A stretch of DNA of 35,316 bases. Source: an uncultured Cellulophaga sp. Lineage in GTDB: Bacteria > Bacteroidota > Bacteroidia > Flavobacteriales > Flavobacteriaceae. Position 1 is the stretch's first letter; each line of letters starts with the position of its first letter. The stretch is taken from contig CANLIE010000031.1 in the NCBI GenBank assembly GCA_947491225.1, positions 1-35,316 of the forward strand. Direction: 5' to 3'. A program made the position numbers and the translations under genes. The notes under the pieces are model-generated. The model searched no databases. It was not told where the DNA came from and worked only from the letters and a program-made list of their open reading frames with translations. Shown here in pieces: positions 1 to 35,316 of the stretch.

Positions 1-1800
1 GTAGTAGTTACATTAACAAACACCAATAATAGTGTAAGTATAGGAACTACCAATGCGGCTACAATAACAATAAGTGATGATGACATTTCCGTGGCAAGTA
101 TAGTAGCAACTACTCAAGCAAGTGAACCATCAACCAATGGTTTATACACAATAAGCCTAAGTAATCCAGTATCAGTACCAACCACAATTAATTACAGTAT
201 AAGTGGTAGTGCTACATCCGTATTAGATTATACTGCATTAAGTGGTAGCCTAACAATAGGAGTAGGAGATACAGAAGGTGTTATTGATGTAATCACTGTA
301 GATGATATACTAGCAGAAGGTTCAGAAAATTTAATGATTACATTAATAGCTACAGATAATAATGTGAGTATAGGAGCTACAAACGAAGCGGTGTTGATTA
401 TAAGTGATGATGATAGTTCAGAAATTAATATTCGAGTTCTAAACAATGCTAGCGAACCATCAAACAATGGTGATTTTGAAATAACCTTGGATAGACCAGT
501 TCTTACTCCAACAACTATTGGTTTTACAATCTCAGGTACAGCAATCGGAGGTTCTGATTATGAGTTAATCGATGAGATTTTTACAATTCCTGCAAATACA
601 ACATCATTTATAATTCCTGTTACTGTAATTGATGATGACATTGTCGAATATAATGGTGAAACGGTAGTTTTAACTTTAGACTCTGTAGAGGATGTTTTAA
701 TAATTGGTACTCTTAATGAAGCCGTTTTGACAATAGCTGATGATGAAGTTCCTACTCCGTCAGTAGAATTAATAAAAACAGCTAAACTGAATGGAACTGG
801 AGAAGTTGGTAATAGTATAACATATACATTTACAATAAACAATACTGGTAATGTTCCTTTAGATTTTATACAACTAGAGGATCCTTTGCTAACCTCTGAT
901 CCAATAGAAGTTACAGGTGTTGTGCAACCCAATGAACAAACAATAATTTCTAGAGATTATGAGATTACGCAAATGGATATAGATACAGGTAATGTTACAA
1001 ATACTGCATATGTTTTTGCAACCGATACAGTATTGGGAACCACTGCCGACGATATTTCTGATAATGGTATAGCTGAAGATGGAGATGATAACCCAACTAT
1101 TGTTGAATTGTCACAAGTGGAAAGTATTGCCTTAATAAAGAGTTCAGAATTCAATGATGAGAATTTTGATGGTGTGTCACAGATTGGAGAAACCATAACG
1201 TATAGGTTTGAGGTTACCAATACAGGTAGTGTTACATTATCTAATGTAATGATAGAAGACCTCTTACCTGGAGTTGTTCTCTCTGGAGATCCAATAGTAT
1301 TGGAGCCTGGTGAATATGATAGTACCAATTTTATTGCTACGTATACAATTACCGTTGATGACATAGCAGATAGAAAAGTAACAAATCAAGCTACCGTATA
1401 TGGTACTACTTTATCAGGTACTATTGTACAAGACTTATCAGATGCAACTAGTAATTCTGGTGATAGTCCAACAGAAACATCACTTTCAGGATGTGAACTA
1501 AAAGTATTCAATGCAGTTTCTCCAGATGGTGATGGAGACAACGATATTTTTCTTATAGAAGGGCTAGAATGTTATCCTCAAAATAAAGTAGAAGTATATA
1601 ATAGATGGGGCAAAATTGTTTTTGAAAAAGAGCAATATAACAATAATGATAATGCTTTTAGAGGTGTTTCTGAAGTAAAAGGAACTATTAGTCAATCAAG
1701 AGAACTACCAGATGGCACTTATTTTTATGTCATTAAATATATAGATTTTGATGGTAATGCAAAGAGTAGGGCTGGATATTTATATATAAATAGAAGATAA
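1..1800 (+). CDS. C-terminal part of a giant cell-surface adhesin, T9SS type B substrate (SprB-like)
   Basis: The reading frame is open from base 1, so the gene starts left of the window; 599 codons and the stop are visible. The first ~250 residues are Calx-beta-like repeats, recognisable by repeated ISDDD ends and ASEPS(T/N)NG segments. Two DUF11-like beta repeats follow, each with an (I/V)xLIK start and TNTG or NNTG core. The last ~95 residues match the gliding-motility-associated C-terminal domain: SPDGDGDND, YNRWGKIVFE, LPDGTYFYV, and a short basic end. In this family that domain directs export by the type IX system and attachment to the surface. The PorP/SprF-like gene just downstream fits the sprB-sprF type arrangement, where the partner helps secrete or anchor the adhesin. 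Whether this is a gliding adhesin or another large surface protein cannot be told from the C-terminus. Confidence 0.88.
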   Translation, partial: VVVTLTNTNNSVSIGTTNAATITISDDDISVASIVATTQASEPSTNGLYTISLSNPVSVPTTINYSISGSATSVLDYTALSGSLTIGVGDTEGVIDVITVDDILAEGSENLMITLIATDNNVSIGATNEAVLIISDDDSSEINIRVLNNASEPSNNGDFEITLDRPVLTPTTIGFTISGTAIGGSDYELIDEIFTIPANTTSFIIPVTVIDDDIVEYNGETVVLTLDSVEDVLIIGTLNEAVLTIADDEVPTPSVELIKTAKLNGTGEVGNSITYTFTINNTGNVPLDFIQLEDPLLTSDPIEVTGVVQPNEQTIISRDYEITQMDIDTGNVTNTAYVFATDTVLGTTADDISDNGIAEDGDDNPTIVELSQVESIALIKSSEFNDENFDGVSQIGETITYRFEVTNTGSVTLSNVMIEDLLPGVVLSGDPIVLEPGEYDSTNFIATYTITVDDIADRKVTNQATVYGTTLSGTIVQDLSDATSNSGDSPTETSLSGCELKVFNAVSPDGDGDNDIFLIEGLECYPQNKVEVYNRWGKIVFEKEQYNNNDNAFRGVSEVKGTISQSRELPDGTYFYVIKYIDFDGNAKSRAGYLYINRR

Positions 1801-1841
1801 CATTTAAGTAGCTTTTCAATAGCAAACAAAAACATACAATA

Positions 1842-2768
1842 ATGAGATTTAAGATAGTACAATTATTTTTTTTATTTACTGTGATTATTGGTTATTCCCA
1901 GCAAGATTCTCAGTTTACACAATATATGTATAATACCATTAATATAAACCCGGCCTATGCGGCTTCTAGGAACGCAATGAGTATTTTTACTCTTCATAGA
2001 GCACAATGGGTTGGACTAGAAGGATCACCTAGTACAAGTATAATTTCTTTAAGCACACCTATTAGTGGAAGCAATCTAGGGTTAGGAGTATCACTACTAA
2101 ATGATAAAATAGGACCTTCTGATGAAAATAAGCTAGAGACAGATTTTTCATATACTATTAAAACTTCTGAAAGATTTAAATTGTCATTTGGTTTAAAGGC
2201 TTCAATTAGTTTTTTGAATGTAGATTTTTCTAAATTAGATGAATTCAATGAATCTGATATTGCTTTTCAAGATAATATTCAAAATAACTTTTCTCCAAAT
2301 GTTGGGGCTGGTATCTATGTTTATTCAAATAAGACATATTTTGGAGTATCAGTTCCAAATATATTAAAAACCACCTACTATAATAAATATGCAGATGCTG
2401 GGTCAGTAAGTACTGCTACAAAAAGACCTCATTTATACGTAATGGCTGGTAACGTTTTTAAATTTGGAGGTGATGTTAAATTTAAACCTTCTATTCTTAC
2501 CAAAATGGTAAGTGGCTCTCCTATACAAATGGATATTTCAGGAAACGTTCTGTTTAATGAGGTCTTTACCTTAGGTTTAGCTTATAGGTTAAAAGCAGCA
2601 GTAAGTGCTATGGCCGGTTTTCAAGTATCTGATTCTTGGTTCATTGGTTATGGTTATGATATGTCTACCAATGATATTTCAAGCTACAGTTATGGAACAC
2701 ATGAAATATTTCTACGATTTGAACTATTTAGGAGATATTCAAAAATAGCATCTCCTCGATTCTTTTAA
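1842..2768 (+). CDS. PorP/SprF family type IX secretion system membrane protein
   Basis: 308 residues with an N-terminal signal peptide ending near YSQQ. The mature start QFTQYMYNTININPAYAASR is the classic PorP/SprF opening (FTQYMxN...NPAYAG). The remainder is a 12-to-14-strand outer-membrane beta-barrel pattern with alternating hydrophobic residues. In this family the protein pairs with type B T9SS substrates and is thought to bind their C-terminal domain at the outer membrane. It begins 41 bp after the adhesin stop and its own stop directly abuts the next ATG, so the three genes look like one operon. Closest named relative by context is SprF; orthology cannot be proven here. Confidence 0.9.
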   Translation: MRFKIVQLFFLFTVIIGYSQQDSQFTQYMYNTININPAYAASRNAMSIFTLHRAQWVGLEGSPSTSIISLSTPISGSNLGLGVSLLNDKIGPSDENKLETDFSYTIKTSERFKLSFGLKASISFLNVDFSKLDEFNESDIAFQDNIQNNFSPNVGAGIYVYSNKTYFGVSVPNILKTTYYNKYADAGSVSTATKRPHLYVMAGNVFKFGGDVKFKPSILTKMVSGSPIQMDISGNVLFNEVFTLGLAYRLKAAVSAMAGFQVSDSWFIGYGYDMSTNDISSYSYGTHEIFLRFELFRRYSKIASPRFF

Positions 2769-4760
2769 ATGATAAATATGGTAACTAAAAAAATCACATT
2801 ATCTATAGTTTGTTTTTTTTCAATATTACAAGCATTTTCTCAGTATAAAAAATTAGAACTTGCTAATGAGAAATATAATCATATGGCATATATGGATGCA
2901 GCACGTTTGTATGAAGTTTTAATTAAAAAGGGTCTTGAAAACGAGGAGGTTTTTAAAAAATTAGGAAACTCATATTATTTTAATGCAAAATTTAATTTGG
3001 CAGAAAAGTGGTATACTAAACTTTTTTTACTGAATAAAGAGCAAGGAGAAGAAACTATTTTAAGGTATTTACATACTTTAAAAGCGATAGGTGATTTTGA
3101 AAAGTTGGAAGAATTGAGAGATTGGCAAATTCAAGGAATTGATATTACACAAAAAATAAATTTACTAAATAATAATGATAGTGATTATTATTTTAATTAT
3201 GAAGCAGATCGTATTATAATAAAGATAGAGGATGCAGGAATAAATACAAAAGATGCTGACTATGGAGCTACACTTATAGATGGTGATATTATTTTCACAT
3301 CAACACGTGAAACACTAGGGTCAGTGAAAGACATTTTTGAATGGACCAATAGACCGTTTTCAAAACTTTATAGAGCAAACCTCGCAACCAATGAAGAATT
3401 TGAAAAACCCAAAGAATTTTTAAAAGAGATAGAGACAAAATTTAATGAATCCACTGCAGTTTTTAGCCAAGATGGTAAGACTATGTACTTTACTCGTAAT
3501 AGCCTTTTAAATAATAAAGAGAAGAAAAATAATGATATTGTAATGCGCCTCAAGTTATATCGCGCCAGTAATAAAGAAGGTGTTTGGACTAATGTTACGG
3601 AGTTACCTTTTAATAGTGATGATTACAATTGTGCACACCCTGCCTTAAGTAAAGATGGTAAAACATTATATTTTGTTTCAAATATGCCTGGAACTTATGG
3701 AGCTTCAGATTTATTTAAAGTAACAATTAATGAAGACAATACTTATGGTAAGCCTCAAAACTTAGGAAATTCTATAAATACAATGGGTAGAGAAACATTT
3801 CCGTATATATCAAAAAACAATGAATTATTTTTTTCATCTGACGGTCATTTTGGTATTGGAGGTCTAGATGTCTTTGTAACAAAAATTAATTCAGATAAAA
3901 CTTTCAATAAAATACAGAATGTTAGAGACCCTATTAATAGCTCAAAAGATGATTTTGGGTTTTTTATAAATGAAGGAAACAATATGGGTTTTTTTAGCTC
4001 TAACCGTGATGGTGGGGTTGGTAGTGATGATATTTATAAGTTTACTATTGAACCAATATTTGATAAAATTGATATAGTATTAGATTCGGTTATTACTAAA
4101 TCTATTACAGTTAATGGTGTAGTAAGTGATGCTGTTAATAATGAAAACCTAGAGAATGTAAAAGTTATATTATTAGATATTGAAACAAATAAAATTTTAG
4201 ATCAAACTTTAACAAACGAAAAAGGAGTCTATACTTTTTCTGTTGATGAAAATAAGTATTTTAGAATCAATTTTACGTTAAAAACTCATACTCAATTACA
4301 GGAGAAATTTGACAGTTTTAATTTGAGTGAATCATCAAATTCAATTCAAAAAAATGTTTTGATGAAACCAATACTTAATACTAAAGTCTTGGCAAATTTG
4401 GACAGAATTTATTTTAATTCAAATGATAGTTATATAAGAAGTGACGCTGCGTTAGAGTTAGATAAAGTTGTAACTTTAATGCTTAAAACATATCCAGAAA
4501 TGATTATTAAAATAGAAGCCCATACTGACCCTGTTGGTTCTCATATCTATAATGATTGGCTTTCACAGAGAAGGGCAGCATCTGCATATAAATATTTAAT
4601 ATCTAAAGGAGTACCTAAAGAGCGTATTGCATCATATATAGGGTTTGGAAAACGAAAACCTATTAATAAATGTACTAGCCTTAAGGATTGTGAGCCTTCA
4701 GAATTAGAATTAAATAGGCGTACTGAATTTCTAATAGTTAAATTTAGAAACCAAAATTAA
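2769..4760 (+). CDS. OmpA-family outer-membrane protein with TPR, PD40 repeats and Cna-B-like domain
   Basis: 663 residues. An N-terminal signal peptide ends near QAFSQ. TPR-like helices follow (about 25-110). A PD40/WD40-like propeller comes next, with repeated blocks such as SQDGKTMYFTRN, SKDGKTLYFVSN, FFSSDGHFGIGGLDVF and FFSSNRDGGVGSDDIY. Then there is a carboxypeptidase-regulatory/Cna-B-like beta domain (about 445-530) and a C-terminal OmpA peptidoglycan-binding domain (about 545-660) with EAHTDPVGS and LSQRRAASAYKYL. This PD40-OmpA architecture commonly follows porP/sprF genes in Bacteroidota and resembles the PorE type that tethers T9SS parts to peptidoglycan. The start at 2769 is adjacent to the previous stop; a second ATG three codons in is equally possible. 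Confidence 0.9.
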   Translation: MINMVTKKITLSIVCFFSILQAFSQYKKLELANEKYNHMAYMDAARLYEVLIKKGLENEEVFKKLGNSYYFNAKFNLAEKWYTKLFLLNKEQGEETILRYLHTLKAIGDFEKLEELRDWQIQGIDITQKINLLNNNDSDYYFNYEADRIIIKIEDAGINTKDADYGATLIDGDIIFTSTRETLGSVKDIFEWTNRPFSKLYRANLATNEEFEKPKEFLKEIETKFNESTAVFSQDGKTMYFTRNSLLNNKEKKNNDIVMRLKLYRASNKEGVWTNVTELPFNSDDYNCAHPALSKDGKTLYFVSNMPGTYGASDLFKVTINEDNTYGKPQNLGNSINTMGRETFPYISKNNELFFSSDGHFGIGGLDVFVTKINSDKTFNKIQNVRDPINSSKDDFGFFINEGNNMGFFSSNRDGGVGSDDIYKFTIEPIFDKIDIVLDSVITKSITVNGVVSDAVNNENLENVKVILLDIETNKILDQTLTNEKGVYTFSVDENKYFRINFTLKTHTQLQEKFDSFNLSESSNSIQKNVLMKPILNTKVLANLDRIYFNSNDSYIRSDAALELDKVVTLMLKTYPEMIIKIEAHTDPVGSHIYNDWLSQRRAASAYKYLISKGVPKERIASYIGFGKRKPINKCTSLKDCEPSELELNRRTEFLIVKFRNQN

Positions 4761-5135
4761 AACAGAAAATAAAAATATCTTTTACTTGATTCAGCCGTGG
4801 CATTTTAAATTTCTTTTATACAATTCCATAATTTTTTTTGTGTTAAAAACACTCTGCCAACAATTTTCAACTTTTCTTTTAAATGTAGAAAAGGATATTT
4901 TATTTATTCATTTCATTTGCAATACGAATAGCCTTTTTAAAGTTTGTAATGTATTTAATTACTGTGTTATGTCTGGAATTTCTAGTAACCTTTAGGTAGT
5001 ATTCAAAATTATATACTCCTCAATGTGTTTCTTTACTGTTTTATAGTGTGTAGCGGTGTTTTTATACCATTTAAAAACACAAAATATAAGAATGTAAATT
5101 ACATTTAAGTTGTTATATATCAGTATTTAACATTT
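4761..5135. other. Gene-free AT-rich spacer after the T9SS cluster
   Basis: No convincing coding region is seen. A 69-codon open stretch (4786-4995) has no family resemblance, is rich in Phe, Leu and Asn as expected of AT-rich noncoding DNA, and has no clear promoter or ribosome site. No classical terminator with a long T tract is seen directly after the OmpA gene. Confidence 0.5.
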
Positions 5136-5177
5136 GATTCGGTGCGTAAATTTTTAATCAAATTTATACACCGAATC
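5136..5177. repeat. Long inverted repeat (hairpin) in intergenic DNA
   Basis: GATTCGGTG (5136-5144) pairs perfectly with CACCGAATC (5169-5177). After a 2-nt mismatch on each side, TAAATTT (5147-5153) pairs with AAATTTA (5160-5166), leaving a 6-nt loop. No clean T tract follows, so it is not a typical intrinsic terminator. It could be a processing or transcription-end hairpin for the T9SS operon, or a short palindromic repeat family member. Confidence 0.55.
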
Positions 5178-5228
5178 CCGCACCTTTTATTTGATATTAT
5201 ATGATTTTAGATGATATGAATGAAAACC

Positions 5229-5263
5229 AAAAAGTCCCATAAACATTGAGTTTACAGGACTTT
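5229..5263 (-). terminator. Probable terminator of the tRNA-Ser transcript
   Basis: Read on the minus strand, AAAGTCC and GGACTTT form a stem, with further partial pairing inside (TGTAAAC/GTTTATG). The stem is followed by a T tract (GGACTTTTT). It lies about 20 bp beyond the 3' end of the tRNA gene on the same strand, which fits transcript termination. Confidence 0.6.
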
Positions 5264-5283
5264 CGTCGATTTTGAATAAATCT

Positions 5284-5371
5284 TGGCGGAGAAAGAGGGA
5301 TTCGAACCCCCGGAGGTGTGACCCTCAACAGTTTTCAAGACTGCCGCATTCGACCACTCTGCCATTTCTCC
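5284..5371 (-). tRNA. tRNA-Ser (anticodon UGA), CCA encoded
   Basis: On the minus strand the gene begins GGAGAAATGGCAGAGTGG and ends with TTTCTCC, discriminator G and an encoded CCA (5284-5286). The 7-bp acceptor stem GGAGAAA/TTTCTCC is perfect. The anticodon loop CTTGAAA carries TGA, closed by CAGT/ACTG. A long variable arm, as in class II serine tRNAs, precedes the T arm GGGGGTTCGAATCCC. It is an intact gene and is not the target of the nearby element, which inserted about 370 bp away in a protein gene. Confidence 0.96.
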
Positions 5372-5405
5372 AAGTGTCTTATCAGGTATTTCCTGAATGC
5401 GGGTG

Positions 5406-5413
5406 CAAATATA
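5406..5413 (-). promoter_or_regulatory. Bacteroidota -7 box for tRNA-Ser
   Basis: TATATTTG on the minus strand matches the Bacteroidota -7 consensus TAnnTTTG and lies about 35 bp upstream of the tRNA 5' end. No clear -33 TTG is visible at the usual distance. Confidence 0.45.
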
Positions 5414-5597
5414 AGAAGGTTTTTTTATTCTGTAAAAATTTTCTTTGCTTTTTATTTACTTTTCTTTGTTGTTATCAATTTTTATTTTTGTGTATAAGTA
5501 TTTCTATTATAATTTCGTAGTTATGCTTTTAGTTATTTGTGTCATCTATAAATTTATAGATAATATGTTTTAGCCATCTAATCCCTCTATAATTCGT

Positions 5598-5605
5598 TAA
5601 TTTTG
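5598..5605 (+). promoter_or_regulatory. Bacteroidota -7 box for the TSUP permease gene
   Basis: TAATTTTG matches TAnnTTTG and ends 7 bp before the ATG at 5613. The transcript would be leaderless or nearly so. The -33 box is not obvious. Confidence 0.4.
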
Positions 5606-5612
5606 CATAGAT

Positions 5613-5774
5613 ATGGAAGAATGGTATTATTATCCACTTTTAGTTATTGTTGGGTTTATAGTTGGCTTTATAAATACGGTTGCAGGAGGAGGATCTTTAT
5701 TATCTTTACCTGTTCTTATTTTTTTAGGATTACCACCAAGTATAGCCTATGTAACCCATTTACAGTCGATTTAA
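5613..5774 (+). pseudogene. TSUP (TauE/SafE) permease, 5' fragment cut by the integrated element
   Basis: ATG 5613 starts MEEWYYYPLLVIVGF, then the TSUP signature GFINTVAGGGSLLSLPVLIFLGLPPSIA. The first 45 codons are native. The frame then runs into element DNA for 8 further codons and stops at 5774. The native continuation (NGTNRVAIVIQ...) is found 7.86 kb downstream, at 13608-14229. Joining the two halves at the shared AGTATAGC core restores an uninterrupted protein of about 250 residues, normal for TSUP anion/sulfur-compound transporters. The gene is therefore disrupted by integration, reversibly so if the element excises. Confidence 0.9.
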
Positions 5775-7215
5775 AAGAAGGTGCCTTCGGCAATATATAG
5801 TTAAGGTTTATAGTAACTTCCTGCTCGGACACTATTATCTTCTCGGTGATGATTTCTATAATATTATGCTTTTGTTGTTTGCTTAACTTATCCCAATTTT
5901 CATATAACGAACGAGCCTCTTCAATAATATATCCACTAGATTTGAATTGGTCATTTAATGCATAAATCTCTCCTTCCAGTTGTGGAATTTTCATCTTAAG
6001 CTCTTTAATTTCTCTATTAGGCTTATCGTAAAATTCTTTAAATCTATCAGTTTCAATTTGTCCTTTCTCATAAAGGTCAAATAATTTTTGAATTTTTACT
6101 TCTAATTTTTCAATCTTAGATTGTATGATTTTTATCTCTTCTTTTTTATCATTTACAATAGTATGAGTTCCATCGAAATAACGATTCACTTCTTCCTTTG
6201 ATAAAATAAATTCAGTAAGCTGTTCTTTAAAGATTTCTTCAATATCTTCTATCCCAATTTTACGTTTACATTTTTTACAGGTATATTTTGGATTTCCAGA
6301 CGGAATGTACATCTTTCCTCCACACTCACAAAATAGATAACTGGTAAATAAATGGACCTTCTTATTAAGAGGCTGAATTCTGCCTTTTTCTTGTTTGGTA
6401 ATTAATTGGTTTACTTCGTCCCATAATTCATCAGAAACAATTCTAGGAGCTTCATGGATGTACCAATCTTCTTTATCTCGAATTTCTGTTTTCCCTTCCT
6501 TATTGACTTTAGTATAATGCGACCGCCTTATTCCTTTAGCTGTTGGATCCTTAAGTAATCGTTTAATACTAGTTCCTGAAAAAAGACTATTTCTTTTTGT
6601 TCTGTGTCCTTTATCATTTAATATTTTCGCAACAGAACCAAAACGTTGGTGTTCTAAAAAAAGCGTATACATCATTTTTCGAATTGGTGCTTCTTTTTCA
6701 TCAATATCCATTTCTTCTTTTCCAACTCGCTTATATCCATAAGGGATAGCGCCCATCACTTTTCCCATTTTAGCACGTACTTCAACAGAAGATTTTATAC
6801 GTTCTACAATGTTTTCTCGTTCCCACTGGCTCATTGCTGAAATAATGGTATAGAAAAATCTACCTGATGGAGAGCTAGTATCTATAGATTGCCCAAGAGA
6901 AATAAGGTCTGCATTATATTCTTGAAAATGATCTGAAAATTCAAGAAGCTCCTTTACGTTTCTAGCCAATCGAGCAATTTTAGAAAAAATAAGACCTTGA
7001 ATATGTCCACTTTGAATATCACGAAGCATTCGTTGAGCTTCATGATGAGCCATTACACTTTTTCCGCTTACTGCTTCTAAATGATATTCTTCAACAATAT
7101 CCCATTCTTTTAAATCAGCATACATTTTCGCTTTTTCTAAATGATGTTCTGGGCTATCTGAATTCTGCTGTAATTTGGTGGATACTCGAATCCATACTCC
7201 AACTCTTTTTTTCAT
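5716..7215 (-). CDS. Large serine recombinase (integrase) of the element
   Basis: 499 residues. The resolvase catalytic domain (about 1-150) has nucleophile Ser12 in IRVST, plus ARLAR (81-85) and the E helix. The recombinase DNA-binding domain is about 155-275. A zinc ribbon follows with C296, C298, C313 and C316, then a coiled coil (about 355-425). This is the full large-serine-integrase architecture, so it is the likely integrase for the flanking att sites. The last seven codons and the stop (5716-5718) lie in host TSUP DNA left of the core. In the circular form the frame would instead run out of Tyr492 into a 34-residue Lys/Pro-rich tail coded by the element's right end. Start ATG 7215 is preceded by a plausible promoter. 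Confidence 0.93.
   Translation of the reverse strand: MKKRVGVWIRVSTKLQQNSDSPEHHLEKAKMYADLKEWDIVEEYHLEAVSGKSVMAHHEAQRMLRDIQSGHIQGLIFSKIARLARNVKELLEFSDHFQEYNADLISLGQSIDTSSPSGRFFYTIISAMSQWERENIVERIKSSVEVRAKMGKVMGAIPYGYKRVGKEEMDIDEKEAPIRKMMYTLFLEHQRFGSVAKILNDKGHRTKRNSLFSGTSIKRLLKDPTAKGIRRSHYTKVNKEGKTEIRDKEDWYIHEAPRIVSDELWDEVNQLITKQEKGRIQPLNKKVHLFTSYLFCECGGKMYIPSGNPKYTCKKCKRKIGIEDIEEIFKEQLTEFILSKEEVNRYFDGTHTIVNDKKEEIKIIQSKIEKLEVKIQKLFDLYEKGQIETDRFKEFYDKPNREIKELKMKIPQLEGEIYALNDQFKSSGYIIEEARSLYENWDKLSKQQKHNIIEIITEKIIVSEQEVTINLNYILPKAPSFKSTVNGLHRLYLVVILKK
5739..5766. other. attL: left junction of the integrated element
   Basis: Core AGTATAGC (5739-5746) is shared with the right junction (13603-13610). 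To the right, element arm 5747-5766 (CTATGTAACCCATTTACAGT) is an imperfect inverted copy of the arm left of the right core (13583-13602): 14 of 20 positions match, including TGGGT/ACCCA and ACTG/CAGT. To the left is TSUP coding sequence. This is the half-site arrangement expected after serine-integrase recombination between attP and attB. Confidence 0.8.
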
Positions 7216-7240
7216 TTCCTAATACACTTTAAATGAATGC

Positions 7241-7271
7241 CTAAAGTAGACAAAGACACTGTTAAAGTCAA
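7241..7271 (-). promoter_or_regulatory. Possible promoter of the integrase gene
   Basis: On the minus strand, TTG (7269-7271) is followed after 20 bp by TACTTTAG (7241-7248), close to the TTG / TAnnTTTG Bacteroidota pattern but imperfect at the -7 box. It sits 26 bp upstream of the ATG. Confidence 0.35.
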
Positions 7272-7325
7272 GTTTTAATGAAGATCTATAACAGAAATTA
7301 TTCTTTTGATTCAGTTGGTAAATCT

Positions 7326-7352
7326 AAAACTCCAACTAATAGCTGGAGTTTT
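7326..7352 (-). terminator. Terminator of the toxin-antitoxin operon
   Basis: AAAACTCCA (7326-7334) and TGGAGTTTT (7344-7352) form a perfect 9-bp stem with a 9-nt loop. It is T-rich on both strands and lies 2 bp past the toxin stop, so it probably ends the minus-strand TA transcript. Confidence 0.7.
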
Positions 7353-7354
7353 TG

Positions 7355-7654
7355 TTATTTTATTTTTAATCTTTTAGGGTTTTGTCTAGTATCCCAAACA
7401 GTAAGTACTTCAATAGCAGAATCTGTAATTCGATAAACAAGTTTGTAGTGTTTAACAATACGAATTCTGATAGTATCAAACTCCGTTTCTATTCCTGAAT
7501 AAGGAAAAGAAGTCGTTAAGGTCATAATTTCATTAAAAAGGCGGTCTAGTTTTTTAGGGTATGCAGTAGATTTATTTTTATGAATCCAATATTCATAAAT
7601 CGCCATTTTATCTTTTAATGCTCTAAGAGTCCACCTGACTTCTCTTCGAACCAT
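7355..7654 (-). CDS. RelE/ParE superfamily toxin
   Basis: 99 residues with the RelE/ParE fold pattern: N-terminal strand VRWTLRALKDKMAIYEYW, two helices with a PKKLDRLFNEI segment, then C-terminal strands IRIRIVKHYKLVYRI and IEVLTVWDTRQNPKRL. The last motif (V..VWDxRxNP) is typical of the ParE/RelE type II toxins common in Bacteroidota. Relatives act on gyrase (ParE) or on ribosome-bound mRNA (RelE); which applies here cannot be read from the sequence. Its start lies 40 bp inside the 3' end of the upstream antitoxin gene, so the two are translationally linked. It may stabilise the element. Confidence 0.85.
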   Translation of the reverse strand: MVRREVRWTLRALKDKMAIYEYWIHKNKSTAYPKKLDRLFNEIMTLTTSFPYSGIETEFDTIRIRIVKHYKLVYRITDSAIEVLTVWDTRQNPKRLKIK

Positions 7655-7866
7655 TTTGATATTATTTTATCAGATTCTTGCTGATTATAACTATTACCGT
7701 TATCAGCATCATTAATTCCTTCAAAAACTAATTTTTTCTCTTCATCAGAAAATCGATAGATTTCTTCCGTTTCAGATTCAATCGAAATTAAACTTAAGAT
7801 TTCTTTTAAGATTTTTGGATTATTAATGGCATTGACCTTGTTTATAATTAATTCTTTAATACTCAT
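7615..7866 (-). CDS. Antitoxin partner of the RelE/ParE toxin
   Basis: 83 residues, acidic and helical: an N-terminal helical segment (MSIKELIINKVNAI) followed by DEEKKLVFEGINDAD and the toxin-binding-like tail ESDKIISKWFEEK. The same layout (short helical N-terminus, then SxxxWxxE/K-rich tail) is seen in antitoxins paired with Bacteroidota ParE/RelE toxins. It precedes and overlaps the toxin gene. A -7 box and a 14-bp palindrome sit upstream, fitting autorepression. Confidence 0.75.
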   Translation of the reverse strand: MSIKELIINKVNAINNPKILKEILSLISIESETEEIYRFSDEEKKLVFEGINDADNGNSYNQQESDKIISKWFEEKSGGLLEH

Positions 7867-7884
7867 AATACATTAGATTATATT

Positions 7885-7920
7885 CAAATTTACAAAATAT
7901 TTGGCATAGTTAATTAACTA
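7885..7920 (-). promoter_or_regulatory. Toxin-antitoxin promoter with palindromic operator
   Basis: TAAATTTG (minus strand, 7885-7892) matches TAnnTTTG and lies about 19 bp upstream of the antitoxin ATG. Fifteen bases further upstream is a perfect 14-bp palindrome TAGTTAATTAACTA (7907-7920), placed where the -33 region should be. This is a likely binding site for the antitoxin or toxin-antitoxin complex. Confidence 0.5.
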
Positions 7921-7968
7921 GCCGATTTTAATCTAATATAGCATGTATCATGAGTATTGTAAACTAAT

Positions 7969-8463
7969 TTAATCACGCAGATAATAATGCGTAATTCCCA
8001 AACTAATAGCATCAAACATACCTTGATGATGTTGCTCACTATGACCCAGTCTCCAAGGTCTTGGCAGTACTGATTTTAATTTAGGAAACCAATCTGAAAT
8101 GATTACGGCAATATCATATTTTGTAGTCTTACCAAATTGTTCAAAGACATTTTTGATATCTTCTCTTGAATATTGGAATACATTAATATCTTTACTTTTA
8201 CAGGTCGATACGATATCTTTAATAAGTTTTGTAACCCGTTCTCGTTTTCGTGATTTTTTAGCATTCGGATCTTCCAAAACTACCAAATCTGGTTTTAAGT
8301 CATTGATTAATTTTTCAATAAGAACTTTGCTCTTACGAGAACACATAGGTCGAACACGTACTAATTGATGATGTAATAATTCCTTTGGATTCTTAAAAAT
8401 TGCATAACCAACACCCAATGCATTAGGAAACAAGGCACATACTATTTTTCCGCTCTTTTTCAT
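7969..8463 (-). CDS. RuvC-like (RNase H fold) protein, degenerate active site
   Basis: 164 residues. Strand 1 KIVCALFPNALGVGYAIF aligns with the RuvC start (GIDPGxxxTGYG), but Phe12 replaces the first catalytic Asp. Glu64 in VVLEDP matches the second acidic residue. REDIKNVFEQFGKTTKYDIAVII matches the RuvC segment around VKxAVxGxGxxxKxQV. HHQGMFDAISLGITHY with Asp151 matches the C-terminal D-A-(L/I)-(A/S)-(L/I)-A-x-x-H helix. The fold call is good; nuclease activity is doubtful because only two of four acidic residues are clear. Its ATG overlaps the upstream XRE gene's stop (ATGA at 8460-8463), so the two were co-translated before the IS1595 insertion. Its role is unknown: structure-specific DNA binding, resolution of element intermediates, or defence-like sensing are possible. 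Confidence 0.65.
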   Translation of the reverse strand: MKKSGKIVCALFPNALGVGYAIFKNPKELLHHQLVRVRPMCSRKSKVLIEKLINDLKPDLVVLEDPNAKKSRKRERVTKLIKDIVSTCKSKDINVFQYSREDIKNVFEQFGKTTKYDIAVIISDWFPKLKSVLPRPWRLGHSEQHHQGMFDAISLGITHYYLRD

Positions 8464-8591
8464 CGTTCTTCTTTTAATAAACTATCAAAAACAGTTTCAA
8501 AGAACTTAATTCTTGTTTTTACATCAGAACTTGTGCCAGATTCATCTAATGAAATTAATAATGAAGGTAGTTTTTCCTTTAAATCAATTTT
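8460..8591 (-). pseudogene. XRE regulator gene, 3' fragment (separated by IS1595-family insertion)
   Basis: Read on the minus strand from the target duplication, the frame continues LKEKLPSLLISLDESG, then a helical tail to LLKEER and a TGA overlapping the RuvC-like ATG. It joins in frame to the N-terminal fragment at 9584-9801 when the IS and one 8-bp duplication are removed, giving a 113-residue protein. As it stands it has no start of its own. Confidence 0.8.
8584..8591. repeat. Target-site duplication, left copy (IS1595 family)
   Basis: TCAATTTT here is repeated exactly at 9584-9591, directly flanking the IS. Eight bp is the standard duplication length for the IS1595 family. Confidence 0.9.
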
Positions 8592-9583
8592 TAGGGTTAC
8601 CCATTTTAATCACAAACACTTTTAAATGAGTATATTATTTTGTAAATTGTCTGTAAATACACAAACGATGAAGATATTAAAAGAACTTGATAGACAGTCA
8701 TTTACAGAGCGATTTACCACCAATCAAGATTGTTATGAGTTTTTAGCAGATTTAAAGTGGAGTGAGTGTTACAGATGTAAGCGATGTGACTCAACTGCCC
8801 ATATCAAAGGCAAACAACCCTGCAGTCGTCGCTGTAGTAAATGCGGTTATGATGAATCTACCACAGCAGGAACTTTATTTCACAAACTTAAGTTTGATAT
8901 TCTTAAAGCTTTTGGGATGCTCTATGAGATTACTACCAGTAAAAAAGGAGCCAATAGCATCTGGCTTGCAGAACGCTTTGGTTTAAATCAAAAGACCACA
9001 TGGGCGTTTCGCCAAAAAGTACAACTAGCAATGAAAAGCAGTGAGCAATATCCTTTAGAGGATGAAGTTCACGTTTATGAGTTTGAAATAGGCACTCCAC
9101 AAAAGGGTGAACAAGGTAGAAGTAAAAGTGATAAAAAAATGAGGGTTGTCATTGCTTTTGAGCATCGGGATGGAAAGTCTGGGAGAGGGTATGCTAAAGT
9201 CATAGAAGATTATAGTGCCAAATCCTTAAAACCATTGTTCGATACCCATATAAAGAATGACGCAAGTATATTAGCCGATGGATGGCGTGGTTACAGTCCT
9301 CTTAAAGAAGAGTATCCCGATTTAAAGCAAACCTTATCGAACAAAGGAAAGAACTTTAAAATGTTACACATACAAATTAGAAACTTTAAAAACTGGCTAA
9401 GAGGCGTCCATTCTTATTGCAATAAAGAATATCTCCAAAAATATATTGATGAATACTTCTTTAGATTTAATCGAAGAAACCATAGAGTATCAATATTAGA
9501 TAAGATAATACAACGATGTGCAATGCATCAGCCTGTCACTATAAGTAGGCTAAAACTAATTGAGAACTAAATGGGTAACCCTA
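8592..9583 (+). mobile_element. IS1595-family insertion sequence (992 bp)
   Basis: Terminal inverted repeats begin TAGGGTTACCCATTT on both ends (the right end reads AAATGGGTAACCCTA at 9569-9583). The element is flanked by a perfect 8-bp duplication TCAATTTT and encodes one transposase. Ends, duplication and ORF are all intact, suggesting a recent insertion. It split the XRE regulator of the host element. Confidence 0.93.
8626..9570 (+). CDS. IS1595-family (ISXO2-like) transposase
   Basis: Up to 314 residues; the likelier start is the internal ATG at 8668 (MKILKELDRQSF), giving 300. An N-terminal zinc ribbon (CYRCKRCDS ... CSRRCSKCGY) is followed by a helical DNA-binding region with TTSKKGANSIWLAERFGLNQKTTWAFRQKVQ, typical of this family. 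A DDE/N-type RNase H catalytic domain follows, including VVIAFEHRDGKSGRGYAKVI, ILADGWRGY and a C-terminal region ending FFRFNRRNHR. The FRFNRR motif is characteristic of ISXO2-like transposases. The gene is intact and its stop falls within the right inverted repeat. Confidence 0.92.
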   Translation: MSILFCKLSVNTQTMKILKELDRQSFTERFTTNQDCYEFLADLKWSECYRCKRCDSTAHIKGKQPCSRRCSKCGYDESTTAGTLFHKLKFDILKAFGMLYEITTSKKGANSIWLAERFGLNQKTTWAFRQKVQLAMKSSEQYPLEDEVHVYEFEIGTPQKGEQGRSKSDKKMRVVIAFEHRDGKSGRGYAKVIEDYSAKSLKPLFDTHIKNDASILADGWRGYSPLKEEYPDLKQTLSNKGKNFKMLHIQIRNFKNWLRGVHSYCNKEYLQKYIDEYFFRFNRRNHRVSILDKIIQRCAMHQPVTISRLKLIEN

Positions 9584-9801
9584 TCAATTTTTATTTTATC
9601 CACAGTTTTTGGGAATAAGTCAAGTACAGACTTGCCAAACAGTAAAATATATGTTATGATTATATTAAGGTCGATAGGATGAGTACCTTCTTCTATTTGA
9701 GAAATAAAAGTCGTATCAACCCCACCGAGCAGATGTGATATATCTCCTTGGGTGACAGTTGTCTGTTTACGAACGTTTCGTAAATTATTCAATTTGTTCA
9801 T
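9556..9801 (-). pseudogene. XRE-family helix-turn-helix regulator, 5' fragment reading into the IS
   Basis: The first 73 codons are native: MNKLNNLRNVRKQ, then an XRE helix-turn-helix (TQGDISHLLGGVDTTFISQIEEGTHPIDLNI) and the helical tail GKSVLDLFPKTVDKIKID. The last eight codons come from the IS end. The full protein was 113 residues (see the fragment at 8460-8591). The truncated form keeps the complete DNA-binding domain and could still bind its operator. The gene headed a two-gene operon with the RuvC-like protein. Confidence 0.85.
9584..9591. repeat. Target-site duplication, right copy (IS1595 family)
   Basis: TCAATTTT, identical to 8584-8591. Confidence 0.9.
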
Positions 9802-9809
9802 ATATGATT

Positions 9810-9851
9810 AAGACACTACAGCGTTACTAGTAATAATTTCTGTAGTGTCTT
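9810..9851. promoter_or_regulatory. 12-bp inverted repeat just upstream of the XRE gene
   Basis: AAGACACTACAG (9810-9821) and CTGTAGTGTCTT (9840-9851) are a perfect 12-bp inverted repeat; the loop holds a smaller palindrome (TTACTAGTAA). T's follow on the plus strand, so it could be a plus-strand terminator. Its position 8 bp before the minus-strand XRE ATG also suits an autoregulatory operator or a 5'-leader hairpin. Confidence 0.55.
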
Positions 9852-9854
9852 TTT

Positions 9855-10350
9855 CAATAATATCAATAAAGCAATAGCATTTATATACTGGAAGCTGTAA
9901 AGACCAGTTTTTTTAATACAATATGTGAATAAGCTGATTGTATATTGTGAAAGATGTCTGCATCTTTCTTTTTCTATTCCAGTAATTCAATCTGTTTCTT
10001 CTCTTTTATAACAATGATGATTCGTTATTTTAATTATACTTAAACTCATTTTTTAAAAACAGCGTTAAGTAGTTTATATTCAATAATTATGTTTTTTTTG
10101 TGTATAATCCTTCCTAAAAAAACAGATTCAAATTGTTTTAATACTCTAAAAATCTGTTTTTATATTTTCTTTGTTTTGTATATCTAAATTCTAGATTCAT
10201 TTTTAAAATATAGCATTTCAACTTTCTTTTTGTTTTTCTTTTGTAGTGTTTATTTTGTAGCGTGCAGTTTTTGCATAGATGACACATAAAAAATGCATAG
10301 CTTCTATAAATTGAGTGGTAAAAAGAATATTTTGTCTGCAAATTTTGTAA
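9855..10350. other. Gene-free AT-rich region with plus-strand hairpins
   Basis: No convincing protein gene is seen; the minus-strand 67-codon stretch at 10138-10341 is Lys/Tyr-rich and matches nothing known to me. Two hairpins followed by T tracts face the plus strand: ACTGG/CCAGT at about 9888-9908 with seven T's, and the 8-bp stem at 9949-9968. ACAATAT (9918-9924) and ATATTGT (9942-9948) also form a small inverted repeat. The region may encode a small RNA or contain the element's replication origin, but nothing directly proves either. Confidence 0.4.
9949..9973 (+). terminator. Intrinsic terminator-like hairpin, plus strand
   Basis: GAAAGATG (9949-9956) pairs perfectly with CATCTTTC (9961-9968) across a 4-nt loop, then TTTTT. 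No plus-strand protein gene precedes it within 350 bp, so it may end a small RNA or read-through from the IS. Confidence 0.6.
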
Positions 10351-10355
10351 ATAAA

Positions 10356-10378
10356 AACACCTTTTCGGTGCTTTTTTT
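10356..10378 (-). terminator. Terminator of the winged-helix protein gene
   Basis: On the minus strand GCACC...GGTGTT forms a short stem with T-rich flanks (CACC 10358-10361, GGTG 10367-10370, T runs both sides). It abuts the stop codon of the gene ending at 10377. Confidence 0.5.
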
Positions 10379-10826
10379 AATGATTTTCATTGTTGTTGTG
10401 CAAATTTTGCTGCCTCATAATTTCTTGATAGCGTTCATTATCAGTTAAAAATCGTGGATTACTTTTTGCAATATACTGTTTATCTACTTTTCCATTTATT
10501 TCTCGTTTCCTCAAAGAATAGAAAATTTTTGAAGCCATTCGTCTTTGTTGTGCAGACACTAGTAAGTGCCCTTGTTCATTAGTTAGAGTAATTATTCCTT
10601 TTTCAATAAGGCTTTCTATACCACTAGAAATAGTTCGTATCGATAAATTAGTTTTTTCTTCAAAAAAACGCTGTGATATCCAATCTCGTTTTTTATAACT
10701 CTTGGTTCTTTTATTATACCAACCATAGGTTTGTCTAATAATAACCAGTAAAATACACATTTCAGAAGGTTTTAGTGTTTTTAAATACTGATCGAATATA
10801 TAATTTGGAACATTTGTATATGACAT
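10377..10826 (-). CDS. Winged-helix protein resembling phage/plasmid replication (Rep_O-type) N-terminus
   Basis: 149 residues from ATG 10826 (an upstream ATG at 10850 is possible but adds a non-conserved MIICYISR). The start MSYTNVPNYIFDQYLKTLKPSEMCILLVIIRQTYGW is the typical opening of phage replication protein O-like winged-helix domains (P-N-x-ϕ-ϕ-D ... ϕxRxTyGw). It is followed by ISQRFFEEKTNLSIRTISSGIESLIEKGIITL, a second helix-turn-helix with wing. The tail is basic and Gln/Asn-rich (RQQNLHNNNENH). No primase or helicase domain is present. It may initiate replication of the circular element or regulate transcription. Confidence 0.6.
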   Translation of the reverse strand: MSYTNVPNYIFDQYLKTLKPSEMCILLVIIRQTYGWYNKRTKSYKKRDWISQRFFEEKTNLSIRTISSGIESLIEKGIITLTNEQGHLLVSAQQRRMASKIFYSLRKREINGKVDKQYIAKSNPRFLTDNERYQEIMRQQNLHNNNENH

Positions 10827-10860
10827 TCTAGAAATGTAACAAATTATCATTCGGCTATAT

Positions 10861-10888
10861 ATACAGGGCTTTTAAAAGAATCCTGTAT
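10861..10888. repeat. Inverted repeat upstream of the winged-helix gene
   Basis: ATACAGG (10861-10867) and CCTGTAT (10882-10888) flank an AT-rich loop containing TTTTAAAA. It lies 34 bp upstream of the minus-strand ATG at 10826 and could be its operator or leader hairpin. Confidence 0.4.
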
Positions 10889-10922
10889 TTATAGCATTCA
10901 AAGATTTAGATACTATGTAATT

Positions 10923-11075
10923 ATGACTGCAATACTTCCTACAAAATTATCTGACTCACAGATAAAACAGTTTCAAGATTTATATTTTAAAAAGTATGCT
11001 AAGACAATCAGTTTAAAACAAAGCGAAGAATTAGGGCTATATCTAATGCGATTAATTTATGTCGTCTATCGTTAA
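10923..11075 (+). CDS. 50-residue conserved-type small protein upstream of recombinase 2
   Basis: ATG 10923 to TAA 11075, 50 codons. The sequence includes KLSDSQIKQFQDLYFKKY, then AKTISLKQSEELGLYLMRLI and ends VVYR. It has the look of a compact helical protein: an amphipathic helix, a Ser-Leu-Lys turn and a second Leu-rich helix. From memory, similar short (Q/K)DFQxLYKKxFG...LI..VY ORFs sit just ahead of serine recombinases in other mobile elements, including candidate phyla radiation genomes; that needs a search. The codon pattern is coding-like and the hydrophobic spacing is regular. Function unknown; a recombination directionality factor or regulator is one possibility. Confidence 0.55.
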   Translation: MTAILPTKLSDSQIKQFQDLYFKKYAKTISLKQSEELGLYLMRLIYVVYR

Positions 11076-11110
11076 TTTTTCAATTTTCATAACTATGCTA
11101 TAGTAGTAAT

Positions 11111-11207
11111 GCTACACCGTAAAACGACAACTATAAAATATTTAAACCCAACAAGGGGCAAAGGATGATTTACGGTGTAGCGCTTTAAATACATTCCTTT
11201 GTCCCTT
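11111..11207 (+). promoter_or_regulatory. Interlocked two-stem leader (pseudoknot or attenuator) before recombinase 2
   Basis: Stem A: GCTACACCGTAAA (11111-11123) pairs with TTTACGGTGTAGC (11169-11181), 13 perfect bp. Stem B: AAGGGGCAAAGGA (11153-11165) pairs with TCCTTTGTCCCTT (11195-11207), 13 bp with one G-U, followed by a T run to 11210. The order A-B-A'-B' makes an H-type pseudoknot if both form (connecting loops 29, 3 and 13 nt). Alternatively, B:B' is an intrinsic terminator whose formation is hindered when A:A' forms first. It ends 16 nt before the recombinase ATG (11224). Confidence 0.6.
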
Positions 11208-11223
11208 TTTGAGTCTCAAAATT

Positions 11224-12297
11224 ATGAATACAAAACAAGACATAAAATATTTTATATACGCACGAAAGTCAACAGAGACTGATGATAAGCAAATGGCGTC
11301 TATTGAGGATCAAATTACGGAAGCTAGAAAACTAGCTGTACAGTTAAATCTTCAGATTGTTGATGTTATTTCCGAATCAAAATCTGCCAAAGAGCCAGGA
11401 AGAAAAGGTTTTAATGAAATGATTGAACGCATCAGAAATAATGAAGCTCAAGGTATTTTGAGTTGGAAATTAAATCGTTTAGCTCGTAATCCTATAGATG
11501 GAGGTATCATTACTGATTTACTGCAAAAAAACATTATTAAGCATATTCAAACCTATGGAAAAGAATACCTCCCGACAGATAACGTAATTATGATGTATAT
11601 TGAATTTGGAATGTCAAACCAGTATTCTAATGATTTGTCTGTAGATGTAAAACGAGGTATGAGACAGAAAGCAGAAAGAGGCTGGTATCCGTGTGCTGTA
11701 TTACCTATTGGATACTTGCATAATTCAGGGAGACCTGGTGAAAAAGAAATTATTCCAGACCCTAAGCGGTTTTCAATAGTACAACGACTATGGAAGCTAT
11801 TACTAAAAGAAACTTACTCAATTTCCGATATAAAACGTGAAGCTAAAGAATTGGGATTAACAAATGCAAGAGGGAACCCCTATGCTTTAAATACCTTTGC
11901 AAAATTATTTAGAAACGAGTTCTATGCAGGTTATTTTAATTGGAGAAATAGCGAAGGTGTTTTAACACAATTAGAAGGTAAACATCAACGAATGATTACC
12001 TATGAAGAATTTAAACGAGCACAAGAAATCATCAAAAATAAAGGAAGACCTACAAGAGTAAATTCTTATGATTTTCCTTATCGTGGACCAATTTCTTGTG
12101 GAGAATGTGACTCTCCAATTACAGCAGAACATAAACTTCAAATTAGATGTACAAACTGTAATACCAAGTTTTCTTTTAAAAATAGAAATACTTGTAAATC
12201 CTGTGAGTTACCAATTTCAGAAATGAAAAAAGCTACTATTACAGAAAAAGTTTATTATCGTTGTACCAAACGAAAACAAAAGTGTAGTCAACTGTAA
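11224..12297 (+). CDS. Second serine recombinase, C-terminally truncated by the IS3-family insertion
   Basis: 357 residues from ATG 11224; an upstream in-frame TTG lies inside the hairpin T run and is rejected. The resolvase domain carries nucleophile Ser16 in IYARKST, followed by WKLNRLARNPIDGG. The recombinase domain includes PIGYLHNSGRPGEKEIIPD. The zinc ribbon has several Cys pairs (CGEC, CTNC, CKSC, then YYRCTKRKQKCSQ). The coiled-coil and C-terminal end normally present after KCSQ (usually another 100 or more residues) is absent: the last codons run into the IS inverted repeat, which supplies the stop. Downstream of the IS the sequence does not resume a recombinase, so DNA has been lost. 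The protein type differs from the integrase at 5716-7215 and is probably inactive for integration. Confidence 0.85.
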   Translation: MNTKQDIKYFIYARKSTETDDKQMASIEDQITEARKLAVQLNLQIVDVISESKSAKEPGRKGFNEMIERIRNNEAQGILSWKLNRLARNPIDGGIITDLLQKNIIKHIQTYGKEYLPTDNVIMMYIEFGMSNQYSNDLSVDVKRGMRQKAERGWYPCAVLPIGYLHNSGRPGEKEIIPDPKRFSIVQRLWKLLLKETYSISDIKREAKELGLTNARGNPYALNTFAKLFRNEFYAGYFNWRNSEGVLTQLEGKHQRMITYEEFKRAQEIIKNKGRPTRVNSYDFPYRGPISCGECDSPITAEHKLQIRCTNCNTKFSFKNRNTCKSCELPISEMKKATITEKVYYRCTKRKQKCSQL

Positions 12298-12358
12298 GCT
12301 TCCCTTAAAACCGAACTGTTTAAAAGTAGAAAAATAATTTTAACTTTAAACAGTAATT

Positions 12359-12625
12359 ATGAGAAGAAGTAAATTTTCCCCCACACAGATTGCTAACATC
12401 TTAAAAGAGTTTGATAACGGCAAATCAGTAGCAGATATAACCCGAGACCACTGCGTTAGTTCTGCTGCGTTTTACAAATGGCGTTCAAAGTACGCAGGTA
12501 TGAGTAGTAAAGAGCTCAAACGCCTAAAGCAATTAGAAGAAGAGAATCGTAAGTTAAAGCAGATGTATGCCAATTTAGCATTAGACCATCAAATAGCTAA
12601 GGAGATTATCGAAAAAAAGCTCTAA
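12359..12625 (+). CDS. IS3-family OrfA (HTH_Tnp_1 transposase subunit)
   Basis: 88 residues: helix-turn-helix with [17 protein letters not shown], then a leucine-zipper-like tail ([32 protein letters not shown]). This is the standard OrfA of the IS407-type subgroup. A run of seven A's and a G at 12612-12619 (A AAA AAG) near its end is the -1 slippery site linking it to OrfB. Confidence 0.92.
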
Positions 12626-13488
12626 AGCCCTGCCGTAAGCGTATAATAGCTAATGAACTTATTCACTATGGTATTAGTAGGGCGTGCCGTGTTTTAAATA
12701 TGAGTAAGAGTGTCTATTACTACAAACCTTTACCCAAGGATGATAGCGAGATTGAAGAAGCTTTAAAACAAAAAGCAGAAAACAAACCCGAAGAAGGTTT
12801 TTGGAAGGCATATGATCGTCTGCGTATCGAAGGCAAGCCTTGGAACCACAAACGAGTTCATAGAGTCTATGTATCCTTAGGGTTGCCATTAAGGCGAAAA
12901 GTCAAAAAACGACTTCCAGCACGTATAAAAGAACCTTTAGAGACACCAAATACACTTAACCATACTTGGAGTATGGATTTTATGACCGATATCTTAGAAA
13001 ACAAAAGGCGCTTTAGAACATTTAATATTATTGATGATTTTAACAGAGAAGTATTGCATATAGAAGTTGATTTTTCTTTGTCTAGCAATCGCGTTGTATG
13101 GGTGCTCAACCATCTTATCAATAAAAAAGAAAAACCCAAAAAGATAAGGATGGATAATGGCCCAGAGTTTATTGCTAAAATAACCGAGAATTGGAGTAAG
13201 ATGCACCATATAGATTTTCAGTACATACAACCAGGAAAACCCACCCAAAATGCTTATGTAGAAAGATTTAATGGCAGTTACAGAAGAGGCGTACTAGATA
13301 AATATATTTTTGAAAATTTAGACCAAGTAAGAGAACAAACACAAATATGGATAGAAGACTATAACCATCACAGACCGCACGATGCATTAGGTAAAATACC
13401 GCCAGTAGAATACGCAAAACTTAATTCTATTGGGGCTAGCCCCAATAGAATTAAAAATAGTAACTTTATAGAAATTTTAGAAAAATAA
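12614..13488 (+). CDS. IS3-family OrfB (DDE integrase), made by -1 frameshift from OrfA
   Basis: The stand-alone ORF from ATG 12700 is 262 residues, but the same frame is open back to the slippery run at 12612-12619. Its product there is [17 protein letters not shown], the usual start of this subgroup's OrfB. The HTH_21 region ([31 protein letters not shown]) precedes the rve catalytic core: Asp in TWSMDFMTD, Asp in IRMDNGPEF, Glu in [10 protein letters not shown] (DDE). The C-terminus [17 protein letters not shown] is classic. The OrfAB fusion is the active transposase. Confidence 0.92.
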
Positions 13489-13514
13489 ACAGTTCTAATT
13501 AGGGGAAGCTTACA

Positions 13515-13602
13515 AATTCACCTAAAGTTTTAGGTTTGATTTTTGGTATTGATTTTTTCGGTATTTTAGCTTTTAGAGTAAAACTGCATTTGGGTGTCAT
13601 TG
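13515..13602. other. Right end of the element between the IS3 copy and attR
   Basis: An 88-bp segment with no gene of its own. On the minus strand it is open in the frame that would extend the integrase (5716-7215) across the circular junction. The encoded tail is basic and repetitive (KIPKKSIPKIKPK), visible in DNA as imperfect tandem GGTxTTGATTTTT units. It also contains the attP arm 13583-13602. Confidence 0.6.
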
Positions 13603-13610
13603 AGTATAGC
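13583..13610. other. attR: right junction of the integrated element
   Basis: Core AGTATAGC (13603-13610) is identical to the left core. Element arm 13583-13602 (ACTGCATTTGGGTGTCATTG) mirrors the left arm. Host TSUP sequence resumes to the right (TAATGGAACTAATAG). The rebuilt attB is itself weakly symmetric around the core (10 of 16 flanking positions match on inversion). Confidence 0.8.
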
Positions 13611-14229
13611 TAATGGAACTAATAGAGTGGCAATTGTTATACAAACTGCTTTAGGTGTAGCTGGTTTTAAAAGTAAAGGAGTAAGTACTTTTCCGTTTAA
13701 TGCTTATTTAGGAATTTCTGCATTAATAGGTGCAATTATTGGCGCCAATCTTGCTGTGGACATTAAAGGAGAGACATTCAATAAAATTTTGGCGATTATA
13801 ATGATAGTAGTTTTGGTCATCATTATATTTAAGCCTAAAATGAATATGGAAGGGCTTCATGAACGTATGACGGGGAAGCATTTATGGATAGGAATTATAG
13901 CTTTCTTTTTTTTTGGAATCTATGGAGGTTTTATTAATGCAGGTTTAGGATTCATAATTATATTATTTTTGCATTATGTAAATCATATGACCTTAGTTAG
14001 AGCTAATGTTACCAAGGTAGCTGTAGTCCTTATCTATACACTATCCGCATTAGCAGTATTTATATATAATGATAAAGTAATTTGGAGAGTAGGTTTAATT
14101 TTGACCATTGGTAATGGAACAGGAGCTTGGTTAGCTAGTAGAGTTTCAGTTAATAAAGGAGATGGATTTATAAAATTCTTTTTAATGATTATGATAGTGG
14201 TTATGGCAATTAAATTATGGTTTTTTTAG
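13608..14229 (+). pseudogene. TSUP (TauE/SafE) permease, 3' fragment
   Basis: About 205 native residues beginning at NGTNRVAIVIQTALGVAGFKSKG, the conserved second part of the TSUP fold, with about six membrane helices and the repeated half motif GIYGGFINAGLGFI. A chance GTG at 13594 gives an open frame of 211 codons, but its first codons are element DNA. On its own it lacks the first helix and the N-terminal GFINTVAGGGS motif, so it is unlikely to function. It belongs with the fragment at 5613-5774. Confidence 0.9.
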
Positions 14230-14351
14230 CCCACTTTATGCAGCAGAATATTGTAATGAAGTTAGAAGATGCTATAAATACAGTATTTTTTTAATTTTAG
14301 CGTAGCAGTTTATCCTGAATTTACCCAAGGGCTATGGTTAAAAACAAAGCG

Positions 14352-14359
14352 TTTATATT
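14352..14359 (+). promoter_or_regulatory. Possible -7 box for the nitroreductase gene
   Basis: TATATTTG matches TAnnTTTG and lies about 67 bp before the ATG at 14427. The -33 box is weak. Confidence 0.35.
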
Positions 14360-14426
14360 TGCAGCAACTACAAGATGTAATATATTTTCTACTGCATAAA
14401 GCGGATTTAATTAAGTTGATTAATGT

Positions 14427-15059
14427 ATGGATATAGTAAAAAAATTAGAATGGCGCTATGCCGTAAAACGGTTTAACCCAAATCGTATTGTTACCAAAGA
14501 AAAAATAGAACGGTTAAAAAAAGCATTTAACTTAACAGCTACTTCATATGGGTTGCAACCCATTAAAATGGTTGTTTTAAAAAATAAGGAAATTCAAAGT
14601 CAGCTTGTAGCCATTTCATATAATCAGCAACAAGTGCTTCAAGCGTCCCATATTTTAATTTTATGCAGAGAAAAAGTAATTAATGCCGACTATATTATTG
14701 ATTACTTTAAAAGAGTACAGGAAATTAGGGGAACAAGTTCAACAATATTAAACCCATTTAAAGAGCAGATGATTACTAATTTTAATGAAAAAACAGAAGA
14801 CCAAATAGCGCAATGGGCTATAAATCAGGCATATTTGGTTCTAGGGAATTTGCTTACAGTCTGTGCTGCAGAAGAAATTGATGCTTGTCCTATGGAAGGC
14901 TTTATACCTACAGCGTATGATAAAATATTAGAATTAGATAAAAAAGGGTTAGCCTCTGTTTTGGTAATGCCTATAGGATATAGGGCAGAGGATGATATTT
15001 TTTCAGAGTTTAAGAAGGTACGTAAAGACACTACAGATTGTGTTATAGAAATAGAGTAA
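14427..15059 (+). CDS. Nitroreductase-family NAD(P)H-dependent oxidoreductase
   Basis: 210 residues, typical size. N-terminal LEWRYAVKRFNPNRIVTKE is the FMN-phosphate-binding start (W-RY-(A/S)-(V/T)-(K/R)-xF). SYGLQPIKMVVL and the C-terminal EEIDACPMEGF, GLASVLVMPIGYRAEDD complete the NfsB/NfnB-like pattern. Such proteins are cytosolic FMN dimers that reduce quinones, nitro-compounds or related substrates with NAD(P)H. The physiological substrate is not evident. The gene follows the disrupted TSUP gene by about 200 bp. Confidence 0.9.
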   Translation: MDIVKKLEWRYAVKRFNPNRIVTKEKIERLKKAFNLTATSYGLQPIKMVVLKNKEIQSQLVAISYNQQQVLQASHILILCREKVINADYIIDYFKRVQEIRGTSSTILNPFKEQMITNFNEKTEDQIAQWAINQAYLVLGNLLTVCAAEEIDACPMEGFIPTAYDKILELDKKGLASVLVMPIGYRAEDDIFSEFKKVRKDTTDCVIEIE

Positions 15060-15163
15060 AAGTCAGTAACTTTACAAATTATTAAAATAAAATTAATTAA
15101 CAAAGAGGAATAGTTTAAAATCTTTTTTGTAGTACATAATGAACAACAAGTAAAATAATATAT

Positions 15164-16357
15164 ATGCCAGGATTTGAATTTTTTGGAGAAAAAGAAAGAG
15201 CAGAAGTACAAGATGTATTGGACTCTGGGGTTTTAATGCGTTATGGTTTTGATGGTATGCGTAATAATCATTGGAAAGCATTAGAGTTGGAAGAAGCCCT
15301 AACCAAAAGAATGGAAGTAAATTATGCACAATTGGTAAGTAGTGGAACTGCAGCACTAACAGTAGCATTGGCTAGTGCTGGAATAGGAGCAGGGGACGAG
15401 GTTATTATGCCAACATTTACATTTGTAGCAAGTTTTGAATCTATATTAGCCTTAGGAGCAGTTCCTGTTTTGGTAGATGTAGACAATACATTAACTTTAG
15501 ACCCAGAAGCTGTAGAAAACGCCATTACCTCCAAGACAAAAGTTATTATGCCTGTTCATATGTGTGGATCTATGGCTAATTTAAAAGCTTTAAAAGAGAT
15601 TTGCAGTAAGCATAAACTTATTTTATTAGAAGACGCATGTCAAGCAATAGGAGGGTCATATGAAGGAAAACCATTAGGTAGCTATGGTGATTTGGGTTGT
15701 TTTTCTTTTGATTATGTGAAGACAATTACTTGTGGAGAAGGTGGTGCAGTTATAACAAATAATAAAACATATCATAAAAATGCAGACCACTATTCAGATC
15801 ATGGACATGATCATATAGGAAAGGATAGAGGTGCAGAAAACCATCCTTTTTTGGGTTACAATTACAGAATATCTGAATTGCATGCAGCTGTTGGTTTGGC
15901 TCAAATAAAACGTTTGGATGAGTTCTTGGTTATTCAGAAAAAAACGTATACAACTTTACGTAATGCTTTATCTATAATCCCTGAGGTTACATATAGAGCA
16001 GTACCAGAAGGTGGAGAAGAAAATTATTCTTTCTTAACTATTTTCTTACCAACGGAGGACCTAGCGAGAAGCGCACATAAAGCACTTGGCAAAGCAGGAG
16101 TAGATGCTTGTTTTTATTGGTATGACAATAATTGGCATTATTATAAAAAATGGTCTCATTTAACAAATCTTACCTCTTTAGGTAAAATACCAAATGAAGT
16201 AAAAGAGCAAATGCCAGATTATAATAAAGCAGATTTCTCTAAGTCTGATCATTGGTTAGGAAGAACCATTTCTTGCTTAATTAAGTTGAGTTGGACGGAT
16301 GAAGAAGTTCAAAATAGGGCAGATAAAATGGTAAATGCTATTAAAAGCATACTTTAA
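15164..16357 (+). CDS. DegT/DnrJ/EryC1/StrS PLP sugar aminotransferase (KdnA-like?)
   Basis: 397 residues. SSGTAALTVALASAGIGAGDEVIMPTFTFVAS is the cofactor-phosphate segment, LLEDACQAIGGSYEG binds PLP, and FSFDYVKTITCGEGGAV carries the Schiff-base Lys (residue about 186). The family transfers amino groups to keto-sugars for envelope glycans. The N-terminus MPGFEFFG...VLDSGVLMRYGFD resembles 8-amino-Kdo transaminase (KdnA) as I remember it, but no KdnB-like alcohol dehydrogenase is adjacent, so the substrate stays open. It is followed 42 bp later by a membrane phosphotransferase, suggesting an envelope-modifying pair. Confidence 0.82.
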   Translation: MPGFEFFGEKERAEVQDVLDSGVLMRYGFDGMRNNHWKALELEEALTKRMEVNYAQLVSSGTAALTVALASAGIGAGDEVIMPTFTFVASFESILALGAVPVLVDVDNTLTLDPEAVENAITSKTKVIMPVHMCGSMANLKALKEICSKHKLILLEDACQAIGGSYEGKPLGSYGDLGCFSFDYVKTITCGEGGAVITNNKTYHKNADHYSDHGHDHIGKDRGAENHPFLGYNYRISELHAAVGLAQIKRLDEFLVIQKKTYTTLRNALSIIPEVTYRAVPEGGEENYSFLTIFLPTEDLARSAHKALGKAGVDACFYWYDNNWHYYKKWSHLTNLTSLGKIPNEVKEQMPDYNKADFSKSDHWLGRTISCLIKLSWTDEEVQNRADKMVNAIKSIL

Positions 16358-16399
16358 CATTTACTAAAATATTTTAGGTAACAAAATGATAGGCAATTA

Positions 16400-18355
16400 A
16401 TGAATAAATATATAAGGCTTAAAGAATATAAGGTTTTACTATATAGACTATTTTTAGTATTCTTTTTTTATTTTATCGCTCGTTTTTTATTTTTCGTATT
16501 AAATAATGAGTTTTTAAACGTAGGAAGTACTGCAGAATTTTTTAGAATAGCTTATTATGGACTAACATTTGATACGTCTGCAATAATTTATATAAACTCA
16601 TTGTTTATTCTTTTAAGTTTATTACCATTATGTATAAATACAAACAAGAAATATCAAAAAATAGTTTTCTATGTTTATTTTATTCCAAACCTAATTGCCT
16701 ATGCTACCAACTATATAGATATAATATATTATAGATTTATATACAATAGAACTACAATGGCTGTTTTAGGTAGTTTAGAGAATGAATCTAATAAAATTAA
16801 ACTCTTGTATAGAAATTTATATGATTATTGGTATGTGTTTTTACTCTTTATAGTACTATCCATCATATGGGTATACTTATATAAATTAGTTAAAGTTGGT
16901 AAAGTTACATCTATTAATAAAACCAAATACTTTATTGGATCAACAGTGTTTTTTTTACTCTTTGCAACAGTAAGTATTGGAGGAATAAGAGGAGGCTTTA
17001 AACATAGCACAAGACCAATAAATATGTTAGATGCAAGTAGGTATGTTAAAAAGCAAGAACATACAGATTTGGTACTAAATACCCCTTTTTCCATTATTAG
17101 AACCATTGGACAAAATAAATTTAAAAAAGTAAATTTTGTTACTGAATCCATTATTAAGGAAAAAATTAATCCTATAAAGCAATACAATAGTGAAAAGACA
17201 TTGGAAAAACCTAATTTGGTTATTTTTATCATTGAAAGCTACGGTCGTGAATATATAGGTGCTTTTAATAAAAATAAAGGAATTAAAAATTATAAAAGTT
17301 ATACACCTTTTATAGACTCACTTGCCAACCATAGTCTTGTATTTGAGAATAGTTTTGCTAACGGAAGAAAATCAATTCATGGTATGTCCTCAGTTTTATC
17401 AGGTATACCATCATTTAAAACAGCGTTTACATCATCTCCATACGTAAACCAACCTATAGAATCAATTGTATCTATATGTAATGAAATGGGATATGATACC
17501 TCTTTTTTTCACGGAGCACCTAATGGTTCAATGGGTTTTTTAGGATATAGTAATATTTTAGGCTTTAATAATTACTATGGACAAAAAGAATATGAGAGCA
17601 AAAATAAAAATGCTGATGATTTTGATGGAATATGGGGTATTTGGGATGAGCCATTTTTAGAGTATATGGAAGAAACCATTAGTGAAAAGAATAGCCCATT
17701 TATGGCTACTGTTTTTACAGTAACCTCTCATACACCATTTATTATACCAGATAAATATGAAGGTAAGTTTCCTGAAGGAGACATACAAATGCATAAATGT
17801 GTTGGATATACAGATTTTTCCATCAAGAAATTTTTTGATGAAGCAAAAAATAAACCTTGGTTTAAAAATACTGTTTTTGCTTTTACAGCAGATCATGTAA
17901 ACCAAGTACATTATAAAGAGTATTTAAAACCTATAAATAGATTTGCAGTACCTATTATGTTTTATTATCCAGGAGATGATATTGAATTATTAAAAGGTGA
18001 GCGTACTGATATTGCACAACAAATTGATATTTATCCAACTTTAGTAGATATTATAGGATATAAAAAGCCTTTTAGGAGTTGGGGTAGGAGCTTATTAAAT
18101 GATAGTATTTCTGTTCCATATGCCATAAATGGAACAGGTAAATTATATCAAATTTTACAAGGAAATTACATTTGTATTTTTGACGGACAAAATGCAATTG
18201 GTTTTTATGATATTAATGATAAACAGTTAAATACTAATTTAATTGATCATAGAAATAAAGAAATGGATGAAATAGAAGAAAAATGTAAAGCTTTTGTTCA
18301 AGATTATATGAATCGTATAATTGATGGGGGTTTAACAAGTAAAGTGAAAAAATGA
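16400..18355 (+). CDS. LTA-synthase-like membrane sulfatase/phosphotransferase
   Basis: 651 residues. Five N-terminal transmembrane helices (to about residue 200) are followed by a large periplasmic alkaline-phosphatase-superfamily domain: PNLVIFIIESYGREY (first metal ligand Glu), NGRKSIHGMSSVLSGIP (Ser nucleophile in the position of LTA synthase Thr), VTSHTPFIIP and FAFTADHVN (metal-binding Asp-His), PIMFYYPGD. In Gram-negatives, relatives transfer phosphoglycerol or phosphoethanolamine to envelope glycans. The donor and acceptor cannot be read from the sequence. It probably shares a transcript with the DegT enzyme and converges with ribB. Confidence 0.88.
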   Translation: MNKYIRLKEYKVLLYRLFLVFFFYFIARFLFFVLNNEFLNVGSTAEFFRIAYYGLTFDTSAIIYINSLFILLSLLPLCINTNKKYQKIVFYVYFIPNLIAYATNYIDIIYYRFIYNRTTMAVLGSLENESNKIKLLYRNLYDYWYVFLLFIVLSIIWVYLYKLVKVGKVTSINKTKYFIGSTVFFLLFATVSIGGIRGGFKHSTRPINMLDASRYVKKQEHTDLVLNTPFSIIRTIGQNKFKKVNFVTESIIKEKINPIKQYNSEKTLEKPNLVIFIIESYGREYIGAFNKNKGIKNYKSYTPFIDSLANHSLVFENSFANGRKSIHGMSSVLSGIPSFKTAFTSSPYVNQPIESIVSICNEMGYDTSFFHGAPNGSMGFLGYSNILGFNNYYGQKEYESKNKNADDFDGIWGIWDEPFLEYMEETISEKNSPFMATVFTVTSHTPFIIPDKYEGKFPEGDIQMHKCVGYTDFSIKKFFDEAKNKPWFKNTVFAFTADHVNQVHYKEYLKPINRFAVPIMFYYPGDDIELLKGERTDIAQQIDIYPTLVDIIGYKKPFRSWGRSLLNDSISVPYAINGTGKLYQILQGNYICIFDGQNAIGFYDINDKQLNTNLIDHRNKEMDEIEEKCKAFVQDYMNRIIDGGLTSKVKK

Positions 18356-18375
18356 TTATTGCTTAGTACAACACT

Positions 18376-19509
18376 TTAATAAGTAACATATTCAACAATT
18401 TTTAACCCATACCCAACCATACCAACTCTTCTGGTTTGCCTGCTATTGCTTAGTAGTTTTATTTCACTAATGTTTAAATCATGTAGAATTTGTGCACCAA
18501 CACCAAAATCTCTATTATCCATATCCACTTTAGGAGCCTTTACAAGACCATTACCTTGCATTTTTTTTAGTTGAGATAGTCTTCCTAATAAATTCAACGA
18601 TTGAGATTCTTGGTTAATAAAAATAAAAGCACCTTTACCTTCTTTATTTATTTTAGCAAACATATCTTCTAATTTTTTATCAGGATTATTGGTTAATGTT
18701 CCTAAAATATCATTATTTATAAGGGTAGAATTTATTCTAGTTAATATCTTTTCATTCTTATTCCAACTACCTTTAGTTAAGGCAATATGTATTTGATTGT
18801 TTGTGGTTTGTTGGTAGGCATGTAGTCTAAATTCACCAAAACGTGTTTCAATGGTAAAATCTTCCTTTTTAATAATAAGGCTATCATGCTCCATTCTATA
18901 TGCAATAAGGGACTCAATAGAAACAATCTTTAAATTAAACTTCTTAGCAACATCAATCAGTTGTGGTAGTCTAGCCATAGTGCCATCTTCATTCATAATT
19001 TCAACAATTACACCAGCTGGTTGAAAACCAGCTAAACGGGCAAAGTCTATGGCAGCTTCTGTATGTCCAGTACGTCTTAAAACACCACCTTCTTTTGCAA
19101 TTAAAGGAAAGATATGTCCAGGTCTTGCTAAATCTTGAGGCTTAATATTATTTTGTGTAAGAGCTTGTACAGTTTTAGCTCTATCAGAAGCAGAAATACC
19201 TGTAGTTACACCATTACCACGTAAATCTACAGATACGGTAAAAGCAGTCTCCAATGGATCAGTATTATTAGTTACCATCATATGCAAACCTAATTCTTTA
19301 CAACGACCTTCTGTCAAAGGAGCACAAATAAGCCCTTTTCCATGTGTGGCCATAAAGTTTATCATTTCAGGAGTAACAGCTTCAGCTGCAGCTAAAAAAT
19401 CTCCTTCATTCTCTCTATCTTCATCATCTACCACTATAATGACTTTCCCTTTACGAATGTCTTCTATGGCTTCTTCAATTGAATTAAGCTGTATTATGTT
19501 ATCCATCAA
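18376..19509 (-). CDS. ribB: 3,4-dihydroxy-2-butanone-4-phosphate synthase with degenerate GTP cyclohydrolase II domain
   Basis: 377 residues. The N-terminal ~205 are an intact RibB domain: DDEDRENEGDFLAAAE, HGKGLICAPLT, RPGHIFPLIAKEGGVLRRTGHTEAA. It converts ribulose 5-phosphate for riboflavin synthesis. The C-terminal ~165 residues keep the GCHII layout (GAQILHDLNISEIKLLSNS..., VGMVGYGLKIVEYV) but lack the zinc cysteines (the region reads INSTLINNDILGTLTNN). They also lack the QEGRG loop (here QESQSLNL). GTP cyclohydrolase activity is therefore unlikely, and a separate ribA would be needed. Its start overlaps the lptF/G-like stop by 11 bp, ending a long operon. Confidence 0.92.
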   Translation of the reverse strand: MMDNIIQLNSIEEAIEDIRKGKVIIVVDDEDRENEGDFLAAAEAVTPEMINFMATHGKGLICAPLTEGRCKELGLHMMVTNNTDPLETAFTVSVDLRGNGVTTGISASDRAKTVQALTQNNIKPQDLARPGHIFPLIAKEGGVLRRTGHTEAAIDFARLAGFQPAGVIVEIMNEDGTMARLPQLIDVAKKFNLKIVSIESLIAYRMEHDSLIIKKEDFTIETRFGEFRLHAYQQTTNNQIHIALTKGSWNKNEKILTRINSTLINNDILGTLTNNPDKKLEDMFAKINKEGKGAFIFINQESQSLNLLGRLSQLKKMQGNGLVKAPKVDMDNRDFGVGAQILHDLNISEIKLLSNSRQTRRVGMVGYGLKIVEYVTY

Positions 19510-20986
19510 TTTTTGTCTTGGAATTCTTCTTAAACTTATTTACATAAAAATCTAATATGCTGCCAAAATTAATTAAACCTTTGTCATTTGTGGCTCTCAT
19601 TGTAAAAAATACTCCTAATATTAATATTATAATGGTTGGAATCCAGGCACCTATTACTGGAGATATTTTTCCAACTTTAGCAGAATTAGTAATAAATACA
19701 CCTAAAAAATGGTATGTTAGGAAAAAAAGAATGGAAACAACCATTGGTAAGCCCAAACCACCCTTACGTATTATAGCACCTAAAGGAGCACCAACAAAGA
19801 ATAAAATTATGCAAGAAAGAGATAAAGCATATTTTTTATGTAAAGTTAATATATGTATGTTATAACGTTCGTATCTTATTTCTAGTTCTCTTTTTTTTCC
19901 ACTGATAGAGTTTTTTAAATTAGATGTAGCACTATGCGCACTCGCTAATATTTCTATTTGCATTAGTTGTTCATACAAATCTAGAATATTTATTTTGTCT
20001 ATTGTTTTATCTGTGGTTTTCAATGAATCATTAAAAGGAACAGAATTTTCTGCTTTTATTCTTGGATTTGATTCAATAGCAGATTTATTAAAAGCACCAG
20101 CCCTTAAAGATATGTTCTTGGCAAAGGCTTTTATTATTTTTTGATTGTCTTTTTTTATAGAATCTATATCTTTTATAAGTCTGGAAACATTTTTCATTTT
20201 GTCTGTTTCCGTTTTTTGATCTTCTTCTAAATCTTGATTAACCATATCGGTTAGTTCAATATTTATCTTATATTCATTGAAATTTGCTTTTGCAAATGGT
20301 TGCTTCTTTTTTGTTTTAGGATTGTTAGATTGTACATCTTCATAATAATAGCCATCTTTTAGAGCAAGTTGTAGTATATCAGAATCCTTACTACTTATTA
20401 GTTCTCCAGTCTTAGCTTTTATGATAACATTACTAATCACATTTCTATGTTTTCTATGGATGATGATTCCCTTTAAAAAACGATCATTTTCACCAAATTT
20501 TTTATCAACCTTAATGTTCATCCCTTCAAAATCACTAAAAACCCCTTCTGTTATTATGGCAGCAGGTTTTAGATTACCTATGTTTCTTTTAAGGTTGTAT
20601 ATTTTATGTGCAGCAGCTGGTGCAACGTTATTTTCAAAAAAGAAGGTAAGAACACCTAAAAGTAAAACAAATATAATAATATATCTCATTGCTCTTTGTA
20701 ATGAAATACCCGATGCTTTCATTGCTGCAAATTCGTAGTTTTCTGCCAGCGTTCCAAAAGTTAAAATGGAAGTAAGAATAACTGTTAATTGCAATACTTG
20801 GCCTATGATACTCGGAATAAAATAAAAGATAAACTTACCAATAATGACTATGTCTAATCCTTTACCTGCTAAATCGCCAATATATAGCCATATCGTTTGA
20901 AATATGAAAATTAATATCAATATTACAAACGAACTGAAAAAATTTAAGAGAAATTTACCTAAGATGTAACGATCTAATATTTTCAA
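19499..20986 (-). CDS. LptF/LptG family LPS-export permease
   Basis: 495 residues. The N-terminal MKILDRYILGKFLLNFFSSFVILILIF and the segment TFGTLAENYEFAAMKASGISLQRAM are hallmarks of YjgP/YjgQ proteins. A large periplasmic beta-jellyroll (about 130-370) separates two membrane blocks of three helices each; the last has LIILGVFFTMR-type residues. This subunit pairs with LptB and a second permease to extract LPS from the inner membrane. The periplasmic part has an extra charged helical region. It lies 3 bp after the lolA-like gene, so two envelope-trafficking genes are adjacent. LptF versus LptG is not decided. Confidence 0.9.
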   Translation of the reverse strand: MKILDRYILGKFLLNFFSSFVILILIFIFQTIWLYIGDLAGKGLDIVIIGKFIFYFIPSIIGQVLQLTVILTSILTFGTLAENYEFAAMKASGISLQRAMRYIIIFVLLLGVLTFFFENNVAPAAAHKIYNLKRNIGNLKPAAIITEGVFSDFEGMNIKVDKKFGENDRFLKGIIIHRKHRNVISNVIIKAKTGELISSKDSDILQLALKDGYYYEDVQSNNPKTKKKQPFAKANFNEYKINIELTDMVNQDLEEDQKTETDKMKNVSRLIKDIDSIKKDNQKIIKAFAKNISLRAGAFNKSAIESNPRIKAENSVPFNDSLKTTDKTIDKINILDLYEQLMQIEILASAHSATSNLKNSISGKKRELEIRYERYNIHILTLHKKYALSLSCIILFFVGAPLGAIIRKGGLGLPMVVSILFFLTYHFLGVFITNSAKVGKISPVIGAWIPTIIILILGVFFTMRATNDKGLINFGSILDFYVNKFKKNSKTKIDG

Positions 20987-20989
20987 TGC

Positions 20990-21631
20990 TTAGTTTCTTA
21001 TGATATAATATCCACTATCTTCATACTTTTTTTCGTCAAAAGTAAATAAGCTTTTTGATAAAGTTTGATTTGTTTTAAAAGAATTAACAGTAATCGTAGT
21101 TTTAGTTCCGTTTTTTCCCGTTTCTATTAGGTTGTAGATGTGTTTAGTCTCTACATCTATACCTAAAAGCCTCAATTTAATTTCTGAATTAGAATCTATG
21201 GGCGTTAATTCTACATATTGAATTTTTCTTCCATTTATATTTTGAAGAATACCCCATTTATAATTATGCCCTTGTTTGTAGAAAGTCAGCATTTTAGATG
21301 GTGTTATTGCATTGTCATCATCAGATTTATCTTCAATAGTTACTTCTTCATTATCAGGAACTACGGTATATACTTTTTTTCCATCAAATATTTGTTTGGA
21401 TCCTAGGTAGTTAAAAAGGTATTTATCTCCTTGCAATGTAACATCTCCTCTTGTTTCTCTATTTATGTTTGCTTCACTATTATACAGAGAATGTTTAAAG
21501 TCAACAAAAATATTGTCATAGCTACGAACTTTTTTGTAAACCTCGTCTAATAAAGTTTCTGACTTGGTAGAATTTTGCGCAAATGTTATGTTTGCTATGA
21601 ATATGAATACTAAAACTCCTAATTTTTTCAT
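20990..21631 (-). CDS. LolA-like outer-membrane lipoprotein carrier protein
   Basis: 213 residues with a clear signal peptide (MKKLGVLVFIFIANITFAQ). The mature protein has the LolA-type open beta-barrel: FVDFKHSLYN, RETRGDVTLQGDKYLFNYLGSKQIFDGKKVYTVVPDNEEV, ending with SLFTFDEKKYEDSGYYIIRN. LolA carries lipoproteins across the periplasm. It sits between ftsK and the lptF/G-like gene with gaps of 10 and 3 bp, a common Bacteroidota order. Confidence 0.88.
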   Translation of the reverse strand: MKKLGVLVFIFIANITFAQNSTKSETLLDEVYKKVRSYDNIFVDFKHSLYNSEANINRETRGDVTLQGDKYLFNYLGSKQIFDGKKVYTVVPDNEEVTIEDKSDDDNAITPSKMLTFYKQGHNYKWGILQNINGRKIQYVELTPIDSNSEIKLRLLGIDVETKHIYNLIETGKNGTKTTITVNSFKTNQTLSKSLFTFDEKKYEDSGYYIIRN

Positions 21632-21641
21632 TGGTATGTTA

Positions 21642-24032
21642 TTAATTGTTGTTTTTTTCGTTTTCTAATAATAGATCCAAAGCCATCATATCAGGTACCA
21701 AGACTTGCCTTGCCTTACTGCCTTCAAATGAACCTACAATACCAGCCGCTTCTAGCTGATCTATTATTCTTCCTGCCCTGTTATATCCTAATTTTAATTT
21801 TCTCTGTATCAAAGACGCAGATCCTTGTTGGGCTATAATGATTACTTCTGCTGCATCTCTAAACAAAACATCCCTGTCTGTTATATTGTAATCAATACTT
21901 GTGCCAGAATCATCTCCACCAAAATATTCTGGTAGTAGATGTGCATCAGCATAGGCACGTTGAGAACCTATATACGATGTTATTTTTTCAACTTCTGGAG
22001 TATCTACAAATGCACATTGTACACGAGTTACATCATTTCCTTGCGTATATAGCATATCTCCACGACCAATTAATTGATCCGCACCTTGAGCATCTAAGAT
22101 AGTTCTAGAATCTATTTTAGAGGTTACCCTAAAAGCTATCCTAGCAGGGAAGTTAGCCTTTATAATACCAGTAATAACATTAACAGATGGTCTTTGTGTT
22201 GCAATGATTAAATGAATTCCTATGGCTCTAGCTAATTGTGCTAAACGTGCTATTGGTGTTTCTACTTCTTTACCAGCAGTCATAATAAGATCTGCAAATT
22301 CATCTATAACTAGAACAATGTATGGTAAAAACATATGTCCATCATTAGGGTTTAATTTACGAGCTTTAAACTTGGTGTTGTATTCTTTTAAATTACGAAC
22401 CATTGCTAGCTTTAGTAGCTCATATCTATTATCCATTTCTATACAGAGCGAATTCAAGGTGTTTATAACCTTGGCATTGTCTGTAATTATGGCATCTTCA
22501 GAGTCTGGCAATTTTGCTAAAAAGTGACGTTCTATTTTATTAAATAGAGTAAGCTCTACTTTTTTAGGGTCAACTAATACAAATTTTACTTCTGCTGGAT
22601 GTTTTTTATATAATAAAGATGTTAAAACTGCATTTAATCCAACAGATTTACCTTGTCCTGTTGCACCTGCCATTAGCAAGTGTGGCATTTTAGCGAGATC
22701 TACAACTAAGGTTTCATTACTAATTGTTTTTCCAAAAGCAATTGGTAATTCCATTTCTGCTTTTTGAAACTTAGTGCTTGCAATAACACTACGCATAGAT
22801 ACTATGGATGGATTTTTGTTTGGCACCTCTATGCCAATAGTTCCTTTTCCTGGAATAGGAGCAATTATACGTATACCTAGGGCAGCTAATGATAATGCTA
22901 TATCATCTTCTAAATTTTTAATTTTGGAAATACGAACTCCAGCATCTGGAACTATTTCATATAAAGTAACTGTTGGTCCTATGGTTGCCTTTATTTGAGC
23001 AATTCCAATTTTATAATTTTTTAAAGTTTCAACAATTTTATTCTTATTTTCTTCTAATTCTTCCTGATTAATAGTAATGCCTCCACCAGTTCCATGCTGA
23101 TCTAAAAGCTCTATATGTGGAAACTTATAGTTCGCCAATTCAAGCGTTGGGTCAAACTCTCCAAAATCAGAAACTAGTTTATCTGATAAATTGTCTATTT
23201 CTTCTTTTTCTTCATTTATTTTTTCAACTTTTATAGTAATATCCTTTTCAGGTTCATCCTCTTCTTTGGGTATTGTAATTTCAAAATTATCAGAAGATAC
23301 TGGTTTTTTTTCTTTTTTTATAGGTGGTATATCTTCTTTATGTGTGTATGTATCAATAACTACAGGGGGGTCTTCTTTTTGAATTGATGTAGGTTCATCA
23401 TTTTCTATAGAAGTATTATCATTTTTAAACTCTTTAGATAGTAAAGATTTCTTTTGTTTTAAATAAGTCAGCGCATTTTCTGGGGTAAATTTTAAAAGAC
23501 GGACTAAAATAAAAATTAATCCAAAAACAAGTAAAAGTATAACACCAATTTTTCCTGTAAAATCTTGAAGAAAATCATTCATCTCATATCCAACAAGTCC
23601 ACCTAATAAAGGCCATTTTTCTGCAAAAAAACCGAATGCTATAGAAAACCATAAAATAAATATGAGTCCCCATATCCACTTTTTTAATAGTCCTTGTTTA
23701 CTTAAACTAAAAAAAAGAGATAACCCAGTTAATAATAATAATATAGGAAAAATAAAAGAAGCTATTCCAAAGCCTTTATACAAAAAAAAATGTCCTAAGT
23801 TGGCACCAAATTTATTTAATAAGTTTTTTGCTTGTTCATTTCTATTGGTAAACTCAGACAGCATACTTTGGTCATCTTGCCACGTAAAGTAATACGATGA
23901 AAATGAAAAAAATAGGGCAATGGCAAATAGTATAATAACACATCCAAACAAAATTTTGTTTTGTTTGGATGGTACTAAGCTACTTTTCTTTTTAGGAATT
24001 GCCGTTTTCGCTTTTTTTACTCGTTTTGCCAT
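21642..24032 (-). CDS. ftsK: FtsK/SpoIIIE DNA translocase
   Basis: 796 residues. Four N-terminal transmembrane helices (about 28-180), a charged linker (about 195-285), then the alpha-beta motor. Walker A AGATGQGKSVG is at about 455-465, Walker B is in YIVLVIDEFADLIM, and LIIATQRPSVNVITG follows. A C-terminal gamma winged helix (about 725-790; QGSASLIQRKLKLGYNRAGRIIDQLE) would read polar DNA motifs. FtsK pumps chromosome ends through the division septum and activates XerCD at dif. The length and domains are standard and intact. Confidence 0.96.
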   Translation of the reverse strand: MAKRVKKAKTAIPKKKSSLVPSKQNKILFGCVIILFAIALFFSFSSYYFTWQDDQSMLSEFTNRNEQAKNLLNKFGANLGHFFLYKGFGIASFIFPILLLLTGLSLFFSLSKQGLLKKWIWGLIFILWFSIAFGFFAEKWPLLGGLVGYEMNDFLQDFTGKIGVILLLVFGLIFILVRLLKFTPENALTYLKQKKSLLSKEFKNDNTSIENDEPTSIQKEDPPVVIDTYTHKEDIPPIKKEKKPVSSDNFEITIPKEEDEPEKDITIKVEKINEEKEEIDNLSDKLVSDFGEFDPTLELANYKFPHIELLDQHGTGGGITINQEELEENKNKIVETLKNYKIGIAQIKATIGPTVTLYEIVPDAGVRISKIKNLEDDIALSLAALGIRIIAPIPGKGTIGIEVPNKNPSIVSMRSVIASTKFQKAEMELPIAFGKTISNETLVVDLAKMPHLLMAGATGQGKSVGLNAVLTSLLYKKHPAEVKFVLVDPKKVELTLFNKIERHFLAKLPDSEDAIITDNAKVINTLNSLCIEMDNRYELLKLAMVRNLKEYNTKFKARKLNPNDGHMFLPYIVLVIDEFADLIMTAGKEVETPIARLAQLARAIGIHLIIATQRPSVNVITGIIKANFPARIAFRVTSKIDSRTILDAQGADQLIGRGDMLYTQGNDVTRVQCAFVDTPEVEKITSYIGSQRAYADAHLLPEYFGGDDSGTSIDYNITDRDVLFRDAAEVIIIAQQGSASLIQRKLKLGYNRAGRIIDQLEAAGIVGSFEGSKARQVLVPDMMALDLLLENEKNNN

Positions 24033-24054
24033 TAAAATTTATTCCTTTTACTTT

Positions 24055-24432
24055 TTATATAGTAATGTTAAACATTTTAGGTAAATAAATAATAAGCCCT
24101 ATAATAGAAGCTGCTATAGATACTATCATAACCGCTCCTGCAGAAATATCTTTAATAAAACCTATTTTAGCATCAAACTCTGGTTGTATAAAATCCGCTA
24201 TTTTCTCAACTGCAGTGTTTAACCCTTCTATACCCATTACCATACCAATAGCAAAGATTTGTAAAATCCATTCTAAGCTAGAAATTTCATAATAAAAACC
24301 CAAAGCAGTGATTAAAATACCAATAAAAAACTGAACTTTAATACTGGCTTCTGTTTTTAAGAGTAATAGTGCTCCTTTGGCTGCATAACTAACACTACGA
24401 ACTCTATTTTTAACAAAACCCTCTTTTGTCAT
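24055..24432 (-). CDS. dgkA: Diacylglycerol kinase (DgkA family)
   Basis: 125 residues with three transmembrane helices. FVKNRVRSVSYAAKGALLLLKTEASIKVQ and EGLNTAVEKIADF (the active-site E-x2-N-x3-E signature) are typical. It phosphorylates diacylglycerol or undecaprenol in the inner membrane. It begins 1 bp after the tpx stop and precedes ftsK by 22 bp, so it lies in the same operon. Confidence 0.93.
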   Translation of the reverse strand: MTKEGFVKNRVRSVSYAAKGALLLLKTEASIKVQFFIGILITALGFYYEISSLEWILQIFAIGMVMGIEGLNTAVEKIADFIQPEFDAKIGFIKDISAGAVMIVSIAASIIGLIIYLPKMFNITI

Positions 24433-24433
24433 A

Positions 24434-24931
24434 TTATAATACTTCTAAAGCAGCTTTGTAATTAGGTTCATCTACAGTTTCACTAACTTGTTCTGTGTGT
24501 AATATTTTTCCATTTTCATCTAAAACGACAATAGATCTAGATAAAAGATTTTGTAAAGGTCCATCTGTAAATGTTACCTCATAAGATTCTCCAAAACTCC
24601 CATCTTTAAAATCAGATAGCATCTCTACATTTTCTATACCTTCTGCCCCGCAAAAACGAGCCTGAGCAAATGGTAAATCCTTAGAAATACATAAAACTAC
24701 TGTATTACTTAAATTAGAAGCATCTTTATTAAATTGTCTAACAGATTGTGCACAAGTACCAGTGTCTACACTAGGAAAAATGTTTAATACTACTTTTTTT
24801 CCTTTATAATCAGATAATGTAGCAGTAGATAAATCGTTCTTAACCAAGCTAAATGAAGGAGCTGTGTTACCAATTGTTGGTAATGTTCCTATTGTATTTA
24901 ATTTATTTCCTTTTAATGTTACTATTGCCAT
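24434..24931 (-). CDS. tpx: Thiol peroxidase (atypical 2-Cys peroxiredoxin)
   Basis: 165 residues, the normal length. Peroxidatic Cys60 is in FPSVDTGTCAQSVRQF and resolving Cys94 in ARFCGAEG, the spacing expected for Tpx. It reduces H2O2 and lipid hydroperoxides with thioredoxin. It heads the six-gene minus-strand run that includes dgkA, ftsK, lolA-like, lptF/G-like and ribB. The facing gene is catalase, so two peroxide-removing genes diverge from a 228-bp spacer. Confidence 0.95.
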   Translation of the reverse strand: MAIVTLKGNKLNTIGTLPTIGNTAPSFSLVKNDLSTATLSDYKGKKVVLNIFPSVDTGTCAQSVRQFNKDASNLSNTVVLCISKDLPFAQARFCGAEGIENVEMLSDFKDGSFGESYEVTFTDGPLQNLLSRSIVVLDENGKILHTEQVSETVDEPNYKAALEVL

Positions 24932-25159
24932 TTTCTTATATTTTTTAATTTGGTGTGAAATTAAAAAATATATAAGTGTTATGTAACTATTTTGTTTAAA
25001 AAGTATTTTTTACTATTTATTTAATGCCTATAAATAGTTTTTATTGATTGAATTTTGTTTATTGTATAGCTAAACCTTATTATTTTATAAAAAGATTTGA
25101 TTTTTGAAGAAGTTTGGTGTAGGATAATTCAGTAAATTTATAGGCATAAAAAAGATATT

Positions 25160-26617
25160 ATGGAAAATAAAAAGCTTACCACATCTGCAGGAGCACCACT
25201 ATCTAATAATCAACGCTCGCAAACTGCAGGATATAGGGGGGCAGTTTTAATACAAGATTATAAATTAGTAGAAAAATTAGCACATCAAAATAGAGAACGT
25301 ATACCAGAACGTGTTGTACATGCTAAAGGTTGGGGTGCAATGGGTACATTTACAGTAACACATGACATTAGTCAATATACAAGAGCTAAAATATTTTCTA
25401 AAGTAGGCAAAACAACACCTATATTATCTCGTTTTTCTACAGTTGCTGGAGAAATGGGAGCTGCTGATACTGAAAGAGATGTACGTGGGTTTTCAGTAAA
25501 GTTTTACACAGAAGAAGGTAATTGGGATTTGGTTGGTAACAATACACCAGTATTCTTTTTACGAGATGGGTATAAGTTTCCAGATTTTATACATACACAA
25601 AAAAGACACCCTAAAACCAATTTACGTTCTCCAGAAGCAATGTGGGACTATTGGTCTTTATCTCCTGAGAGTTTACACCAAGTAACTATTTTAATGTCTG
25701 ATAGAGGTATACCAATTACACCTATGCATATGAACGGTTATGGATCACATACATTTAGTTTTTGGAATGCTAGAAATAAACGTTTTTGGGTAAAATTTCA
25801 CTTTAAGACACAACAAGGGCATAAACATTATACCAATGAAGAGTCAGCTAAAATAATAGGAGAGACTAGAGAAAAGTATCAAGAAGAACTTTTTAAAGCT
25901 ATTGAGAAAAGAGATTTTCCTAAATGGACATTAAAAATACAGGTAATGCCAGAGGCTGATGCAGAAAAAACACCTTACAATCCGTTTGATTTAACCAAGG
26001 TTTGGCCACATGCAGATTACCCATTAATAGAAGTAGGAGAGTTGGTGTTAAATAAAAATCCAGAAAACTATTGGCAGTACATAGAAAATGCCGCATATTC
26101 GCCATCTAACGTAGTTCCTGGAATCGGTTTTTCTCCAGATAAAGTATTACAAGCTCGTATTTTCTCTTATGCAGATGCGCATAGATATAGATTAGGAACA
26201 CATTATGAGGCTCTACCAGCAAATGCAGCTAAAGTAGAAGTAAATCATTACCATAAAGATGGTTCTATGCGTTTTTTTACCAATGATTTTGGTAACCCAG
26301 ATGCATACTATGAACCAAATTCTAAAGGCGGACCAATTGAAGATTCTAGTGTAGAAGAGCCACCAATGAAAATTAGTGGTGATGTAAAGCGTTATGAAGA
26401 AAATGACACCTATGGTGAATATAAGCAGCCAGGGGACTTGTTTAGAATGTTTGATGAAGGCCAGAAAAACAGATTATTTAATAATATAGCAGCTGCAATG
26501 CAAGGTGTTTCTAAGGAGATAATAGCACGTCAGTTGGTGCATTTTGATAAGGCTGACCCTGAGTACGGGAACGGAGTACGTAAAGCTTTAGGTATTTCTG
26601 AATTAGAAAATTATTAA
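25160..26617 (+). CDS. katA: Monofunctional heme catalase (small-subunit clade)
   Basis: 485 residues, the small-subunit size. Catalytic His54 is in [12 protein letters not shown], the distal Asn in [15 protein letters not shown], and the heme-ligand Tyr in [31 protein letters not shown] is the usual C-terminal area. It breaks down H2O2 in the cytoplasm. The spacer 24932-25159 holds no ORF. A near-consensus promoter, TTG then 16 bp then TAAATTTA, sits about 20-50 bp before the ATG but misses the final G of the -7 box. Confidence 0.96.
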
Positions 26618-26678
26618 AAATAATAACAGTTTAATGCGAGATAAATATAATATTCTTATCCATTTTTTATTATAGAAT

Positions 26679-27152
26679 ATGACAGATATAACAACAGCGT
26701 TTTTTAATGCAATACGGACTAATGAATTAGAAAAAGTAATACAAATGATTACCACTAATCCCAAATTAGTGAATATAAAAGATACGCGTGGTTCCACGCC
26801 ATTAATTTTGGCAACCTACTTCAATTATTTAGATATAGCTAAAGTATTAATAGCCAATAATGCACCTATAGATGATAAAGATGCATCTGGTAATACGGCT
26901 TTAATGGGGGTTTGTTTTAAAGGCTTTGATGCTGTTGCAGAATTTTTAATTGCTGAAGGAGCAGATGTTAATGCTGTAAATTTATCAGGAGCAACTGCAC
27001 TAATTTATTCCGTAACGTTTAATAGACAATCAATTATTAAAATGTTATTGTCTAAAAATGCAGATAAAACAATAAAGGATCAAAGAGGTAACTCTGCTTT
27101 AGACCATGCTAAAATACAAGGCTTAGATGATTTAGTTGCATTGTTAGAATAG
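26679..27152 (+). CDS. Ankyrin-repeat protein downstream of catalase
   Basis: 157 residues made of about four ankyrin repeats: DTRGSTPLILATYFNYLDIAKVLI, DASGNTALMGVCFKGFDAVAEFLI, NLSGATALIYSVTFNRQSIIKMLL and DQRGNSALDHAKIQGLDDLVALL. There is no signal peptide. Ankyrin proteins next to catalase genes (for example ankB beside katB in Pseudomonas) are needed for full catalase activity. The 61-bp gap and shared strand suggest the same link here, by inference. Confidence 0.88.
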   Translation: MTDITTAFFNAIRTNELEKVIQMITTNPKLVNIKDTRGSTPLILATYFNYLDIAKVLIANNAPIDDKDASGNTALMGVCFKGFDAVAEFLIAEGADVNAVNLSGATALIYSVTFNRQSIIKMLLSKNADKTIKDQRGNSALDHAKIQGLDDLVALLE

Positions 27153-27380
27153 TTTACAAATCTGAGTTCTATATAAGAAAATTCATATCAAGAGTAATTT
27201 TCGATATAAAATTTTATAGAAGACGGATAAATTATAAACTTAAAGCCTTGTTATCTTAAATTTGTTGAAAGGGTCAATACAATTTTTCTTTTTTTTACTA
27301 TGAAAAATCACTCTATTTGATGGTTTTTTAGAGCAAGTTTCTAGATTAAACTCAGGTTATAATAGTATTTACTAATACCA

Positions 27381-27416
27381 AAAACCCACAATTCTAATAC
27401 TAGAATTGTGGGTTTT
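27381..27416. terminator. Bidirectional terminator between ankyrin and DUF-type genes
   Basis: AAAACCCACAATTCT (27381-27395) and AGAATTGTGGGTTTT (27402-27416) form a perfect 15-bp stem with a 6-nt loop, T-rich in both directions. It separates convergent transcripts ending at 27152 (+) and 27440 (-). The rest of 27153-27439 is AT-rich without a gene. Confidence 0.85.
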
Positions 27417-27439
27417 ATTTTATAACAGATTTATGCTGT

Positions 27440-27697
27440 TTATTTGTCTATAGAACCTAATACACGTTTCATAAACTGATTTAGGGCTTCTTTTTCTGGC
27501 ACACCCTCCTTAATAGATTTCTGTACCTCTAAAGCACCATACATATTAGAAATTAATTCTCCAATAACATCTAGTTCTTCATCTTTAATAGATGGGACTT
27601 CTGTAAGCGCCTCTAGTGTTTCAATTGTTTCAAGAACGTAATCTTCATCGTTCTCTTTAATAAAACCTGTTAGGTGTTTAATTATTGGCAATTTCAT
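27440..27697 (-). CDS. Small conserved helical protein linked to thioredoxin (DUF6952-like)
   Basis: 85 residues, acidic and all-helical: MKLPIIKHLTGFI, then DEDYVLETIETLEALTEVPSI, and a conserved-looking LISNMYGALEVQKSI. It has no signal peptide or cysteine. I recall such ~85-residue proteins next to thioredoxins in Flavobacteriia, classed as DUF6952; the exact family number is from memory. Its start lies 20 bp inside the thioredoxin gene, so expression is coupled. Function unknown; a redox-partner or regulator role is only suggested by position. Confidence 0.75.
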   Translation of the reverse strand: MKLPIIKHLTGFIKENDEDYVLETIETLEALTEVPSIKDEELDVIGELISNMYGALEVQKSIKEGVPEKEALNQFMKRVLGSIDK

Positions 27698-27992
27698 GTA
27701 CTAATTCTTTTAAAACATCATATTTATTAGTCTGCGTCTGATTTTTTAAACTTCCGTTTTCAAAAATAGCAAACGTAGGTAAATTATCTACATTAGCTAG
27801 TTTTCTAGATTCAGGAAATTTTTCAGCATCAGCTAAAATAAATGTAATGGATTCATTTTCTGCAGCCTCTTTTTTAAATTTAGGCTTCATTATTCTACAG
27901 TTTCCACACCAACTAGCAGAGTACTGTACAACAACTTTGTTGTTTTCTGCAATTAATTCTGCTAAATTGTCTTTTTCTAGTTCTAGTAGCAT
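27678..27992 (-). CDS. Thioredoxin-family protein with CGNC active site
   Basis: 104 residues, a single cytosolic thioredoxin fold. The active site is SASWCGNCRIMKP (Cys29, Cys32), with cis-Pro region DNLPTFAIFENG. The redox motif CGNC instead of CGPC will alter its potential. It starts 7 bp after the peroxiredoxin stop and overlaps the next gene by 20 bp, so it is probably the reductant for that peroxiredoxin. Confidence 0.9.
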   Translation of the reverse strand: MLLELEKDNLAELIAENNKVVVQYSASWCGNCRIMKPKFKKEAAENESITFILADAEKFPESRKLANVDNLPTFAIFENGSLKNQTQTNKYDVLKELVHEIANN

Positions 27993-27999
27993 ACTAAAA

Positions 28000-28644
28000 T
28001 TAATTTACGTGAGAAGCTAAGTACTCGGCAGTACCTTTAGCATTAGCTTGCATAGCATCTTTACCTTCTTCCCAGTTAGCAGGACAAACTTCACCTTTTT
28101 CTTGTACGTGTGTGTAAGCGTCTACTAAACGTAAAAATTCGTTTACATTTCTACCTAAAGGCATATGGTTTATTCCTTCATGAAAAACAGTACCCTCCTC
28201 ATCAATTAAATAAGTAGCTCTATATGTTACATTGTCTCCTTCTACAGTAATAACACCTGTTTCATCATTATAGCTTTCTTCTGTAATATCTAATATACCT
28301 AAAGTAGATGCTAAGTTTCTGTTACTATCTGCTAAAATTGGATAGGTAACTCCTTCTATACCACCATTATCTTTTGGCGTATTTAACCATGCAAAGTGAA
28401 CTTCAGCAGTATCACATGAAGCACCAATTACCATTGTGTTTCTTTTTTCAAATTCTCCTATTGCAGCTTGAAAAGCGTGTAACTCTGTTGGACACACAAA
28501 AGTAAAATCTTTAGGATACCAAAATAATAGTACTTTTTTGTTGTTTTTTTGAGCTTCTTCTAAAACATTTAGTTTAAAAGTATCACCCATTTCATTCATT
28601 GCATTAACGTGTAAATCTGGGAATTTTTTTCCTACAAAAGCCAT
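28000..28644 (-). CDS. Typical 2-Cys peroxiredoxin (AhpC/TSA family)
   Basis: 214 residues. Peroxidatic Cys51 in FTFVCPTELHAF and resolving Cys187 in GEVCPANW define a typical 2-Cys peroxiredoxin. It reduces hydrogen peroxide and organic peroxides as a decamer of dimers. Residues YPKDFTFVCP differ slightly from E. coli AhpC (YPADFTFVCP). It is the first gene of a three-gene run with the CGNC thioredoxin and the small helical protein, with a promoter and palindrome upstream. Confidence 0.95.
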   Translation of the reverse strand: MAFVGKKFPDLHVNAMNEMGDTFKLNVLEEAQKNNKKVLLFWYPKDFTFVCPTELHAFQAAIGEFEKRNTMVIGASCDTAEVHFAWLNTPKDNGGIEGVTYPILADSNRNLASTLGILDITEESYNDETGVITVEGDNVTYRATYLIDEEGTVFHEGINHMPLGRNVNEFLRLVDAYTHVQEKGEVCPANWEEGKDAMQANAKGTAEYLASHVN

Positions 28645-28680
28645 TTTATTTTTTATTTAAGGTTATACATTATATTACTA

Positions 28681-28712
28681 CAAATATAAATCACTAATCT
28701 ACTTTTAGTAGA
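28681..28712 (-). promoter_or_regulatory. Peroxiredoxin promoter with palindrome
   Basis: TATATTTG (minus, 28681-28688) matches TAnnTTTG and lies 36 bp before the ATG. Ten bases upstream, TCTACTTTTAGTAGA (28698-28712) is a perfect 6-bp-arm palindrome over the expected -33 zone, a candidate site for a peroxide-responsive regulator. Confidence 0.45.
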
Positions 28713-28769
28713 ACTATAAAATTTTAATTGTTTATAGAACAATAAGCTTTCCTTATGCAGTGTTTAGTT

Positions 28770-30440
28770 TTAATATTTTTTATCTTTTAGTTGTCTTATT
28801 TTTATATTTAAAGCAGCAAAAAGTAGTGTTGTAAACGGACTTAACCAGTTAAACATAGCATACATAAAGTATTCGCCAACACCAACACCAAGAACACCAG
28901 ACTGGTAAGCACCACAAGTATTCCAAGGAATTAAAACAGACGTTACTGTACCAGAATCTTCTAAGGTTCTGCTTAAGTTTTCTGGTGCAAGATCTTTATC
29001 TTCATACGCTTTTTTAAACATTTTACCAGGAATTACTATGGCTAAGTATTGATCACTAGCAATAGCATTTAATCCTAAACAACTAGCAACTGTACTTGCA
29101 AATAAACCAAAGGTGGTTGTTGCTATAGATAAAAGAGCTCTTGTTATTCTTGCTAAGGCACCAATACCATCCATAATGCCACCAAAAACCATAGCACAAC
29201 AGATAAGTAAAATAGTCCAAAGCATACCATTAATACCACCAGCACTAAATAGTTTTCTTAATCTTTTTTTAGTTATTAGCTTATCTAGATTGTTTATTTT
29301 ATCTGCTAAAATTGCTTTATCGGTAGTTAAACTTGTAAAAACACCAGCTAAATCTTCTTTTGTATATATACCTTCTACATCATCTTCTGTAAAGACATTG
29401 GATAAATCAGCACTTTTATTTATTAATGCAATTTCTTCAGTAGAAAAACTTGCTACTTGTTCACTATCATCTATGGTAACTGTAGTATCTGTTAAAACGG
29501 AAGTTACTATAGCACTTATTTTAGATGACCCTAATTTATCTAAAAGTTTAGGCTGAAAAATAAAAGCAAAAATAATAGCTAAGCCTACACCAGAAAGTAA
29601 TGCTATAATAGGTTTTGTTTTTAAAAGTATTAAAGCTATTACAGCAATAGGAACTATAAATAGTAACGGAGTAATTGTAAAATTAGCGTTTATAGTATCT
29701 AAAATAAATGCAGTATCTGTAGTACCAGATGTATCAATATTAGCACTTAAAATACTAAAAAATATAAGTGTAACAATTAGTGTAGGCACTGTAGTTATGG
29801 TCATATATTTTATATGTGTAAACAAATCTGTGCCAGCCATTGCAGGAGCAAGGTTTGTTGTATCACTTAGTGGAGACATTTTATCTCCAAAATATGCACC
29901 AGAAATTACAGCACCAGCAATCATACCAGAATTAATACCCAATGCAGACCCAATACCTATTAATGCAATACCTACGGTTGCAGATGTTGTCCAACTACTA
30001 CCCGTAGCAATAGATATTATAGCTGCTATAATAACGGATGCAGGTAAAAATATAGAAGGGTTAAGCACTTGTAAACCATAGTATACCATTGCTGGTATAA
30101 TACCACTAACAAGCCATGTTCCTGCTAATGCACCCACCATAATTAATATTAAAATTGGTATAAAAACACTTTTCAGGTTCTCCCAAACTTCTTTTCCCAT
30201 TGTTAAAAAAGAAGTTTTATTGTATAAACCAACTATAGCTGCTATAGCACCACCAAATAAAAGTATTATTTGATTAGTATAGGCTCCAAACCACTCTTGT
30301 CCCTCAACAAAAAAAATATTGTATGCTAAAAGCAACATTAAAATAATAACGGGGACTAAGGCTTCAAAGAAATTTAATTCTTTATTTTCTACAATATGCT
30401 CATTTTTAGGGTCTGAGGCACTAAAATTCTGATCGCTCAT
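28770..30440 (-). CDS. NhaC-family Na+/H+ antiporter
   Basis: 556 residues with 11 or more membrane helices. NhaC signatures include TGSSWTTSATVGIALIGIG, GAVISGAYFGDKMSPLSDTTNLA and GLNAIASDQYLAIVIPGKMF. It exports sodium in exchange for protons in the inner membrane. A hydrophilic insertion (about residues 312-392; acidic, FTEDDVEGIYTKEDLAGVF) interrupts the membrane part and is longer than in standard NhaC. Probably monocistronic. The following gene on the same strand is 330 bp away across the peroxiredoxin promoter region. Confidence 0.92.
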   Translation of the reverse strand: MSDQNFSASDPKNEHIVENKELNFFEALVPVIILMLLLAYNIFFVEGQEWFGAYTNQIILLFGGAIAAIVGLYNKTSFLTMGKEVWENLKSVFIPILILIMVGALAGTWLVSGIIPAMVYYGLQVLNPSIFLPASVIIAAIISIATGSSWTTSATVGIALIGIGSALGINSGMIAGAVISGAYFGDKMSPLSDTTNLAPAMAGTDLFTHIKYMTITTVPTLIVTLIFFSILSANIDTSGTTDTAFILDTINANFTITPLLFIVPIAVIALILLKTKPIIALLSGVGLAIIFAFIFQPKLLDKLGSSKISAIVTSVLTDTTVTIDDSEQVASFSTEEIALINKSADLSNVFTEDDVEGIYTKEDLAGVFTSLTTDKAILADKINNLDKLITKKRLRKLFSAGGINGMLWTILLICCAMVFGGIMDGIGALARITRALLSIATTTFGLFASTVASCLGLNAIASDQYLAIVIPGKMFKKAYEDKDLAPENLSRTLEDSGTVTSVLIPWNTCGAYQSGVLGVGVGEYFMYAMFNWLSPFTTLLFAALNIKIRQLKDKKY

Positions 30441-30524
30441 TAAATAAATTAGTTAATTACCTCGTAATATTACAATTTTGGAGTGTTTCTTGCAAATTTC
30501 AATAGTAAGCCTATATATGTATGT

Positions 30525-31727
30525 TTATTTTAAAATGTGTAATTTTTTCATACAATTTTTCATTATATTATAAGTTCTTTCTATATCATTATCTAAACCT
30601 ATGGAAAAACGAACTAATCCATTTGATAATCCCATCTGTTTTTGCTCTTCCATTGGTATTTCTGATGAAGTAGATGTTCCAGGAGCACTGAATAAGGTCT
30701 TATAAAATCCTAAACTTACTGCTAAATAGCCTAAATTACGTTCTTGCATTAACTCCATTAATGCATTAGCATTTTCTAGAGATCCAACATCTATGGTCAT
30801 AATTCCACCATACCCATATTCCTTAATCATTTGTTTGTTTATTAGTGTATGGCTAGGATGTGATTCTAACCCAGGATAAACCACTCTTAGACCATCTTTT
30901 TCAAAGTTTTGAGAAAGATATAATGCGTTTTCACTATGCTTTTTTATACGAATATGTAATGTTCTTAAGTTTTTTAAGATTGATGCAGCTCTTAAGCTAT
31001 CTAAAGTACTGCCTAATAACATTCCTGCACCATTATTTACATCTTTTAAACTTAAACAAAATTCTGCTGTGCCACATACTACACCAGCAACAGTATCACT
31101 TGTTCCATTAATGAATTTAGTTAAACTATGTATTACTATATCTGCTCCTAGTTTTGCAGGTAAAATAGATAAAGGAGAGAATGTATTATCTACAACTAGC
31201 GGAATATTATGTTTTTTTGCCAATTTAGCTAACGCTTTTATGTCTGCGATTTCTAATAATGGGTTACTTACTGCTTCACAATAAATCATTTTAGTTGTTG
31301 GCGTAATTGACTTTTCTACAGCATCAATATTAGTAATATCAATAAATGATGTATTAATATTAAATTTTTTAATAAAATTTTTCAAAAAGGCATAAGTTCC
31401 TCCATATATAGTTCTGCTACTTACTATATGTTCCCCTGCATTACATAATTGCATAATTACGGAGGTAATTGCCCCCATACCACTTGCATAAACATTAGCA
31501 GCTTCTGTTCCTTCTAATGCAGCTAATGCTTCCCCCAAGTATAGATTGGAAGGTGATGAGTGCCTGCTGTATAAATAACAACCCTCTGTATTACCTTCAA
31601 AAGTATCAAACATTGTTTTTGCTGATAAAAATGTATAGGTAGATGAATCTGAGATAGAAGGGTTAACGCCTCCAAATTCTCCAAAATATTGTAAATCTAG
31701 TATGTTGTCTGATGCTTTGTAACTCAT
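30525..31727 (-). CDS. Cys/Met-metabolism PLP enzyme (cystathionine gamma-synthase / methionine gamma-lyase family)
   Basis: 400 residues. YSRHSSPSNLYLGEALAALEGTEAANVYASGMGAI binds cofactor; VVDNTFSPL follows; Lys204 in HSLTKFINGTSD holds PLP. The gamma-family fold covers lyases and synthases of methionine, homocysteine and cystathionine. At the position of the catalytic-loop Cys of true methionine gamma-lyases (YGCTFAF) this protein has Gly110 (YGGTYAF), so lyase annotation should be cautious. It diverges from an Lrp/AsnC gene over 146 bp, which suggests amino-acid-responsive control. Confidence 0.88.
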   Translation of the reverse strand: MSYKASDNILDLQYFGEFGGVNPSISDSSTYTFLSAKTMFDTFEGNTEGCYLYSRHSSPSNLYLGEALAALEGTEAANVYASGMGAITSVIMQLCNAGEHIVSSRTIYGGTYAFLKNFIKKFNINTSFIDITNIDAVEKSITPTTKMIYCEAVSNPLLEIADIKALAKLAKKHNIPLVVDNTFSPLSILPAKLGADIVIHSLTKFINGTSDTVAGVVCGTAEFCLSLKDVNNGAGMLLGSTLDSLRAASILKNLRTLHIRIKKHSENALYLSQNFEKDGLRVVYPGLESHPSHTLINKQMIKEYGYGGIMTIDVGSLENANALMELMQERNLGYLAVSLGFYKTLFSAPGTSTSSEIPMEEQKQMGLSNGLVRFSIGLDNDIERTYNIMKNCMKKLHILK

Positions 31728-31873
31728 TTAGTTATTTTTTTAACTCTAAAATTAATATTTAATTAATATTAAACTAGTGTTTTACTGTTTTTGGTTAATA
31801 TAAATCTTATTTTTTATTAATATATAGATTTTAATTCTAAATTTAATGTGTTTTATGTTAAAAAAAAGAAAAT
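31728..31873. promoter_or_regulatory. Divergent control region between PLP lyase and Lrp genes
   Basis: Very AT-rich; near 31750-31772 it contains an inverted TTAATATTTAATTAATATTAA-type repeat. Lrp/AsnC proteins bind such degenerate AT-rich palindromes. No single -7 box stands out. Confidence 0.35.
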
Positions 31874-32347
31874 ATGATAAATCTAGACAAGACAGACAGT
31901 AAGTTATTGGAATTATTACAAAGTGATTGCAAAAAAACAACAAAAGAATATGCTCATCATTTAGACCTATCTGTCACAGCTGTTTATGAACGTATTAAGC
32001 GTTTAGAGCGTATAGGGGCAATTACTAAATATGTAGCCTTGGTTGATAAAAAAGTAGTCAGAAAATCTTTTGTAGTTCTTTGTCATATTAAACTTATACA
32101 GCACTCAAAAGAATTTTTATTACAGTTTGAAAGAGAAGTACAAAAATTGCCAGAAGTTGCAGAATGTTATCATATAAGTGGTGATTATGATTATATTTTA
32201 AAAGTATTTGTAGCAGATATGGATGCGTTTAGGGATTTTATGGTTACAAAACTTACAGTTATAAATCATATAGGTAGTGCACAAAGTTCTTTTGTTATTA
32301 GTGAGGTAAAGCATACTACTGCGATTAATATTGATTTTAATAAATAA
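31874..32347 (+). CDS. Lrp/AsnC family transcriptional regulator
   Basis: 157 residues. N-terminal helix-turn-helix (LDKTDSKLLELLQSDCKKTTKEYAHHLDLSVTAVYERIKRLERIGAI) and a C-terminal RAM domain (VVLCHIKLIQHS...VAECYHISGDYDYILKVFVADMDAFRDFM). Such proteins are octameric and sense amino acids. Divergence from the gamma-family PLP enzyme makes that gene the likely target. Confidence 0.93.
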   Translation: MINLDKTDSKLLELLQSDCKKTTKEYAHHLDLSVTAVYERIKRLERIGAITKYVALVDKKVVRKSFVVLCHIKLIQHSKEFLLQFEREVQKLPEVAECYHISGDYDYILKVFVADMDAFRDFMVTKLTVINHIGSAQSSFVISEVKHTTAINIDFNK

Positions 32348-32433
32348 ATAATAGTTAAAAGAGTACAAATTACTTTAATTTTATAACCACAAAAAATAGT
32401 GCTAATTTTACACCCATAAAACAAAAGAAATAT

Positions 32434-33834
32434 ATGAGTTCATATGATGTAGCCATAATTGGTTCAGGTCCTGGAGGGTATGTTGCAGCTATTCGTTGCG
32501 CGCAGTTAGGAATGAAAACAGCAATAATAGAAAAATATTCAACCTTAGGAGGTACTTGTCTAAATGTTGGTTGTATTCCTTCAAAGGCATTATTGGATTC
32601 ATCTCATCTTTATGAAGATGCTGTAAAGCATTTTGAAGAGCACGGAATTGATATTCCTAGCGATATAAAAGTCAATCTGGAAAAAATGATTGCACGTAAG
32701 CAATCTGTAGTAGATCAAACTACTGGTGGAATTGACTTTCTAATGAAAAAGAATAAAATTGATGTTTATGAAGGCTTAGGTTCTTTTAAAGATGCTACAC
32801 ATATTACTATCTCTGGCAAGGATACAATTGAAATAGAAGCAAAAAATACAATTATTGCTACGGGTAGTAAGCCATCTACATTACCATTTATTACAATTGA
32901 TAAAGAACGTATCATAACATCTACAGAAGCTTTAAAGCTTAAGGAAATACCTAAACACTTAATAGTCATTGGTGGTGGTGTTATTGGCTTAGAGTTAGGA
33001 CAAGTTTATAAAAGATTAGGATCAGAAGTTTCTGTGGTTGAGTTTATGGACAGAATTGTACCAACTATGGATTCTGGTATTTCTAAAGAATTAAATAAGG
33101 TTTTAAAGAAACAAAAATTTAAAATGAACACGTCTCACAAAGTAAAATCTGTAGAGCGTGTTGGAGATGAAGTTATTGTTAAAGCAGATAATAAAAAAGG
33201 AGAAGAAGTAACATTTACAGGAGATTATTGTTTAGTTTCTGTTGGTCGTCGTCCCTATACAGACGGTTTAAATGCTGAGGCAGCTGGCGTAAAGCTTACA
33301 GAGAGAGGACAGATAGAAGTAAATGAGCATTTGCAGACCTCGGTATCTAATATTTATGCTATTGGAGATGTTATAAAAGGAGCGATGCTTGCCCATAAAG
33401 CGGAAGAAGAAGGTGTTTTTGTTGCTGAAATATTGGCAGGGCAAAAACCACATATAGATTACAATTTAATTCCTGGTGTAGTGTACACTTGGCCAGAAGT
33501 TGCTGCTGTTGGTAAAACGGAAGAAGAACTTAAAGAAGCTGGTGTAGCATATAAAGTAGGTCAATTTCCAATGCGTGCCTTGGGTAGGAGTAGGGCAAGT
33601 ATGGATTTAGATGGTTTTGTGAAAATTCTTGCAGATAAAACAACAGATGAAATCTTAGGAGTACATATGGTTGGTGCACGTGCAGCAGATATGATAGCAG
33701 AAGCTGTTGTTGCTATGGAATACAGAGCTAGCGCAGAAGATGTATCTCGTATGTCACATGCACACCCAACATTTACAGAAGCCATAAAAGAAGCTGCACT
33801 AGCAGCTACTGATGATAGAGCCTTACATATATAA
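32434..33834 (+). CDS. lpdA: Dihydrolipoyl dehydrogenase (E3)
   Basis: 466 residues. FAD-binding GSGPGGYVAAIRCAQLG, redox disulfide Cys42-Cys47 in GGTCLNVGCIPSK, NAD-binding GGGVIGLELGQVYKRLGSEV, second FAD motif YAIGDV and the active-site His-Glu in HAHPTFTEA. It reoxidises dihydrolipoyl groups of pyruvate, 2-oxoglutarate and branched-chain dehydrogenases or the glycine system. It is a single gene, with terminator right behind it. Confidence 0.96.
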   Translation: MSSYDVAIIGSGPGGYVAAIRCAQLGMKTAIIEKYSTLGGTCLNVGCIPSKALLDSSHLYEDAVKHFEEHGIDIPSDIKVNLEKMIARKQSVVDQTTGGIDFLMKKNKIDVYEGLGSFKDATHITISGKDTIEIEAKNTIIATGSKPSTLPFITIDKERIITSTEALKLKEIPKHLIVIGGGVIGLELGQVYKRLGSEVSVVEFMDRIVPTMDSGISKELNKVLKKQKFKMNTSHKVKSVERVGDEVIVKADNKKGEEVTFTGDYCLVSVGRRPYTDGLNAEAAGVKLTERGQIEVNEHLQTSVSNIYAIGDVIKGAMLAHKAEEEGVFVAEILAGQKPHIDYNLIPGVVYTWPEVAAVGKTEEELKEAGVAYKVGQFPMRALGRSRASMDLDGFVKILADKTTDEILGVHMVGARAADMIAEAVVAMEYRASAEDVSRMSHAHPTFTEAIKEAALAATDDRALHI

Positions 33835-33850
33835 TTGTAACTATGTAAAA

Positions 33851-33890
33851 TAAAAAGGGTTGCCTATACAAATATAGGCAACCCTTTTTA
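33851..33890. terminator. Strong bidirectional terminator between lpdA and thiD
   Basis: TAAAAAGGGTTGCCTATA (33851-33868) pairs with TATAGGCAACCCTTTTTA (33873-33890), 18 perfect bp around a 4-nt loop, with T tracts both ways. The two genes converge here. Confidence 0.9.
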
Positions 33891-33904
33891 TTTATTATAA
33901 ATCA

Positions 33905-34708
33905 TTAAAAATGATAAATTGGCCCATTCCCTTTGCCTAAAACCTTGTCCTTGCCAGATTTAATAGCATTGTGTACATATAAAACTCCTTTTAGTACTGC
34001 GTTTTCAAGAGTGCATCCTAACGCTATATGTGTCGCAATAGCTGAAGATAAAGAACAGCCAGTTCCACGCGTATTATTTGTATGAATGAATGTATTTGGA
34101 ATACTAATTAATTTATCAGTATCAAATAAATACAAAAAATCAGTTACTGTATTTTGGTTTTCTATATGTCCGCCCTTTAAAAGTACAGATGTTTTATAAG
34201 TTATACCTAATTGTTTTGCCATTTTGGGCATTTGCTCTTTTTTAATTTCTTTAACTCCTAATAGTATTTGAGCTTCAGGAATGTTTGGTGTAATTAGTGT
34301 CGTTTTTGGTAACATACTTTTTAAAGTTTCCAAGGCTTTTTCATCAATCAACCTATCCCCAGATGTTGCAACCATAACTGGATCTAACACTATTGTATGC
34401 ACATTAAAGTTATTTAAAGCCTTTGTTACGGTCTCTATGATTTCTGAAGAATATAGCATCCCAATTTTAACTACATTTACATCAATATCACTTAACACAG
34501 CAATAATCTGATTTTTAACTTCTTCTGCAGGGATTGGAAAGATATGAGAAACACCAACAGTGTTTTGGGCAGTTATAGCTGTAATTACTGAAGTAGCAAA
34601 CGCACCATTAGTACTAATACTTTTAATATCGGCCTGTATACCTGCACAGCCTCCAGAATCGCTTCCAGCTATTGCTAATACGGTTTTATACGGTGTTTTG
34701 TTTTTCAT
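33905..34708 (-). CDS. thiD: Bifunctional hydroxymethylpyrimidine kinase/phosphomethylpyrimidine kinase
   Basis: 267 residues, standard length. LAIAGSDSGGCAGIQADIKSISTNGAFATSVITAITAQNT is the ThiD opening; VLDPVMVATSGDRL, LITPNIPEAQILLG and NTRGTGCSLSSAIATHIA (anion hole and catalytic Cys) are all present. It phosphorylates HMP to HMP-PP for thiamin synthesis in the cytoplasm. No other thiamin gene is next to it; its control signals, such as a TPP riboswitch, are not seen in the 157-bp spacer. Confidence 0.95.
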   Translation of the reverse strand: MKNKTPYKTVLAIAGSDSGGCAGIQADIKSISTNGAFATSVITAITAQNTVGVSHIFPIPAEEVKNQIIAVLSDIDVNVVKIGMLYSSEIIETVTKALNNFNVHTIVLDPVMVATSGDRLIDEKALETLKSMLPKTTLITPNIPEAQILLGVKEIKKEQMPKMAKQLGITYKTSVLLKGGHIENQNTVTDFLYLFDTDKLISIPNTFIHTNNTRGTGCSLSSAIATHIALGCTLENAVLKGVLYVHNAIKSGKDKVLGKGNGPIYHF

Positions 34709-34865
34709 ATACGGTTTTCATAAAAAACAAATTTATGGATCTTAAAGATTAAGTACTAGTATTACTTAGGCTAAGTATAAATATAAAAGCTGTCTAAATC
34801 TATTTTTTGGTGCTAAATAGTATTTTAAAAATTCATAAACAGCTTAAATTTGTTTTTATACTGTA

Positions 34866-35099
34866 TTAGTTTTTATGAGAACCGTCACAATAGGGAGGGT
34901 TATTTGTTAGCTTGCAAGTACACAGATGACAGGTTTTGTTTTCTTCAACAGCAAAACCTAAAGAAGGCGTTGCATTGTGTTTACGGTGAGAACCATCACA
35001 AAAAGGCTGATTTTCACTATGACTACAAGTACACCATGCATACTTTTTATCTTTTTCTAAATCTACTCTTATAGGGGTAAACTGTTTTTTGTCGCTCAT
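34866..35099 (-). CDS. Double CDGSH iron-sulfur domain protein
   Basis: 77 residues with two CDGSH motifs: CTCSHSENQPFCDGSH and CTCKLTNNPPYCDGSH, each giving three Cys and one His for a 2Fe-2S cluster. This is the compact tandem bacterial CDGSH type, without membrane anchor, probably redox or iron-sulfur transfer. An A/T-rich spacer separates it from thiD. Confidence 0.93.
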   Translation of the reverse strand: MSDKKQFTPIRVDLEKDKKYAWCTCSHSENQPFCDGSHRKHNATPSLGFAVEENKTCHLCTCKLTNNPPYCDGSHKN

Positions 35100-35223
35100 T
35101 ATTTTTAATTATTTAAGCGTAAACATAGCGTAAAACAATAGAATTTAAAATATGAAAACTCAATTTTTAGATAGTCTAAATAGAAGTAATAGATACTGTA
35201 TAAGTATCAAAGCTTCTAAGACA

Positions 35224-35252
35224 GAACTCAGGTTGCTAATTAACGTGAGTTC
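35224..35252. repeat. Imperfect palindrome near the right edge
   Basis: GAACTCA (35224-35230) and TGAGTTC (35246-35252) are inverted; with one mismatch a further GTT/AAC pair adds to the stem. It lies 3 bp beyond the stop of a minus-strand open frame (35256-35316) and could be that gene's hairpin or part of an IS end. Confidence 0.45.
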
Positions 35253-35255
35253 GAT

Positions 35256-35316
35256 TTAAGCTATTGCGATATTAGGCAAAAATCTTTGAATTTTAATACT
35301 TGGTTTTGCATCTAAA
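35256..35316 (-). CDS. Possible C-terminal fragment of an unidentified gene at the window edge
   Basis: On the minus strand the frame LDAKPSIKIQRFLPNIAIA ends with TAA at 35256-35258; the rest lies outside the window. Nineteen codons are too few for a family call. The basic, hydrophobic end could belong to a transposase, but this is a guess. Confidence 0.25.
   Translation of the reverse strand, partial: LDAKPSIKIQRFLPNIAIA

What the first reader, a model, noticed from the sequence alone, without database searches (positions are those of the whole stretch)
11111..11207. Two interlocked perfect 13-bp stems (A-B-A'-B') in the leader of recombinase 2
Stem A (11111-11123 with 11169-11181) and stem B (11153-11165 with 11195-11207) overlap in a pseudoknot order. 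Stem B is followed by T's like a terminator, and the recombinase ATG comes 16 nt later. Two 13-bp stems crossing this way are unlikely by chance. The arrangement suggests a pseudoknot RNA or a terminator/antiterminator pair that senses something (translation of the 50-residue ORF, a protein, a ligand) before the recombinase is made. A DNA role (cruciform or protein-binding repeats) is also possible. I recognise no known RNA family.
Basis: seen in the sequence. Interest (0 to 1): 0.78.

Follow-up and report, generated by a model that had tools for sequence, protein, structure and literature searches.

The report
Crossed-stem RNA leader before recombinase genes
The two crossing stems are real and belong to a conserved RNA leader, without a match in the Rfam library, that is predicted to start at the transcript's first base, ends in a terminator-like stem, and sits in front of DNA-acting genes (mostly serine recombinases, sometimes Cas12a) in Patescibacteria and some Bacteroidota.

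Summary
Observation confirmed, with one correction: stem A is 13 perfect pairs, stem B is 12 Watson-Crick pairs plus one G.U. No shuffle of 5,000 gave two crossing stems of 10 bp or more.

It is a conserved RNA. Of 80 homologous recombinase loci, 32 carry a leader in the order A-B-A'-B'. A and B covary. A model of stem B alone found 46 further loci in Patescibacteria genomes. A serine recombinase follows on the same strand in 34, Cas12a in four, a DNA methylase in one, other or unclear genes in six; one I judge a false hit. Leaders of the window and 36 loci scanned have no Rfam match at gathering score.

In most leaders stem A begins where transcription should start, 6 nt after a -10 box. Stem B ends in a U-rich tract in 39 of 48. 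The window has a third crossing stem, C.

Best reading: a cis-acting transcription attenuator in which the A structure and the B terminator compete. Conserved structure is shown; attenuation and its trigger are inferred. A guide-RNA role is not supported.

The parts
10923..11075 (+). 50-aa ORF found upstream of this recombinase type in several loci; ends before the leader promoter
   Evidence: homologues in G194 and G234 loci and in L012
11077..11104 (+). sigma-70-type promoter-like site: TTTTCA, 16 nt, TATAGT with TG before it (extended -10)
   Evidence: one of 3 sites, 2.5 expected by chance in this region, so weak alone; the position relative to stem A recurs
11111..11123 (+). stem A, 5' arm; 11111 is the predicted transcription start
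   Evidence: start position by analogy
   Evidence: 14 of 1000 shuffles of the partner segment reach it in the window; in 8 of 10 group-1 leaders 14 or fewer of 1000 do
11153..11165 (+). stem B, 5' arm (contains the conserved AAGGGGC)
11169..11181 (+). stem A, 3' arm
11184..11191 (+). stem C, 3' arm (TTTAAATA)
11195..11207 (+). stem B, 3' arm
11206..11210 (+). U tract (5 U, the first two within stem B)
11111..11210 (+). the whole leader RNA as read here
   Evidence: 94 of 97 aligned positions of 11111-11207 unchanged in L012
11224..12297 (+). serine recombinase 2 (Resolvase and Recombinase domains), 3' part missing at what looks like an IS3-type insertion

Best explanation
The feature is the 5' leader RNA of the recombinase mRNA. 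Transcription starts at the first base of stem A. As RNA polymerase moves on, A pairs with A' (in the window with C:C' in addition; in most Patescibacteria as a longer hairpin that holds B in its apical part). Then B' is made, and B:B' followed by a U tract can form an intrinsic-terminator-like stem. The A structure and the B stem compete, or combine only at a cost, so the leader decides how many polymerases reach the downstream gene. Shown: conserved anatomy, covariation of both stems, promoter geometry, U tract, downstream genes. Inferred: that the promoter is used, that B terminates, that A prevents it, and that some signal shifts the balance. The trigger is unknown.
For: Same order in 32 of 80 recombinase loci. 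B on 29 leaders: 94.1% of 341 cells paired, 9 of 12 pairs with changes on both sides; 0 of 500 shuffles as high on cells paired and on covariation score, 6 of 500 on the number of such pairs. A, C and B on 17 leaders: 16 of 27 pairs with changes on both sides, 0 of 500 shuffles. Test that did not use A pairing: with the register fixed only by a unique exact TATAAT and by the start of B', 12 of 14 model-found leaders pair 9 of 9; partners from other loci average 5.3 (19 of 182 perfect), shifted starts 2.4 to 3.9. Converse test: in 22 model-found leaders whose A start was chosen without looking at the promoter, the hexamer at -12 to -7 is TATAAT in 11 and matches it at 4 or more places in 19; +1 is G or A in 20. 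U tract: 5 or more U of 8 after the last G/C of B in 39 of 48 model-found leaders, against 22 of 240 control windows. Only 13 to 70 nt lie between B' and the start of the recombinase match in the 28 sequences. Between the window and L012 the RNA is 94/97 identical, the recombinase part 876/1067, its second codon positions 332/356.
Against: No transcript, terminator or regulation has been measured. The simple terminator scan found no site in the window; it allows loops of 3 to 8 nt and B's is 29 nt. In group 2 (mostly Patescibacteria) the A hairpin is computed to be more stable than the B stem in 38 of 41; in the window's group the reverse holds in 10 of 10, so the two layouts may not share one default state. 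Energies ignore pseudoknots. U tracts are short in some leaders. In 48 of 80 homologous recombinase loci no such leader was found (three of the 80 have under 260 nt of upstream sequence), so it is not essential for this recombinase type.
Confidence: 0.58

Rival explanations
1. Trans-acting leader RNA, like the CI RNA of satellite phage P4: the terminated leader accumulates, and its exposed B (or B') pairs with B' (or B) of new transcripts and stops them, giving self-limitation or immunity between copies.
For: In group 2 B lies inside the long hairpin while B' follows A' directly (0 nt between them in most group-2 leaders), which makes full cis pairing with the hairpin intact sterically hard but pairing in trans easy (inference). 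P4 precedent: passage seen in PMC4825925.
Against: Seven genomes with two leaders were compared: own stems have 11 to 18 bp; cross-pairing is 9 bp or less in at least one direction in 5 of 7 and in both directions in 3 of 7 (10 to 15 bp in the other directions), so leaders of one cell often do not match each other. No evidence of a stable small RNA.
Confidence: 0.17
2. An independent small RNA with its own promoter and terminator that merely lies next to the recombinase gene.
For: Promoter, compact fold and U tract make a complete small-RNA unit.
Against: A serine recombinase follows on the same strand in 34 of 46 model-found loci; in 31 of these 34 its open frame (stop to stop) is already open within 30 nt of the leader's end, which leaves little room for another promoter. 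In L041, L063, L068 and L046 the leader precedes an extra ORF that runs up to the recombinase.
Confidence: 0.12
3. A riboswitch- or protein-sensing RNA that acts on translation (B' hidden or freed just before the start codon), not on transcription.
For: B' lies 13 to 70 nt before the recombinase match; loop sequences between stems are partly conserved in the 17 similar leaders aligned.
Against: The U tract right after B is a transcription feature; the first ATG of Cas12a lies 39 to 106 nt after the leader in L136, L155, L156 and L160, too far for simple masking.
Confidence: 0.1
4. Guide RNA that directs the recombinase to its target, like the bridge RNA of IS110 elements.
For: A structured RNA sits upstream of a recombinase gene.
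Against: The recombinase frame ends inside a tRNA gene both with the leader (16 loci) and without it (21 loci), and recombinases at the same tRNA type have different A stems. The longest shared string between leader and own tRNA region averages 7.25 nt (n = 16), against 7.41 for other loci's regions (n = 240). The leader also precedes Cas12a and methylase genes.
Confidence: 0.02
5. DNA-level element: recombinase or repressor binding repeats, or an invertible segment.
For: Inverted repeats next to a recombinase gene.
Against: Conserved G.U pair (23 of 29, 16 of 17), one-strand U tract, A starting at the predicted +1. Inversion was not properly tested: my searches looked for one arrangement of B only.
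Confidence: 0.03

Closest known systems
Transcription attenuators with mutually exclusive antiterminator and terminator stems (general description in PMC3369936, abstract start seen in the search listing)
   Same: Leader between promoter and gene, terminator-like last stem with U tract, an earlier structure that can exclude it
   Different: Here the two main stems do not share bases but cross, stem A starts at the predicted first transcribed base, and B is partly conserved in sequence. No sensor is known.
Satellite phage P4 immunity (CI RNA with seqA/seqC; passage in PMC4825925)
   Same: Mobile element, leader complementarity, premature termination of the element's own operon
   Different: P4 uses a processed trans RNA and two target sites; here one B/B' pair per leader, no evidence of trans action, different structure
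Pseudoknot riboswitches (preQ1, SAM-II, fluoride; recalled, no call)
   Same: Crossed stems in a leader with an expression platform
   Different: Stems of about 8 to 22 bp instead of short ones; no compact ligand core shown; no Rfam match at gathering score
IS10 RNA-OUT/RNA-IN and IS110 bridge RNA (recalled, no call)
   Same: RNA control or guidance of a mobile element's enzyme
   Different: Not antisense to the gene; no match to the tRNA target region found

Membership tests
Any Rfam 15 family | Covariance-model score at or above the gathering score | tested here: not met
   Window, 16 recombinase loci and 20 model-found loci: no match at a leader. Best sub-threshold match at the window leader 27.3 bits against a cut-off of 90, a microRNA model. 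Leaders before Cas12a were not scanned
Intrinsic-terminator attenuator | Terminator stem followed by a U tract before the gene | tested here: met
   39 of 48 model-found leaders have 5 or more U of 8 after B; control 22 of 240; window 5 of 8
Intrinsic-terminator attenuator | Alternative structure that excludes the terminator | tested here: inconclusive
   A and B cross and differ in computed energy, sign depending on group; exclusion itself needs geometry or probing
Intrinsic-terminator attenuator | Measured termination that responds to a signal | not testable with these tools
   No transcript data
Pseudoknot RNA | Both crossing stems conserved through compensatory changes | tested here: met
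Pseudoknot RNA | Both stems present at the same time | not testable with these tools
   Needs chemical probing or a structure
P4 CI-type immunity RNA | Small RNA from the leader acts in trans through complementarity | tested here: inconclusive
   Leaders within one genome often do not cross-match; no RNA data
Bridge (guide) RNA | Loops match target or element ends | tested here: not met
   Own versus other tRNA regions 7.25 (n = 16) versus 7.41 nt (n = 240); the element's other end was not tested
Inverton / phase switch | Segment between inverted repeats found in both orientations | not tested
   The searches required one arrangement of B; no population data

The most novel reading that the evidence does not exclude
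A new family of crossed-stem attenuator RNA acts as an exchangeable expression switch for enzymes that act on DNA. It is traded between integrases, Cas12a and methylase genes in Patescibacteria and some Bacteroidota, and answers to one common cellular or element-borne signal, or to leader RNA in trans.
Probability: 0.3. Interest if true: 0.88.

Novelty: new variant of a known kind. Interest (0 to 1): 0.74.

Why it matters
To my knowledge (recalled) little is known about how Patescibacteria (CPR) control gene expression or how their integrative elements are held in check. Here is a compact RNA with a predictable start, a terminator-like end and strong covariation that precedes recombinases, and in five genomes found here Cas12a (L136, L155, L156, L160, L172), so its function can be tested directly in vitro. 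If the switch is real, it would be an RNA-level control of large serine recombinases and of Cas12a that matched no Rfam family and appeared in no listing of the paper searches made here (open-licence PMC papers only).

Tried and rejected
Guide RNA for target choice: rejected on the tRNA comparison. DNA binding repeats: disfavoured (G.U, U tract, +1 position); inversion not properly tested. Sensing of the 50-aa ORF: disfavoured, since the promoter is downstream of it. Known RNA family: none at gathering score; only sub-threshold matches. Copies elsewhere in the host genome: the DNA search found the window copy plus two 20- to 23-nt matches at E 0.07 and 0.8; the model search of the own genome listed four weak places, not inspected, and missed the window copy itself. 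For that reason the Bacteroidota survey (1 of 345 genomes; the hit, L148, reads as an ordinary terminator) says nothing about absence. Viral contigs: a close-relative scan gave none, an alignment scan gave two partial recombinases, a leader pattern gave one GC-rich match scoring 12 bits with the model. Plasmid and phage collections gave 2 and 1 records, all under 30% identity, at E 1e-20 or better.

Weak points: the first 30 leaders (28 of the 80 loci, the window, L005) were partly picked for pairing; two (L070, L081) were added and two (L034, L065) re-registered by hand. The choice of A gave a bonus for a -10 box, so 30 of the 52 rows of the promoter table are partly circular; avoid this. Rows L034 and L081 are out of register in alignment A4. 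A crude crossing-helix filter without a sequence motif hit 41 of 80 leaders, 30 of 80 antisense strands and 33 of 125 random regions, so by itself it is not specific. A6 holds 17 leaders chosen for similarity. Searches left out six model-found leaders (L112, L118, L133, L136, L144, L147) and L146, whose B stem the script did not find, and did not use the leaders; one search also lost L081. One search left out L128, L136, L147 and L156 of 48. The model also hits plain terminators (L145, L120, L148) and L116/L121, which I did not count as leaders. Stem D was not quantified.

Full report
WHAT IS THERE. Stem A (11111-11123/11169-11181) is 13 perfect pairs and stem B (11153-11165/11195-11207) is 12 Watson-Crick pairs plus G11158.U11202; they cross in the order A-B-A'-B'. 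In 5,000 dinucleotide-preserving shuffles of 11076-11223 none had two crossing helices of 10 bp or more, and the window holds no other crossing pair of 11 bp or more within 200 nt (helices with at most 2 G.U and at least 3 G-C). A third stem C (11139-11146/11184-11191) crosses both, so the order is A-C-B-A'-C'-B'. The standard fold, which cannot show crossing stems, forms the B stem with part of A' paired inside its loop.

SURROUNDINGS. The leader lies between a 50-aa ORF (10923-11075) and a serine recombinase (Pfam Resolvase and Recombinase). Further left on the other strand are a Phage_rep_O-like gene, an HTH-like gene (below Pfam's cut-off) and a 164-aa protein without a Pfam match. The same set of genes occurs in loci of G194 and G234 and in L012; L005 shows part of it. 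In the window an IS1595-like gene sits inside this set and an IS3-like pair of genes cuts the recombinase (names by reading).

RELATIVES BY PROTEIN. A scan of 84,980 species genomes with an alignment of six recombinases returned the best 80 of 445 relatives. A search for A-B-A'-B' with a GGG in B marked 28 of 82 leaders, which are the 80 plus the window and L005. Two more were added by hand, and a covariance model of stem B alone added four (L041, L046, L063, L068), in which A of 14 to 22 bp and B of 14 bp cross as expected. Of the 80 loci, 32 thus carry the leader. L005 (recombinase 35-36% identical) was not in the model and scored 27.4 bits. On a recombinase tree of 79 rows (32 with the leader) the leader needs 15 changes (shuffled mean 25), so it is clustered but gained or lost many times; the window's clade mixes records labelled Bacteroidota and Patescibacteria.

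TWO LAYOUTS. Group 1 (window, L012, L017, L018, L020, L021, L022, L047, L065, L005) has A-C-B-A'-C'-B'; C stands out against shuffles in 8 of 10 (14 or fewer of 1,000), weakly in L021 (116) and not in L047 (629). Group 2, mostly Patescibacteria, has a nested hairpin inside A with B within it and B' directly after A' in most. Among 44 model-found leaders the longest helix nested inside A averages 8.8 bp; its score is 9.2, against 6.1 for partners taken from other loci, and the own partner is the single best in 19 of 44.

COVARIATION. Stem B on 29 leaders: 94.1% of cells paired (shuffles 75.5%), 9 of 12 pairs with changes on both sides, score 0.610 against 0.263 in shuffles and 0.21 or less for slid registers. 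A, C and B on 17 leaders: 92.4% paired, 16 of 27 pairs with changes on both sides, 0 of 500 shuffles as high on any measure; A 6 of 8, C 4 of 5. These sets were partly chosen for pairing or similarity. The cleaner test uses model-found leaders: with the A register fixed only by a unique exact TATAAT (14 of 28 rows) and by the start of B', 12 of 14 pair 9 of 9, with 12 distinct A sequences among the 14; the two misses (L133, L144) are off by one or two bases.

PROMOTER AND END. Aligning 52 leaders on the start of A shows T at -35 and -34 in 38 each, T and G at -15/-14 in 33 and 37, TATAAT at -12 to -7 (first T 43, last T 48 of 52) and G or A at +1 in 48. For 30 of these rows the choice of A had favoured a -10 box; in the other 22 it had not, and there the hexamer is exactly TATAAT in 11 and 4 or more of 6 in 19, with G or A at +1 in 20. 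The transcript is thus predicted to start with stem A. After the last G/C of B, 39 of 48 model-found leaders have 5 or more U in 8, against 22 of 240 control windows.

SELECTION. Window and L012: leader 94 of 97 identical, with the 3 differences in loops between the arms; promoter and spacer 28 of 35; recombinase common part 876 of 1067; codon positions 315/356, 332/356 and 229/355. The leader is more conserved than second codon positions.

WHAT FOLLOWS THE LEADER. The stem-B model found 27 of 379 Patescibacteria genomes and 25 of 383 of one class (partly the same genomes), with strict filters: 46 new loci, none identical to another or to the 80. A serine recombinase follows in 21 of 26 and 13 of 20, including what look like distant subfamilies (L125, L129, L133; and L112, L118). 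Four have Cas12a next (L136, L155, L156, L160), over NCBIfam's cut-off in 4 of 4. L141 has an N6/N4 DNA methylase; L147 and L168 have a short membrane-protein-like ORF with a DNA methylase further on. L143, L164, L165 and L166 are unclear, and L145 reads as a plain terminator. Searched the other way, 11 of 379 genomes have Cas12a; the leader is found before two of these (L172 and the L136 gene), L179 keeps only a 3' half, and in the other eight the model finds none in the fetched loci; in L174, L175 and L178 I did not locate the gene start.

MECHANISM. A can form before B' is made. Computed without pseudoknots, the B state is lower by 8.3 kcal/mol on average in group 1 (10 of 10) and the A state by 7.7 in group 2 (38 of 41). 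A competition between A and the B terminator fits; the trigger is not known. A trans variant as in P4 is possible but is weakened by poor cross-matching of leaders within one genome. Guide and DNA-binding roles are disfavoured.

KNOWN OR NEW. No Rfam match at gathering score for the leaders scanned. Paper searches (listings and abstract starts seen, plus two passages of PMC4825925) showed no such leader. I file it as a new variant of a known kind (cis-acting attenuator-like leader): an RNA family with unusual anatomy and gene company.

Noticed in passing
L136/L181, L155/L182, L156/L183, L160/L184, L172: The same kind of leader precedes Cas12a genes in Patescibacteria; beside Cas12a in L181-L184 lie ORFs that look like cas4 and (in three of the four) cas1 by reading. 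L179 has only the leader's 3' half before Cas12a.
   Followed up: partly
L041, L063, L068, L046: A leader subtype precedes a membrane or secreted-protein-like ORF that runs up to the recombinase; in L068 that ORF is a YceG-like protein (Pfam).
   Followed up: partly
L012-L091, recombinase 3' ends: In 37 of the 75 loci where the recombinase frame has a visible end, it ends inside a tRNA gene on the other strand, a likely attachment site.
   Followed up: partly
window 5600-5720 and 13520-14229: A host gene that looks like a TauE/SafE-type permease (by eye, no search) seems interrupted by the whole insert between these points.
   Followed up: no
window 7969-8463: A 164-aa protein kept with this recombinase in G194, G234 and L012 looks RuvC/RNase H-like by eye, with the usual first acidic residue apparently replaced; no Pfam match.
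   Followed up: no
window 5716-7866: A second serine recombinase (Pfam) and two short ORFs that look by eye like a RelE/ParE-type toxin and its partner; outside the stretches that align with the Polaribacter locus L012.
   Followed up: no
L047 157-271: LOOT RNA (RF03000) about 3 kb before a leader-bearing recombinase in a contig labelled SAR86.
   Followed up: no
L064 5130-5431: Group I intron (RF00028) just above its cut-off, overlapping the 3' part of the recombinase open frame.
   Followed up: no
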